This document shows, piece after piece, positions 1 to 49,370 of a stretch of DNA of 49,370 nucleotides. Position 1 is the stretch's first letter, and each line of letters starts with the position of its first letter. The notes beneath the pieces are model-generated. The model saw only the letters and a program-made list of their open reading frames with translations. It made no database searches and was not told where the DNA came from. The translations under genes were made by a program, and so were the position numbers. Source of the stretch: Chthonomonadaceae bacterium. Its GTDB lineage: Bacteria > Armatimonadota > Chthonomonadetes > Chthonomonadales > Chthonomonadaceae. The stretch lies in assembly GCA_027459665.1 (NCBI GenBank), contig DAIDHN010000028.1, forward strand, positions 1 through 49,370, given 5' to 3'.

Positions 1-131
1 CGCAGAAGGCTGGTACAGCACGGCAGCAAGTTCTGCAGCCCTCGAAGAGGGCTTGGCGTGTCAGCACGGGGTTTCAACCCCGGGCAACAGCCGCCGGCGC
101 GTAAGGCCGCCTCACCCCGGCACATGCCACG
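1..131. repeat. Interspersed GC-rich repeat, left copy
   Basis: Non-coding stretch containing the near-palindrome CACGGGGTTTCAACCCCG at 65-82 and a block at 96-131 (GCGCGTAAGGCCGCCTCACC and following). That block closely resembles the 5.2 kb repeat unit, including the shared GCCACGGG. The opening CGCAGAAGGCTGGT also recurs near 5399. The same palindrome recurs at 5233-5250 and 8491-8511, so this is one copy of a dispersed, probably chromosomal, intergenic repeat family. No gene is seen in 1-203. Confidence 0.7.
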
Positions 132-203
132 GGCTGAGGTGAACCCATTGGGCGGAATACAGGGCATGCCTTCTGGTATACTCTAGGGCGAACCTGCAGG
201 CAG

Positions 204-581
204 ATGGAAGAGACACTGAGCATGAGAAAACCGGAAGCAATTGCCGTCACCGTTCTGGTACAGGATATGGACAGGGCGGTGCAGTTTTACAGCAGGGTGC
301 TGGGGCTTTCCCTGCACACTGAGGGCGAGGAGTGGGCGCTGTTTTCTGAGGGAGTGCTGCTTCAGCTCAACCCCGAACCGTCGGCCGATGTGCGCTACGA
401 GGCGAATGCCGTTCTGCTCACCCTGGTGGTCGCGAATGTGGAGGAAGCATTTCGCGAACTCACCGCCCTGGGTGCGGCATTTTACCTGCCCCCCACGCAA
501 AACGGACCATTCTGCTCTGCCGCCCTGCGGGATACCGAAAACAATCTGGTGCAGATTCTCTCGTTTTCTGAAGCGGTATAG
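204..581 (+). CDS. VOC (glyoxalase/bleomycin-resistance) family protein
   Basis: Predicted 125-residue single-domain protein of the vicinal oxygen chelate superfamily. The pattern is typical: an N-terminal strand (AVTVLVQDMDRAVQFYSRVLGL), a central strand pair around FSEGVLLQLNP, and a C-terminal DTENNLVQIL segment where the metal-ligand glutamate or its equivalent normally sits. The substrate cannot be inferred, because family members include dioxygenases, glyoxalases and resistance proteins. An alternative in-frame ATG at 222 (MRKPEAIAV) sits after GGAAGAGACACTGAGC and may be the true start, giving 119 residues. The gene converges on the phage tail-fibre gene with only 3 bp between stop codons, so it marks the left edge of the phage cassette. 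Confidence 0.8.
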   Translation: MEETLSMRKPEAIAVTVLVQDMDRAVQFYSRVLGLSLHTEGEEWALFSEGVLLQLNPEPSADVRYEANAVLLTLVVANVEEAFRELTALGAAFYLPPTQNGPFCSAALRDTENNLVQILSFSEAV

Positions 582-584
582 CGG

Positions 585-1457
585 CTACCCCAGGCTGATG
601 ATCAGCCAGGTATACGCGCCCGCGGTCAGCTCTGCCGGGATAAGAACCAGTTCGCCGGTGGGGTTGAATGTCCAGCTGGAGCTGCCCTGAATGGTGTCGC
701 TGCCGGAGGGCACAGCGGTGAGGCCGTTGCTGCTGTAGTTTTTTAGCACAATGGGGCCGCCTGCACTGCCGGAGGGCAGATTGACCGTAGCGCCGGCAGG
801 CACGTTGTTGGCCACCAGCACAAACGGCATCTGCACTGCTGCCGGTATGTTGTAGACAGCAGGGCTGACTTTAGGGGTCCATACCGTCACCGGCCACGCG
901 CCATTGCCTGCTGCGGGCGCTGCCGCGATTGTGATGGTTTGGCCATTCTGCGTGAGAACCACTCCGCTGCCCGCCGCAAAGTTGATGCTGCCTGCCGCCG
1001 CCGTGCCCCCGTTCACGCTGATTCCGCTTACCCCCGTTCCACCGCCGGCAGAGATCGTGATGGTCTGTGCGCTTTGCGAAAGAGCAATGCCGCTGCCCGC
1101 GGCAAGCTGCACTGCGCCTGCAAGGGGGGCGCTGCCGCCAGCCGCAATGCTGCTTACCGAACCGACAGTGCGCAGGCTGGACTGCGGGTTCTGGCCGCCC
1201 AGCTGCCCTCCTGTTACCACCATGCTGTGCGGGCTGGCATTGCAGTACTGCAGGCTCACCATATCGCCGGGCGAGGGAGGGGTTTGCGGGCTGAAGGCAA
1301 CGCCTTGCAGGTACACCGCATTGCCGGCTGTATCGCGCGCACCTGCATCCAGGGTGCAGGTATGCATCACCGGGTCTACCGCGATCACCTGAGCCTGTGC
1401 AAACCGCCGGTCGGCACGGGCATGGTAACTTTGTTCGTCTATGTTTTTGATTAGCAT
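585..1457 (-). CDS. Phage tail-fibre-like protein with glycine/serine repeats
   Basis: Predicted 290-residue protein and the last gene of the minus-strand phage cassette. The start at 1457 is chosen because CCGGAG lies 8-10 nt upstream; a longer reading to 1496 lacks a good ribosome site. Residues 40-80 form a small beta-rich domain. The centre has two related segments, AAGSGIALSQSAQTITISA and AAGSGVVLTQNGQTITIAA, separated by glycine-rich linkers. This arrangement is common in phage tail fibres and spikes. The C-terminus (GPIVLKNYSSNGLTA and on) resembles the distal beta-structured tips of tail fibres. Adhesive function is inferred from composition and position. No catalytic motif or collagen-like Gly-X-Y run is seen. 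Confidence 0.65.
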   Translation of the reverse strand: MLIKNIDEQSYHARADRRFAQAQVIAVDPVMHTCTLDAGARDTAGNAVYLQGVAFSPQTPPSPGDMVSLQYCNASPHSMVVTGGQLGGQNPQSSLRTVGSVSSIAAGGSAPLAGAVQLAAGSGIALSQSAQTITISAGGGTGVSGISVNGGTAAAGSINFAAGSGVVLTQNGQTITIAAAPAAGNGAWPVTVWTPKVSPAVYNIPAAVQMPFVLVANNVPAGATVNLPSGSAGGPIVLKNYSSNGLTAVPSGSDTIQGSSSWTFNPTGELVLIPAELTAGAYTWLIISLG

Positions 1458-1517
1458 GTCAGAAATCTCCGGTAAAACCAGTCTGCTCTGCAACAACGAG
1501 CGATGCAGCGCCGAAAT

Positions 1518-2564
1518 CTATCTGCTCCGCAGCATCACCGCCGCATCTACCGTGCGGCTTTCGCTCGGCATGCTTTCAAGCATACGGCGCATCATGTCGA
1601 TTTTTACAATCGTACTGTTGTTTGTATAAAGGTAAACCTCCTTGTTCTGGTTGCTGGCAACGTTCAGCCTGCATGAGGTATGCATTCCTTCGCTAGTCTC
1701 GTTCATAATAGGTGTGCCTTTATGTTTAGTGCGATAGTAGGGCAGCTCCAAATCGGGCTTAACGCTCAGCAGGTACTCAGCCATTAGCTGCAGCACATCC
1801 ACCCACTCTTTCACATCCTTTTCAGTTCCATCCGGCAGGCGCACTTTTGCAGGCTTACTGCCCGTCAGATCACCGCAATTGTTCAAAAGCAGCCACTTCC
1901 CGTCCCCCTGGCTGGCTGGCAGTCTTACTGGCCGCTCGTAAGTTTTTGGCGGATCATGCACTGCTATCGGCGGGCTGGCAGGCGCAGGTTCGCAGGCGCT
2001 GCTTTCCAGCACAGCCAGCCGCGCTTCCAGGTCAGCCATGCGCTGCAGCAGCGCATTATCCGGCGCATCCTCCTCAAGTCCCCAGGCATGGGCGGCATCA
2101 AGGTGCATCAGAAGGTATTCGGCGGTCTCTAAGAGGCTGTCGAGTCGCAGATGCAGCTCATGCGGCTTAGCGTGTATGTTGCTGCTGAAATAATGCATCC
2201 ACTGCAGGCCATCGGTCACCCATACCTGCTCAATGGCGAATGTGCGCTGGTAATCGCCTATCTGCCGATCAAGAGCGCTGTCTTTCTGTATGCCTTTCAG
2301 CAATTTTGCCTCTACAATGGCAAAAACCTCCCGCCCCGGTTTTTTCAAAAGATAGTCTACTTTCCTGCTATCTTTCGTTTTTTCCACTTCCACCCGGTCG
2401 AGGTCGGCAATGTCCCACCCCAGGGCGCGCAGTAGCGGATCGATCAAAACGGCGCGCGTAATACTCTCGTTTTGCATCAACACGCTTTCTGCCTGGCGCG
2501 CAGATTTCTCAACAGAGCGTATGGCTTGCATCAGCGCAGCTAGCGGGCTGGAGGCAGAGGACAT
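1518..2564 (-). CDS. Orphan HsdR-N-like PD-(D/E)XK nuclease-domain protein
   Basis: Predicted 348-residue protein. Residues 35-130 resemble the N-terminal nuclease domain of type I restriction HsdR subunits: PLLRALGWD, then RVEVEK, then a PD-(D/E)XK core formed by D70 (KVDYLL) and E85-A-K87 (IVEAK), then WVTDGLQW. There is no helicase domain and no hsdM or hsdS nearby. Residues 165-190 look like a short coiled coil. The C-terminal part (about 225-345, KVRLPDGTEKDVKEWVDVL onward) is a separate domain I do not recognise with certainty. GGAG 7 nt before ATG supports the start. The gene lies between the large tail protein and the tail fibre, so it is probably cargo (a moron) rather than structural. 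A role against competing phages is inference only. Confidence 0.65.
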   Translation of the reverse strand: MSSASSPLAALMQAIRSVEKSARQAESVLMQNESITRAVLIDPLLRALGWDIADLDRVEVEKTKDSRKVDYLLKKPGREVFAIVEAKLLKGIQKDSALDRQIGDYQRTFAIEQVWVTDGLQWMHYFSSNIHAKPHELHLRLDSLLETAEYLLMHLDAAHAWGLEEDAPDNALLQRMADLEARLAVLESSACEPAPASPPIAVHDPPKTYERPVRLPASQGDGKWLLLNNCGDLTGSKPAKVRLPDGTEKDVKEWVDVLQLMAEYLLSVKPDLELPYYRTKHKGTPIMNETSEGMHTSCRLNVASNQNKEVYLYTNNSTIVKIDMMRRMLESMPSESRTVDAAVMLRSR

Positions 2565-2638
2565 GGGCAGACTCCATTACAGCAGGTATTTTGCTGCCTA
2601 TTGGCCATGCCGCGGCGCAATTCCTGCCTGGCGGCGCT

Positions 2639-5170
2639 TTATGGCACCACACAGCTGGCAATGCTGCCCGCAAAGGTCTGGTCCCAGCCCAGGCTGGTGT
2701 TGCTCGTCCATATGCGGTAATAGACCACCGTGCCAGATGCCAGCGCCGTTTGGGTGCGCCATCTGCTCACCCAGTTCAGCTGACCATAGGTTTGCCTGTC
2801 CCACATCATGCCGGGCGGCACGCGGTTAAAACTGCGGTAATCGCTGCTGGTGCGCTGCCAGAGCCAGTGGTTTGATGGGTCGGAGGGGAGAGCGCCTATG
2901 CTGAACCCCAGTATCATATGCTTGAACCCAAACATGCCATGATCCTGCCCCGCCAGACTTGCGGGCGGGCTGGTCCAAAGCAAATCAAATTCATAGGTAG
3001 TGTATCCCTCTGCATCCGGCCCCTGCTGCTGCCCAAAGCTTACGGCCAGGTCGGTTACTGCCCAGCCGCTTGCGCTGGCAGACCCTGCCCCGGCCAGAAT
3101 GCTCAGCACCACCGAAGGGATGCTTTCATGCCCCCGGTCGTCTATGGCAGTGACGTAGGCCCACACCTGCTGCCCTGCCGCAAAAGAACCCAGATTGTAG
3201 CTTGTGCTGGCTGGCCCAATGCCAAAGCCGTTTTGCGTAAACGGCCCGCTTTCGCCTGTGGTGGAAGAGTAGACATTGAACCCTGCCAGGTGCGAGGCCG
3301 GTGTGTAGGTTTGCCAGGCAATGCTCACCTGCACAGGCGAACCAGACGGGCTGCTGAGCTGTGTGACCTGCGGCGGGGGCAGCGTCTGCGCCACATACGG
3401 TATGTACTCGCAAACTCCACTCCAGTAACCGGGGGTGAAATGCTCTTCCACTGCCTGCAGGCTCCAGAGTTCGCCCTGCTGCTCTGCGCTGGTTTTTGCT
3501 GCAAACCCAGGCCGAAAGGCAGTGCGAAAGGCATGAATATCGCCCAGGCTGGTTTCAAAGCCGGGGGCGATTTCGCAGTGCACCTTTGCAATGCGCCAGG
3601 CATAGTCGCGCAGTATCTGCTGCGCCACCTTGAGGCGGAAGTCGGGCAGCACCGCCAGCGGGTCGGTGAGTATCACCCTGCGGTGTCCGTACCGCGCAAC
3701 GCTGGCAGGCTCCATTTCCACCAGGCTTCCCCCTGCCCCGTTTTGCGGCGCACCGCTGGCAATCTCCACCACATTGCGCAGGTCTTTGCCATCTGCAGTG
3801 CGCCGGGCAAAGCGCACATCGCCATTGCCATCGGGTGCGTTTATCAGCACGCGGCTGGGGCGGTACTGCATGTAGGGCGGCTCAGATGCCTGCAGTATTC
3901 CGTTTCCATCCGCCCAGAGGCTCCAGCCTATTTCGTGCCACAGCTCATACTGGTACCCCATCATGTTGTTGCTCTGCCCCTGCCAAAAGGGGTATTTGAA
4001 GCCGGTCAGCCCCGTTCCGCTGCTCCAGCCTATCTGGCTGGGTGCAAAGGGCGCATCGTATGCCGTGCCAGTGCCCCGCCAGAAAGCAGGCCCGGTGAGC
4101 AGGCTGTAGGCAATGTCTGCCAGTTCTGCAAAATCGTAAAGCGGCGTGAGGCGGACTTCGTTGTTGTCGGCAAGCTTTTTCAGAACATCTGTGGCCACTA
4201 CTTCTACCGTGCCCTCCGGCCTCCAAAGCATGCCGTCGCCCAGATAGCCGCAAAAACGGTTGCAGCCCAGCCAGGCTCCTGCGCTGCCGCCCAGTATCAT
4301 CACCTCATCCATGCCAATGGTTTGCGCCGCAGCACCGCCAACAGCAAGCAGCTTTACATAGCGCGCCTCCCGGTTCAGATCGCACAGGCAGAACTCGTTC
4401 ACGCAGGTTTCGTTCAGGTCGCCGCTCACGCCGTCCTGCCAGTCTGCATTCACCAGCCTGGCCGGAAAGCTGCTCCAGTTCACGGCATCGGGGCTGAGCA
4501 GCGCCTGCACGCTTTGCGGCAGGGTGCAAACCCCTACGTTCGATCCAAATCGCACGCCTACATGGTTCACGCTCTGAATGCTGCCCAGGTCGCACTGCAG
4601 GGCAAGCGTCTGCCCTGCCTGCAGCGCAAACAGCAGCGCGCCTGCAGGAACCGCCGTGCCCGGCCAGGAGGCAAGTGCGCCATCTGAGAGAAGTGCAGGC
4701 GTACCAACGGAGGGTGCTGCATCCGCCGTCCAGCTTTTGCCCGCACCCACATTGAAGGGCGCCCATACGCCTGCGCGAAACAACACGGGACGCGCCTCAT
4801 CGAGCAGCGCATCGTAAACGCCGCTGTTCTGGTTGTACGGGCTGCTCAGGCTGTTGGGAGAGAGCGCGCCTGCCGGGTCGGGCAGGGTAAATTCCAGCTG
4901 TGCCGGCTGGCGCAGTTTTCTGCGCAGCACCGGGTGGCTGCGTTCACTTGTTTGAGGCTGCACGGGCGAAAGAAACCACGTGCCGTTTCGCTGCATCCAG
5001 AGTTCGGTGAGCGCAGCGGCAGTACGGCTCTGCCGGGCAATGCGTGCGGCCCAGGCAATGAGAGGGCTAAGCAGGCCATTGATGCCTGTTCCGGTTAGAA
5101 GCCAGGGGTCGGGCATCACGCCGGGTCCTGCCTGGCTGCCGCTGTCGCCATATTGTGTAAGCGGAGGCAT
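2639..5170 (-). CDS. Large phage tail/baseplate protein with discoidin-like and FN3 domains
   Basis: Predicted 843-residue protein. The start at 5170 is supported by AGGAAACGAC immediately before ATG; the longer reading to 5218 runs into repeat DNA and has no ribosome site. Roughly residues 125-270 look like an F5/8-type (discoidin) carbohydrate-binding fold: LALQCDLGSIQSVNHVGVRF, SPDAVNWSSF, then EARYVKLLAVGG. About residues 560-660 form a fibronectin type III module (SPSGSPVQVSIAWQ, GFNVYSS, VWAYVTAIDDRG). The region between resembles phage tip or hub proteins. It is the largest gene of the cassette, sits downstream of the tape-measure candidate, and is the best candidate for receptor binding. 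The exact baseplate role is inferred from position. Confidence 0.65.
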   Translation of the reverse strand: MPPLTQYGDSGSQAGPGVMPDPWLLTGTGINGLLSPLIAWAARIARQSRTAAALTELWMQRNGTWFLSPVQPQTSERSHPVLRRKLRQPAQLEFTLPDPAGALSPNSLSSPYNQNSGVYDALLDEARPVLFRAGVWAPFNVGAGKSWTADAAPSVGTPALLSDGALASWPGTAVPAGALLFALQAGQTLALQCDLGSIQSVNHVGVRFGSNVGVCTLPQSVQALLSPDAVNWSSFPARLVNADWQDGVSGDLNETCVNEFCLCDLNREARYVKLLAVGGAAAQTIGMDEVMILGGSAGAWLGCNRFCGYLGDGMLWRPEGTVEVVATDVLKKLADNNEVRLTPLYDFAELADIAYSLLTGPAFWRGTGTAYDAPFAPSQIGWSSGTGLTGFKYPFWQGQSNNMMGYQYELWHEIGWSLWADGNGILQASEPPYMQYRPSRVLINAPDGNGDVRFARRTADGKDLRNVVEIASGAPQNGAGGSLVEMEPASVARYGHRRVILTDPLAVLPDFRLKVAQQILRDYAWRIAKVHCEIAPGFETSLGDIHAFRTAFRPGFAAKTSAEQQGELWSLQAVEEHFTPGYWSGVCEYIPYVAQTLPPPQVTQLSSPSGSPVQVSIAWQTYTPASHLAGFNVYSSTTGESGPFTQNGFGIGPASTSYNLGSFAAGQQVWAYVTAIDDRGHESIPSVVLSILAGAGSASASGWAVTDLAVSFGQQQGPDAEGYTTYEFDLLWTSPPASLAGQDHGMFGFKHMILGFSIGALPSDPSNHWLWQRTSSDYRSFNRVPPGMMWDRQTYGQLNWVSRWRTQTALASGTVVYYRIWTSNTSLGWDQTFAGSIASCVVP

Positions 5171-5190
5171 GTCGTTTCCTTTCTGCCATC

Positions 5191-5410
5191 TGCCAGGCAG
5201 CGCGTGAAGCCGTCTCACCCCGGCCTTATGCCACGGGGTTGAAACCCCGTTCTGACAGGCAAAAGTCCACTGCGTGGACTAAATGCACAATGCGCCATGC
5301 TGTTCTGCAGGCCCACTGCCAGGCAGCGCGTGAAGCCGTCTCACCCCGGCCTTTGGCCTGCCGCTCTCCCGGGCGCGCCTTACGGCGCTGAAAGAGGCGC
5401 AGAAGGCTGG
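5191..5410. repeat. Compound intergenic repeat: 37-bp direct repeats plus palindromes
   Basis: Gap between the tape-measure candidate and the large tail gene. An exact 37-bp direct repeat (TGCCAGGCAGCGCGTGAAGC and following) occurs at 5191-5227 and 5317-5353. Between the copies lie ACGGGGTTGAAACCCCGT at 5233-5250, the reverse complement of the repeat at 65-82 and 8491-8511, and a perfect hairpin AGTCCAC-TGC-GTGGACT at 5264-5280. GCGCAGAAGGCTGGT at 5398-5412 matches the beginning of the window. The structure is typical of dispersed chromosomal repeats rather than phage regulatory DNA. Confidence 0.8.
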
Positions 5411-5427
5411 TGCAGGCTGTTTACTTT

Positions 5428-6246
5428 CTACACCGGGCGCTGCATATCGTACCAGGCGCTGGTTCGGCTGGCCGCCCCTGCGCTGGTTGCGCTGCTAATC
5501 TGGTTTTGCAGCGCCTGCTGCACGCCGTCTACGTACACATGCACTGCAGGCGCCTGCTGCGGGGGCGTTACTCCCGGCATCTGCCACCATGCCAGCCCAT
5601 ACTGCCCCGCCTGAGTGCCGGCAGGCAGGGCAAGGCTGGCGCTTTCACGGTAGCGGTAGGCGCTGTAATCCATGCCGGATGGACTGTTGTAGAGCGCAGG
5701 GTCGTACTGTTTGCTGTTTGCCAGCGGGTCGGAGTGATGATGAAACAGGCCGCCCAGCAGGTTCAGCCCCAGCCCTGCCACCGCACCCAGCGGCCCGCCC
5801 AGAGCAAAACCGGTTTCCGCGCTGCCCAGCGCGCCTGCCAGGGTGACGCCGCTGTTCACCCCCGAAGCAAGCGCATTCCAGGCCGCCCCTGCCTCATTGC
5901 CGTAATGAAACTGCAGCAGAGCATGGGGCAGGGAGGCCGGTATCTGACTGCCCCGGTGGTGCAGCGCAGAGAGATGACTGCCGTACAGCGCATCGTGCGT
6001 GGTGCGAACATGGTGGTAGGGTGCAGAGTGAAAAGAGAGATGACCGCTGCCCAAAGCTGCGACTTCGGGGGAAGAGCGGGTCTGCACCGCCTGCTGCAGA
6101 CTGCCAAACAGGGGCTGCAACAGCTCTGCCCAGCGGGAGGTAAGCTGCTCCAGCAGGTTGATGTCGGTATGTGCGTACGAAGTGAAGCCAGCCGTCTCAC
6201 CAGGCAGTGCTGTGCGCAGGCTGCTGCTGTTCTCTTTCCTGAGCAT
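5428..6246 (-). CDS. Short tape-measure-like phage tail protein (candidate)
   Basis: Predicted 272-residue protein. The start at 6246 follows GAGGAATGGAACC; an earlier in-frame ATG lies at 6261. The N-terminal half is helical with repeated Leu/Gln patterns (INLLEQLTSRWAELLQPL, FGSLQQAVQ). Around residues 130-165 there is a glycine/alanine-rich hydrophobic stretch (GSAETGFALGGPLGAVAGLG) like the membrane-active segment of tape-measure proteins. The C-terminal half is low-complexity, Ala/Gln/Pro-rich. It follows two overlapping chaperone-like frames and precedes the large tail protein, the canonical tape-measure position. At 272 residues it is much shorter than usual, implying a very short tail or another function. 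Confidence 0.45.
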   Translation of the reverse strand: MLRKENSSSLRTALPGETAGFTSYAHTDINLLEQLTSRWAELLQPLFGSLQQAVQTRSSPEVAALGSGHLSFHSAPYHHVRTTHDALYGSHLSALHHRGSQIPASLPHALLQFHYGNEAGAAWNALASGVNSGVTLAGALGSAETGFALGGPLGAVAGLGLNLLGGLFHHHSDPLANSKQYDPALYNSPSGMDYSAYRYRESASLALPAGTQAGQYGLAWWQMPGVTPPQQAPAVHVYVDGVQQALQNQISSATSAGAASRTSAWYDMQRPV

Positions 6247-6418
6247 GGTTCCATTCCTCAAAAAGCGTATTCAGAAAAACGGGTGATCGGGTTTGCAAAC
6301 CGTGCAGCAGCGCCTGCCGCCAGGCGTCTGCACCGGGCCTGGGGTCGCTGAGTATGGCCTCTGCACGGGCAAGCCATGCCCTCACTGCAGTAGCCCACCA
6401 GGGTTCATGCTCGCTCAT
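6197..6418 (-). CDS. Small tail-assembly-chaperone-like protein (distal frame)
   Basis: Predicted 73-residue protein starting MSEHEPWWATAVRAW, with CTGGAATTGAT before the ATG at 6418. It overlaps the tape-measure candidate by about 50 bp. The same frame is open upstream to about 6742, across the end of the preceding 234-residue gene, and is exactly the -1 frame relative to it. Paired overlapping chaperone genes joined by -1 frameshifting (the lambda G/GT type) usually sit just before the tape measure, as here. The protein could therefore be made independently, as a fusion extension, or both. Helical Trp/Ala-rich sequence gives no further functional clue. Confidence 0.5.
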   Translation of the reverse strand: MSEHEPWWATAVRAWLARAEAILSDPRPGADAWRQALLHGLQTRSPVFLNTLFEEWNHAQEREQQQPAHSTAW

Positions 6419-6477
6419 ATCAATTCCAGTGAAGCGCATGTGCAGCGGGTCTGTGCCAGTGCGAGCCGCCAGGCTGC

Positions 6478-6486
6478 TCAGGGGCA
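6478..6486 (-). other. Candidate -1 recoding site at the chaperone stop codon
   Basis: Read on the minus strand, the 234-residue gene ends TGC CCC TGA. A ribosome with CCC in the P site could slip one base back onto an identical CCC, replacing the stop with CTG and entering the open -1 frame that encodes the 73-residue protein. It is not a canonical XXXYYYZ heptamer, so it is only a candidate. Confidence 0.25.
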
Positions 6487-7182
6487 GCAGTCTGGCGGCA
6501 AGGTAGGGATTTGCGCCTCTGAAACGCTGTCGAGGCGGGCATAGCATTCTATCAGGCATTCGCGCATATTGTCTGGGCAGTCGCCTGCCTCCCTGCCGCT
6601 TTCCCATATGCGCTCGCTTCTGTTGTGTGCATGCCGCACCGCGCAGGCCAGCGTCTCCAGCGTCATCTGCAGGGCGAGTTCTGCATGCATGCGCTGTGCG
6701 CGCCACGCCTCCACACATCCCGCCACCCTTTCCTGCGAGCAATGGCGCATGCCGAGGGCATGTGCTTCCTCCCGTTTGTGCCGGGCATGCTGCTGCCGCT
6801 GTTTTTCCACCTCATGGCATTTCTGCTCCCACTCTTCCATCTGCGCCAGCTGCCCGCCGCCCTGCACAGGGGATGCCGGCAGCGGCGGCACCTGAAACAG
6901 CATTTCTGCCTCGCGCAGCGCTTCCTGTTCGGCATACTCAGCCAGCCATTCGCACTGCACCGTTTCGTTCTGTTCCTCAAAATACTCCCACAGCGCTGCG
7001 TAACCCGAATGGCCGGGCCGCCAGGGGCGCATCTGCCGTGCTGCATTTCTCTGTGCAGTTTCACGGCAGCAGGCCCGCTGCAGCGCATTCAGCGTCTGCA
7101 CCCACACTTCCCTACCATCTGGCAAGGTACACAGCGTACCAATACGAGTGGGAAATTCCACCGTTTTCTGCTCATGCTGCAC
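6478..7182 (-). CDS. Tail-assembly-chaperone-like phage protein
   Basis: Predicted 234-residue protein with a GTG start at 7182 preceded by AGGAGG and a 5-nt spacer. It overlaps the end of the tail-tube-like gene by 11 bp. The N-terminus (GTLCTLPDGREVWVQTLNAL) is a compact alpha/beta segment. The remainder is charged and strongly helical (EWEQKCHEVEKQRQQHARHK) with many cysteines. Position between tail tube and tape measure, plus an open -1 frame across its 3-prime end, fits the gpG-type tail assembly chaperone. No sequence motif proves it. An ordinary tail completion or minor structural protein is the alternative. Confidence 0.5.
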   Translation of the reverse strand: MQHEQKTVEFPTRIGTLCTLPDGREVWVQTLNALQRACCRETAQRNAARQMRPWRPGHSGYAALWEYFEEQNETVQCEWLAEYAEQEALREAEMLFQVPPLPASPVQGGGQLAQMEEWEQKCHEVEKQRQQHARHKREEAHALGMRHCSQERVAGCVEAWRAQRMHAELALQMTLETLACAVRHAHNRSERIWESGREAGDCPDNMRECLIECYARLDSVSEAQIPTLPPDCCP

Positions 7183-8371
7183 GCCATCCTCCTGGTCCTC
7201 CGCTTGCGCCCTGGCCGCCCAGCGCTGCGGTATTGAAACTGTTTTGCAAAGTGATTTGTACAGAAAACCCTGCAGAGCTGTCTACCTGCGCAGTCCAGTC
7301 TGCATTCAGCAGCATCGCTCCTTCGGCAAACGGCAGCGGAGTGCGTTCAAAGCACAGATTCGGCACCCACACCTCCATCCATGCCGCCTGGCCGGAGGTT
7401 CCCAGCAGAGGGCCGGTTACCCGAAAGTTGAGCGAAACCGGCTGAAACGCCAGCGATGCTGCAGGCAGGCTCATATCTTCGTAGAGCGCCACCAGTCTTC
7501 CCGACACCGCCAGCCTTCCGCCTACCGCCGCCCCCGGATCGTAGCCGCTGCCTGCGGTTTGGGGCAGGCTGTAGGCTCTTTCAATGCGAATGCGGGTGCC
7601 GGGCAGCATCTGTGCATTCAGCGCCTGTCCGCCTGCGGCAAGCCATGCACCGCCATTCTGCGACCCCGGTCCAACGCCCGCAAACGCCAGCGCCCCGCTG
7701 CCTCCCGGCAAGTCTACATAGGCGGGGGCTGTGGTACGCGACACTGTTTTTACGCCATCGCCCCCCAAAGCGGGGGGCAGCAGCGCCGGCGTACTGCCAA
7801 ACAGCGTGCTTACACTGCTGCCGGCTGCATTCGGGTAGGTATTGGGCAGCTGCCGGCAGGCCGCCAGTTCCATTGCTGCTGTAACTGAGGTTCCAAAATG
7901 AAGATCGAGCCTCTCTACAACCGCCCCTGCACTGAGTCGGGAATAGAGACCGTCGCCCATGTCTTCCTCTATGGTGAATGAGGGAGCAGTGCTGCCTGGC
8001 AGAAAAACATGCCGGTATACTGCAGGCGACTGGCTGACGGAAGCGCTCTGCACCAGAGTTTGTATATCCCGCCCCAGTGCGCCCATCAATGGGTAGTGCA
8101 GGTTTTCGGGGTCGGCATGCCAGGTAAGCGTGCCACTATATGTTTTGCCCAGCATCAAAATGCGCCGCTGTTCCACCCCGCCATCCACCTCCGGCTTCGC
8201 CTGCAGCGTGGGGCTTCCCGTCATGCCGCTGCCGGGCAGCAGCGCAAAATAGCGCAGGGGGTTTGCACTGCCGCCTATGGTGTAGGGGCTGGCAGAGCCG
8301 TTGAGAGGCACTGTGCAGAACTGGCTTTCTACAGCCATGCCTGCCGCCCCGGTAAGGCCAGTGATAGCCAC
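7172..8371 (-). CDS. Phage tail-tube-like major tail protein
   Basis: Predicted 399-residue protein. A GTG start at 8371 is preferred because AAGGA lies 8 nt upstream; the longer ATG reading from 8413 has no ribosome site. Diagnostic-looking segments are GKTYSGTLTWHADPENLHYP with LMGALG, then YRHVFLPG, SFTIEEDMGDGLYSRLSAGA and VERLDLHFG. These match the layout of siphovirus-type tail tube proteins: a scaffold strand set, an H-x-F hairpin, and a Y..L.G..V..L motif. The C-terminal half adds an extra beta domain (FRVTGPLLG, EVWVPNLCFE). Such proteins polymerise into the tail tube. It is followed by the chaperone-like pair. Confidence 0.65.
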   Translation of the reverse strand: MAITGLTGAAGMAVESQFCTVPLNGSASPYTIGGSANPLRYFALLPGSGMTGSPTLQAKPEVDGGVEQRRILMLGKTYSGTLTWHADPENLHYPLMGALGRDIQTLVQSASVSQSPAVYRHVFLPGSTAPSFTIEEDMGDGLYSRLSAGAVVERLDLHFGTSVTAAMELAACRQLPNTYPNAAGSSVSTLFGSTPALLPPALGGDGVKTVSRTTAPAYVDLPGGSGALAFAGVGPGSQNGGAWLAAGGQALNAQMLPGTRIRIERAYSLPQTAGSGYDPGAAVGGRLAVSGRLVALYEDMSLPAASLAFQPVSLNFRVTGPLLGTSGQAAWMEVWVPNLCFERTPLPFAEGAMLLNADWTAQVDSSAGFSVQITLQNSFNTAALGGQGASGGPGGWRAA

Positions 8372-8490
8372 TATGCTTTTCCTTTCTATCTGATTTCGTA
8401 CCCGCCCAGCCATTCTGCCCAGTAGTTCAACCCACCCATCACGGGCAGCAGCTGTTCACAGATTCACCTCACCCACCTGCCCTACTGCTC

Positions 8491-8511
8491 CACGGGGTTT
8501 CAACCCCGTGG
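8491..8511. repeat. Palindromic interspersed repeat, third copy
   Basis: CACGGGGTTTCAACCCCGTGG lies in the 168-bp gap between the tail-tube-like gene and a small membrane protein gene. It is the third copy of the palindrome found at 65-82 and 5233-5250. No promoter or T-tract accompanies it, so it is not a convincing terminator. Confidence 0.75.
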
Positions 8512-8539
8512 CAAAGGCCGGCGGGGGCGGCAGGCTGCC

Positions 8540-8809
8540 TCATGGCCGTTCAGCATGATCGCGCAGCAGAGGGGCGGCAACCCGAAGCAGCATGTCCAGC
8601 TTCTGGTCGATGCGCGCCAAACGCTCACGCATCTCCTGCAGCGCCTGCGCCTGCCGGTCGCTTTGCCCGCGTGCGCGCTCTTCCTCTTCTGCAGCAGCAA
8701 TCCCCCTCTCTTCCAGCCGGGTAATGCGCCCTGCAAAGCGAAGCAGCGCCGCAACCCCTGCTGCAAACAGGCTCACCGCAGCAGCTGCGGCCATCACATC
8801 TGCCGGCAT
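8540..8809 (-). CDS. Small membrane protein with coiled coil (holin-like)
   Basis: Predicted 89-residue protein. The start at 8809 follows AAGGAG with an 8-nt spacer. Residues 4-22 (DVMAAAAAVSLFAAGVAALL) form one transmembrane helix. After it comes a charged coiled coil with heptad-like Leu/Ile spacing (ITRLEERGIAAAEEEERARG, LQEMRERLARIDQKLDML). One membrane helix plus a cytoplasmic coil is the pattern of XhlA/haemolysin-XhlA-type holin-associated proteins. It is the second such gene in the cassette; the first, at 12725-12943, sits beside the lysozyme gene. Function is inferred from architecture only. Confidence 0.5.
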   Translation of the reverse strand: MPADVMAAAAAVSLFAAGVAALLRFAGRITRLEERGIAAAEEEERARGQSDRQAQALQEMRERLARIDQKLDMLLRVAAPLLRDHAERP

Positions 8810-8842
8810 TCTTTTCTCTCCTTTCACCCTGCATGCGCAACG

Positions 8843-9115
8843 CTAGTACCAGGCAACAATAGTCACCGAAACGCCTGCATTTGTGAGAACGCTCCCCGTC
8901 GCCCAGACCTTGCTTACCGCGACGGGGTTGTATCCCTGCTGCGCCGGTATAGTCACCACATCGCCGCCGACGGTAGTCACCTTCAGCGTGCAGGCAGCGC
9001 TGCAGAGCAGCCCCCGTGCAAACGGCACGCCGTTTATGCCGGCAGCAGCCAGTGCGGTATCGCTGGGGGTAATGGCCCAGGCGCGCTGCGCAGGGTTATC
9101 GGCTGGCACATGCAT
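8843..9115 (-). CDS. Small phage virion-associated protein
   Basis: Predicted 90-residue protein, translationally coupled to the upstream gene through a TGATG overlap at 9113-9117. The sequence (GVPFARGLLCSAACTLKVTT, VGGDVVTIPAQQGYNPVAVS, KVWATGS) resembles a recurrent family of small phage proteins: a short beta-sandwich with a G-G-D-V-V-T turn and a conserved KVWATGT-like strand, usually encoded near capsid genes. A decoration or head-completion role is possible but not shown. Confidence 0.5.
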   Translation of the reverse strand: MHVPADNPAQRAWAITPSDTALAAAGINGVPFARGLLCSAACTLKVTTVGGDVVTIPAQQGYNPVAVSKVWATGSVLTNAGVSVTIVAWY

Positions 9116-9408
9116 CAGTCGTTCTCCTTTGCAGCCGCCTTTTTACCGGCTGGCTTCTCGTCTGGTTTCCCGGCAGCGGGTGCAGCCTGCACGCTGAACC
9201 CAGGTTCGGCATCCATGCCTTTTGCCGGGTACGCAGGCAGGCCGAGCAGGCGCGGGTCGGAGATGCCTTCAACCTCCCGCACCTCCAGCGCCTTTTCGCC
9301 CTCTACGCCTTCGGGCAGATTGTATACCATCGTCCAGTAATCCCGCTGCCACACATGCCCCGGCGTTCTGAACTGCCTGTATCCGCTTATACAGCGTACT
9401 GCGTACAT
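9115..9408 (-). CDS. Small phage protein downstream of capsid
   Basis: Predicted 97-residue protein. The ATG at 9408 is preceded by a near-perfect AGGAGGCGAT and lies 8 bp beyond the capsid stop; upstream in-frame codons would overlap the capsid gene. The N-terminal part contains aromatic residues and a single Cys (YAVRCISGYRQFRTPGHVWQ). The C-terminus is a Lys/Ala-rich disordered tail (GKPDEKPAGKKAAAKEND). Its position directly after the capsid gene suggests a head-tail joining or head-completion role, but no family is recognised with confidence. Confidence 0.5.
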   Translation of the reverse strand: MYAVRCISGYRQFRTPGHVWQRDYWTMVYNLPEGVEGEKALEVREVEGISDPRLLGLPAYPAKGMDAEPGFSVQAAPAAGKPDEKPAGKKAAAKEND

Positions 9409-9416
9409 ATCGCCTC

Positions 9417-10346
9417 CTAGCTGGTCGCGTTGCTGCCGTATGCCATCTGCCACAGCCCGTAACCCTGCGCGTATCTGCCGCGCACGGTGAACCGGTACTG
9501 CTCCTTTATGCGTGCTTCAGGCATATCCATATCGGTTTCCATCGTGATGGGCACATCGCTTCGGCTCTGGATGAAGATCGGCTTCACCTCGCGGCTGGCA
9601 TCGAGCAGGAACCACTGGTAGCCGGTGATGTAGGGATTCACCACCACCTTGTACCTGCCCATGAAGTAGTTGCGGTAGTTGGTAGCCGGCACGCCTGCGG
9701 TTCCGGTTTCGCCCGGTTCGACTACCACATCGCTGCTGACCAGGTTCCATGCCCTGCGAGCCAGCAGCGGCCCCACCACCAGGGTATCGGGGACGATGTG
9801 CAGCGGGATGCCCTTGTCGTCGACGTAGCTCATCATGGTGGTAGCAGCGGCTTCGAGAGCCGAATCAGACAGGCTGGCTGTGCTGATGTTGCTCTGTGTG
9901 GGGCTACTGCCCTCCTGGTGGCTTGCGTTGAAGAAGTACTGCCCGTCGTAGGCGTACTGGCTGAAGCCGTTTGTGAGGCCGGTGAAAGCCAGCTGGTTCC
10001 AGTGCCTCACCGCTTCGGCGGCCAGTTCTCGTGCCCGTATCATCAGCAGCCCGTACTGGTCGTCTTCGAGAGTGCGCCGGTCTATGGCCAGGTCAGCCTT
10101 GTAGAGAATGTCGGAAAGCTGGTAGCTGTCTTCGCGCACGCTCTGTTCTACCGGCTCATCGTTGAACTGCTTCATCACCGCGCCGCGGCCCAGCCATGCG
10201 TACTTCTGCACCGGCAGGGTAGTGGGCAGCTCGGTCGCGATGGTTCGCCAGTCGGCTTTTTCGTTTGCGGCGATGTATGCGCCGTTGAATTCGGTTTTGA
10301 TGCCTGCCTGCGTAAGCAGCAGGATGTCACTGGTAACTACAGCCAT
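9417..10346 (-). CDS. Major capsid protein, Mu gpT-like
   Basis: Predicted 309-residue protein with AAGGAG upstream of ATG. The sequence follows the Mu gpT head-protein pattern: an N-terminal segment with WRTIATELPTTLPVQKYAWLG, then DLAIDRRTLEDDQYGLLMI, then DGQYFFNASHQEG, IPLHIVPDTLVVGPLLARRA, and a final ITGYQWFLLDASREVKPIFI. The length matches this HK97-fold family (about 300 residues). It assembles the icosahedral head. Upstream lie the S49 protease with nested scaffold and the DUF2190-type gene, the order seen in Mu-like head modules. The ORF is intact, with no sign of decay. Confidence 0.85.
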   Translation of the reverse strand: MAVVTSDILLLTQAGIKTEFNGAYIAANEKADWRTIATELPTTLPVQKYAWLGRGAVMKQFNDEPVEQSVREDSYQLSDILYKADLAIDRRTLEDDQYGLLMIRARELAAEAVRHWNQLAFTGLTNGFSQYAYDGQYFFNASHQEGSSPTQSNISTASLSDSALEAAATTMMSYVDDKGIPLHIVPDTLVVGPLLARRAWNLVSSDVVVEPGETGTAGVPATNYRNYFMGRYKVVVNPYITGYQWFLLDASREVKPIFIQSRSDVPITMETDMDMPEARIKEQYRFTVRGRYAQGYGLWQMAYGSNATS

Positions 10347-10357
10347 TTATGGTCTCC

Positions 10358-10771
10358 TTAGTGAACGGCGTTGTCGATACGAATGCGCAGGTCGCTTGCG
10401 TCTTCCACCTTGATGGCATAGCCCACCAGCTGGTTGCTGGTTGCTGTGGTGGTGAGCGTTTCATCGTCTGCTGCATAGAACGCTGCGCCCACATTGGTTT
10501 GCGCTGTAGCCACCGATGTAGCAAACACATAGCTGCCGGTTTTGTACACCCTGCAGGTAACCGAGCCAGCCGCGCCGGTGTTGGAGACCGTTTCGTAGGC
10601 CACGCCGACAAAAATATCGGTAGCAGTGCCGCTGCGGGCCGGCCTTGCGTAGCCAGTTGCGTCTACGCTGACCAGGGTGCCCTTGTTGATGGTAACGCCC
10701 GCCTGCACCAGGTATTCCTGCAGCAGACCGTCTTTTCTCTGCGCCTCGCGGGGCGCTGTAGATGCCGCCAT
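10358..10771 (-). CDS. DUF2190-type capsid-associated protein
   Basis: Predicted 137-residue protein coupled to the protease gene by a TAATG overlap at 10769-10773. The sequence shows the DUF2190 pattern: KDGLLQEYLVQAGVTINKGT, VDATGYARPA, IFVGVAYETV, CRVYKTGSYVF and QLVGYAIKVED. Members of this family are capsid decoration or head-fibre proteins encoded between protease and major capsid genes in many tailed phages, which is exactly the position here. The fold is predicted to be all-beta. Function as capsid stabiliser or decoration is family-based inference. Confidence 0.75.
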   Translation of the reverse strand: MAASTAPREAQRKDGLLQEYLVQAGVTINKGTLVSVDATGYARPARSGTATDIFVGVAYETVSNTGAAGSVTCRVYKTGSYVFATSVATAQTNVGAAFYAADDETLTTTATSNQLVGYAIKVEDASDLRIRIDNAVH

Positions 10772-11256
10772 TATTTAGCCTCCTGGTTTTTCATATTGCG
10801 CGCAAACTCGTCTTGTTTAGCCTGCGAAGTAAAGCCCATTTTGAGCGCCATTTCCCGCTGCGCCGGTGCAAGCAAGTCCCATTCTCTGGTTTGCGACTGG
10901 CTTCCGCCGTCTATGATGCTGGCATTTGCCGCCGCTGCCGAAGCCCTCTGCGCGCCCGAAGCCTCTGTGGTATCGAATTTGGCGTCTGCCTCGGCTCGCC
11001 ATGCATCTCGCAGTTCCAGCACGCTGTCGGGGTCGAGCCTGTCTACCTGTGCGCCGATACGTACTCCCCGTTCAGCGCCGTGTGCGCGCACTGCCTCCCG
11101 TTTCGCCTCTGCCCTCAGCTGCTCTTCGTACCTCCTGCCCATAGCCGCCTGCGCGATCAGCGTTTTGATTTCGGCTGCATCGGCGATTTTGGCTTCCTTC
11201 ATCGCCGCCAGCAGGTTCTGCTGCTCCGGTGTAACCTGGGGCATCTCGTTCTCCAT
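10771..11256 (-). CDS. Nested in-frame scaffold protein (internal start in protease gene)
   Basis: An in-frame ATG at 11256 inside the protease gene is preceded by AAAGGAGACCATTTCT, essentially the same strong ribosome site used by the capsid gene (AAGGAGACCATAA). It would yield a separate 161-residue copy of the C-terminal helical region. Lambda (C/Nu3) and Mu (I/Z) both make their scaffold this way, as a nested product of the protease gene. The signal is read directly from sequence; production of the short protein is inferred. The C-terminus ends near TSQAKQDEFARNMKNQEAK. Confidence 0.7.
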   Translation of the reverse strand: MENEMPQVTPEQQNLLAAMKEAKIADAAEIKTLIAQAAMGRRYEEQLRAEAKREAVRAHGAERGVRIGAQVDRLDPDSVLELRDAWRAEADAKFDTTEASGAQRASAAAANASIIDGGSQSQTREWDLLAPAQREMALKMGFTSQAKQDEFARNMKNQEAK

Positions 11257-12105
11257 AGAAATGGTCTCCTTTGCATTGGCCTTCTGCCTGATGCTGCTCA
11301 CAGCCTGCGCCACAGTGCAAACCCTGTCGATCAGGCCAGCCTTCACCGCCTGCTCTCCTACGAAGACGCGTGCGGTAGTGATCTCATCCAGTTGTTCCCT
11401 GCTGAGGCCGCGCGCCGTTTTAACAGCGGCAATGAAGTGGCTGTTGATTTCATGCAGCATGCGCTGCGTTTCCTGCAGGTGTTCGGGGGTAACGGGCGCA
11501 CCGTCGATGCCGATGCCCTTGTGCGGGCCGGTTGCCAGCACATGCACCTTAACGCCTTCGTTTTCTGCCATTTTGCTGGTATCTTCCAGCACCGTGATGG
11601 TGCCGATGCTGCCCACCTGCGCAGTGGCGTTGCAGCAGACCATATCCGCCTGCGAAGCCACCCAGTAGGCAGCGCTGCAGCCCATGTCTTCGATGTATGC
11701 TGCAACCGGCTTGATATTCGCGGCCGCCTTCACCTCGGCCGCCAGGTCGGAAGTACCGCTCACCTGGCCGCCCGGGCTGTCTATAGAGAGCATGATGGCC
11801 CTCACGTCGCTGTTTTGTGCAGCGTGTGCAAGCGCTGCGCGCACTGCGGTGGTAGACACACTGGAGAGCCACCAGTAGCTGCCTTTGGTCATCACGCCTC
11901 GCATGGTGAGCACAGCCACGCCGCCTGCTGCTATTTTGTAGCCCGGCGTTTTGGCAGCAGGGGGTTTGTCAGCAGCCTGCTGCTCTGCCGAAGCAGCCGG
12001 CTGCAGCAGCGCGTTTGCGCCCCGCAGCGGCTCTATCATCCAGCAGGCATCTATGGTAGTGAGCGAAAAATTCAGTGAGCTGGCTTGCTGCATGGCGGTA
12101 TCCAT
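10771..12105 (-). CDS. S49 (SppA/ClpP-fold) prohead protease with C-terminal scaffold region
   Basis: Predicted 444-residue protein. The ATG at 12105 (MERMDTAMQQASS region) follows GGAAAGG; ATG 12093 is an alternative, and the upstream frame is shadow of the lysozyme gene. Residues 55-270 form the S49 serine-protease domain: GVAVLTMRGVM, SIDSPGGQVSG, and DMGCSAAYW with the presumed catalytic serine near residue 144, followed by GSIGTITVLED. The C-terminal 160 residues, beginning MENEMPQVTP, are charged and helical, as in phage scaffolds, and have their own internal ribosome site. The protease would mature the prohead and remove the scaffold. The gene overlaps the lysozyme gene by 34 bp; no portal gene lies between them. 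Confidence 0.85.
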   Translation of the reverse strand: MDTAMQQASSLNFSLTTIDACWMIEPLRGANALLQPAASAEQQAADKPPAAKTPGYKIAAGGVAVLTMRGVMTKGSYWWLSSVSTTAVRAALAHAAQNSDVRAIMLSIDSPGGQVSGTSDLAAEVKAAANIKPVAAYIEDMGCSAAYWVASQADMVCCNATAQVGSIGTITVLEDTSKMAENEGVKVHVLATGPHKGIGIDGAPVTPEHLQETQRMLHEINSHFIAAVKTARGLSREQLDEITTARVFVGEQAVKAGLIDRVCTVAQAVSSIRQKANAKETISMENEMPQVTPEQQNLLAAMKEAKIADAAEIKTLIAQAAMGRRYEEQLRAEAKREAVRAHGAERGVRIGAQVDRLDPDSVLELRDAWRAEADAKFDTTEASGAQRASAAAANASIIDGGSQSQTREWDLLAPAQREMALKMGFTSQAKQDEFARNMKNQEAK

Positions 12106-12728
12106 CCTTTCCAGCGGTTTCGGTCCACCTGCCCTTCCACACCGGGCACTGCGCCGCTGCAGGAATACTGCCAGCATGTCCAGTCGCTCCATCCTGCAGG
12201 CAGGTCTGGCTGCTCTACGTTGTAATGCGCCACCCAGAGCGGGTGTCCGCCAAAGCCGTCGCCCAGCCACTGCGTGAGCCACGATGGCGAGCCGTAGAGA
12301 ACAGGCAGCCTGCCGGTTTCAGCGTGAATCACTGCGCTGAACTGTTCCACCATGCTGCGAATGTGCTGCCTGCCCAGCGTGTGCGCCAGATTGGGCTGTG
12401 CGGGGTTGTTCTCGAGGTCGAGCGCTATGGGCAGGGGGTTGTGCAGAAAGTGTTGTTTGACGCTGCGAATGGCTTGCAAAAAAAAGTGTGCCTGCTCCGC
12501 GCCGCTCTGCTGCAGCTCTGCAAAGTGGTAGGCGCTCATTTGCACGCCTCCCTCCCCGCCCTGCTGCATGTTGCGCAAAAAGGCGGGGTCGGTGAAGGCT
12601 GTGCCCTGTGCTGCCTTGGCATAGGCGAACCGGATGCCTGCCGCATGCACCCGTTTCCAGTTCACCATGCCGTTGAGATGGCTCACATCAATGCCTTCGC
12701 TGCAGGCATCGGTCAGCGGGTGGTTCAT
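12072..12728 (-). CDS. GH25 lysozyme (phage endolysin)
   Basis: Predicted 218-residue single-domain GH25 muramidase, which cleaves peptidoglycan between N-acetylmuramic acid and N-acetylglucosamine. Landmarks are GIDVSHLNG (D14) near the N-terminus, WKRVHAAGIRFAYAKAAQG, the catalytic LDLEN (D104, E106), RLPVLYGSPSWL, PLWVAHYN and the C-terminal CWQYSCSG ... VDRN. The length is that of the catalytic domain alone, with no cell-wall-binding repeats and no signal peptide, so it depends on a holin. The gene starts in a 4-bp ATGA overlap with the upstream holin-like gene and overlaps the protease gene at its 3-prime end. Confidence 0.9.
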   Translation of the reverse strand: MNHPLTDACSEGIDVSHLNGMVNWKRVHAAGIRFAYAKAAQGTAFTDPAFLRNMQQGGEGGVQMSAYHFAELQQSGAEQAHFFLQAIRSVKQHFLHNPLPIALDLENNPAQPNLAHTLGRQHIRSMVEQFSAVIHAETGRLPVLYGSPSWLTQWLGDGFGGHPLWVAHYNVEQPDLPAGWSDWTCWQYSCSGAVPGVEGQVDRNRWKGWIPPCSKPAH

Positions 12729-12943
12729 TTGCCCTGCAGCTTTTCTGCGCCCTGCGCCACCACCTGGTCTACCCGGCTTTGCAGCGCCTGGTCTGCCTGC
12801 TGCACCACTGCCTGCAGCGCCTCGTTCTGGCGTGCAGAAAGCGCTGCAATGCGCACCTGGGCCGGCCGCACGTAGAGCGCGTGATGCAGAAAAGTGATCA
12901 GCGCGTTTGCTGCCAGTGGGATGAAAATGCTTTTCCAGTCCAT
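12725..12943 (-). CDS. Holin-like small membrane protein
   Basis: Predicted 72-residue protein. The ATG at 12943 follows GAGGAGGCACAACTT. Residues 5-25 (SIFIPLAANALITFLHHALY) form one transmembrane helix. The rest is an Ala/Gln-rich amphipathic helix (QNEALQAVVQQADQALQSRV). The 4-bp overlap with the lysozyme gene and the small single-helix design suggest a holin or pinholin-type partner. No pore-forming family signature is recognised. It is the first gene of the phage cassette in transcription order. Confidence 0.55.
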   Translation of the reverse strand: MDWKSIFIPLAANALITFLHHALYVRPAQVRIAALSARQNEALQAVVQQADQALQSRVDQVVAQGAEKLQGK

Positions 12944-13077
12944 AAGTTGTGCCTCCTCGCCAAACAGTTACCCTGTACTTATCGTTGCCGAGGCTGGCTA
13001 AACAGGGTGACGGGCGCAGGCGAGGCGGGCGGCGAGGGGGAAACGGGCGCTGCGGCAGAATTCAGCGCCTGGCGGTT

Positions 13078-14025
13078 CTACTCGTGGAACACATTCTCCC
13101 GATGCCACTCCAGCGCCTCTGGCGAAGGGGCATATTCCGGGAGATATGGCAAATGCAGTTTGCTGTCATGCTGCACATAGTCTGTGCGGTGCTGCAGGGA
13201 AGAACAGACTATGATATTGTACTGATTGTCTATGGTAAACACTCCTCTGTCAAAACCCCAGTGATGGTTCTGGCACAGTGCAATGCCGTTGCATGGATGG
13301 TCGTTATGAAACTGTGAGTGGGGAAGTATGTGCGCCGCCTGAACCAGACTGGAGGTTTCTGTACGAAGCGAGAGCGCACATACTGAACACGCCTCGCTGT
13401 ACAGACTGCGGATCACCCTGGGAAACAACGCGCTGCGAAGATATGCTTCATCCCCCCTTGTCTCGTGTACCTGTGTCTGAATGCGTGGAAATGGACCGGG
13501 ATGATTGATGAGCTTCTGCAGCTCTTTTTGCAGCAACTCGTCTGGTTTGGGCAGTTTTATATCTGACTGCTGTTGCGGGAAATAGACGTGAAGCAGAGCA
13601 GACCGCAGCGCATTGCGTGCAACAACATCCTGCAGCAGGTTCCAGAGCTCAGGCTCCAGTGCAACAGAATACCCTTCATCCTGCAGTCTTTTAAACGACA
13701 CAGTTGCTGCCGCCCATTCCTCTGGTGTCACTTTGGCATATTGGCGCATGGGAAGCCAGAAGCCTTCTGAAACAAGATGACGAAACGGGTTCAGCATGGC
13801 GCAATGCCAGCCTTTCGGCTGAAGCTCGTGCCATATATTCTTGAACAGCAGCAACAACTGCGGGCTGACTTCAATGCAGTTCTGTTGAATCAAACCGCAC
13901 TCAATTCCCTGCAACACCGCCAGAAGCAAAATCGGCTTATGAGGGGCAAAGCCTCTTGCATAGTGCTTGTTCTGCCTCAGGCTGGTAAAAGCCGTTATGT
14001 ACTTTTGCAGTGTGGTGGTTTGCAT
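13078..14025 (-). CDS. Probable type IV restriction endonuclease, SBD-like N-terminus plus HNH
   Basis: Predicted 315-residue protein with two parts. Residues 1-150 (APHKPILLLAVLQGIE, LNPFRHLVSEGFWLP, LRSALLHVYFP) follow the layout of the sulfur-binding domain of ScoMcrA-type enzymes, which bind phosphorothioate DNA. Residues 195-275 are an HNH nuclease: C213-x-x-C216, AAHI (H232), N246, LCQNHH (H254/H255) and FDRGVF. Proteins of this architecture cut phosphorothioate-modified or other modified DNA. Phosphorothioate specificity here is inference from sequence layout. No dnd or methylase genes lie nearby. It follows a small gene (14053-14265) and a separate promoter, so it is probably an independent defence cargo beside the phage cassette. 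Confidence 0.7.
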   Translation of the reverse strand: MQTTTLQKYITAFTSLRQNKHYARGFAPHKPILLLAVLQGIECGLIQQNCIEVSPQLLLLFKNIWHELQPKGWHCAMLNPFRHLVSEGFWLPMRQYAKVTPEEWAAATVSFKRLQDEGYSVALEPELWNLLQDVVARNALRSALLHVYFPQQQSDIKLPKPDELLQKELQKLINHPGPFPRIQTQVHETRGDEAYLRSALFPRVIRSLYSEACSVCALSLRTETSSLVQAAHILPHSQFHNDHPCNGIALCQNHHWGFDRGVFTIDNQYNIIVCSSLQHRTDYVQHDSKLHLPYLPEYAPSPEALEWHRENVFHE

Positions 14026-14052
14026 CGAGGAATTGGGCGTTTGAAATCTAAA

Positions 14053-14265
14053 TTAATGCTCAGTCATTTCTGCATTGGCTTCGTCAGAGGTAATCCACCT
14101 GGTGAAGGTCTCCAATGTTACCTTATAGAATTTGCGATTGTGTGCAGGCTTCCAGAGAATGCTGCTCGGCTTTATGCGCAGTGTGCCAATCTGCGAACAC
14201 TCTTCATCTGCAATTACATGATCTTCATACACTGGCCGAACGAAAGTGTTTTTGTAGGTGGGCAA
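14053..14265 (-). CDS. Small TTG-initiated protein in the HNH operon
   Basis: Predicted 70-residue protein. A TTG at 14265 is preceded by GCGGAGGATACC (GGAGG, 5-nt spacer), a much better start than any upstream codon. The sequence (YEDHVIADEECSQIGTLRIK, PSSILWKP, FYKVTLETFTRWI) looks like a compact beta-hairpin domain with a conserved-looking K-P-S-x-I-L-W motif; no named family is recognised. The gene ends 27 bp before the HNH nuclease gene and shares its promoter. It may therefore be a partner, regulator or immunity-type factor for the nuclease, but this is inference from context. Confidence 0.6.
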   Translation of the reverse strand: MPTYKNTFVRPVYEDHVIADEECSQIGTLRIKPSSILWKPAHNRKFYKVTLETFTRWITSDEANAEMTEH

Positions 14266-14311
14266 GGTATCCTCCGCGGGAACAACAATTTTACAACAAT
14301 AAGCAATATAC

Positions 14312-14317
14312 ATTATA
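14312..14317 (-). promoter_or_regulatory. Consensus -10 element for the HNH operon
   Basis: On the minus strand GGTTATAATG contains a perfect TATAAT about 46 bp before the TTG start. A -35 match is poor (TTTTGT, 17-nt spacing). The surrounding 14266-14360 stretch is AT-rich compared with its neighbours, as expected for a promoter. It separates the HNH unit from groEL. Confidence 0.5.
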
Positions 14318-14430
14318 ACCGATAGCAGAGATACACAAAATTCAGAAGCTCCTGACAAAGTTCAGCATGCATTTGCTTTAGCGGCTACGGCCAGCCAACT
14401 CCCCTGAAATGGCAGCGCCTGACCGCGGGC

Positions 14431-14468
14431 AAAAAAAATCCCCCGGCGATGAATAGTCATGCCGGGGG
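14431..14468 (-). terminator. Rho-independent terminator of groES-groEL
   Basis: Read on the minus strand, CCCCCGGC ... GCCGGGGG forms an 8-bp GC stem with a 13-nt loop, followed by ATTTTTTTT. It lies 22 bp beyond the groEL stop codon. Confidence 0.9.
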
Positions 14469-14489
14469 AAGCTGCACGGGGCGTGCAGG

Positions 14490-16139
<1,650 letters not shown>

Positions 16140-16172
16140 TTACGTATATATTGGAATACAGAGGGGAAGCGC

Positions 16173-16463
16173 CTAGCGCTCCAGTATGGCGAAAATCTGG
16201 TCTTCATCAAGCAGCACATAGTCTGTGCCTTCAATCTTGATTTCTGTGCCTCCGTACTTGGAGTAAACCACCACATCATCCACTTTTACCGAGAGGGGTT
16301 TCACATCGCCGTTGTCTAGCACGCGGCCGGTTCCCACTGCCACTACGCGGCCTTCCTGGGGCTTTTTCTTCGCGCTGTCGGGCAGAAAGATGCCGCCGAC
16401 GCTTTTCTCTTCTTCCTCACCTGGTTTTACGACCACCTTGTCGCGCAAAGGTCGCAGGTTCAT
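16173..16463 (-). CDS. groES: Co-chaperonin GroES
   Basis: Predicted 96-residue Hsp10 that caps GroEL rings. The sequence is typical: [20 protein letters not shown] at the start, the mobile loop [17 protein letters not shown] with the I-F-L contact triad, [28 protein letters not shown], and a final DEDQIFAIL. It is the first gene of the groES-groEL operon, with AAGGAGGCAAACG before the ATG. Confidence 0.98.
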
Positions 16464-16532
16464 CGTTTGCCTCCTTACTTTCGTTAAAACACACCACGGG
16501 CGCCTGCCATGCCGTAGAAAGGGCTAAAGCTA

Positions 16533-16559
16533 TTGGCGCTCTCACATCCAGAGTGCTAA
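16533..16559 (-). promoter_or_regulatory. CIRCE operator (HrcA-binding), imperfect
   Basis: On the minus strand TTAGCACTC-TGGATGTGA-GAGCGCCAA matches the CIRCE consensus TTAGCACTC-N9-GAGTGCTAA. One arm is perfect, the other differs at two positions, and the N9 spacing is exact. It lies between the promoter and groES, so HrcA repression of the groESL operon is expected; hrcA itself is not in the window. Confidence 0.9.
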
Positions 16560-16562
16560 CAA

Positions 16563-16592
16563 AGATTACTCTATTCGCACGCTTCCTGTCAA
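16563..16592 (-). promoter_or_regulatory. Sigma-70-type promoter of groESL
   Basis: Minus-strand TTGACA (16592-16587) is followed after 18 nt by TAATCT (16568-16563), immediately upstream of the CIRCE element. The -35 is perfect and the -10 is moderate. A shifted hexamer AGTAAT at 16-nt spacing is an alternative -10. Confidence 0.65.
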
Positions 16593-16724
16593 GAGAAAAC
16601 AGAAAAAAATTGCACCCTGCCCTCTCGGTTCAACATGCGCCCCTACTGCGCAAATGATATTGCATTTTGGCTGTTTTTCTACTATACTTCTACCAATTCA
16701 GCCAGCCGGTTAGGAGGCATCAAA

Positions 16725-19571
16725 TTGAATAAAACGCTTATGGTTCTGCTTGCATTTTGCGCACTGCCCGCATTTGCCGCTGCACAGCAGCCTGCAGCCC
16801 TGCGCATAGTATCGCACATTGCCGGGGTACGCACCACCCCGCCCCGCAGCGCGCCCAGCAGCGAATTTCCCGACGGGCCGCTCGCAGGCAACGGCTGCCT
16901 GGGCCTTGCACTGCAGGGCAGAGATACCAGCCGAATAGATGCCTACATTGGCCGCGAAGATTTTTGGAGCCAGTACCGCGGACGCATTATGCCCGTAGGC
17001 AGCCTGCGCCTGCACATACCTGCCCTGCGCAGCGGCGCTTACCTTACCAGACAAAACATAGGCGCCGCCGACATTACCGGCGATTTCAGCAAAACAGACG
17101 GCGCACGCCTCCGCTTTACCGTGTGGACGGCGCAGCCGCAAAACATGGCGGTGTTTGAGCTGCGCAACGCCGGCAGCATACCCCTGCCTGTTTATGCCAG
17201 CCTGCGAGATGCCTGGAACACGCCCGGAGCCAGGGGCATGCAGGGAGCAGACAAGCATGCGCTCTGGCTGAACACATCGCCCGAAAGCGTGGATGCCCGC
17301 ATAGGAGAACCTTCGGGCCGAGACCCTGCCCCGCCTTTCAGCGGCAGCATACGAGATGTGCAGGTGCTGCCCTATGCGCTCGCCCCTGCGCGCATTACGC
17401 TGCCCGAATACATGCCTTACCCCAAAGCGCGCTTCAGGTTTTCTGCAAAAAGCGCAGCAGGGCCTCTCACCCGCCTGCACTGCGGCTACCTGGCCATGCC
17501 TCAGCGCAGCTTTACCGTAAGCGCATGGGTAAACCCCTCCGCACCGCAGGCAGATGGCGCAATTTTCAGCGCAATGTGCAGCTTCCCGTGGACGCACTGG
17601 CCGGTGCCAGGCCCGCCGCAGGTATCTTACGGCTTCTCGCTGTCGCTGCGCAGCGGAAAACTCTCCGCTATGCTCAACAGGGTGCGCGTTACGGCCCTGC
17701 AGCCGCTGAAACCGGGCGCATGGCAGCACGTTGCCGCCGTATACAATGGGCGCACGCTTCAGCTGGTTGTCAACGGAGTGCCCGCCGGAACCACATCGGG
17801 GTTCCCTGCCGCCGCGCAGGTTGCAGGGCCGCAGTGGAACTGGAATGCCATTCACCCCGGAGACAGCAAACTGCCTTTTCAGGGAACTTCTGCGGTAGCA
17901 CGCATGGCGGCAAGAGTGGAGGGGGTGAAAAGCACTGTTCAGAACGGAACGCTCAGCTTTACCCTGCAGCCTGGCCAAAGCGCGCATTTGCTGCTTGCCG
18001 TGCCCGACAGCCGCGACACCCCGGCGTACAAACAGGCCGCCCTGAACATGGTGCACCTATCGGGTGCAGGTCTGCGCACACTCTGGAACAATCATACCGC
18101 CTGGTGGAACCACTTCTGGAGCAGGTCGTACATACAAATACCCAACAAAACCGTGGAGAATTTCTGGTACGGCTCTCTCTACCTGCTGGCCTGCTGCAGC
18201 CGGCCAGACTCGGTATCGCCGGGGCTGTGGGGCAACTTCATCACATCGCCCAATATGGCCTGGAACGGCGACTACACGCTGGATTACAACTATGAGGCGC
18301 CTTTCTGGGCGGCGTGGCCCACCAACCATGCCGCGCTTGCCGAAAACTACGATGCCCCCCTGCTCTACTGGATGAAGCGGGGCGAAGGGCTTGCTGCACA
18401 TCGGGGATACCAGGGAATTTTTTACTACTGCCACCTTTCGCCTGCACCGGGATGGTCGGGCGACGGGGCGAAATCGATTCGGCAGAAATCGGATGCGCTG
18501 TTTGCCACGGTCAACTGCATTCAGCGATGGATGTACACCCGCGATGCCCGCTATGCACGGCGCATTTACCCGTTTCTGCGCGGCGTGGCGCAGTTTTGGG
18601 ATGGATACCTGAAGCTGCAAAACGGGGTGTATATGGATGACAACGATGCCGCCGACGAGCTGCACAGCCCCACGGATGTAAACCCCGCTACCAGCGTTGC
18701 ATTTCTGCACCTGCTGTACCATGGCCTGCTCGACATTAACCGCACCCTGCACATAAAGGAGCCGCTGCGTGCGCAGTGGCAGCACATTTACAGGCACCTG
18801 CCCCCGCTGCCAGTTGTGCAGGCCGACAGCATTGCGGCGATAGTGCATGCAGTGGGACTGCAGGCTGCAGCAGGCAAAGAGGTGATTCGCAATACCTGGC
18901 AGGGTTCGAGCTGGATAAATATGGGCGATCGGTTTCTGCCCAACCCGCCTGTACATCAGGATGGCTCATCGGCGGGCATGAATTCGCATCAGGCTATTTT
19001 CCCGGGGCTGCAGGTAGGCCTCGACAGCTCGCAAAAACTGCTGCAGGCGGCACGCAATACCATTGCCTTTCAGAAAACCTGGTACGACTTCAACAACGAC
19101 TCCAGCTTTTATCCTGCTGCGGCATGCGTGGGCTACAACCCCAAATCTATTCTGCACCACATGCGCCTCTCAATACAGCACTTCACCTCGCCCTCTTTTG
19201 TGTTTCATATGGGCGGCGGCGGCACAGAAAACTTTGCCGTTGTGCCTGCTGCTGTCTGCATGATGCTGATGCAGAGCTATCAGGGCAGCATTCACCTGTT
19301 TGCCGACTGGCCCCGCAGCGAGGATGCCTCGTTTGGGGGCCTGCTGGCCTGCGGCGATTTTCTGGTGAGCAGCGCGCTGAGGCATGGCAGGGTGGCATAC
19401 GCAGCCATACAAGCCAGGGCGGGAGGAGTGTGCAGGCTGGTAAACCCGTGGCCGGGCAAAAAGGCGGCGCTAAAAACATCGACGGGCAAAACCATGCTGC
19501 TTTCGGGCACGGTGTTTGCTGTGCCCGTGAAGCGGGGGGAAACGCTGCGCTTCAGCCCTTCTCCAAAGTAG
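16725..19571 (+). CDS. Large secreted GH95/GH65-like glycosidase with LamG insertion
   Basis: Predicted 948-residue protein. A TTG start at 16725 is chosen because a perfect AGGAGG lies 7 nt upstream and because it places a clean signal peptide (NKTLMVLLAFCALPAFAAAQ) at the N-terminus. An N-terminal beta-sandwich begins with FPDGPLAGNGCLGLALQG. Residues about 230-400 contain a LamG/concanavalin-like module (SFTVSAWVNPS, LKPGAWQHVAAVYNGRTLQL). The C-terminal 500 residues resemble an (alpha/alpha)6 barrel, with NMAWNGDYTLDYNYEAPFWA, a late MMLMQSYQGSIHLFADWP and a final beta segment as in GH95 enzymes. Family and substrate are uncertain; an exported plant- or alpha-polysaccharide-active enzyme is likely. 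It converges with the next gene, overlapping by 20 bp. Confidence 0.65.
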   Translation: MNKTLMVLLAFCALPAFAAAQQPAALRIVSHIAGVRTTPPRSAPSSEFPDGPLAGNGCLGLALQGRDTSRIDAYIGREDFWSQYRGRIMPVGSLRLHIPALRSGAYLTRQNIGAADITGDFSKTDGARLRFTVWTAQPQNMAVFELRNAGSIPLPVYASLRDAWNTPGARGMQGADKHALWLNTSPESVDARIGEPSGRDPAPPFSGSIRDVQVLPYALAPARITLPEYMPYPKARFRFSAKSAAGPLTRLHCGYLAMPQRSFTVSAWVNPSAPQADGAIFSAMCSFPWTHWPVPGPPQVSYGFSLSLRSGKLSAMLNRVRVTALQPLKPGAWQHVAAVYNGRTLQLVVNGVPAGTTSGFPAAAQVAGPQWNWNAIHPGDSKLPFQGTSAVARMAARVEGVKSTVQNGTLSFTLQPGQSAHLLLAVPDSRDTPAYKQAALNMVHLSGAGLRTLWNNHTAWWNHFWSRSYIQIPNKTVENFWYGSLYLLACCSRPDSVSPGLWGNFITSPNMAWNGDYTLDYNYEAPFWAAWPTNHAALAENYDAPLLYWMKRGEGLAAHRGYQGIFYYCHLSPAPGWSGDGAKSIRQKSDALFATVNCIQRWMYTRDARYARRIYPFLRGVAQFWDGYLKLQNGVYMDDNDAADELHSPTDVNPATSVAFLHLLYHGLLDINRTLHIKEPLRAQWQHIYRHLPPLPVVQADSIAAIVHAVGLQAAAGKEVIRNTWQGSSWINMGDRFLPNPPVHQDGSSAGMNSHQAIFPGLQVGLDSSQKLLQAARNTIAFQKTWYDFNNDSSFYPAAACVGYNPKSILHHMRLSIQHFTSPSFVFHMGGGGTENFAVVPAAVCMMLMQSYQGSIHLFADWPRSEDASFGGLLACGDFLVSSALRHGRVAYAAIQARAGGVCRLVNPWPGKKAALKTSTGKTMLLSGTVFAVPVKRGETLRFSPSPK

Positions 19572-21669
19572 CGTTTGCAGGCTGGCTGCCGCTTGCGCGC
19601 ACCTGCCGGGAAGTGCGGCCCCAAAAGTCTACTGCTGCAACGCTGCAGCTGTGGCCGGAGGCATGCGGCGGCAGAACGAAGCGAAGCGAGGAGGTGATGC
19701 CTGCCTCTCTGCCGCCCAAATATATGCGGTAGAAGGCCGCCCGCGTGCCAGAAGGGGCTTGCCAGCAGATTTCCGGGCGGCCCTGGGGGTCTTTTTGAAG
19801 CCATGCTGCGGCAGGCGGGTGCGGCAGGGCGGGCAGCCCGGATGAGTAGACGGCAAACGACTGCGGGGCAAGCACGCCCTGCAGCTTCCCATTCACCAGC
19901 AGGGCAGAGCCGGGCGGGGGCAGGCCCCCATCCTGTGCCTTGCGAATGTTTGCGGGGTTGTAGGCGCTGCGCGAAAGCGGCAGCACAGAGCGAAGGCCCG
20001 CTATGCGCAGCGAGAAATGAACGGCAAACGGGTTGCGGTTCAGTACGACAATCTCCCAGCTGGCGCTGCTGCGGCGCAGAACCACGGCACGCATCCATGC
20101 ATCGTTCAGGCGGACACGGCATACCTCCGCCGGGCCTCGCAGTGCGCGTGAGAGTATGCCGCAGGCGTAGTAGGGAGCGCGGCGGGAGGTGTTGTGCGGC
20201 CTGTTGCGAAACAGCCCCCACTGGTTCAGCCAGCCGGGGTGCGGGGGGAAGTCGGCAAAGGTCCAGTAGGCCAGTGCGCCTGCGCCTCCGTTGATGGCGG
20301 CCAGGGCCACGTCTGCCAGCTGCGTGCCTGTTTCGGGTTCCTGCGGGGTGCCAAAATAAACACAGCGGTCAAGGGTAACGCCATTCACCACCCGCCCATC
20401 GCCCTTGCTGCCAAATTCTGTGAGCATAAAGGGCTTGCCATACCTGGCTGCCATGCCGGCGTACTTGCTGACTTCGCTTTGAAACCAGGGGGCAAACAGC
20501 GGGTCGGAGGGGGTGGTGGAATTCACGTAGTGATGCACATCGTACCCTGCCAGCAGCCCATTCATATGCTGCATTACCCAGGGAAGCACACTCCAGTTGG
20601 AAAGCGGCGAGGCATCGGGGCCAAGTATGCCCACCGGCACATGTTTTGCGGCAAGCGCGCGGTAGAGGGCGGCGTTGAGGGCTTTGTACTGAGGCAGGTG
20701 GTCGAGGTAGTATCCCCAGCTGCTCAGGGTCATTTCGTTGGCAGGGCAGTACCAGCGCAGGTTTGTGCAGCCTTTTTTAAGTACAAGGTATTCCAGCTGC
20801 CAGGCGGCGTGCCGGGCATAGGCTGCAATGGCTGCGCTGCTGCCCAGCGCCGGCGGATGAAAGGTGGTGGCAAATACGCTGGTGTTTGTGCGCTTCATTT
20901 GCAGCAGCGCTTTCGCCATGCTGTTCAGTTCGGGCCGGTTCCAGGCAGCGCCCAGATGCACTCTGGCAAAGGCAGGGTTCAGCTCGCGCCAGCGGGGATA
21001 GAAAACGGTGCGCATTTTTTCTGCAGAAGAAGAGAGCTGGTCTGTCCATACATCGTAGCCGAACCCTGTGAAGCGGCGCTGCACTGGTTTTGAGGGGTAT
21101 GCCTGTATGCGGCGCAGTGTGCCGGGGGGAAGCGGCCGGGCTGACCAGTGAAAAATTCGTTTCAAGCGCGGCTGTTCAAACCATGCAGAGGCATGTGCGT
21201 GCAGAATCAGCGACATGCGAAAGCTGGCTGCGCCCTGGGGCGCCTGCCCCTCGGCCTGCAGCAGGGTAAAGCCTTCTGCGCCGTTGCTGCGTGAAACATA
21301 CGAGGTATTGAGGCCGATGCGCCGCCCGGTGCTGTCGAGCCATTCAAGCACCATGTAAGCGCCCACCCCGTCGTGTACGCTTTTGGTGCGTACCAGTGCA
21401 TCTGCCTGCATAACATCGCCTGCCGAAAAGCCTGCATGCACGTCAAACTGCAGCTGCTGGTACTGCAGGGGCGCAGCGGGGGGCACGACAATGAGTGCTG
21501 CGGTTTTGCCCTGAAACTGCACTGCGCTGAACTGCGCCTCGCCAGCCTTCTGCCAGTGCTGCAGGTTGTGCGAGAAAGGGCGGGCGGGCAGATACTGGGC
21601 CTGTGCAGGCAGCACAAGCAGCAGAAACAGGGCCGCCGCCCATGCTGGCATGCTCTGCCTGGGCTGCAT
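19552..21669 (-). CDS. Secreted clan GH-A-like glycoside hydrolase
   Basis: Predicted 705-residue exported protein with signal peptide (AWAAALFLLLVLPAQAQ). An N-terminal beta-sandwich (residues 30-170) resembles a carbohydrate-binding module. Residues 200-480 form a TIM barrel with the two clan GH-A glutamates in the expected places: acid/base in YCPANEMTLSSW (E312) and nucleophile in FMLTEFGSKGDG (E418). VHHYVN lies between them. A beta domain and an FN3-like end (AFYRIYLGGREAGI, CSVAAVDFWGR) complete it. The exact GH family (5, 30, 39 or other) is not clear. The ATG overlaps the ATPase stop as TGATG, so it is translationally coupled to the export operon, an unusual partnership. Confidence 0.7.
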   Translation of the reverse strand: MQPRQSMPAWAAALFLLLVLPAQAQYLPARPFSHNLQHWQKAGEAQFSAVQFQGKTAALIVVPPAAPLQYQQLQFDVHAGFSAGDVMQADALVRTKSVHDGVGAYMVLEWLDSTGRRIGLNTSYVSRSNGAEGFTLLQAEGQAPQGAASFRMSLILHAHASAWFEQPRLKRIFHWSARPLPPGTLRRIQAYPSKPVQRRFTGFGYDVWTDQLSSSAEKMRTVFYPRWRELNPAFARVHLGAAWNRPELNSMAKALLQMKRTNTSVFATTFHPPALGSSAAIAAYARHAAWQLEYLVLKKGCTNLRWYCPANEMTLSSWGYYLDHLPQYKALNAALYRALAAKHVPVGILGPDASPLSNWSVLPWVMQHMNGLLAGYDVHHYVNSTTPSDPLFAPWFQSEVSKYAGMAARYGKPFMLTEFGSKGDGRVVNGVTLDRCVYFGTPQEPETGTQLADVALAAINGGAGALAYWTFADFPPHPGWLNQWGLFRNRPHNTSRRAPYYACGILSRALRGPAEVCRVRLNDAWMRAVVLRRSSASWEIVVLNRNPFAVHFSLRIAGLRSVLPLSRSAYNPANIRKAQDGGLPPPGSALLVNGKLQGVLAPQSFAVYSSGLPALPHPPAAAWLQKDPQGRPEICWQAPSGTRAAFYRIYLGGREAGITSSLRFVLPPHASGHSCSVAAVDFWGRTSRQVRASGSQPANATLEKG

Positions 21670-22421
21670 CAGCCGGCTACCGGCTCTTCTAGTTCAAGCT
21701 GGGGCATATTGGCCAGCTCGTCTTCGGCAATGCGCCTGTTTTCAACGACTGTATCAGACACCATTTTTCCATCTCTAAAACGGATGATGCGCTCGGCATG
21801 CTCGGCAATGTCTTCTTCGTGGGTTACCAGCACCACGGTTTTGCCATCTTTGTGCAGTTTCTGAAAAATGGCCATAATCTCTTCGCTTGTGCGCGAATCG
21901 AGGTTGCCGGTGGGTTCATCTCCAAAAATAACGGGCGGGTCGTTCACCAGGGCGCGGGCAATGGCCACGCGCTGCTGCTGCCCTCCAGAGAGTTCGTTTG
22001 GCTTGTGCCCCATGCGTTCGCCCAGGCCAACCAGCTGCAGTGCATGGCGCGCCATTTGCTCGCGGTTGCGGGCATTGCTGTAAAGCATGGGCAGCTCTAC
22101 ATTGCGCAGGGCGGTGGTGCGGGCCAGCAGGTTGAAGGTTTGAAACACAAAGCCTATTTTTCTGTTGCGTATTTCGGCAAGCTGATTGTCGTTGAGGGTA
22201 GCTACTTCAATTCCATCCAGCCGGTATGAGCCTTTGGTGGGCTTGTCGAGACAGCCTATCATATTCATGAAGGTAGATTTTCCCGAACCAGATGGCCCCA
22301 TGATGGCAACAAATTCACCGCGGTGAATAGAAACCGACACTCCTCGCAGCGCATGCACTTCCATTTTCCCCATGCGATAGGTTTTGTACACGTTGTCTAC
22401 TTCTATAAGAAGTTCGGGCAT
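21669..22421 (-). CDS. MacB-type ABC transporter ATPase
   Basis: Predicted 250-residue ATPase of the MacB/LolD/FtsE group. The start at 22421 ([15 protein letters not shown]) follows CAGGAGCATACT; the longer frame has no ribosome site. It carries Walker [10 protein letters not shown], a Q-loop (FVFQTFNLL), signature LSGGQQQR, Walker [13 protein letters not shown] and H-loop VTHE. It should energise the MacB-like permease encoded two genes upstream (23134-24354). In canonical MacB the ATPase and permease are fused; here they are separate and split by a small exported-protein gene. The C-terminal tail ([14 protein letters not shown]) is a short extension. Confidence 0.93.
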
Positions 22422-22532
22422 AGTATGCTCCTGGCATGCAGCGGCATGCGCCCCTGCGCGGCAATATGCAAACGTAACAGTGACGAAACAGGGCAGCATG
22501 CGGTTTCGTGCCTGCTGCCCTGCAAATCAGAA

Positions 22533-23111
22533 TTAGCCTGTTTTGGCGCGATGAGCCAGGTCTTGCATAAACATGGCCATGGTGTGTGCGGCCACAGGGC
22601 GCATCTGCTTGAACGGAAGGGTGTCGGGGTTCAGCGGGTTGTATCCGCCCCTGGGCGGGTCGGGGAAGGTGAATTTCGCACCGGGCTTGAAGCCGCCGCC
22701 CCCGCCGCCGCTCCGGTTGGCGTTCCAGGCAGGCTGAAACGTGGTCATTTTCTGTATCTGGGGCAGGGTGAGCAGGTTGCCGATTTTAACCTGTACCTGA
22801 TGTGCCTGCTGCTCGGTCATGTTCGGCTTGTGCCGCCATGCCTTCAGAATGCCAATCAGCCCTGCTGCCTGCTTTTTGTTTAGATGATGCTGCGGGTCTT
22901 TTTCCAGCTGCTGCAGCTGGTAGAGCATGGTTTGCAGGTTGGAGAGGTTTTTGTGCTGCTGCCTCCACTGCTGCCACTCCTGAATTTTGTGCATCATGCC
23001 GGGGGGCATTCCGCCGCCGCCGCCGCCAAACTGGGCCTGTGCAGGCAGTGTGCCGAGAAGGCCGAGAACGGCCGCCAACAGCCCCGCGGCGAGTATGCGT
23101 ACTGCTTTCAT
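22533..23111 (-). CDS. Exported glycine-rich protein of the MacAB operon
   Basis: Predicted 192-residue protein with a clear signal peptide (VRILAAGLLAAVLGLLGTLP, AQA-QF). After it come a Gly/Met-rich patch (FGGGGGGMPPGMMHKIQEW), a helical core rich in Gln, His and Leu (QTMLYQLQQLEKDPQHHLNK), a second glycine run near residue 135 and a Pro-rich tail. The helical part (KQAAGLIGILKAW ... MTEQQAHQVQVKIGNLLT) resembles periplasmic CpxP/Spy-like metal or folding sensors only loosely. No family is assigned. It sits between permease and ATPase genes, so a periplasmic accessory to the exporter is a reasonable inference. Confidence 0.7.
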   Translation of the reverse strand: MKAVRILAAGLLAAVLGLLGTLPAQAQFGGGGGGMPPGMMHKIQEWQQWRQQHKNLSNLQTMLYQLQQLEKDPQHHLNKKQAAGLIGILKAWRHKPNMTEQQAHQVQVKIGNLLTLPQIQKMTTFQPAWNANRSGGGGGGFKPGAKFTFPDPPRGGYNPLNPDTLPFKQMRPVAAHTMAMFMQDLAHRAKTG

Positions 23112-23133
23112 AAATTGTCTCCTTGCACCCCCG

Positions 23134-24354
23134 CTATTCGTAGCGCAGGGCCTCGATGGGATTGAGTTTAGATGCTTTTACCGCCGGATAAAATCCGAAG
23201 AAGATGCCTGTAAGGAATGAAAAACCGAAGGCCACAAATACAGGCTGCAGTGTAAGATGGGTTTCCCAGCTGGGTTTGAGGGTGGGCAGCAGGTAGAGAG
23301 TAAACACCACTCCCCCGGCAACGCCTATCATGCCGCCCAGCAGGGAAAGCATGAGCGCCTCAAGCAAAAACTGGGAAAGTATGTTTCTGCGCTTGGCCCC
23401 GATAGCCTTGCGCACGCCGATTTCACGGGTGCGCTCGGTAACAGAAACCAGCATGATGTTCATAATCCCAATGCCCCCCACCACCAGTGCCACAGCGGCA
23501 AGAGCATCTATCAGCTGCTCAAAGTCGTTTGCCTGGCTCTGACTGTTCTGGGCGGCTACACCCGAGTTGAAGATAATGAAGTCGTTTGATTTGCTGGAGC
23601 TTAAATGGTGTGCCTTGCGCAGCGCATCTGAAACCTCATTCTGCGCCTGCTGCATCAGCCCTTCGTCTCTGCCCTCAACCGACATGCTGCTCAGGGTATT
23701 TTGCCCGCCGAACAAACGGGCCAGGGCCGTGGTGACAGGCACATACACGCGGTCATCTTCATTAATAAAGCCGCCGCCGCCGCGTTCGGTAAACACACCC
23801 AGTATGGTGAAATACTGACCGCTTATAAACAGGTGCTGCCCCACTACATTCTGGCCGGGGGCAAACAGGTCGTCATATACCTGCCAGCCCAAAAAACAGA
23901 CAGGGCGCTTGCTCTGTTCGTCTTCTTTTGTGAAAAACTGCCCCTGCAGCATGTCAAAATGACGGATAGATGGAAACTGGTACCCGCAGCCGAACACAGT
24001 GGTGTTGGTGTTTTTGTTGCCTGCCACCACCTGCTGAAAGCCGCTTTTTTCGGGCGAAACCGCCACTACGTCGGGGCTTTCCTTTAGAATAAAAGGAACG
24101 TCTGTGATTTTCAGCGTAGACTGCGACCCAAAAGCGAAGCTGACCCCGCCCTTGCTTTGGCGACCGGGCAGCACGCTGAGCGTGGTGGTTCCAAACCGCT
24201 CAAAACGGCGGATTGCTGCATCCCGCGAGCCTTGCCCCAGGGCAACCGCCACAATAACGGCGGCTACCCCGAAGATGACTCCCAGCATGGTGAGGAACGA
24301 GCGGAGCTTGTTGGTGGCAAGCCCGCGCAATGCTGTGGTAATTGCTATGCGCAT
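23134..24354 (-). CDS. macB: MacB-like ABC transporter permease
   Basis: Predicted 406-residue permease of the MacB/FtsX family. One N-terminal transmembrane helix (RSFLTMLGVIFGVAAVIVAV) is followed by a 240-residue periplasmic MacB_PCD domain (DVVAVSPEKSGF, GGGGFINEDDRVYVPV) and a C-terminal FtsX domain with three helices (AAVALVVGGIGIMNIMLVSV, TERTREIGVRKAIGAKR, a helix pair, then GFYPAVKASKLNPIEALRYE). The conserved E-I-G-V-R-K-A-I-G and P-x-E-A-L-R-Y-E are intact. It lacks the ATPase domain, which is encoded at 21669-22421. With MacA and TolC it forms a tripartite exporter. Confidence 0.93.
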   Translation of the reverse strand: MRIAITTALRGLATNKLRSFLTMLGVIFGVAAVIVAVALGQGSRDAAIRRFERFGTTTLSVLPGRQSKGGVSFAFGSQSTLKITDVPFILKESPDVVAVSPEKSGFQQVVAGNKNTNTTVFGCGYQFPSIRHFDMLQGQFFTKEDEQSKRPVCFLGWQVYDDLFAPGQNVVGQHLFISGQYFTILGVFTERGGGGFINEDDRVYVPVTTALARLFGGQNTLSSMSVEGRDEGLMQQAQNEVSDALRKAHHLSSSKSNDFIIFNSGVAAQNSQSQANDFEQLIDALAAVALVVGGIGIMNIMLVSVTERTREIGVRKAIGAKRRNILSQFLLEALMLSLLGGMIGVAGGVVFTLYLLPTLKPSWETHLTLQPVFVAFGFSFLTGIFFGFYPAVKASKLNPIEALRYE

Positions 24355-24372
24355 AATGCTCTCCGTTGCGAA

Positions 24373-26118
24373 CTAGCGTCCGCCAAGTCCTCCAGGGCCG
24401 GGCGGCAGCGGCTGAATGGTTTGCGTTACCACCATATCGCCGGGTTTCACCCCGCTCACTATCTCGGTGTCATCGTCTCCCTGCAAACCCACCTGTATGG
24501 TGCGCTTTTCAAGCTTGCAGCCTTCTATCATGCGAGGGTCTGGCTGCGCACCCTTGTCCGGCTTGGCCTCCTGCCCTCCAATGGCCACCATGACAAAGTT
24601 TGAGCCGTCTGGTGCCGACTGCACTGCCTCGTTGGGCACCATCACTACATTTTCCTTGCGGCCCACAACAAAATCGCAGGTGGCATTCATGCCGGGTTTC
24701 AGCAGGCGGTAGGTTATATCGCTGTTGTCTACCTCGACGCGCACATGCAGGGTGGTGACGTTTGAGTTGACTACTTCCTGCGGGTCTATTTTTACTACCT
24801 TGCCCGAAAAAGGCACTGTGGGGTAGGCATCGAAGGTAACGTCTACCTTCTGCCCCATTTCAATGTTGGCAATGTCTGTTTCGTCTACTGCGGTATCTAT
24901 GTACATGCGCGAAATATCGCCCAGCTGCACTATGCTGGTGCCTGAAGAGTTGAACGACATGCCTGAGGTGATAAAGGTGCCCTGCTCTACATACTTCTGC
25001 AGTATGATGCCGTTGCTGGGCGCGGTTACATTGGTATCGTGCAGCTGCACTTTGGCATTGCTCATCTCGGCGTCTCCGCGCACCACTGCTGCACCCGCCT
25101 GCTGAATCTGGGCCAGTTTCACCTGGTTGTTCAGCACCTGCGCCTTGGCCTGCTGCAGATTTGCGCGCGCCTGCGCTATCTGTGCATCTGCCTGCTGGGC
25201 ATCTGCTCTGGCTGCCTGCGCAGCGCTTCTTTGCAGCTTTACCTGCACGCTGTTTGCCACCGCATTGTTGAGGGCCGCCTGCGCCTGCGCCACCTGCGCC
25301 TGCTGTGCAGCCACATCCTGATCCAGTTCGGGTGCAAGGGTCTGGTAGCGTTTCAGAGCGGTTTCGTAGGCGGCGTAGTTTACATCACGGGTAGCCTGCG
25401 CCTGGTCTACGGCCGACTGCGCCACAAAGCCTTTTGCCAGCAGAGCTTTCTGGCGTTTCAGCTGCAGGTCGGCGTTTACCAGGTTGGCTTTGGCCTGCCC
25501 CAGGTCTGCCCCGGCCTGAGCGCGGGTTTGGGGAACGGTGGCGCTGATCATTTGCGTCAATTTTGCCTGTTGCGCCTGCAGCGTGGCTTTTGCGCTGGCA
25601 ATGCTTGCATCGGTCAGCGCGCCCTGGCTGTTTGCTGCTGCCTGCGCCGAATGGTACCGTGCTTCTGCCGCCGCTGCTGCTGCAATTGCAGAGCGCAGGT
25701 TAGCCTCGGCGGTGGCAATGCCTACCTGAGTTTGGGTTTTTTGCAGCTTGAGGCTGTTTTCAGCCTGATCTACCTGGCTCTGCCCCGAAGCAATGTCTGC
25801 ACGTGCCTGGTTGTAGGTGAGCAGGGTATCTGAAGGGTCGATTTGGGCAAGCAGCTGGCCTTTGGTAACAATGGTGCCCAGGTGCACCGGCAGGTTGTCT
25901 ATACGCCCGCCCGCACGGCTCTTGATGTCTACCACAGTCCAGGGAGTAAGAGTGCCGGTAGCAGAAACCGTTTTTTCCACTTCTCCCTGCGACACCTTGG
26001 CTACACGGTAGCGAACCATGCTGCTGCTGGAGCCAAAGCCAAACATTTTGCAGCCCGAAAGAGTTGCGAGGGCAAGGGTGCCCATCGCACAGCAGAGCAG
26101 TTTTCTTGCTCCATTCAT
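24373..26118 (-). CDS. macA: MacA/HlyD-type periplasmic adaptor lipoprotein
   Basis: Predicted 581-residue membrane-fusion protein. A lipobox (LATLSGC) near residue 23 indicates a lipoprotein. Next come a barrel-sandwich hybrid half (VSQGEVEKTVSATGTLTPWT, SRAGGRIDNLPVHLGTIVTK), an unusually long Ala/Gln-rich coiled-coil hairpin over about residues 90-360, the second lipoyl half (VTAPSNGIILQKYVEQGTFI) and a beta-barrel/MPD end. The hairpin is much longer than in E. coli MacA (371 residues total), suggesting a deep periplasm or a different TolC contact. AAGGAG precedes ATG, and the gene is 2 bp after the TolC-like gene. Confidence 0.9.
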   Translation of the reverse strand: MNGARKLLCCAMGTLALATLSGCKMFGFGSSSSMVRYRVAKVSQGEVEKTVSATGTLTPWTVVDIKSRAGGRIDNLPVHLGTIVTKGQLLAQIDPSDTLLTYNQARADIASGQSQVDQAENSLKLQKTQTQVGIATAEANLRSAIAAAAAAEARYHSAQAAANSQGALTDASIASAKATLQAQQAKLTQMISATVPQTRAQAGADLGQAKANLVNADLQLKRQKALLAKGFVAQSAVDQAQATRDVNYAAYETALKRYQTLAPELDQDVAAQQAQVAQAQAALNNAVANSVQVKLQRSAAQAARADAQQADAQIAQARANLQQAKAQVLNNQVKLAQIQQAGAAVVRGDAEMSNAKVQLHDTNVTAPSNGIILQKYVEQGTFITSGMSFNSSGTSIVQLGDISRMYIDTAVDETDIANIEMGQKVDVTFDAYPTVPFSGKVVKIDPQEVVNSNVTTLHVRVEVDNSDITYRLLKPGMNATCDFVVGRKENVVMVPNEAVQSAPDGSNFVMVAIGGQEAKPDKGAQPDPRMIEGCKLEKRTIQVGLQGDDDTEIVSGVKPGDMVVTQTIQPLPPGPGGLGGR

Positions 26119-26120
26119 GT

Positions 26121-27590
26121 TTATTTTCTCCTTGAGGAGGTACGGGGCGCCAGCTTGACGCGTGGCACATCTGGCACAAAGGCCGGGTCGTTGCTGCCTA
26201 TATCCCGCAGCAGGCGGGCATCTGCAATGTAAAAATTGTAGATGGCGTTTACCTGGTTCACCTGGGCGGTAACCAGCTGCACTTCTGCATTGATCGAGTC
26301 GAGTATATTGATCACGCCATTTTCGAGCTTGGCTTTGGCTGCCTGGTAGTTGGTTTGGCCGGCCGCTACTGCGGAATCGGCCGCAGTGACCTGCTGGCGC
26401 GATACTTCGCGGGTAAGATAGTCTTGCTCAACATTGAGTCGAATGTTCTGCTCCTGCTGGTCAAGGCCCCTCTCCTGCTCTACCAGTGATGCTTGATTTG
26501 AGCGCACTTCCGCTCTGGTAAGACCGGCGTCAAACAGAGGGTAGGAAAATGAAACCAGAAAGAGGCGCTGCTCGCTGCCGGCAGGGTCGAACTGATACCC
26601 TTCCTGCACCGAAGCATTCACCGAAAGGCCGGCATTGATTCGGGCAATGCGCAGAGAGTCGGTTTGCGCATCTACCAGCGCCTGCTGCTGCCTCAGGTCG
26701 AGGCGGTTGTTGTAAGCCATCTGAATGTAGGAGATTACGGGACGCGTGTCGGCGGCAGGGTTGACGGTGGGGAGCTGCTGGTTTGCAAACACCAGAGGCT
26801 CCATAGAAACCACCCCCATATTGTTTTTGAGCGTTGCCTCATCTATGCCTGCCTGGTTTTCTGCCTGCAGCAGGGCAACCTGGGCGTTGGCAAGGTTGCT
26901 CTGGGCCTGCAGCGTATCCGACTGGGCAGCATTGCCTACCTTTACCTGCGCCTCAATCGAATCGAGGGTCTCCTGGGCCAGCTGCACATTCACTTGCTGC
27001 ACCTGTATCAGCTGCCTGTCGCGCAGTACCTGGTAGTAAGACTGCGTTACGTTGAGCACCACATCCTGGCGCACATTGCCGAGGTTGAATTCTGAGGCAA
27101 ACAGGTTGTTGCGCGACTGCTGCAGGGTCGCCTCGCGCTTGCCCGTATCCCATATCAGCTCTTTTGCTGTTATCTGCCCGCTCAGCGACTCGGTGGTGCT
27201 TGAGGTAGGAGCGGAGGGGGTAGCGCCTGCAGACGAGCCAAACCCGCGCAGGGTCTGCGTGCTGGTCTGGTAGGTAAGACCTGGGGTAATTTGTGGAAAG
27301 TAGTTGGAACGTGCAATCACTACCCCTGCCTTGCCGGCATCCTCCTGCGCCAGTGCAATGGCAATTGCGTTCTGGCGGGTAAGGGCAATCTGAATGGCGC
27401 GGTTGAGGGTAAGAGGCTGCGACAGGCTCAGATCGCTGGTTGTATTGATGTTGGGATTCACCGGTACACCGTAGATGTGCTGGGCCGGGGTTTGAGGCGC
27501 AGAGGCTGCAGGTTTCTGGGCAAGCGCTCTGCCCGCAGAAGCACAGGCGAGAGCAGCTGCCAAAAAGCCGGTTTTTCTGGAACAAAACAT
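26121..27590 (-). CDS. TolC-family outer-membrane efflux protein
   Basis: Predicted 489-residue outer-membrane factor. The ATG at 27590 (MFCSRKTGFLAAALACASAG) follows AAGGA at 10 nt and gives a signal peptide; the longer TTG reading from 27632 lacks a ribosome site. It has the two repeated OEP domains: LTLNRAIQIALTRQNAIAIA, YFPQITPGLTYQ, then NNRLDLRQQQALVDAQTDSL, LSVNASVQEGYQ, with a long alpha-helical tunnel. This is the first structural gene of the export operon, 69 bp from the divergently placed end of the marR-type gene in the same direction. It provides the outer-membrane exit duct and implies a diderm envelope. Confidence 0.92.
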   Translation of the reverse strand: MFCSRKTGFLAAALACASAGRALAQKPAASAPQTPAQHIYGVPVNPNINTTSDLSLSQPLTLNRAIQIALTRQNAIAIALAQEDAGKAGVVIARSNYFPQITPGLTYQTSTQTLRGFGSSAGATPSAPTSSTTESLSGQITAKELIWDTGKREATLQQSRNNLFASEFNLGNVRQDVVLNVTQSYYQVLRDRQLIQVQQVNVQLAQETLDSIEAQVKVGNAAQSDTLQAQSNLANAQVALLQAENQAGIDEATLKNNMGVVSMEPLVFANQQLPTVNPAADTRPVISYIQMAYNNRLDLRQQQALVDAQTDSLRIARINAGLSVNASVQEGYQFDPAGSEQRLFLVSFSYPLFDAGLTRAEVRSNQASLVEQERGLDQQEQNIRLNVEQDYLTREVSRQQVTAADSAVAAGQTNYQAAKAKLENGVINILDSINAEVQLVTAQVNQVNAIYNFYIADARLLRDIGSNDPAFVPDVPRVKLAPRTSSRRK

Positions 27591-27659
27591 TCGGCGCAAG
27601 TCCTTTCGAGAAAAATAAACTGGAGGTATCAATCAACAGACGCGTGAAGGCGGCAAGAG

Positions 27660-28241
27660 TTATGCCTGCCCTCTCACTCGCCTGGACATCAGGTCTACTA
27701 CGCCCTGCACAGCCTCCAGGCTGTTTTGCTGTGCTGCGTCTTTCGCAAAGAATGCAGTCTGGTCTGTCTCCTGCACCATTCCCTGCTTCAGCCGCACCTG
27801 CCAGGCGCTGTCTCCCAGCGCCTTTAGCCCAAGCAGAACGGTTTCTCTCTCTGCCGGGACGAGACCCGTCCAGATTTCATTCAGAGTGTCATGCTGCTGT
27901 TCTACATTGGTTTGCAGCACTGCCTCGGCATGCCGGGTTACGCGCAAGCGCACCACCCGCCGGTCCTGGGTATCGTGCGTGCGTTCTATCATCCCCCGCC
28001 TCACCAGCCTTTCTGCCAGCTGGGTCACAGTAGACTGCGATACGTGCAGCCTTTCGCTAAAAAATTTCATAGTTGCATCCGGGTTGTAAAACACTGTCCA
28101 AAGCAGCCGCATTTGCGCAAGCGGCAGCGCCTCTATTTCGGGGATGTGTTTCTGCTCAAACATCACCAGCCTTATCACCCACATAAGCGCAAGCTCCAGG
28201 GGTGAGTGATTTGCAGATGAGTTGTTCCTGGCATCTTGCAT
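27660..28241 (-). CDS. MarR-family transcriptional regulator
   Basis: Predicted 193-residue winged-helix repressor. Landmarks are LAQMRLLWTVFYNPDATMKF and FSERLHVSQSTVTQLAERLV (the recognition helix), followed by RRGMIERTHDTQDRRVVRLR, the wing with the family D-x-R-D/R pattern. The C-terminal dimerisation region is extended by about 45 residues (MVQETDQTAFFAKDAAQQNS onward) relative to typical MarR proteins. It is the promoter-proximal gene of the tolC-macA-macB operon. Ligand-relieved repression of the exporter is therefore likely, with the palindrome at 28267-28289 as operator. Confidence 0.9.
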   Translation of the reverse strand: MQDARNNSSANHSPLELALMWVIRLVMFEQKHIPEIEALPLAQMRLLWTVFYNPDATMKFFSERLHVSQSTVTQLAERLVRRGMIERTHDTQDRRVVRLRVTRHAEAVLQTNVEQQHDTLNEIWTGLVPAERETVLLGLKALGDSAWQVRLKQGMVQETDQTAFFAKDAAQQNSLEAVQGVVDLMSRRVRGQA

Positions 28242-28266
28242 GATGTATGTATCCTGACTGTTTGTT

Positions 28267-28289
28267 TGTACAGATACTTTAACTGTACG
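28267..28289. promoter_or_regulatory. Candidate MarR operator
   Basis: TGTACAG-ATACTTTAA-CTGTACG is an inverted repeat with 7-bp arms (6 of 7 pairing) and a 9-bp centre, 26 bp upstream of the marR start codon. The size and placement fit a MarR dimer site controlling its own operon. The flanking 28242-28330 stretch is AT-rich. Confidence 0.6.
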
Positions 28290-28449
28290 AATTAATCAGC
28301 GGTGCGGTTGCATTATTTTTTCCCCTCGTTTCAGTTATTTGCATGAGAAGAGCCATTCTGTGCAATTTTGACTGCAAGAATGCAGGAACCGCCCTGCCTG
28401 ATGCAGAACAGAACTTTATCTCACTTTCTAAAATGCACAGGAGAAAAGA

Positions 28450-29445
28450 ATGGCATCACTGCAAATACGTTTTGTACCCATGCTGGCGGCGCTCGCCCTG
28501 CCTCTGCTGGCCGGCTGCGCCAAGGAACAGCCGGCTTCTACAGGCGGCACAGGGCCGCAGGGCATCTCCATTGCCGTTATTCCCAAAGGAACTGCCAACT
28601 CATACTGGCAAACTGTGAAACTGGGGGCTGAGGCGGCGGGCAAAAGCGCCAATGTGAAAATTATATTCAACGGCCCTGCCCAGGAAACAGACATCACAGG
28701 GCAAATCGATATTCTGAACACCGAGGTGAATGCCGGCGTAAAGGGCATTGTGCTGGCCGCCTGCGACTCGCATGCGCTGCTGCCGCCGGTGCTGCTGGCA
28801 GTGCAGCGCGGCATTCCCGTAGTCACCATAGACTCGGGGCTTGACCCGGCGCATGACCCTTCGTACTGCTACATTGCCACCGACAACGTAAAAGGCGGCG
28901 CAAAGGCAGCAGACGCTTTGGCAGCGGCAATGGGCGGCAAAGGCAAGGTAGGCGTGCTGGGCTTTATACAGGGGGCAGCTTCCAACGATCAGCGCATTCA
29001 GGGGTTTGTGCAGGAACTGAAAAAGTATCCGGGCATGCAGGTAGTCTCTACGCTCTACGATGACAGTGATACCAACAAGGCTGTAAACCAAACCACCAAT
29101 ATGCTCACCGCACATCCCGACCTGGCGGGTATTTATGCTGCAAATCAGCCCGGCGGGCAGGGGGCGGCAAACGTTTTGAAGCAAACGGGCCGCGCCGGCA
29201 AAATCAAGCTGGTTTCATTTGATGCATCTGATGAGGAAGTGCAAGATTTAACCAGCGGCTCTATTGAGGGTCTGGTGGTGCAAAACCCCTACGAAATGGG
29301 CTACCAGGGCGTGATGCAGGTGATGCAGGCATTGAAAGATGCACCGGCTCAGCACAAATTTATAGACAGCGGTGTTACGGTAATCACCCCAAAAAACCTG
29401 AACACCCCTGCCATACAAAAGCTTTTGCACCCCTCTGGCTCGTAA
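28450..29445 (+). CDS. Sugar-binding periplasmic lipoprotein (RbsB-type)
   Basis: Predicted 331-residue substrate-binding protein of the periplasmic-binding-protein-4 / ribose family. A lipobox (LALPLLAGC) near residue 22 gives a lipoprotein. The core reads ISIAVIPKGTANSYWQTVKL, DITGQIDILNTEVNAGVKGI, VLAACDSHALLPPVLLAVQR, IPVVTIDSGLD, then KGKVGVLGFIQGA, DLAGIYAANQPGGQGAANVL and KLVSFDASDEEVQDL, typical of the two-lobed fold. AGGAGAAAAGA precedes the ATG. No ATPase or permease gene is adjacent, so its transporter partners are elsewhere or it works as a chemoreceptor-type sensor. The ligand is likely a monosaccharide, by family only. Confidence 0.88.
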   Translation: MASLQIRFVPMLAALALPLLAGCAKEQPASTGGTGPQGISIAVIPKGTANSYWQTVKLGAEAAGKSANVKIIFNGPAQETDITGQIDILNTEVNAGVKGIVLAACDSHALLPPVLLAVQRGIPVVTIDSGLDPAHDPSYCYIATDNVKGGAKAADALAAAMGGKGKVGVLGFIQGAASNDQRIQGFVQELKKYPGMQVVSTLYDDSDTNKAVNQTTNMLTAHPDLAGIYAANQPGGQGAANVLKQTGRAGKIKLVSFDASDEEVQDLTSGSIEGLVVQNPYEMGYQGVMQVMQALKDAPAQHKFIDSGVTVITPKNLNTPAIQKLLHPSGS

Positions 29446-29454
29446 CACAAGGGG

Positions 29455-29484
29455 AAAAAAGCCCCGCCTTGAAAAAGGCGGGGC
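29455..29484 (-). terminator. Rho-independent terminator of the PEP-CTERM gene
   Basis: Read on the minus strand, GCCCCGCCTT-TTTC-AAGGCGGGGC forms a 10-bp stem with a 4-nt loop, followed by TTTTTT. It lies 25 bp beyond the stop codon of the 29510-30088 gene. It may also help end the convergent plus-strand binding-protein gene, although that side has no T-run. Confidence 0.9.
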
Positions 29485-29509
29485 AGTTATCAGAAAAAGG
29501 AAGCGTGCG

Positions 29510-30088
29510 TCAGGCAGACCGCTTGCGGCGGCGCAGACCAGACAGCATGGCGGTTCCGCCCAGACCAAGCAGCCCCAGAATAGTGGATGCCTCGGGAGCA
29601 GGAGGAGGAGTACCGCTTACATTGATGGTAAAGTTTTCTACACTGGAGGTAGCAAGCAGAGTGCCTGTGTTGTCGTACACGCTAAACTGCTCTGTGCCTG
29701 TGTACTTGCCTGGCGTGCTGAAACCGGCAAAATCAAGCAGGTCGCCCGAAGTTGTGGAGCCGCTGGTCAGCATGTCTGTGCCCGATGTACCAGGGAAAGT
29801 GCCGTTTGATACTGTGTCATTGACATTGGAACCTGTTAGGCCAGGTGCCCAGTTGATGTTCAAACTGTCTGTTAAATTGGCAGTGGTTGGGCTACCTTTT
29901 CCTGCTGTGTAGTCGGCAGCGGCAAAAATAGAGAAAGCCTGGTTCACGTTCACGTTGAATGTGTTGGTTGGGTTCAAGCTGCTGTCAAGCAGGCTGAGTG
30001 AGAGGGTTTGGGCATGGACAGCTGGCGCAAGTGCAAACGTGACCGCAGCCAGTGCTGCAACAGACGCGCAGCGATACAATGATTTCAT
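29510..30088 (-). CDS. PEP-CTERM sorted exported protein
   Basis: Predicted 192-residue secreted protein. The start at 30088 gives a signal peptide (KSLYRCASVAALAAVTFALA, AVHAQT). A Ser/Thr/Asn-rich beta domain of about 140 residues follows (NPTNTFNVNVNQAFSIFAAA, FSTPGKYTGTEQFSVYDNTG). The C-terminus is a PEP-CTERM signal: P-E-A-S-T, a hydrophobic helix (ILGLLGLGGTAMLSGL) and a basic RRRKRSA end. An exosortase (EpsH/XrtA type), not seen in this window, would process it for envelope or matrix anchoring. It is a monocistronic gene with its own -10 element and terminator. Confidence 0.88.
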   Translation of the reverse strand: MKSLYRCASVAALAAVTFALAPAVHAQTLSLSLLDSSLNPTNTFNVNVNQAFSIFAAADYTAGKGSPTTANLTDSLNINWAPGLTGSNVNDTVSNGTFPGTSGTDMLTSGSTTSGDLLDFAGFSTPGKYTGTEQFSVYDNTGTLLATSSVENFTINVSGTPPPAPEASTILGLLGLGGTAMLSGLRRRKRSA

Positions 30089-30225
30089 AACGAGAGTAAC
30101 TTCCTTTCGGTTCCTGTTGAAATAACACACTGCCAATGCAGTGATCGGCATCAGGATATGTCAGATACCGCTCTGCTTTCTCTTTTTCGTCAACAGAGCA
30201 AAAGCGCAGAGCCGACACAAAAGAG

Positions 30226-30231
30226 ATTATA
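30226..30231 (-). promoter_or_regulatory. Consensus -10 element upstream of the PEP-CTERM gene
   Basis: Minus-strand TATAAT sits in AT-rich DNA about 138 bp upstream of the start codon; no convincing -35 is seen at 16-18 nt. The rest of the 235-bp gap (30089-30323) contains a perfect 12-bp palindrome AATACCGGTATT at 30308-30319 and no gene. Confidence 0.4.
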
Positions 30232-30323
30232 TACTTAAATGAGGCATAATTTGTTCCATTTCACACATTTCAGCATTTTTTTTCAATGTTTTCTTCAACA
30301 GTTGTAGAATACCGGTATTGTTA

Positions 30324-31499
30324 CTATGTATATTCACCCTCTAGGCGTTTCCGAATCAGTTTTTCGAGGGTCGGAGAGGCATTCCAAAAATCGCGCAGCT
30401 GCATATAGCGCTGCCATGCAGCTTCCTGCCCTTCGCTGCTGCCCTTTACAGCTCTCAGCATAATGTTGCGCGGAGTATGACCGGCATCTATAAATTCCAG
30501 CATCTGCACACGGTAGCCGCATGCAGTCAGAAGGGCGGAGCGCAGGCTTTCGGTTACCAGTTCAGTGAGGCGCTCGCGCATTATTCCATACTCCAGCATG
30601 TGCTCGAGCGGCGGGCAGTGCAGCTGGGTGCGCAGTTCATGCTGGCAGCAGCCCACCGCCAGTATTACGCTTGCATTTTGCAGTATGCCGGCGGCCAGCG
30701 CATAGTCTGTAGCAGTATCGCAGGCATGCAGCGAAACCGAAAGATGCACCGGGCAGGGCGGCTGCCAATCTCCGATAGCAGCGTTCACAAACTGCAGCCC
30801 CTGCAGCTCAAGCTCTGCGGCCAGCGCATTGCCCTGCGCTGTCATATCCTCTTTCAGGTCTATTCCAAACAACTGCACGCTGCGTTTTTCCACCTGTGTA
30901 AAATAGTGGTGCAGCGCAAAGGTAAGAGTAGCCCTGCCTGAGCCATAATCTGCAATGCAAAGCGGGTCTTGTGCAGGCAGGCTGCCTGAAACATCGCGTA
31001 CCATTTCAAGAAAGCGGTTTACCTGGCGAAACTTGTCGCGTCTGGAGGGGTACGGGTTGCCCTGTGCATCCACTATACCCAGCCGGTGCAGAAAAGCGCA
31101 GGGCACGCCTTCTGGTATGAGGTATTCGGGGGTGCGGTTGTGGTTCATATCAGGCGGCTGGGGAGCCTGCGGCTTTTTGTGCCGAAGCCTCACCCTGCCG
31201 CCTGGCAGCATATGAACTACAACCTCGTTGTCTGCAGTGCGCAGCAGCGCTTCGGTAAATTCCTGCTGCAGCAGGCGTTCTGTTTCCTGCCTGGCGCCTG
31301 CAGGCAGAAAGTTGCGGTGTTCCACCCGTTTTTCCTGCAGACAGGAGAACTGATAATGCAGTTTGCCCTGCAGCAGCAGAGGGCGTATTTCAACACGTCG
31401 GCAGCTGGCAGGCGGTCGTTTGCCGTGCAGTACCGCCTCATGCAGTTGGCCATTGGCAAAGCACTCATTTAGAATGTGGGCAAGGCGGGCATCGCTCAT
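30324..31499 (-). CDS. METTL25-like SAM-dependent methyltransferase
   Basis: Predicted 391-residue class I methyltransferase-like protein and the last gene of the cdaA operon. An N-terminal region of about 130 residues ends in RVRLRHKKPQAPQPPDMNHN. The Rossmann domain has motif I LCIADYGSGRATLTFAL, then LFGIDLKED, SLHACDTATDYALA and ILAVGCCQHEL. The H-A-C and G-C-C-x-H pair resemble the METTL25/RRNAD1 subgroup (methyltransferase domain 13679). The substrate is unknown; members are thought to act on RNA or protein. The ATG overlaps the deaminase-like gene by 4 bp (ATGA), indicating translational coupling. Confidence 0.8.
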   Translation of the reverse strand: MSDARLAHILNECFANGQLHEAVLHGKRPPASCRRVEIRPLLLQGKLHYQFSCLQEKRVEHRNFLPAGARQETERLLQQEFTEALLRTADNEVVVHMLPGGRVRLRHKKPQAPQPPDMNHNRTPEYLIPEGVPCAFLHRLGIVDAQGNPYPSRRDKFRQVNRFLEMVRDVSGSLPAQDPLCIADYGSGRATLTFALHHYFTQVEKRSVQLFGIDLKEDMTAQGNALAAELELQGLQFVNAAIGDWQPPCPVHLSVSLHACDTATDYALAAGILQNASVILAVGCCQHELRTQLHCPPLEHMLEYGIMRERLTELVTESLRSALLTACGYRVQMLEFIDAGHTPRNIMLRAVKGSSEGQEAAWQRYMQLRDFWNASPTLEKLIRKRLEGEYT

Positions 31500-32509
31500 A
31501 ACTGCACCAGAGACTGCAGCAGCGCGTCTGGCGGGTCGGCATGAGGCCAGGCAAAGGCATGGCGGTAGGCCGCGCTCTGGCAGCGTTTCAGCTGGCTGAA
31601 GTCTATTACATCCTGCGTAAGCAGGTTTTCATACTCAAACGGCAGCCGCACATTGTGCAGCCCGGGGTTGTCTGTGCAGATCACAATGTCTACCCCGGCC
31701 TCATCACAGCGCTGAAACACCCCGCGCAGGGCGGTTAGTTCGGTAAGCGTGCCTGTTTTCAGGTACGAGGTAGGGCATACCTCCAGGCACTGTCCCCGGT
31801 CGGCAATTTGCGGCAGAAGCTGTGGGCAGTGCATTGCAATCTGAATGCCGTGGCCTATGCGGTTCAGGCAGGGCAGAAGCTCAGGGTAAAAGCCGTTGGC
31901 GGTTTCAAACAGGTGGCAGGTTGTTTTGATCTGCATTTGGCGCGCGCGCTGAAACAGCTCTGCAAACTCCTTCAACCTCGGCGCATACAGGGTATCCGGG
32001 CCAGCCAGGTCTATTCCGCACACCAGGTCAGGTTCCTGCACTGCCAGTTCCAGCACCGCCCGATTGATGTGTAACGGCAGCCTGCTGTGCATGCAGAGTA
32101 TCTGCCGCAGCAGCACAGGGTATTCTGTCTGGCTGGCGGCCTGAGCAATAATGCGCACTACCTCACGCATTTGCGCAATGCGCTCCGCTTCGGGCAGGTT
32201 TTCTTCTGTGCGGTACCAGGGGCTGTAACGCAGTTCCAGGTAAACAATGCTCTCGAAAACATAGGCTCCGCGCACAAGTTTGGTTACAAAGTAGGGCAGG
32301 TTTTGCAGGCGCTGCACCCCTTCAACCAGGGTGTGCAGTTCCAGAAATTCAGTAAGGCTGCCTCTGGGCCTCACAAGAAAGCGTTCAAACTCTTCGTAAT
32401 CGGGAAACTGTGCAGCCAGCGGGTGGTTGTGTCTGTGCAGGTACCGCCAGAATATGCGCGGCGCCACCGCCCCGCCCAAATGACGATGCAGATCAGCATG
32501 AAGCGGCAC
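31496..32509 (-). CDS. Adenosine-deaminase-family metallo-hydrolase
   Basis: Predicted 337-residue TIM-barrel amidohydrolase. A GTG at 32509 with GGAGG 6 nt upstream is chosen, putting the zinc-binding H8-x-H10 (HADLHRHLGG) at the very N-terminus as in ADA enzymes. Further ligands and catalytic residues fit: CGIDLAGPD, the C-H-L-F-E segment (metal His, catalytic Glu), NRIGHGIQ, and CTDNPGLHNV. The family normally reads T-D-D-P at this last site; here the second Asp is Asn, and since this residue helps bind the purine N7, specificity may differ. It overlaps the glycosyltransferase gene by 17 bp and the methyltransferase gene by 4 bp. Confidence 0.85.
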   Translation of the reverse strand: MPLHADLHRHLGGAVAPRIFWRYLHRHNHPLAAQFPDYEEFERFLVRPRGSLTEFLELHTLVEGVQRLQNLPYFVTKLVRGAYVFESIVYLELRYSPWYRTEENLPEAERIAQMREVVRIIAQAASQTEYPVLLRQILCMHSRLPLHINRAVLELAVQEPDLVCGIDLAGPDTLYAPRLKEFAELFQRARQMQIKTTCHLFETANGFYPELLPCLNRIGHGIQIAMHCPQLLPQIADRGQCLEVCPTSYLKTGTLTELTALRGVFQRCDEAGVDIVICTDNPGLHNVRLPFEYENLLTQDVIDFSQLKRCQSAAYRHAFAWPHADPPDALLQSLVQL

Positions 32510-33626
32510 GTGAACCCTCCGCAGATGATTTTTTATTGACAATGTGCTGGTAAAGCTGCGAGGTATTGCGTACCATTTCTTCTGCACTGTGCTTTTTGTG
32601 CACATGCTCGCGGGCGGCCTGGCACAGTACATGACAGGTATCGGGGTGCTTCAGCAAAACCAAAGCTGTTTGCGCAAGCGCCGCCGGGTTTTCGGGTTCA
32701 AACAGCAGCCCGCATTTGCCATGCAGCAGCGTATCGGGCAGCCCCCCTGTGCGGGCGGCAAGAACCGGGGTGAAAGCCGCCATCGCTTCCAGTGCCACCA
32801 TGCCCTGCCCCTCGGTGCGCGAAGGCACCACGCACAGGTCTGCGGCGCACAGCAGCGGCTGCAGGTCTTCGGCATACCCCAGCAGATGCACCGATGCACT
32901 GCCGGCAGGCAGGTTGTCTATCTGGTGCTGCAGAGCCGCTCTCTCTGTGCCTTCCCCGGCGATTGCTATTTGCAGGCCGGGCAGCGCTGCCCCCAAAGCA
33001 GGCGCAGCAGCTATCAGCAGGTCAAACCCTTTTTCTCTCGAAAGCCGGCCGGCCCCCAGCACGAGCGGTCGTGCTGGATCGAGGCCGCACTCTCTGCAAA
33101 TCAGATTTCGGTTGGCAGAAGTTGTGCATGGCTGAACAGGTATGCCGTTGGGGATGACTACAATGCGGGAGACAGGAACGCCCGCCTGCTGCAGCGAATT
33201 GCCTACGGCTTCTGAAACTGCCACAATGCAGCAGCTGCAGCGCAGCAGGTATGCCAGGGCCGCACGCGCAGAGTAGCTGCCGGCAGGCAGCAGGTTGTGT
33301 GCGGTGAACAGGCACGGAATGCCTGCCTTGCACGCAGCAGGGCAGGCAACGAGCGCAGCACGCAGCCCGTGCGCATGCAGCAGGTCGAAACGAAACCTGA
33401 GGCGGCTGGCAAACTGCCTGGCAGTTCTCCAGTCATGCAGCAGGTTCATGCGGGGTTCAATAGAAAGCGCTTCCTGTGTCACTGACTCAGGAGGGTTTTT
33501 CAGCCAGGCACCGGTTGGAGCAAACAGAACTGTCGAAAAATTTTCTTTTGCCAGCCCTTTCATCAAAATATGGGTGTGGCGCAGCATACCTCCGGCTGCC
33601 GGACGCAGAGCAAGCGCTAGGCGCAT
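32493..33626 (-). CDS. GT4 family glycosyltransferase
   Basis: Predicted 377-residue GT-B glycosyltransferase. The N-terminal domain holds the acceptor site (AAGGMLRHTHILMKGLA, FDLLHAHGLRAALVA, AHNLLPAGSYS). The C-terminal domain binds nucleotide-sugar (PLVLGAGRLSREKGFDLLIA, HLLGYAEDLQPLLCAADLCV, VPSRTEGQGMVALEAMA with the conserved E-x7-E). It would transfer a sugar to a lipid carrier or polysaccharide at the inner face of the membrane. No other polysaccharide-synthesis genes are adjacent. It is the seventh gene of the cdaA operon, 19 bp after the MoxR gene. Confidence 0.9.
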   Translation of the reverse strand: MRLALALRPAAGGMLRHTHILMKGLAKENFSTVLFAPTGAWLKNPPESVTQEALSIEPRMNLLHDWRTARQFASRLRFRFDLLHAHGLRAALVACPAACKAGIPCLFTAHNLLPAGSYSARAALAYLLRCSCCIVAVSEAVGNSLQQAGVPVSRIVVIPNGIPVQPCTTSANRNLICRECGLDPARPLVLGAGRLSREKGFDLLIAAAPALGAALPGLQIAIAGEGTERAALQHQIDNLPAGSASVHLLGYAEDLQPLLCAADLCVVPSRTEGQGMVALEAMAAFTPVLAARTGGLPDTLLHGKCGLLFEPENPAALAQTALVLLKHPDTCHVLCQAAREHVHKKHSAEEMVRNTSQLYQHIVNKKSSAEGSRAASC

Positions 33627-33645
33627 CTTCCACTCCGTGCCGAGT

Positions 33646-34698
33646 TCATCGGGGCACCTCTATGGTAAGCAGGGTGGTTTCCAGAATGCGCTGCGCGGTG
33701 TATCCCTCCAGCTCAGATTCGGGGCGCACCATCAATCTGTGGCGCAGCACAGGCAGGGCAAGGGTCTTTATATCGTCGGGAGTTACAAAGTCTCTGCCTT
33801 GCATGGCAGCCAGTGCGCGGGCAGCATTCAGCAGGGTAATTGCAGACCGTGGGCTGGCGCCCAGCGCTACATGCCTGTTTTCTCTGGTAGCGCGCACCAC
33901 CTGCACCAGGTAGCGCAGCACCGCTTCATCGGCGCGCACCAGGCTGATTTCTTCTCGGTAGCGGGCCATATCACCGCCGTTCAGCACGGTCTGCATGCCG
34001 GCTGTATTCAGGTCTTGCGAGCGAAACCCCTGCTGCACATTCGCCACAATGCGCTCTTCTTCCTGCTGCGTGGGGTACGGCACCACCAGCTGCATCATAA
34101 AGCGGTCGAGTTGTGCTTCGGGCAGCGGGTAGGTTCCTTCGTATTCCACCGGGTTTTGTGTGGCGCATACCATGAATGGGTCGGGGAGAGCAAACCCAAT
34201 GCCGTCTATGGTAATGCGTTTTTCTTCCATAGCCTCCAGCAGGGCAGACTGTGTTTTGGGGGGTGTGCGGTTAATTTCATCTGCCAGCAGCAGTGCAGTA
34301 AACACCGGCCCTTTTTTCACCCGAAATTCGCCTGAGGCAGGGTCGTATATATTTACCCCCAGAATGTCTGAGGGCATCAGGTCGGGGGTGAACTGAATGC
34401 GTGAGAAGGGCACATCAAACAAACGGGCAAGCGCTCGCACCGTGAGGGTTTTTGCCGTTCCGGGTACACCTTCCAGCAGCACATGTCCGCCGGCCAGCAA
34501 AGCGACTGTAAGAAACTCTATCATTTCCTGCTGGCCAACAATCGCCTTGCCCATTTCCTGCTGAATGCGTTCTGCAAGGTTTTGGCAGTTTGCCGGTGCG
34601 CTCGCGGCTTCAGCGGCCGGCACTGGGGGGTGCGCGTTCTGCTCTGCCTGCAAAACATTCTCTTCAGTCTGGAGGCCATGCACATCTTCAGGGAACAA
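33646..34698 (-). CDS. MoxR-family AAA+ ATPase
   Basis: Predicted 350-residue AAA+ chaperone-like ATPase. Walker A is GVPGTAKT near residues 77-84, and Walker B is LLLADEIN near 136-143, followed by RTPPKTQSALLEAMEEKRIT. CATQNPVEYEGTYPLPEAQL is sensor 1, with the RFMM motif next, then the LDHD-type C-terminal lid with ASPRSAITLLNAARALAAMQ. A 40-residue Ala/Glu-rich N-terminal tail precedes the core. MoxR proteins work with the DUF58/DUF4350/DUF4129 genes usually found beside them; here DUF4350 and DUF4129 are present but no DUF58/VWA gene is seen. The gene overlaps the DUF4350 gene by 11 bp. Confidence 0.93.
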   Translation of the reverse strand: MFPEDVHGLQTEENVLQAEQNAHPPVPAAEAASAPANCQNLAERIQQEMGKAIVGQQEMIEFLTVALLAGGHVLLEGVPGTAKTLTVRALARLFDVPFSRIQFTPDLMPSDILGVNIYDPASGEFRVKKGPVFTALLLADEINRTPPKTQSALLEAMEEKRITIDGIGFALPDPFMVCATQNPVEYEGTYPLPEAQLDRFMMQLVVPYPTQQEEERIVANVQQGFRSQDLNTAGMQTVLNGGDMARYREEISLVRADEAVLRYLVQVVRATRENRHVALGASPRSAITLLNAARALAAMQGRDFVTPDDIKTLALPVLRHRLMVRPESELEGYTAQRILETTLLTIEVPR

Positions 34699-35899
34699 CG
34701 CTTTTACATCTCCTCTGCCACTTGTCTATACGAGATACCAGAGAAGGCAGCTCCTGGGGGGGAAATTTCTCTCCGGCCTCAATTCGCTCATATAATTGAA
34801 GCAGTGTACCCAATTCGGCGGTATCTTCCTGCATCTGTTTCTGCGCCCCCGCAATAATCGACTGCGTGGGTGCATCCGGCGCCAGTTGCAGCGTTTGCAG
34901 CAGGCTGCGCCGCAGGGTAGCCAGCAGCGTAAGCGCTGCAGTATCTGCTGCCTGGGCTTTTTTCATGAGAGCAGCCATGCCGGCGATATAATCTTGGGTG
35001 CGCCGCACTTTGGCATTGGGGGTATGCAGCGGCGGCCCAAGCCGTTTGTTGCCGCGCCATATCAGCGCTGCCAGGGGCAGCAGCATCGACAGCAGTACCG
35101 ATCTGAGGGGAGCCGGGCACAGCTGCCAGAAATGCACTGCATCTGACCGATAAAACTGTGCGCTGCCTCCAGTAAGCCCCAGCCCATGGTGATACTCGTC
35201 AAACAACAGGCGGCCGCGGCGCTGTGTACGCGCCAGAGAGGCAATTTTATACAAAAACAGTGCGTTGTCTGCTTTTGCTATGCCGTCATTCGAAAAGATG
35301 TCTGGCATAGTGAGGGCAATAATTCTCCCGCTGCCCACCTTGCTTTCCAGCGCGACAGGGCCATACTCATCTTGTGCAAGAATGCGCACCCCTGCCGGCG
35401 GATGTTGGTTGAACCGCAGGGTAGAAACAGAAGAAAGCAGATGCACATTGCGCATCCATGCAGGCGCATTGGCAGCAGGCTGCAGCAGCGAACTGGCCGA
35501 TGATGCCTGCAGCAGCGGCAGCAAGCCAACTGCGGGCAGCTTGTTTGGCAGCCTTGTTTCGGCTGAAGAAGCACAGTAAAGCAGTGTGCCCCCCTGCGTC
35601 AGCCAGCGGTAGAGGGCGGCAGCTTCTGGCTCAGAGATGTTTCGCACCAGCGGTTCCAAAACCACCAGCATATCGTCTCCCTGCGTGAGGGTGGTAAAGG
35701 GCGCTTCCAGCCTGTCAACCGGATAGTACGCCCCGTACAGTTTGTAGAGAGCAAGTGCGCCCTGCGAGTGGGCGCTCAGCGAGGTAGGGGTTGCTTCGGC
35801 GCTCTGGTGTACATAGCTGTAAAGTGACAGCGTAACGCCCAGCGTATAGAGCAGAAAGGTATAAAGCAGCAGCCTGGCATGCCTTGAAGAAGCGTTCAT
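34688..35899 (-). CDS. DUF4350-containing membrane protein
   Basis: Predicted 403-residue protein with two transmembrane helices, one N-terminal (ARLLLYTFLLYTLGVTLSLY) and one near residue 275 (LRSVLLSMLLPLAALIW). Between them is the periplasmic DUF4350 domain (ALALYKLYGAYYPVDRLEAP, DDMLVVLEPL, LYRWLTQGGTLLYCA, and GSGRIIALTMPDIFSNDGIA), which resembles glutamine-amidotransferase-like folds. A helical cytoplasmic tail follows (RTQDYIAGMAALMKKAQAAD). It is coupled to the DUF4129 gene by a TGATG overlap. Family members occur with MoxR and DUF4129 genes; biochemical role unknown. Confidence 0.88.
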   Translation of the reverse strand: MNASSRHARLLLYTFLLYTLGVTLSLYSYVHQSAEATPTSLSAHSQGALALYKLYGAYYPVDRLEAPFTTLTQGDDMLVVLEPLVRNISEPEAAALYRWLTQGGTLLYCASSAETRLPNKLPAVGLLPLLQASSASSLLQPAANAPAWMRNVHLLSSVSTLRFNQHPPAGVRILAQDEYGPVALESKVGSGRIIALTMPDIFSNDGIAKADNALFLYKIASLARTQRRGRLLFDEYHHGLGLTGGSAQFYRSDAVHFWQLCPAPLRSVLLSMLLPLAALIWRGNKRLGPPLHTPNAKVRRTQDYIAGMAALMKKAQAADTAALTLLATLRRSLLQTLQLAPDAPTQSIIAGAQKQMQEDTAELGTLLQLYERIEAGEKFPPQELPSLVSRIDKWQRRCKSVVP

Positions 35900-36684
35900 C
35901 AGGCGGCCTCGCTAAACAGGGAGGGCAGAATTTGCACGGCAGCCTCATGCCATGCGCGTGCTCGCTGCCAGTCTGCTTCTGCCACCGGCCGGGCGCCATA
36001 ATAACGCAGGTCAAAATCCTGCATCCAGAGCTTCATGGCATCTGCCAGCGCGGCATGCCGGTTTTTGCGCAGCTGCCGCAGGTACTCTCCGTTGGTGCTG
36101 CCGCGCTGAAAGCGCAGGCACCCCTCGCGGTGCAGGCGAAACAGCATGCCTGTGAACAGCGCCCGGTAGGCGGCGCGCCAGTCGCCCCGGCTGGCAAAAG
36201 CTGCTGCACGCTGTTCCCATTCATCCGGCTCTATGGTATCCGGCGTCTCTTCTTCCTGCAGCTGCAACAGGTTCTCCTGCGTCTTTTTGCCTTGCCTGCG
36301 CACCTGCTGCTTCAGTACGCGCACCAGCAGGAAAACGCCGGCTACAAGCAAAGCGGCCACCAGCAAATACACCAGCGTTCTGCTTACAGAAGAGTTTACG
36401 CCGCTGGCCTGATGAAAATTGAACAGCTTGTTCAAAAAAGAAACCAGCTTCCTCCACATTTTGTCAAACCAATGAAACACACTGGCAAATTTTTTGTGCA
36501 ACGTGTCTACTATGCGCTGTATGTGCAGGTCGTGCCCTTGCTGTTTTCTAAATTCAGGCTGGCTGAGAATGTCCTGCAGCCTTGTGCGCAGCTGCTGTGA
36601 GGTTGGCCCAGCGCTCTGTGCATGCGCAGGCAGCGCTGCAAGGCAAAGTAGCAGGCTGAACACAAGAGGGCTACTTTTCTTCAT
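35899..36684 (-). CDS. DUF4129-containing exported membrane protein
   Basis: Predicted 261-residue protein. It has a signal peptide (SSPLVFSLLLCLAALPAHAQ), a periplasmic helical region, one transmembrane helix near residue 110 (RTLVYLLVAALLVAGVFLLV) and a cytoplasmic C-terminal DUF4129 domain (AYRALFTGMLFRLHREGCLR, NGEYLRQL, FDLRYYGARPV). The conserved N-x-E-Y-x-x-x-L and Y-Y-G motifs are present. DUF4129 proteins accompany MoxR and transglutaminase-like genes and are thought to act in envelope-associated complexes. It overlaps the upstream membrane-protein gene by 14 bp. Confidence 0.88.
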   Translation of the reverse strand: MKKSSPLVFSLLLCLAALPAHAQSAGPTSQQLRTRLQDILSQPEFRKQQGHDLHIQRIVDTLHKKFASVFHWFDKMWRKLVSFLNKLFNFHQASGVNSSVSRTLVYLLVAALLVAGVFLLVRVLKQQVRRQGKKTQENLLQLQEEETPDTIEPDEWEQRAAAFASRGDWRAAYRALFTGMLFRLHREGCLRFQRGSTNGEYLRQLRKNRHAALADAMKLWMQDFDLRYYGARPVAEADWQRARAWHEAAVQILPSLFSEAA

Positions 36685-37684
36685 TTCTCTCCATTAGTGC
36701 TTTCTGCATCAGGCGCATGTCCAGCCCGTCATACCTATAGCGGGTATCCATAAAGCTGAATGCACAGATCAGTGCGAGGTAAACAAACACCAGCAGCGTA
36801 AGAGCGCCCAGGAATACAGACTGCAGAATTTGCTGCAGAAAAATACCTGCTGTATGAAACAGCGGCAGAACAAATTTGTCCCAAATCTGCAGCAGGCCCA
36901 GCCATACCACCAAAAACAGCCCCACTGCCAGCAGGGGGGTTGCCGCAGCGACTGCCCATATTCTGCGCAGGCGTTTGCCGCCTGCCAGTTTGGAATTTCG
37001 GTCCCAAATCTGGCTCAGCGGCACTTTTTCTATTACAATGAGCGGCAGCGAATAAAAAATATAGCGCGAGAAAACCGCCATGCATACCAGATAGACTACC
37101 AGCTGCTCGGGCAGCAGCATAAACATCACAAAGCCTGCAGGCAGGTTGAGCATTATCATCACCTGCCCAAGCACACCTACAATCATTGTAAACAGTATTT
37201 CTATTATCAGTACAGCAGCAGCTATAAACAGCAGGTTGACAAGAGTAATCAAAACAATGCGTAAAAAAAATGGCAGGCTGTTTCGCAGCGCAGCGCGCAC
37301 CGAAAGCGGACGGCCTGCTGCATGATCTGCAACCAGCAGAGTAATTGGTGCAGAAAAGAGTGCAAACTGAATCAGCTGCCACACACCGGGCATGCCATAT
37401 GCGTTTCTGCCCAGCATCAACACCCCAAGCCAGTATTCTGCCGCCTGCCAGCCATTGGCATACTGCGTGCTCTCCAGCAGAAGATGAAGCGGGCGCAGCC
37501 ACACATTGTGCACCTGCTGAGCTGCCAGCTGCATCGGAAACCAAATTAGAGCCGCCGTGAGTACGAGGGTGAAAAAATGGGTTCTGTAAAACGTCAGCGA
37601 CCTGTCGAGTATATCGCCGGGGCTGCACAATACAAGGGCTTCCCATTCGGCTTCTTCATGCCCGCGTGCTGGCGCCTTGTTCAT
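36671..37684 (-). CDS. Polytopic membrane protein of the cdaA operon
   Basis: Predicted 337-residue protein with about six transmembrane segments, for example FFTLVLTAALIWFPMQL, FFLRIVLITLVNLLFIAAAV, LLPEQLVVYLVCMAVFS, AATPLLAVGLFLVVWLGLLQ and VFLGALTLLVFVYLALICAF. A hydrophilic segment (VIEKVPLSQIWDRNSKLAGG) is the best-conserved-looking part. The pattern resembles the membrane domain of glycerophosphodiester phosphodiesterase-linked or DUF975-type proteins, but the family is not certain. It starts 2 bp after cdaR ends, so it belongs to the same transcript. No enzymatic motif is visible. Confidence 0.75.
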   Translation of the reverse strand: MNKAPARGHEEAEWEALVLCSPGDILDRSLTFYRTHFFTLVLTAALIWFPMQLAAQQVHNVWLRPLHLLLESTQYANGWQAAEYWLGVLMLGRNAYGMPGVWQLIQFALFSAPITLLVADHAAGRPLSVRAALRNSLPFFLRIVLITLVNLLFIAAAVLIIEILFTMIVGVLGQVMIMLNLPAGFVMFMLLPEQLVVYLVCMAVFSRYIFYSLPLIVIEKVPLSQIWDRNSKLAGGKRLRRIWAVAAATPLLAVGLFLVVWLGLLQIWDKFVLPLFHTAGIFLQQILQSVFLGALTLLVFVYLALICAFSFMDTRYRYDGLDMRLMQKALMERNEEK

Positions 37685-37686
37685 GT

Positions 37687-38718
37687 TTACGGATGCACTC
37701 CGTCCAGCTGGCCGGGCAGAACCAGATGGGCAGCCGGCTTGCCCGAAGGGGCAGGAGCCGGCAGCTGACGTGCAATGTCGATAGTTACCTGCACAGTGCG
37801 AAGCGGGCGCCCCTGCAAGTCCATCACTTCTACGCCGGCAGGTGGCTGCAGGGTAATGGTGCGCGTTATGCTGGCAGCGGCATCTTTCAGCGAAATGGGT
37901 TCTGTGCGCACCACGTCTCCCGCCCCCGGGCTGCCGGGGTGACTGCTCACCTGCACCTGCAGCGGGTTGGTGTGAATACCCGTGATGACATAGGGCGGCA
38001 GCGGCAGCGAGGTAATGCTTACGCTCACGGTTGCCAGCCTCACCGGTGATTCTGCCAGGGCAAGCAGCTGTGCCTGCACCATCGAAGGGTTCAGGGTGAC
38101 TCCATCCACCAGGTCTCCATCCCTGTCCATCGGCTCTACCCGAAACAGGTCATCTATCTGCCCGGCAGTGTAGGGCAGACCGGTAATAACCACCTGCCTC
38201 ACCCTGTTCACGGCATCGGTGTGTCCTGAGCAGGTTACCTGAGTGGGAACAATCTGCGCCCTGCCGTACACAATGCCCGAATGTGCGGGCGGGGCAGGCA
38301 GGTGTACGGTAAAGAGCCGCCTCACCACGCTAAACAGCGCCACTCGTATGCTCAGCGGTCCGTCTATGTGCAGTCTGCTTACAGCATCTGCGCGCAGGCC
38401 GGGCACAGAGTAGGCAATGGGCAGGGTGGCCGCCCCGCTTTGCCTGTTGCGGCCGTTTATCTGCACATCTGCTTCTACATCGCCGTCTTTCAGGTTTTCT
38501 ACCAGTATTTTTGGCCCGCTGATCTGCACAGGCACTGTTTTGGAGGCAGTTTGCGCTTCTATTCCAGAGGGTACGTTTTGCAAGTTGATGTGCGCCTGCA
38601 GCATCAGGGTGATTTGCGGGTTGCGCTGTGTTTGCACATAGTAGTACAGCAGAATAGAAGCCGCCAGCGAGATCAGCTTGAGCATCAGGTTTTGTCGCAG
38701 AGACCGCAAAAGCCACAT
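37687..38718 (-). CDS. cdaR: CdaR/YbbR-domain regulator of the diadenylate cyclase
   Basis: Predicted 343-residue protein with one N-terminal transmembrane helix (MLKLISLAASILLYYYVQ) and an extracytoplasmic run of YbbR repeats. Recurring Tyr/Val-rich strands are QNVPSGIEAQTASKTVPVQI, AHSGIVYGRAQIVPTQVTCS, LPPYVITGIHTNPLQVQVSS and similar. CdaR binds and modulates CdaA in many bacteria. The gene lies directly after cdaA with a 10-bp gap, the usual arrangement in bacteria that make c-di-AMP with CdaA. The C-terminal Pro-rich tail (APAPSGKPAAHLVLPGQ) is typical of flexible ends. Confidence 0.9.
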   Translation of the reverse strand: MWLLRSLRQNLMLKLISLAASILLYYYVQTQRNPQITLMLQAHINLQNVPSGIEAQTASKTVPVQISGPKILVENLKDGDVEADVQINGRNRQSGAATLPIAYSVPGLRADAVSRLHIDGPLSIRVALFSVVRRLFTVHLPAPPAHSGIVYGRAQIVPTQVTCSGHTDAVNRVRQVVITGLPYTAGQIDDLFRVEPMDRDGDLVDGVTLNPSMVQAQLLALAESPVRLATVSVSITSLPLPPYVITGIHTNPLQVQVSSHPGSPGAGDVVRTEPISLKDAAASITRTITLQPPAGVEVMDLQGRPLRTVQVTIDIARQLPAPAPSGKPAAHLVLPGQLDGVHP

Positions 38719-38728
38719 GGTTGCTTTC

Positions 38729-39550
38729 CTATTTCAGCGTGCGCCTGGGCAGCAGGTTCACCCGCTCGGCAGGCTGCAGCAGAGAGGCAAGTTTTTCCCG
38801 AAGCGTATCCCGGTTGAAGCCGCGTATAAACTTACCCTCTACTGCAATAGAAATGGTGCCGGTTTCTTCTGAAACCACTACCACCAGTGCATCTCCATTT
38901 TCAGACATGCCCATGGCAGCCTTGTGCCTGGTATGCACCGCTGCATCTACGTGGGGCCTGTCGGTAAGAGGCAGCAGGCACCCGGCCGCTGCTATAGCGC
39001 CTCCCCGCATCACCACTGCCCCATCGTGCAGCGGCGTAGCCTTGTAAAAAATGGTTTCCAGCAGTTCCACGCTTACGCGCGCCTCCAGCATGGTACCGGT
39101 TGCAATCACCTCATCCAGGCCGCTGTTGCGCTCGAATACAATAAGCGCTCCGGTACGCGTATTAGAGAGCAGAGCTGCTGTGGTGGCCACCGCCTCAATA
39201 CAGTCGTTCAAGTCTTCAGATCGCAGCAGGCTAAGCCCCTTGCTCCAGAAGCGCGGCCCAAACTCTTCCAGTGCATGCCTCAGTTCCGGGTAAAAAAGAA
39301 TGACCACTGCCACCGGCCCCAGCGGAACCACCTGTTCTAGCAGCCAGTTCAGCGTGTCTAGGTGCAGTACGCTGCTCAGGTAAAGCGCCACGACTATGGT
39401 GCCCATACCCCCCAGAATTTGCAGTGCGCGCGTGCCGCGGGCAAGCAGAAGCAGCCGGTAAATAATATAGGCTACCACCAAAACATCCAGCGTACCCGAC
39501 CAGAGGTGTACCGACCGGAACGCCTGAAGCAGATGCAGCAGCGCCTTCAT
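38729..39550 (-). CDS. cdaA: Membrane-bound diadenylate cyclase CdaA
   Basis: Predicted 273-residue enzyme that makes c-di-AMP from two ATP. Three N-terminal transmembrane helices (LDVLVVAYIIYRLLLLA, GTIVVALYLSSVL, PLGPVAVVILFYPEL) precede the DAC domain. Active-site motifs are ATPLHDGAVVMRGG (D-G-A at 176-178) and T-R-H-K (207-210). The common motif is R-H-R, so the last arginine is replaced by lysine. SEETGTISIA closes the domain. CAGGAGCCGGGT precedes the ATG. It is the first gene of a nine-gene minus-strand operon with cdaR next. The R-to-K change is conservative, so activity is likely but not certain. Confidence 0.93.
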   Translation of the reverse strand: MKALLHLLQAFRSVHLWSGTLDVLVVAYIIYRLLLLARGTRALQILGGMGTIVVALYLSSVLHLDTLNWLLEQVVPLGPVAVVILFYPELRHALEEFGPRFWSKGLSLLRSEDLNDCIEAVATTAALLSNTRTGALIVFERNSGLDEVIATGTMLEARVSVELLETIFYKATPLHDGAVVMRGGAIAAAGCLLPLTDRPHVDAAVHTRHKAAMGMSENGDALVVVVSEETGTISIAVEGKFIRGFNRDTLREKLASLLQPAERVNLLPRRTLK

Positions 39551-39741
39551 ACCCGGCTCCTGTAGTGAAAAAATTGCATGCTGTTACAAAAATATGACAG
39601 AATTTTACCCTACTTCGCATGCAGTTTTGCCTTTATGGCACAGCGGATGGAGGGCAAGTGCCCCAGACGCAGTTTCAGGCGCAGCACAGCGTTGACGCAC
39701 AGCTGTCATGGTATTACTACGTGTAAAAGGAGCAGCAGGTT

Positions 39742-40284
39742 TTGCTCTTTCATTTTAGTGATGACCCCAATATCAGGCACTTTGTTCCACGCGCCCCCCT
39801 GGCGCATCCCAATGCTGCGCCGGCAGTATGGGCCATTGCACCAGAATACGAGCCGCTGTACATGCTGCCCCGCGACTGCCCCCGCATTGCGTTTTGGCCG
39901 GTAGCGGCTACTGTGCCGGCGCACAGGCAGCGTTTTTGGAGCGGTACAGGCGCACGTTTTGTAATCGCGGTGGAATGGGGCTGGCTGCAACAGATTGCCC
40001 AGGCTGTGCTGTGGCGCTATGAACTGCCCGAAGAAGGGTTTATGCCAGAAGGCACGCCTGGTCATGCCGGGTTTTACGGAGGGTACACCTGCCGGCATGC
40101 GGTAACGCCGCGCTCTGTGGCAAAAATAGACAACCTGCTGCAGCGCATGCGACAGGAAAACGTGGAACTCAGACTGGTTCCCGAACTGCATTCGCTGGCG
40201 GCAGCCGTTTCAGAAACCACTCTGCATTATTCACTCATACGCATGCGCAATGCCGCCCCTAAACCGGATACAGCAGCGGATTGA
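39742..40284 (+). CDS. DUF6886-like protein
   Basis: Predicted 180-residue protein with a TTG start at 39742 preceded by AAGGAG and a 9-nt spacer. The N-terminus (MLFHFSDDPNIRHFVPRAPL, VWAIAPEYEPLYMLPRDCPR) matches the DUF6886 pattern: a short alpha/beta domain with H-F-S-x-D-P and L-P-R-D-C-P-R motifs. Function of this family is unknown; the fold recalls ADP-ribosyltransferase-like or small hydrolase proteins only vaguely. It is divergent from the cdaA operon and convergent with the dioxygenase-like gene, overlapping by 26 bp. Confidence 0.75.
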   Translation: MLFHFSDDPNIRHFVPRAPLAHPNAAPAVWAIAPEYEPLYMLPRDCPRIAFWPVAATVPAHRQRFWSGTGARFVIAVEWGWLQQIAQAVLWRYELPEEGFMPEGTPGHAGFYGGYTCRHAVTPRSVAKIDNLLQRMRQENVELRLVPELHSLAAAVSETTLHYSLIRMRNAAPKPDTAAD

Positions 40285-41083
40285 GTGGGCTTGCCGCCTC
40301 ATCGCCGGGCTTGAGACCGGGCAGCCAGGTTTTCAGGTCAAGTGCGCGGTTGGGGTTATCGGGCGTAGAAACGCGCGTACCCTCGGCAAAATATATCACG
40401 GTCATTGCCTCGCGGGTGCGGGTACCGCTGTTGCCCGGCGCATTGTGAAGCACAGCGCCAGAATGAAAGGTTGCATCTCCTGCCGCCATATCGCCCGAAT
40501 GGCTGAGCGGAAAGCCGCGCTCTTCCACCAGTCGCTGAAAATACTCTTCCGATTCGTCGCTGATGCCCAGCGGCCCCAGGTAACCCTCTTTGTGTGAGCC
40601 AGAAGCAAAGGTAAGAGTTCCCATGCTGCTCTCGGCATCTACCAGCGGCATCCAGAGGGTGACAGTGTGCGCAGTATCGAGCGGCCAGTAGTAAAAATCC
40701 TGGTGCCAGGGCGTGTGCCCGCCTCCCGCCTCTTTGTACAGCGCCTGGTCGTGATACAGCCGCACCCCCGAAACCCCCATGAGCTGTGCTGCAATTTTTG
40801 CAAAACGACGGGCAGTAGTAAAGAGTCGCACATTTTCATCTGCCTGCCAAAGATTCATTATTTGCAGAAATGCCCTGCCGTAGGTATCGCGCTCTTCCAT
40901 TGGCCGCTGTTCGCTGCTATAGCGGTATGCGGCCTCAGAAATAACACGATGATACGGCTCTACTTCTTCAGCGCTGCACACCGAGCGCAGCAGCACATGG
41001 CCGTTTTGCCCATAGCTTTGTATGTCCTCCTGCCTCAGTGCATAGTCTGCTGCCAAAGAAGGCAGGCCCGATGTTGTGGTCAT
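40259..41083 (-). CDS. Phytanoyl-CoA dioxygenase family oxygenase
   Basis: Predicted 274-residue Fe(II)/2-oxoglutarate-dependent dioxygenase. The metal triad fits: H-Q-D within HTPWHQDFYYWPLD and the distal His in FHSGAVLHNAPGNSG, followed by an Arg (TRTREAMTVIYF) that would bind 2-oxoglutarate. The N-terminal segment (IQSYGQNGHVLLRSVCSAEE) and the substrate region (VTLWMPLVDAESSMGTLTFA, SGSHKEGYLG) match the PhyH family. The natural substrate is unknown; related bacterial proteins hydroxylate small secondary metabolites or lipids. Direct repeats at 41171-41205 lie in its upstream gap. Confidence 0.9.
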   Translation of the reverse strand: MTTTSGLPSLAADYALRQEDIQSYGQNGHVLLRSVCSAEEVEPYHRVISEAAYRYSSEQRPMEERDTYGRAFLQIMNLWQADENVRLFTTARRFAKIAAQLMGVSGVRLYHDQALYKEAGGGHTPWHQDFYYWPLDTAHTVTLWMPLVDAESSMGTLTFASGSHKEGYLGPLGISDESEEYFQRLVEERGFPLSHSGDMAAGDATFHSGAVLHNAPGNSGTRTREAMTVIYFAEGTRVSTPDNPNRALDLKTWLPGLKPGDEAASPLNPLLYPV

Positions 41084-41170
41084 GGCGGTTACTCCAAATC
41101 AGGTATTTCTACAGCTTCTTTTCTACACGCAAAACAGCCGTTCCTGCCCATTTTAAGCAATTCAGGTAAA

Positions 41171-41205
41171 AATACATATGTTTTGCTAGTAGAAATGTAT
41201 ATGTT
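41171..41205. repeat. Phased 12-bp direct repeats upstream of two divergent genes
   Basis: AATACATATGTT (41171-41182) and AATGTATATGTT (41194-41205) match at 10 of 12 bases and are 23 bp apart. They lie in the 218-bp gap between the dioxygenase-like gene (minus) and a small gene (plus). A two-turn spacing suggests a regulator-binding pair, but no promoter is certain. Confidence 0.45.
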
Positions 41206-41301
41206 CTATGGGAACTTGCATGCAGATAATAACGTCTCACAAGTTATCTGGTTCACTTGCAATAAGTACCCTAAACAGGAACCACAGCTGGAGTAAAAAA
41301 C

Positions 41302-41514
41302 ATGTCTGGTATACAAAACCGAAGCATACAAGACAGCTATCGCATTCATGCATCATCTGCCAACCGGGAGATGGCGCTGAACAGCAGGCTGGAAAAGAAG
41401 CTGTCTGATAAAATAGCGCACATTCGCCAAAACATACTCAGCCCAACAGCTTCCAACGATACCCAGAGCACCCCTTCTACTGGGAGTAGCAACATACTTG
41501 ACATTCATGCGTAA
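41302..41514 (+). CDS. Small orphan protein with own terminator
   Basis: Predicted 70-residue hydrophilic protein. GGAG lies 8 nt before the ATG. The sequence is Ser/Asn-rich with a central charged helix (MALNSRLEKKLSDKIAHIRQ) and a Thr/Ser-rich tail (PTASNDTQSTPSTGSSN). There is no signal peptide or membrane segment, no Cys, and no recognised family. A convincing rho-independent terminator follows 24 bp after the stop, and the gene stands alone between the dioxygenase-like gene and smpB. It may be a real small regulatory protein; conservation must be tested. Confidence 0.55.
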   Translation: MSGIQNRSIQDSYRIHASSANREMALNSRLEKKLSDKIAHIRQNILSPTASNDTQSTPSTGSSNILDIHA

Positions 41515-41537
41515 CAAGCGGTATGTCTGCATTCCTT

Positions 41538-41567
41538 CCCGCCGGGCATAAAACCGGCGGGTTTGTT
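41538..41567 (+). terminator. Rho-independent terminator of the small orphan gene
   Basis: CCCGCCGG-GCATAAAA-CCGGCGGG forms an 8-bp stem with an 8-nt loop, followed by TTTGTTTTG on the plus strand. It supports transcription of 41302-41514 as an independent unit, and lies just beyond the convergent smpB stop. Confidence 0.85.
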
Positions 41568-41610
41568 TTGCCGCCCCTCAGCTGCCCGGCAGAAAGCGAT
41601 TTCAAACAAC

Positions 41611-42108
41611 CTATTCCCGTGCATTCAACTGCCGGCGCGCTTCCATGCTGGCATCACGTTCTGCAAGAGTCTGTCTTTTGTCATAAAGTTTCTTGCCGCG
41701 CCCCAGTGCAATCTCCATCTTGGCAAACCCGCGCCGAAAGTAAAGAGAGAGGGGAATAATGCTTAGCCCCTTCTGTTCGGCCTGTGCCTGCAGCAGACGT
41801 ATCTCCTTGTGGTGCAGCAGAAGCTTGCGCTTGCGCAGCGGCTCGGGGTTGTAGCGGTTTCCCATTTCATAAGGAGAAATGTGCATGTTGTACACCCACA
41901 ACTCTCCCTCTTCCACACGGCAGAAAGCATCCTGAATATTCACCTTGCCGGCGCGAAGCGATTTCACCTCGCCGCCTGCCAGAACCATTCCGGCCTCATA
42001 CGTTTCAAGTAATTCGTACTCAAAACGGGCACGCCGGTTGTAGCTGATATTCTGGCGCGCATTGCGGTTGGCTTCCTGATTGTTGTCTGCATCTTTTCGT
42101 GCGCTCAT
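41611..42108 (-). CDS. smpB: SsrA-binding protein SmpB
   Basis: Predicted 165-residue protein essential for trans-translation: it binds tmRNA and brings it to stalled ribosomes. Typical motifs are NRRARFEYELLETYEAGMVL, AGGEVKSLRAGKVNIQDAF, LWVYNMHISPYEMGNRYNPE, PLRKRKLLLHHKEIRLL and GLSIIPLSLYFRRGFAKMEI, then a basic tail (LGRGKKLYDKRQTLAERDAS). The N-terminal tail of about 20 residues is longer than in E. coli. No tmRNA gene is recognised in this window. It stands alone on the minus strand, upstream of the tRNA pair. Confidence 0.97.
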   Translation of the reverse strand: MSARKDADNNQEANRNARQNISYNRRARFEYELLETYEAGMVLAGGEVKSLRAGKVNIQDAFCRVEEGELWVYNMHISPYEMGNRYNPEPLRKRKLLLHHKEIRLLQAQAEQKGLSIIPLSLYFRRGFAKMEIALGRGKKLYDKRQTLAERDASMEARRQLNARE

Positions 42109-42201
42109 ACGAGGTCCTTGCCATGTTGCACATACACGCGGTCTGATTTACGAAAGGGGCGGAGCAAAAAGAAACGCCGTCTGCTCAAAGGCCGCTTCTT
42201 C

Positions 42202-42230
42202 TTGACAACAGGGCCGTCGGAAGGTACACT
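42202..42230 (+). promoter_or_regulatory. Sigma-70-type promoter for the tRNA-Met gene
   Basis: TTGACA (42202-42207) is followed after exactly 17 nt by TACACT (42225-42230), 18 bp before the tRNA start. The -35 is a perfect match; the -10 matches 4 of 6. Confidence 0.75.
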
Positions 42231-42248
42231 GTTGATTGTTTGGCACAG

Positions 42249-42320
42249 GGGCCCTTAGCTCAACGGCAGAGCGCCCGGCTCATAACTGGTTGGTTGCAGG
42301 TTCGAATCCTGCAGGGCCCA
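42249..42320 (+). tRNA. tRNA-Met (CAT), elongator-type
   Basis: A 72-nt cloverleaf: acceptor GGGCCCT pairing with AGGGCCC, D stem GCTC/GAGC, anticodon loop CTCATAA with anticodon CAT, T arm GCAGG-TTCGAAT-CCTGC and discriminator A. The first acceptor pair is G-C, unlike initiator tRNA, so it is elongator Met, or possibly the lysidine-modified Ile tRNA, which has the same anticodon. The anticodon stem has one C-T mismatch at its base. CCA is not encoded. Confidence 0.9.
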
Positions 42321-42340
42321 TCCCCGCCAAGAAAACAGTA

Positions 42341-42413
42341 TGCGTCTGGAGAGATTCGAACTCCCGGCACCCGGTTCCGAAGACCGGTGCTCTATCCACT
42401 GAGCTACAGACGC
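42341..42413 (-). tRNA. tRNA-Arg (TCG)
   Basis: A 73-nt cloverleaf on the minus strand: acceptor GCGTCTG pairing with CAGACGC, D stem GCTC/GAGC, anticodon stem CCGGT/ACCGG with loop CTTCGGA (anticodon TCG), T arm GGGAG-TTCGAAT-CTCTC and discriminator A. CCA is not encoded. It converges on the tRNA-Met gene with only 20 bp between the 3-prime ends. Confidence 0.93.
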
Positions 42414-42453
42414 GAAGCGCGTCCAATATACCACGGGAAGGTACACCCGGTCA

Positions 42454-43536
42454 ATGGCTGTTGAGGAAGCTGCACGCAAAACCGGCACAAAACCTCTGCT
42501 TCTGCTGCTGCTGTTTGTGCCTGCCAGCTTTGCCGCCGCCCTGCTTCGCTCCCCCGCCTCCTGGCAGTTCGCGCTTGCAGCCCTGGGCCTGCTGCCGCTT
42601 TCCGGTTTGCTTGGCCAGGCTACCGAAGACATAGCCCGCCGCTACGGATCTACGGTGGGCGGCCTGCTCAACGCTACCTTCGGCAATGCCACCGAATTGA
42701 TTTTCTGTTTTATAGCCCTGCTCCACAATGATCTGGATGTAGTGCGCGCTTCGCTGATAGGTTCCATCATCGGCAATGTGCTGCTGGTGCTTGGGCTTTC
42801 CGCCCTGCTCGGCGGCCTCAAACACCACGTGCTTACCTTCAATGCAGAGGCAGCCCAGGCGCATTCTACCATGATGGCACTCTCTGTTATCTCGCTGCTG
42901 GCCCCTGCCCTGCTGGTGCGCAACGCCCCGGCGGCATCTGCACAAGGCATTTTGCACCTCAGCATGGGAGTGGGCGCTGTGCTCATGCTGGTCTACTGCA
43001 TTCACCTGGTTTTTTCGCTGCGCACCCACGAATGGATGTTTCGCACCCAGGAAGAAGAGCGCGAAACACCGGTTTGGCCCCGGTGGCTGGCACTGTGTAT
43101 ACTAACAGCGGTTACGCTGGGCATTGCAGCAGAAAGCGAGCTGCTTGTGCGCAGCCTGCACGGGGCGGTGGCAAGCTGGGGGTTGAGCAGAACCTTTGTG
43201 GGTCTCATCGTAGTGCCTATTATAGGCAATGCGGCAGAACACAGCGCAGCAGTATGGATGGCGCTGAAAGATAAAATGGATGTGAGCCTCAATATAGCCG
43301 TTTCTTCTTCTACACAGATCTCCATGTTTGTTACTCCGCTGCTTATTTTTGCAGGCGCCATGGCCGGGCACCCCATGTCTATACTATTCAGCACGCACGA
43401 GCTGATAGCCCTTACCGTCAGCGTAATTATTGCCATGCTTATCTCTTCTGACGGTAAAAGCCACTGGCTGGAAGGCGTGCAGCTGCTGGCGGTATATTTT
43501 ATTATTGCGCTCTCAATTTACTATGTGGTTCACTGA
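42454..43536 (+). CDS. Calcium/proton exchanger (CaCA family, Cax type)
   Basis: Predicted 360-residue inner-membrane antiporter with about 11 helices. The two CaCA signature repeats are present: GGLLNATFGNATELIFCFIA in the N-terminal half and VPIIGNAAEHSAAVWMAL in the C-terminal half, with conserved acidic residues in each (N-A-T-E and N-A-A-E). The halves are separated by a hydrophilic acidic loop (RTQEEERETPV). It would export Ca2+ in exchange for protons. A weak ribosome site (GAAGG) precedes ATG, and the next gene overlaps its end by 14 bp. Confidence 0.92.
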   Translation: MAVEEAARKTGTKPLLLLLLFVPASFAAALLRSPASWQFALAALGLLPLSGLLGQATEDIARRYGSTVGGLLNATFGNATELIFCFIALLHNDLDVVRASLIGSIIGNVLLVLGLSALLGGLKHHVLTFNAEAAQAHSTMMALSVISLLAPALLVRNAPAASAQGILHLSMGVGAVLMLVYCIHLVFSLRTHEWMFRTQEEERETPVWPRWLALCILTAVTLGIAAESELLVRSLHGAVASWGLSRTFVGLIVVPIIGNAAEHSAAVWMALKDKMDVSLNIAVSSSTQISMFVTPLLIFAGAMAGHPMSILFSTHELIALTVSVIIAMLISSDGKSHWLEGVQLLAVYFIIALSIYYVVH

Positions 43537-44167
43537 AAACTGCCTGCCCCAAAGCTATTTTTATGACGAGGCGCAAAAACTTGCACCCAGGCTGCTGGGC
43601 TGCGTGCTGGTACGCAGAGACGCTGAGGGGATGATTACCGCCGGACGCATTGTTGAAACCGAGGCCTACAGTTCAGAAGATGCAGCCAGCCACTCGTACC
43701 GGGGCATTACCCCGCGCAACGCCCCCATGTTTGGCCCTCCCGGCTACAGCTATGTGTACTTTACCTACGGCATGCACCACTGCTTCAATGTAACCGCCGC
43801 GCGCGAGGGCATGGGGGAGGCAGTGCTGCTGCGCGCCCTGGAACCGCTGGCCGGCCTGGAACAAATGGCGCTGTACCGCTCTGTTTCGCTGCAGCATCCG
43901 CGGGCGCTTTACATGCTCTGTTCAGGGCCGGGCAAACTCTGCCAGGCTATGGGGCTAAACCGCGATTTCAACCGCACAGCGTTATTTACCCTGCAAAGCG
44001 GCCTCTGGCTGGCCCCGCCGGAAAACAGCGGGCCGTTTTTGTACGATGCCAGCCCCCGCATAGGAATCTCCGAGGCAGCAGAGCTGCCCTGGCGCTTCAC
44101 GCTGCGCGAAAACGGCTTTCTATCTCGCCCGGCAAGGCCTGCACTGCCCCCTGCAGACAACAGGTGA
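43523..44167 (+). CDS. DNA-3-methyladenine glycosylase (AAG/MPG family)
   Basis: Predicted 214-residue base-excision glycosylase that removes alkylated purines. The ATG at 43523 lies inside the end of the exchanger gene; the reading to 43430 is overlap. Hallmarks are APRLLGCVLVRR, GRIVETEAYSSEDAASHSYR (catalytic Glu in E-T-E-A-Y), GITPRNAPMFGPPGYSYVYF, TYGMHHCFNVTAA, AVLLRALEP and CSGPGKLCQAMGL, with the intercalating Tyr and metal-free active site typical of the family. It is translationally coupled to the exchanger gene, an arrangement without obvious functional logic. Confidence 0.95.
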   Translation: MWFTENCLPQSYFYDEAQKLAPRLLGCVLVRRDAEGMITAGRIVETEAYSSEDAASHSYRGITPRNAPMFGPPGYSYVYFTYGMHHCFNVTAAREGMGEAVLLRALEPLAGLEQMALYRSVSLQHPRALYMLCSGPGKLCQAMGLNRDFNRTALFTLQSGLWLAPPENSGPFLYDASPRIGISEAAELPWRFTLRENGFLSRPARPALPPADNR

Positions 44168-44268
44168 GCGGCCAGAGTTTGCCGGGCTGCAGCTGTACAA
44201 ACAAAACATGTTTTGCACGCGCCATACATGAGCGCAGCGCTCACGTTTGTGACAGCACACTGCACCTG

Positions 44269-44562
44269 CTATTGCTGCGGCGGCCCGCCCGGGGCTCCTT
44301 TTTGAGGCTGTCTTCCAAAATTGCCCAGCATCATGCGGGCGTTCATTTCACTTCCGCCGCCGGGACCGTTGATAAGCCACTGCCTGTCGGCGGCAGAAAC
44401 CTTGTTCCAGTCGCCCCCCGATTCTTTCACTATCTTCTGAAACCTGGTAAGCGTCTGCTGCTGTGCGGGTGTATAGTTGCTGTGGCTGCTGCAGCCAGGC
44501 AGTACTGCAGCCAGCAGCAGGGCAAAAAGTACGGGCGCTGCGCAATGCGCATTTTTTGTCAT
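44269..44562 (-). CDS. Small lipoprotein of the lacI-pseudopilin operon
   Basis: Predicted 97-residue lipoprotein. The start at 44562 follows CAGGAGTTGGCTT, and a lipobox (LAAVLPGC) appears near residue 24. The mature part (YTPAQQQTLTRFQKIVKESG, DWNKVSAADRQWLINGPGGG) is a short helical domain with a Gly/Pro-rich tail. Proteins of this type commonly follow H-X9-D pseudopilins in this kind of genome, but no function is known. It lies 59 bp after the pseudopilin gene and is probably in the same operon. Confidence 0.75.
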   Translation of the reverse strand: MTKNAHCAAPVLFALLLAAVLPGCSSHSNYTPAQQQTLTRFQKIVKESGGDWNKVSAADRQWLINGPGGGSEMNARMMLGNFGRQPQKGAPGGPPQQ

Positions 44563-44621
44563 AAGCCAACTCCTGAAAATAACGGCGAGGCGCACATGCC
44601 CGGCGCCTCGCCTCCGGGTGA

Positions 44622-45437
44622 TTACGGTGCGTTTACAATCCAGTTTTGTGCAATGGGGGTAAGTTTTGGACCAAGCATGGCGCTTGGGCGAATCCATTTC
44701 ACGTGCGTATCGGCGTAGAGCACATTGGAACCGCCTCCATGTTTGCGCCAGGCGGTAAGCAGCGAGGGTGATTTCCACCACGTAAATGCATCAATCTGCC
44801 ATTCCTGCGTAATTCCGCCATGAAACTGACTCCAGTTGTAGCACCAGTCCACCTCGTTGTTAAGCCAGCGGGCACAGCCCCACCAGTTGCCGTACCACTG
44901 GCGGTACCCCTCCAGAAGAGCAAACAGGCTGGAAGGATAGGCAATGGAAGCCTGTGTTACGCTTGCCTTGGCGCCGCCATTGTAACCTCCGTATGAAAAC
45001 AGCCCCTGGGGGTTTGAAACCCCAAACATGCCATATTCGGGGGCAATTGCATTGGGCAGGTACGAAAGACCCTCAGGCGGCCGGTTTGAGGGCAGCTTGA
45101 ACTGCTGGTATGTTTGTGGCACAAACTGGTCATCGGGGCACTGGTATACCTGCGTATTCTTGAGGTAGGGCTGAATGCAGAGCGCACTCGACCAAAGGTA
45201 CCAGCCAGTACGAGGTGTAAAGTTCGCTTCGGGGTACGTTTCATCGTAGTCCTGCGTGTACATCATCAGTGCAAGCCCTATTTGCTTCATGTTTGAACTA
45301 CAGCTTGCCTGCCGTGCCTTTTCTCTGGCTTGAGCAAAAACAGGGAAGAGAATGGCAGCAAGTATTGCAATAATTGCGATTACAACCAAAAGTTCTATGA
45401 GTGTAAAACCCTTTGAGGGTTTTGTCCGCATGATCAT
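44622..45437 (-). CDS. Type II secretion/type IV pilus-like pseudopilin (H-X9-D type)
   Basis: Predicted 271-residue pseudopilin. The ATG at 45437 follows AAGGAG at 9 nt. A short basic leader and the prepilin peptidase site precede the hydrophobic helix: [20 protein letters not shown]. Downstream are the family landmarks [20 protein letters not shown] and [15 protein letters not shown], and the C-terminal [16 protein letters not shown] (His, nine residues, Asp). Proteins with this layout are greatly expanded in Armatimonadota, Planctomycetota and Lentisphaerota and usually sit beside sugar-regulated genes. The role in assembly of a pseudopilus or surface layer is not established. Confidence 0.92.
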
Positions 45438-45494
45438 CACTGGTTTCTCCTTATATTCCAGCACAGCTCGATTATTTAGTCTTCCCGCCAAAGG

Positions 45495-46499
45495 TTATGC
45501 AGTCGCTCCCTGCACAAACTCTACTGGAAAGGTTGTTACATCAGGTATTTTTTTACCCTCTATCCGTTGAATAAGCAGCGGCACCGCAGCACGTACCACA
45601 TCTGCCCATGGCACCCATACCGTGGTGAGGTTAACGATTCCCGGTATCAAAGTCGGCAGTCCGTCAAACCCTGCTACTGCCAGGTCTTCCGGTACGCGTA
45701 TGCCGGCATTTCTGCAGTACTCCAGCAAATGGTAGGCCGTGAGGTCATTCCAGCACACTGCCGCTGTAGGCCGCTGCGCCCGCGGCTTGCTCAGCCATTC
45801 CAGTTCGTCGAATGTGGGGTGTTCGTGCGTGATGACTCTGTCGCTGGTATCCACGCGCATTCCCAATGCATGCGCCTCCTGTTTGAAGGCTGCAAGCCTG
45901 GCAGAGGCAGAAGCAAGTTCGCGAACCGGCATTCTGAACCAGATGTGCCTGTGTCCCCTGCCCCATAGATAGCCGGCAAGCTGGCGCATGCCGTCTGCAT
46001 CGTCGGCTGTTACAGAAGGCAGGCCCTCTATCGCATCGACAATGACAACAATGGGCAGGCTGGCTGTTTTGAGTTTTTCTGCCAGGGGGTCATGAGCTGC
46101 AGTATAAAGTATGAGTCCGTCAATCTGCCCATCTATCAGTTCAGATACTACTGCTTCCACCGGCCTGTCTGCGTGAAAGCTGTGCAGAAGAAGGTCCAGC
46201 CCGTTTTCATCGCAGCCCTTGTGAAGACCGCCTACTATCTGTGCGGTGAATGACACATGTGGATTGAGGTAGCCATGGGATGTGTACAGGCCAATTATGT
46301 TTGTACGCTTGCTTCGCAGCGATCGTGCAATACTGTTTGGGCGATAGTTCAGGGCATTGGCCGCCTCCTGAATTCGCTGGCGTGTGGCTGCAGATACACG
46401 AATGGTTCCTGCCGGGTTTTTGCCCAGCGCTGCAGAGACGGTAGCAGTACTCACGCCAACCCTTGCTGCTATATCTTTGATTGTTGAAACACGAGACAT
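45495..46499 (-). CDS. LacI-family transcriptional regulator
   Basis: Predicted 334-residue repressor. The start at 46499 (MSRVSTIKDIAARVGVS) follows CAGGAA with a 6-nt spacer. Residues 5-55 are the helix-turn-helix and hinge (TIKDIAARVGVSTATVSAAL, ATRQRIQEAANALNYRPNSI). The periplasmic-binding-protein-like ligand domain follows (TNIIGLYTSHGYLNPHVSFT, TAAVCWNDLTAYHLLEYCRN, VPEDLAVAGFDGLPTLIPGI). A carbohydrate effector is likely by family. Two operator-like palindromes overlap its promoter, so it should autoregulate. The pseudopilin and lipoprotein genes follow in the same direction and are probable targets. Confidence 0.93.
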   Translation of the reverse strand: MSRVSTIKDIAARVGVSTATVSAALGKNPAGTIRVSAATRQRIQEAANALNYRPNSIARSLRSKRTNIIGLYTSHGYLNPHVSFTAQIVGGLHKGCDENGLDLLLHSFHADRPVEAVVSELIDGQIDGLILYTAAHDPLAEKLKTASLPIVVIVDAIEGLPSVTADDADGMRQLAGYLWGRGHRHIWFRMPVRELASASARLAAFKQEAHALGMRVDTSDRVITHEHPTFDELEWLSKPRAQRPTAAVCWNDLTAYHLLEYCRNAGIRVPEDLAVAGFDGLPTLIPGIVNLTTVWVPWADVVRAAVPLLIQRIEGKKIPDVTTFPVEFVQGATA

Positions 46500-46532
46500 A
46501 TACATTCCTGAGCCATCAGCATGGCTGCATTG

Positions 46533-46570
46533 AATTATGCGATTAATTACCATAGATTAATCGTATAATC
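46533..46570. promoter_or_regulatory. Tandem LacI-type operators
   Basis: Two 16-bp near-palindromes with central CG: AATTATGCGATTAATT (46533-46548) and GATTAATCGTATAATC (46555-46570), centres 22 bp apart (two helical turns). Together they make a 36-bp inverted repeat (ATTATGCGATTAAT / ATTAATCGTATAAT, 13 of 14 pairing). They lie between the lacI promoter and start codon, where bound repressor would block transcription. Confidence 0.8.
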
Positions 46571-46578
46571 TTACAAAT

Positions 46579-46607
46579 ACTATACAATACAATGCCTTAT
46601 TTGTCAA
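46579..46607 (-). promoter_or_regulatory. Consensus promoter of the lacI operon
   Basis: Minus-strand TTGACA (46607-46602), a 17-nt spacer and TATAGT (46584-46579) form a near-ideal sigma-70 promoter. The predicted start site near 46572 falls at the edge of the operator pair. Confidence 0.88.
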
Positions 46608-46625
46608 GAAAATTTTTTGCAGCGT

Positions 46626-47696
46626 TCAGATATGATTTCGAGGCATTGCCACAGCGGTGCATATCGGCGCAGCAGTCTTGGCCTCAGGGCTGCGGGTCAG
46701 CACCTGCTCGCCTAACTTTACATCCTGAATGGGTACGCGCTTGCCGCCAGAGAGCCAGACCAGGGTGCCCGCTGCAAAGCAGTTGCTGCTGTCATCTCCC
46801 CCATCATCACCGGGGTTGGTGTCGCCCCCTCCGCCGCCGTCTACTGCCGCTTCAATGGCTGTGTCTGCTTCCGCAGCGCCAACATCGACAATGGGGTCTT
46901 CAGGGCCGCCGCCTATCACCTCGATCGCTGCATCCGCTGCCACACAAAGCACCACGGCGAGCCAGCTGTTGCCGGTTGGGTCCACCCTCGTCAGCGGGTT
47001 ATTGCCGCAGTAGGCGTACCAGTTGGTTCCTGCCTGTGCCGGGTCGCTGCTCAGAAACCGCCCTATGTTCGCATCGTAGTACCTGTGCCCCAGCAGCATC
47101 AGCCCGTCGCTGCCCTAACGGTACCCGCTGCTGCCTGCAAACAGCACGGGCGTGGGCGTGCCGCCGCTGCGAGTGAGCGTGTTGCCAAACGCGTCGTACT
47201 CCACCGCATCGGTGGCTGCACCCGCCGCCGTTATCCCCCGCGTGCTGCCCAGGGCGCCGGGGTGGTACACATAGCTCATACCGCCCCGCTCCTCGCTCAA
47301 GCCAGGGGTGTATGTCGCACCCCCGTCCTCCAGCAGGGGGCTGCCGGCGCTGCTGCCCTCGTACAACTCATTCTGCAGCGAGCCGCCATTGTCTCCTCTA
47401 CACGCTGCCAGTTCCCGTTGTACTGGTAACTGTTCACTGTGCCGTTCGGAAGCGTGATGCCTGTGACGCGGTTCAAAACATCGTAGCGAAGGGTGGTCAC
47501 GGCACCGTTGTTTACTATACGAACGCAGTCGCCGTCGGCGTTGTAGCTGTAGCTGGCGCTGCCAGCCGAAAGCAAATGGTCGTGGTCATCGTAGGCATAG
47601 GGGGTGGTCACGCTCGTGCCGCTCACATTGCTCACCTCGCTCAAACGGTTCCCGTTGCCGTCGTAGCTGAAGCTCTCGGTGCAGCCGTCTAAGCCT
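46626..47696 (-). pseudogene. RHS-repeat / Hint-domain protein remnant
   Basis: Decayed C-terminal part of an RHS protein. In order on the minus strand: RHS repeat sequence (ESFSYDGNGNRLSEV, DHLLSAGSASYSYNADGDCV, RYDVLNRVTGITLPNGTVNS), a 1-nt frameshift near 47395 (the other frame continues NGGSLQNELYEGSS), then YHPGALGSTRGITAAG, an in-frame TAG at 47113-47115 (SGYR-stop-GSDGLMLLGH), then the RHS core end (HRYYDANIGRFLSSDP, YCGNNPLTRVDPTGN). A Hint-like start follows (CFAAGTLVWLSGGKRVPIQD, VKLGEQVL) and breaks off after about 50 residues. No toxin or immunity gene remains. It ends just before the lacI promoter region. Confidence 0.88.
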
Positions 47697-47768
47697 GTGC
47701 GAATGCCTGCATTTGCTGCACCATGCGTATTTGTGAGATGGTGTCAGCGCCTGCTATACTGCAGTAAA

Positions 47769-48071
47769 ATGGGGGGGGGTAAATTGGCTTCGTATTTACT
47801 TGGCGTGCGTGAAATACGTGCGGTTACGCCTACACGCACGTTCTCGATGAAACCTGGCAAGATGAAATGGGGTACTAAAGAGGCGGCTGCGCGTGCGCTT
47901 GATGCATATAAGATTGCAGCCGAGACTGTGACGCGTAGGTTCTGGTCGGAGATAGCTAACGGCACGATGACGACCGAGCAGGCTGAGGCGGAACATTTCA
48001 ACGAAGTCTGGCGATTGTTTTCGTTGGAAATGAAAACGTCTTATAAAGTGGAGGGGCAACATGAGCAATGA
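47769..48071 (+). CDS. Hypothetical phage-fragment protein after a G9 tract
   Basis: Predicted 100-residue protein. The ATG at 47769 runs straight into a nine-G homopolymer (47771-47779), so the reading frame depends on tract length. An alternative TTG start at 47784 would use the G-run as a ribosome site. The sequence (REIRAVTPTRTFSMKPGKMK, KEAAARALDAYKIAAETVTR) is basic and helical, with no recognised family. It overlaps the next gene by 11 bp and belongs to the plus-strand phage head fragment. It could equally be the C-terminal piece of a larger gene cut by the RHS junction near 47.7 kb. Confidence 0.5.
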   Translation: MGGGKLASYLLGVREIRAVTPTRTFSMKPGKMKWGTKEAAARALDAYKIAAETVTRRFWSEIANGTMTTEQAEAEHFNEVWRLFSLEMKTSYKVEGQHEQ

Positions 48072-48291
48072 CCTGGTCATAGACGATGACTTTAAACGAA
48101 TGCTCTCGTTTTACGATGCAGCGTGCGTAACATGCGTGCATAACACTGGCCCGGGCATGATTAATGGCGTGCAACATCACTTCACATGCCCTGCGTTTCC
48201 CCACGGCATACCGACGGACATTATAACCGGCGAAAACAGGCACACGAAACCATATCCGGGTGATCACGGGATACAATATCAAAAGACGTAG
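48061..48291 (+). CDS. Small Cys/His phage-fragment protein
   Basis: Predicted 76-residue protein with GGAGGGGCAAC before the ATG. Two Cys in CVTCVHNTG, a third in HFTCPAFPHGIPTDIITGEN, and the C-terminal HTKPYPGDHGIQYQ suggest a small metal-binding (zinc-ribbon-like) fold. Comparable short proteins with the G-D-H-G-I ending are common in phage and mobile regions. It precedes the terminator at 48312-48351 and the scaffold-like gene. The function is unknown. Confidence 0.6.
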   Translation: MSNDLVIDDDFKRMLSFYDAACVTCVHNTGPGMINGVQHHFTCPAFPHGIPTDIITGENRHTKPYPGDHGIQYQKT

Positions 48292-48311
48292 ACACTTTCA
48301 TACTATTCTGC

Positions 48312-48351
48312 AGCGCGTGGCAACACTAAGTTGACCGCGCGCTTTTTTTTT
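48312..48351 (+). terminator. Rho-independent terminator within the phage fragment
   Basis: AGCGCGTGG-N14-CCGCGCGCT forms a 9-bp stem (one G-T wobble) followed by a nine-T run on the plus strand. It separates the two small genes from the scaffold-capsid pair, so the latter may have its own promoter or rely on read-through. Confidence 0.65.
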
Positions 48352-48378
48352 GCGCCGGCGTTCTCCTGGAGGGAATAC

Positions 48379-48943
48379 ATGGCAGACGGACAGGTTCCGG
48401 AAACTACGGCGAGTGCAGGAAATGAGACCGGCGCAGCCCCAAGCGGAAGCAGCGGAAGCGAGAAGTTTGACGCGGAGTATGTGAGGCAGTTACGCGAGGA
48501 GGCTGCAAAACACCGCACTGAGAAGGCAGCCGCGCAGGCTGAGCTCAAAAAGCTACAGGACGCGCAGTTATCCGACGCAGAGCGGCAGAGCAAGCGCCTG
48601 GCGGAGCTGGAGGCACAATCGCAGCGGTTTGACGCTGACAAGAGAGACTTGCAGGCACGCCTGACAGTTGAGCGAGAGGCTCGCAAGTTGGGTGTCATTG
48701 ATGAGGATGCGGCATATAGGCTGCTGGACAGCAGCAAATTGAAATTTGACGACGATGGTCGGCCGACTAACGCGGGCGATCTGCTTAAGGAGCTCGTGCG
48801 GGAACGCCCATATTTAAGCGGCCAGGAGCCGTGGAGACTCAGCAGGTACGTTTTCACGCTCGCAGCTGAACGATATTACGTTTTACAACGCGAATCGCGA
48901 GGCAATCCTGGCTGCTGTGCGCGACGGACGCATAACAGACTGA
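48379..48943 (+). pseudogene. Frameshifted phage scaffold protein gene
   Basis: Start at 48379 (MADGQVPETTASAG) after GGAGGGAATAC. The N-terminal part is Gly/Ser/Ala-rich. A long coiled coil follows (YVRQLREEAAKHRTEKAAAQ, RLAELEAQSQRFDADKRDLQ), then KLGVIDEDAAYRLLDSSKLK and LLKELVRERPYL, the usual layout of DUF4355-type capsid scaffolds. Beyond about 48820 the frame stops looking scaffold-like; the +1 frame continues with a proper scaffold end (FSRSQLNDITFYNANREAIL, AAVRDGRITD) and stops at 48943. A one-base insertion or two-base loss near 48811-48830 explains this. Unshifted reading would end at 48951. It could also be a sequencing error. Confidence 0.75.
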
Positions 48944-48966
48944 CTGGCTGACCAGGGAGACCTGGC

Positions 48967-49370
48967 ATGGCAAATATTACCACTACGGTAGCGACCCCGT
49001 TTCTACCGCAGATATGGGCGATGGAGGCTCTGAACGTTTTACGAGCCAACATCACCATTGCTCATATCTGCGCACGGGACACCGACTATGACCCCGGTTG
49101 GCGAGGGAAGGTGCTCAACATTCCCTACCCGGGCACATTTACGGCACAGAGCAAGGTTGAGGGCAACATGGTTGGCCTGCAGACCCCGGCTAATGCCGCT
49201 ACTGTGCAGGTTACACTCAGCCGGCACGAGACAGTTGACTTCATTTTGCCTGCATGTATGGTTTACCCAGTGTTTGTATTGCCTTGCAAGAATACTTCAA
49301 CACGCTTTTGCAAAGATTGCAAGCACTTTTTACAGCAACATGCAGTTTTTTTCAAAAAAAGTGCGGCAAA
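48967..49370 (+). CDS. Major capsid protein (P22-gp5-like), partial and apparently interrupted
   Basis: The ATG at 48967 follows AGGGAGACCTGGC. The first 93 residues (TTVATPFLPQIWAMEALNVL, RDTDYDPGWRGKVLNIPYPG, QVTLSRHETVDFI) match the opening of P22-coat-like capsid proteins: an N-terminal helix, a bracketing strand, then the H-E-T-V-D-F-I start of the long helix. From about 49246 the frame stays open, but the sequence turns Cys/Lys/Phe-rich (LPACMVYPVFVLPCKNTSTR, FCKDCKHFLQQHAVFFKKSA), unlike any capsid. An insertion or rearrangement is likely. An inverted repeat GCACTTTTT / AAAAAGTGC lies at 49323-49364. The gene is cut by the window end. Confidence 0.7.
   Translation, partial: MANITTTVATPFLPQIWAMEALNVLRANITIAHICARDTDYDPGWRGKVLNIPYPGTFTAQSKVEGNMVGLQTPANAATVQVTLSRHETVDFILPACMVYPVFVLPCKNTSTRFCKDCKHFLQQHAVFFKKSAA

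Follow-up and report, generated by a model that had tools for sequence, protein, structure and literature searches.

EcoWI, Ksp11411I, Bsp305I, Mae9806I, and Sau43800I were previously described as phosphorothioate-dependent SBD-HNH enzymes, in which an N-terminal sulfur-binding domain (SBD) is joined by a variable linker to a C-terminal HNH domain with CxxC/CxxH (PMC7461809). The active enzymes carry the motif KPzzLL..PF..L..W, and their genes are not placed beside dnd; less than 3.6% of such enzymes are encoded near dnd genes (PMC7461809). ScoMcrA (5zmm) also has an SBD and an HNH domain, with an SRA domain between the two, while only the SBD of Hga (SBDHga, 8h0l) has been solved. The SBD is regarded as a winged helix (PMC10853773). 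HNH domain structures are available for TagI (6ghs) and VcaM4I (6yex), and TagI relies on an SRA domain, not an SBD, to read its target (PMC10853773).

The window analyzed here is a stretch of 49,370 nucleotides of a Chthonomonadaceae bacterium (GCA_027459665.1, contig DAIDHN010000028.1). It contains an SBD-HNH nuclease gene in the following surroundings.

13078..14025, minus strand: SBD-HNH nuclease of 315 aa with an ATG start; SBD at about residues 4-152, then a linker, and HNH at about residues 196-315
14053..14265, minus strand: 70-codon ORF, an orphan of no known family, with a TTG start at 14263-14265
14271..14275, minus strand: GGAGG ribosome-binding site of the small ORF, with a spacer of 5 nt to the TTG
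14312..14317, minus strand: TATAAT, a putative -10 element for the small ORF and the nuclease gene, with a weak -35
14430..14470, minus strand: probable terminator of groESL, a strong hairpin downstream of groEL with a run of eight T behind it

The nuclease is a diverged, complete copy of an already described enzyme class. We consider, at a probability of about 0.85, that it is a stand-alone modification-dependent (type IV) restriction endonuclease directed against foreign phosphorothioated DNA, of the EcoWI/SprMcrA kind. As in the EcoWI-type enzymes, an N-terminal SBD is followed by a linker and an HNH domain with CxxC/CxxH, and the gene does not adjoin dnd genes. In contrast to them, the nuclease is only 24-26% identical to the E. 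coli plasmid copies, and an orphan ORF lies upstream of its gene.

The SBD-like N-terminus and the HNH domain were already noticed in the sequence-only reading of this DNA, and both were borne out by sequence and fold. In the sequence search, residues 5-145 matched SBDHga1 (8h0l) with an E-value of 4.9e-10, and HNH_2 (PF13391) was found in the C-terminus with an E-value of 7.6e-11; TagI was also matched in the HNH part. With a profile of the nuclease and nine relatives (28-44% identity), the values reached 4.6e-22 for SBDHga and 1.9e-6 for ScoMcrA. An AlphaFold model built on ten sequences (pLDDT 79) was then compared with solved structures. Residues 4-152 showed the SBD fold and aligned best with the Hga SBD on phosphorothioate DNA (8h0l; VIA Z 17.4, rmsd 2.8 Å, 145 aligned residues), which is the closest solved SBD at 28-29% identity, followed by SprMcrA (Z 13.4) and ScoMcrA (Z 13.3). 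Residues 196-315 shared the HNH domain fold of TagI (Z 13.6) and VcaM4I (Z 12.7). The next matches after the SBD and HNH structures were ORC/Cdc6 winged-helix domains (Z 8), which agrees with the view of the SBD as a winged helix.

The NCBIfam model NF045808 (PT-DNA_restrict), the sole NCBIfam match of all ten aligned members, scored 89.6 bits on the nuclease (E 1.9e-25). This is below the curated cut-off of 180, so the nuclease falls outside the curated EcoWI-like set. Unlike ScoMcrA, the nuclease has no SRA domain. The stretch between its two domains (residues 153-195, partly of low model confidence) is about 45 residues long and too short for an SRA, which indicated that the nuclease is not of the SBD-SRA-HNH (ScoMcrA) type. 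The nuclease is a clean, diverged example of a stand-alone SBD-HNH enzyme and represents no new kind of defence. To our knowledge, no enzyme of this type has been studied experimentally in this lineage.

The residues of the sulfur pocket were mapped on ScoMcrA via the profile alignment. The pocket His, basic residue, and Pro of ScoMcrA are all present in the nuclease, where H116 corresponds to H29, R117 to K30, and P165 to P80; A168 corresponds to H83. The ScoMcrA mutants R117K and A168H still bind (PMC6224610). The Tyr lid of ScoMcrA (Y164) is replaced by N79, and this position is poorly conserved among SBDs and has been linked to specificity (PMC6224610). Since the lid is thought to shape sequence specificity, the Asn found here could help to map the residues that read the bases beside the sulfur. 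Moreover, the KPzzLL..PF..L..W motif is intact, with H29, K30, P80, F81, L84, and W90 all found, and the HNH domain retains H232, N246, H254, H255, and D259 as well as all CxxC/CxxH zinc ligands. The structure check proposed earlier for the SBD pocket returned both the fold and the kept His, Lys, and Pro. The targeting of phosphorothioate DNA, first raised as a possibility from the letters of the DNA, is well supported as a prediction by sequence, modelled fold, and pocket residues, in an enzyme class that is already known.

We infer that the nuclease binds phosphorothioate DNA, with some sequence specificity, and that it cleaves such DNA and restricts it in vivo. In the proposed mechanism, the N-terminal winged-helix SBD would capture a phosphorothioate linkage by its Rp sulfur, within a short sequence context, in a pocket lined by H29, K30, and P80. 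The C-terminal HNH domain would break the DNA near the bound site. DNA of phage, plasmid, or chromosomal origin would be cut if it came from a dnd+ or ssp+ donor. The DNA of the host itself would be spared because no phosphorothioation genes were detected: DndC, DndD, and SspD had no match in the host genome (3.67 Mb, 99.86% complete), and the sole gene of the PAPS-reductase family has 247 codons and is CysH-sized. Taken together with the rarity of dnd linkage, both among the relatives and in the published survey (PMC7461809), the lack of such matches in the host leads us to expect a stand-alone type IV role here.

The origin of the gene is a separate question. A phage late-gene cluster lies downstream of the nuclease gene (585-12943, minus strand) and encodes a Mu gpT-family major head protein, an S49 head protease, and an endolysin. 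Copies with 76-83% identity to this head protein occur in four further genomes of the same bacterial family. In two related phage loci, the terminase lies upstream of the protease, and in one of them the portal is also there. Both are missing upstream of the protease in the window, where the nuclease gene and groESL stand in their place, and this absence indicated a probable truncated prophage remnant. The nuclease gene also has an atypical codon use, which is consistent with a horizontal arrival, and a lower G+C. It is conceivable, though unlikely, that the nuclease is prophage cargo serving phage exclusion or a degraded leftover, an origin that would be compatible with the type IV mechanism. 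Against this origin, the gene has an unbroken reading frame and retains all catalytic residues, and the loci read around the nuclease relatives, which carried no family annotation, showed no evident phage head or tail cluster. Furthermore, no relative of the nuclease was found in viral contigs by a scan with short exact peptides, and the same kind of scan of genome contigs returned a distant archaeal HNH alone; because of the short exact peptides, the silence of the viral-contig scans is weak evidence for the nuclease and the small protein alike.

Two further observations were made in the phage regions. A 337-residue protein encoded inside the late-gene cluster (1518-2531, minus strand) gave a weak match to HSDR_N, the N-terminus of the type I R subunit (E 1e-4, below the cut-off), and no PADLOC match. 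In addition, a second, different phage head module starts at 48379-49370 (plus strand) with a scaffold gene (PF06810) and a probable capsid gene, and runs off the contig end.

A second explanation is that the nuclease reads another modification, or is a dnd-linked effector that needs phosphorothioation of the host rather than a stand-alone type IV enzyme. Some relatives do lie beside such genes. In a relative's genome (G090), dndC was identified directly upstream of the SBD-HNH nuclease gene (L033; PADLOC DndC, E 4e-125). The two genes overlap (L033:1150-3436) and form an operon of a modification gene and an SBD nuclease, while DndD had no match in this genome, which is 72% complete. On a Chlorohelix plasmid (L042), dndB, dndE, and dndD stand beside the SBD-HNH copy, and on a Picosynechococcus plasmid (L041) a phosphorothioation-associated methyltransferase does. 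These neighborhoods suggest that a few members of the family may act together with Dnd and not against it, and the Dnd-linked wHTH-SAD-HNH nucleases have been argued to act with Dnd modules (PMC10853773). However, G090 was the only one of the 12 genomes with SBD-HNH relatives in which DndC was found, the host of the nuclease itself has no detected DndC, DndD, or SspD, and the nuclease carries no SRA domain. A dnd-linked role, or the reading of another modification, is hence improbable for this nuclease, and we retain the stand-alone type IV reading.

The sequence-only reading also described a 70-residue gene with a GGAGG-TTG start, and both ORFs are located as claimed. The small ORF lies on the same strand, 27 bases upstream of the nuclease gene. 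After groEL, the hairpin had a minimum free energy of -33.5 kcal/mol over a 70-nt stretch (z -4.8), and its position together with the eight T indicated that the small ORF and the nuclease gene probably form their own transcription unit, apart from groESL. A perfect TATAAT occurs 36 bases upstream of the GGAGG. A promoter shared by the pair, as first proposed, is plausible from this element, although its -35 is poor and it was absent from the list of the promoter scanner. No Shine-Dalgarno sequence is recognizable in front of the nuclease ATG (CCCAATTCCTCG-ATG), so expression of the nuclease may depend on the upstream ORF.

To evaluate the small ORF, the 464 bases separating groEL from the nuclease gene were subjected to dinucleotide shuffles. 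An ORF of at least 70 codons appeared in 24% of them, and one with GGAGG or AGGAG before the start in 0.5%. The codon score was positive in the annotated frame only, at +9.4, whereas the remaining five frames gave -19 to -34. Given this 0.5% chance and the codon score, the small ORF is probably translated.

The small protein had no family at a meaningful score in Pfam, PADLOC, NCBIfam, or PHROGs, no solved structural relative was found, and the best fold match of its single-sequence model (pLDDT 63) was not better than E 0.9. No relative was found in 291 genomes of the phylum, 72,556 plasmids, or 50,697 phage records, nor in viral contigs by the scan with short exact peptides. A weak candidate in one genome (G098, E 0.003) was rejected, as it was a wrong-frame match overlapping a 484-residue carbamoyltransferase-like ORF. 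Two viral-contig matches to KPSSILWKP were also rejected, as the two ORFs are almost identical in sequence and bear no relation to the small protein.

The pair had been proposed as an undescribed two-gene defence module, with the 70-residue protein as an obligate partner that would regulate or inhibit the nuclease or set its specificity. The 27-base gap on one strand, the strong ribosome site on the small ORF only, and the probable separate transcription unit would fit such a pairing. However, a neighborhood survey of the kind proposed with it showed no similar small ORF near six plasmid SBD-HNH relatives or near ten phylum relatives, the latter being full or partial, with two loci ending soon upstream of the nuclease so that the upstream comparison is incomplete there. 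The small protein thus never accompanies an SBD-HNH nuclease outside this locus, nor does it occur anywhere in the genomes searched. The partner claim thus fails the refutation test set for it and is not supported, and an obligate partner is improbable. Also improbable is a newly arisen regulator or inhibitor of the nuclease confined to this lineage, perhaps acting via translational coupling. Most likely, the small ORF is a lineage-specific gene with no connection to the nuclease; at most, it would serve as an accessory leader that co-expresses the nuclease. It is not a conserved partner.

Among the relatives, two SBD-HNH proteins (L030:478-1449 in G011 and L031:9238-10254 in G001) have NHA..FR in place of NHH..FD, which suggests that they are possibly inactive as nucleases and could still bind. 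The same two further genes, of about 670 and 438 aa, adjoin the SBD-HNH relative in both loci, as if they belonged to a shared mobile unit.
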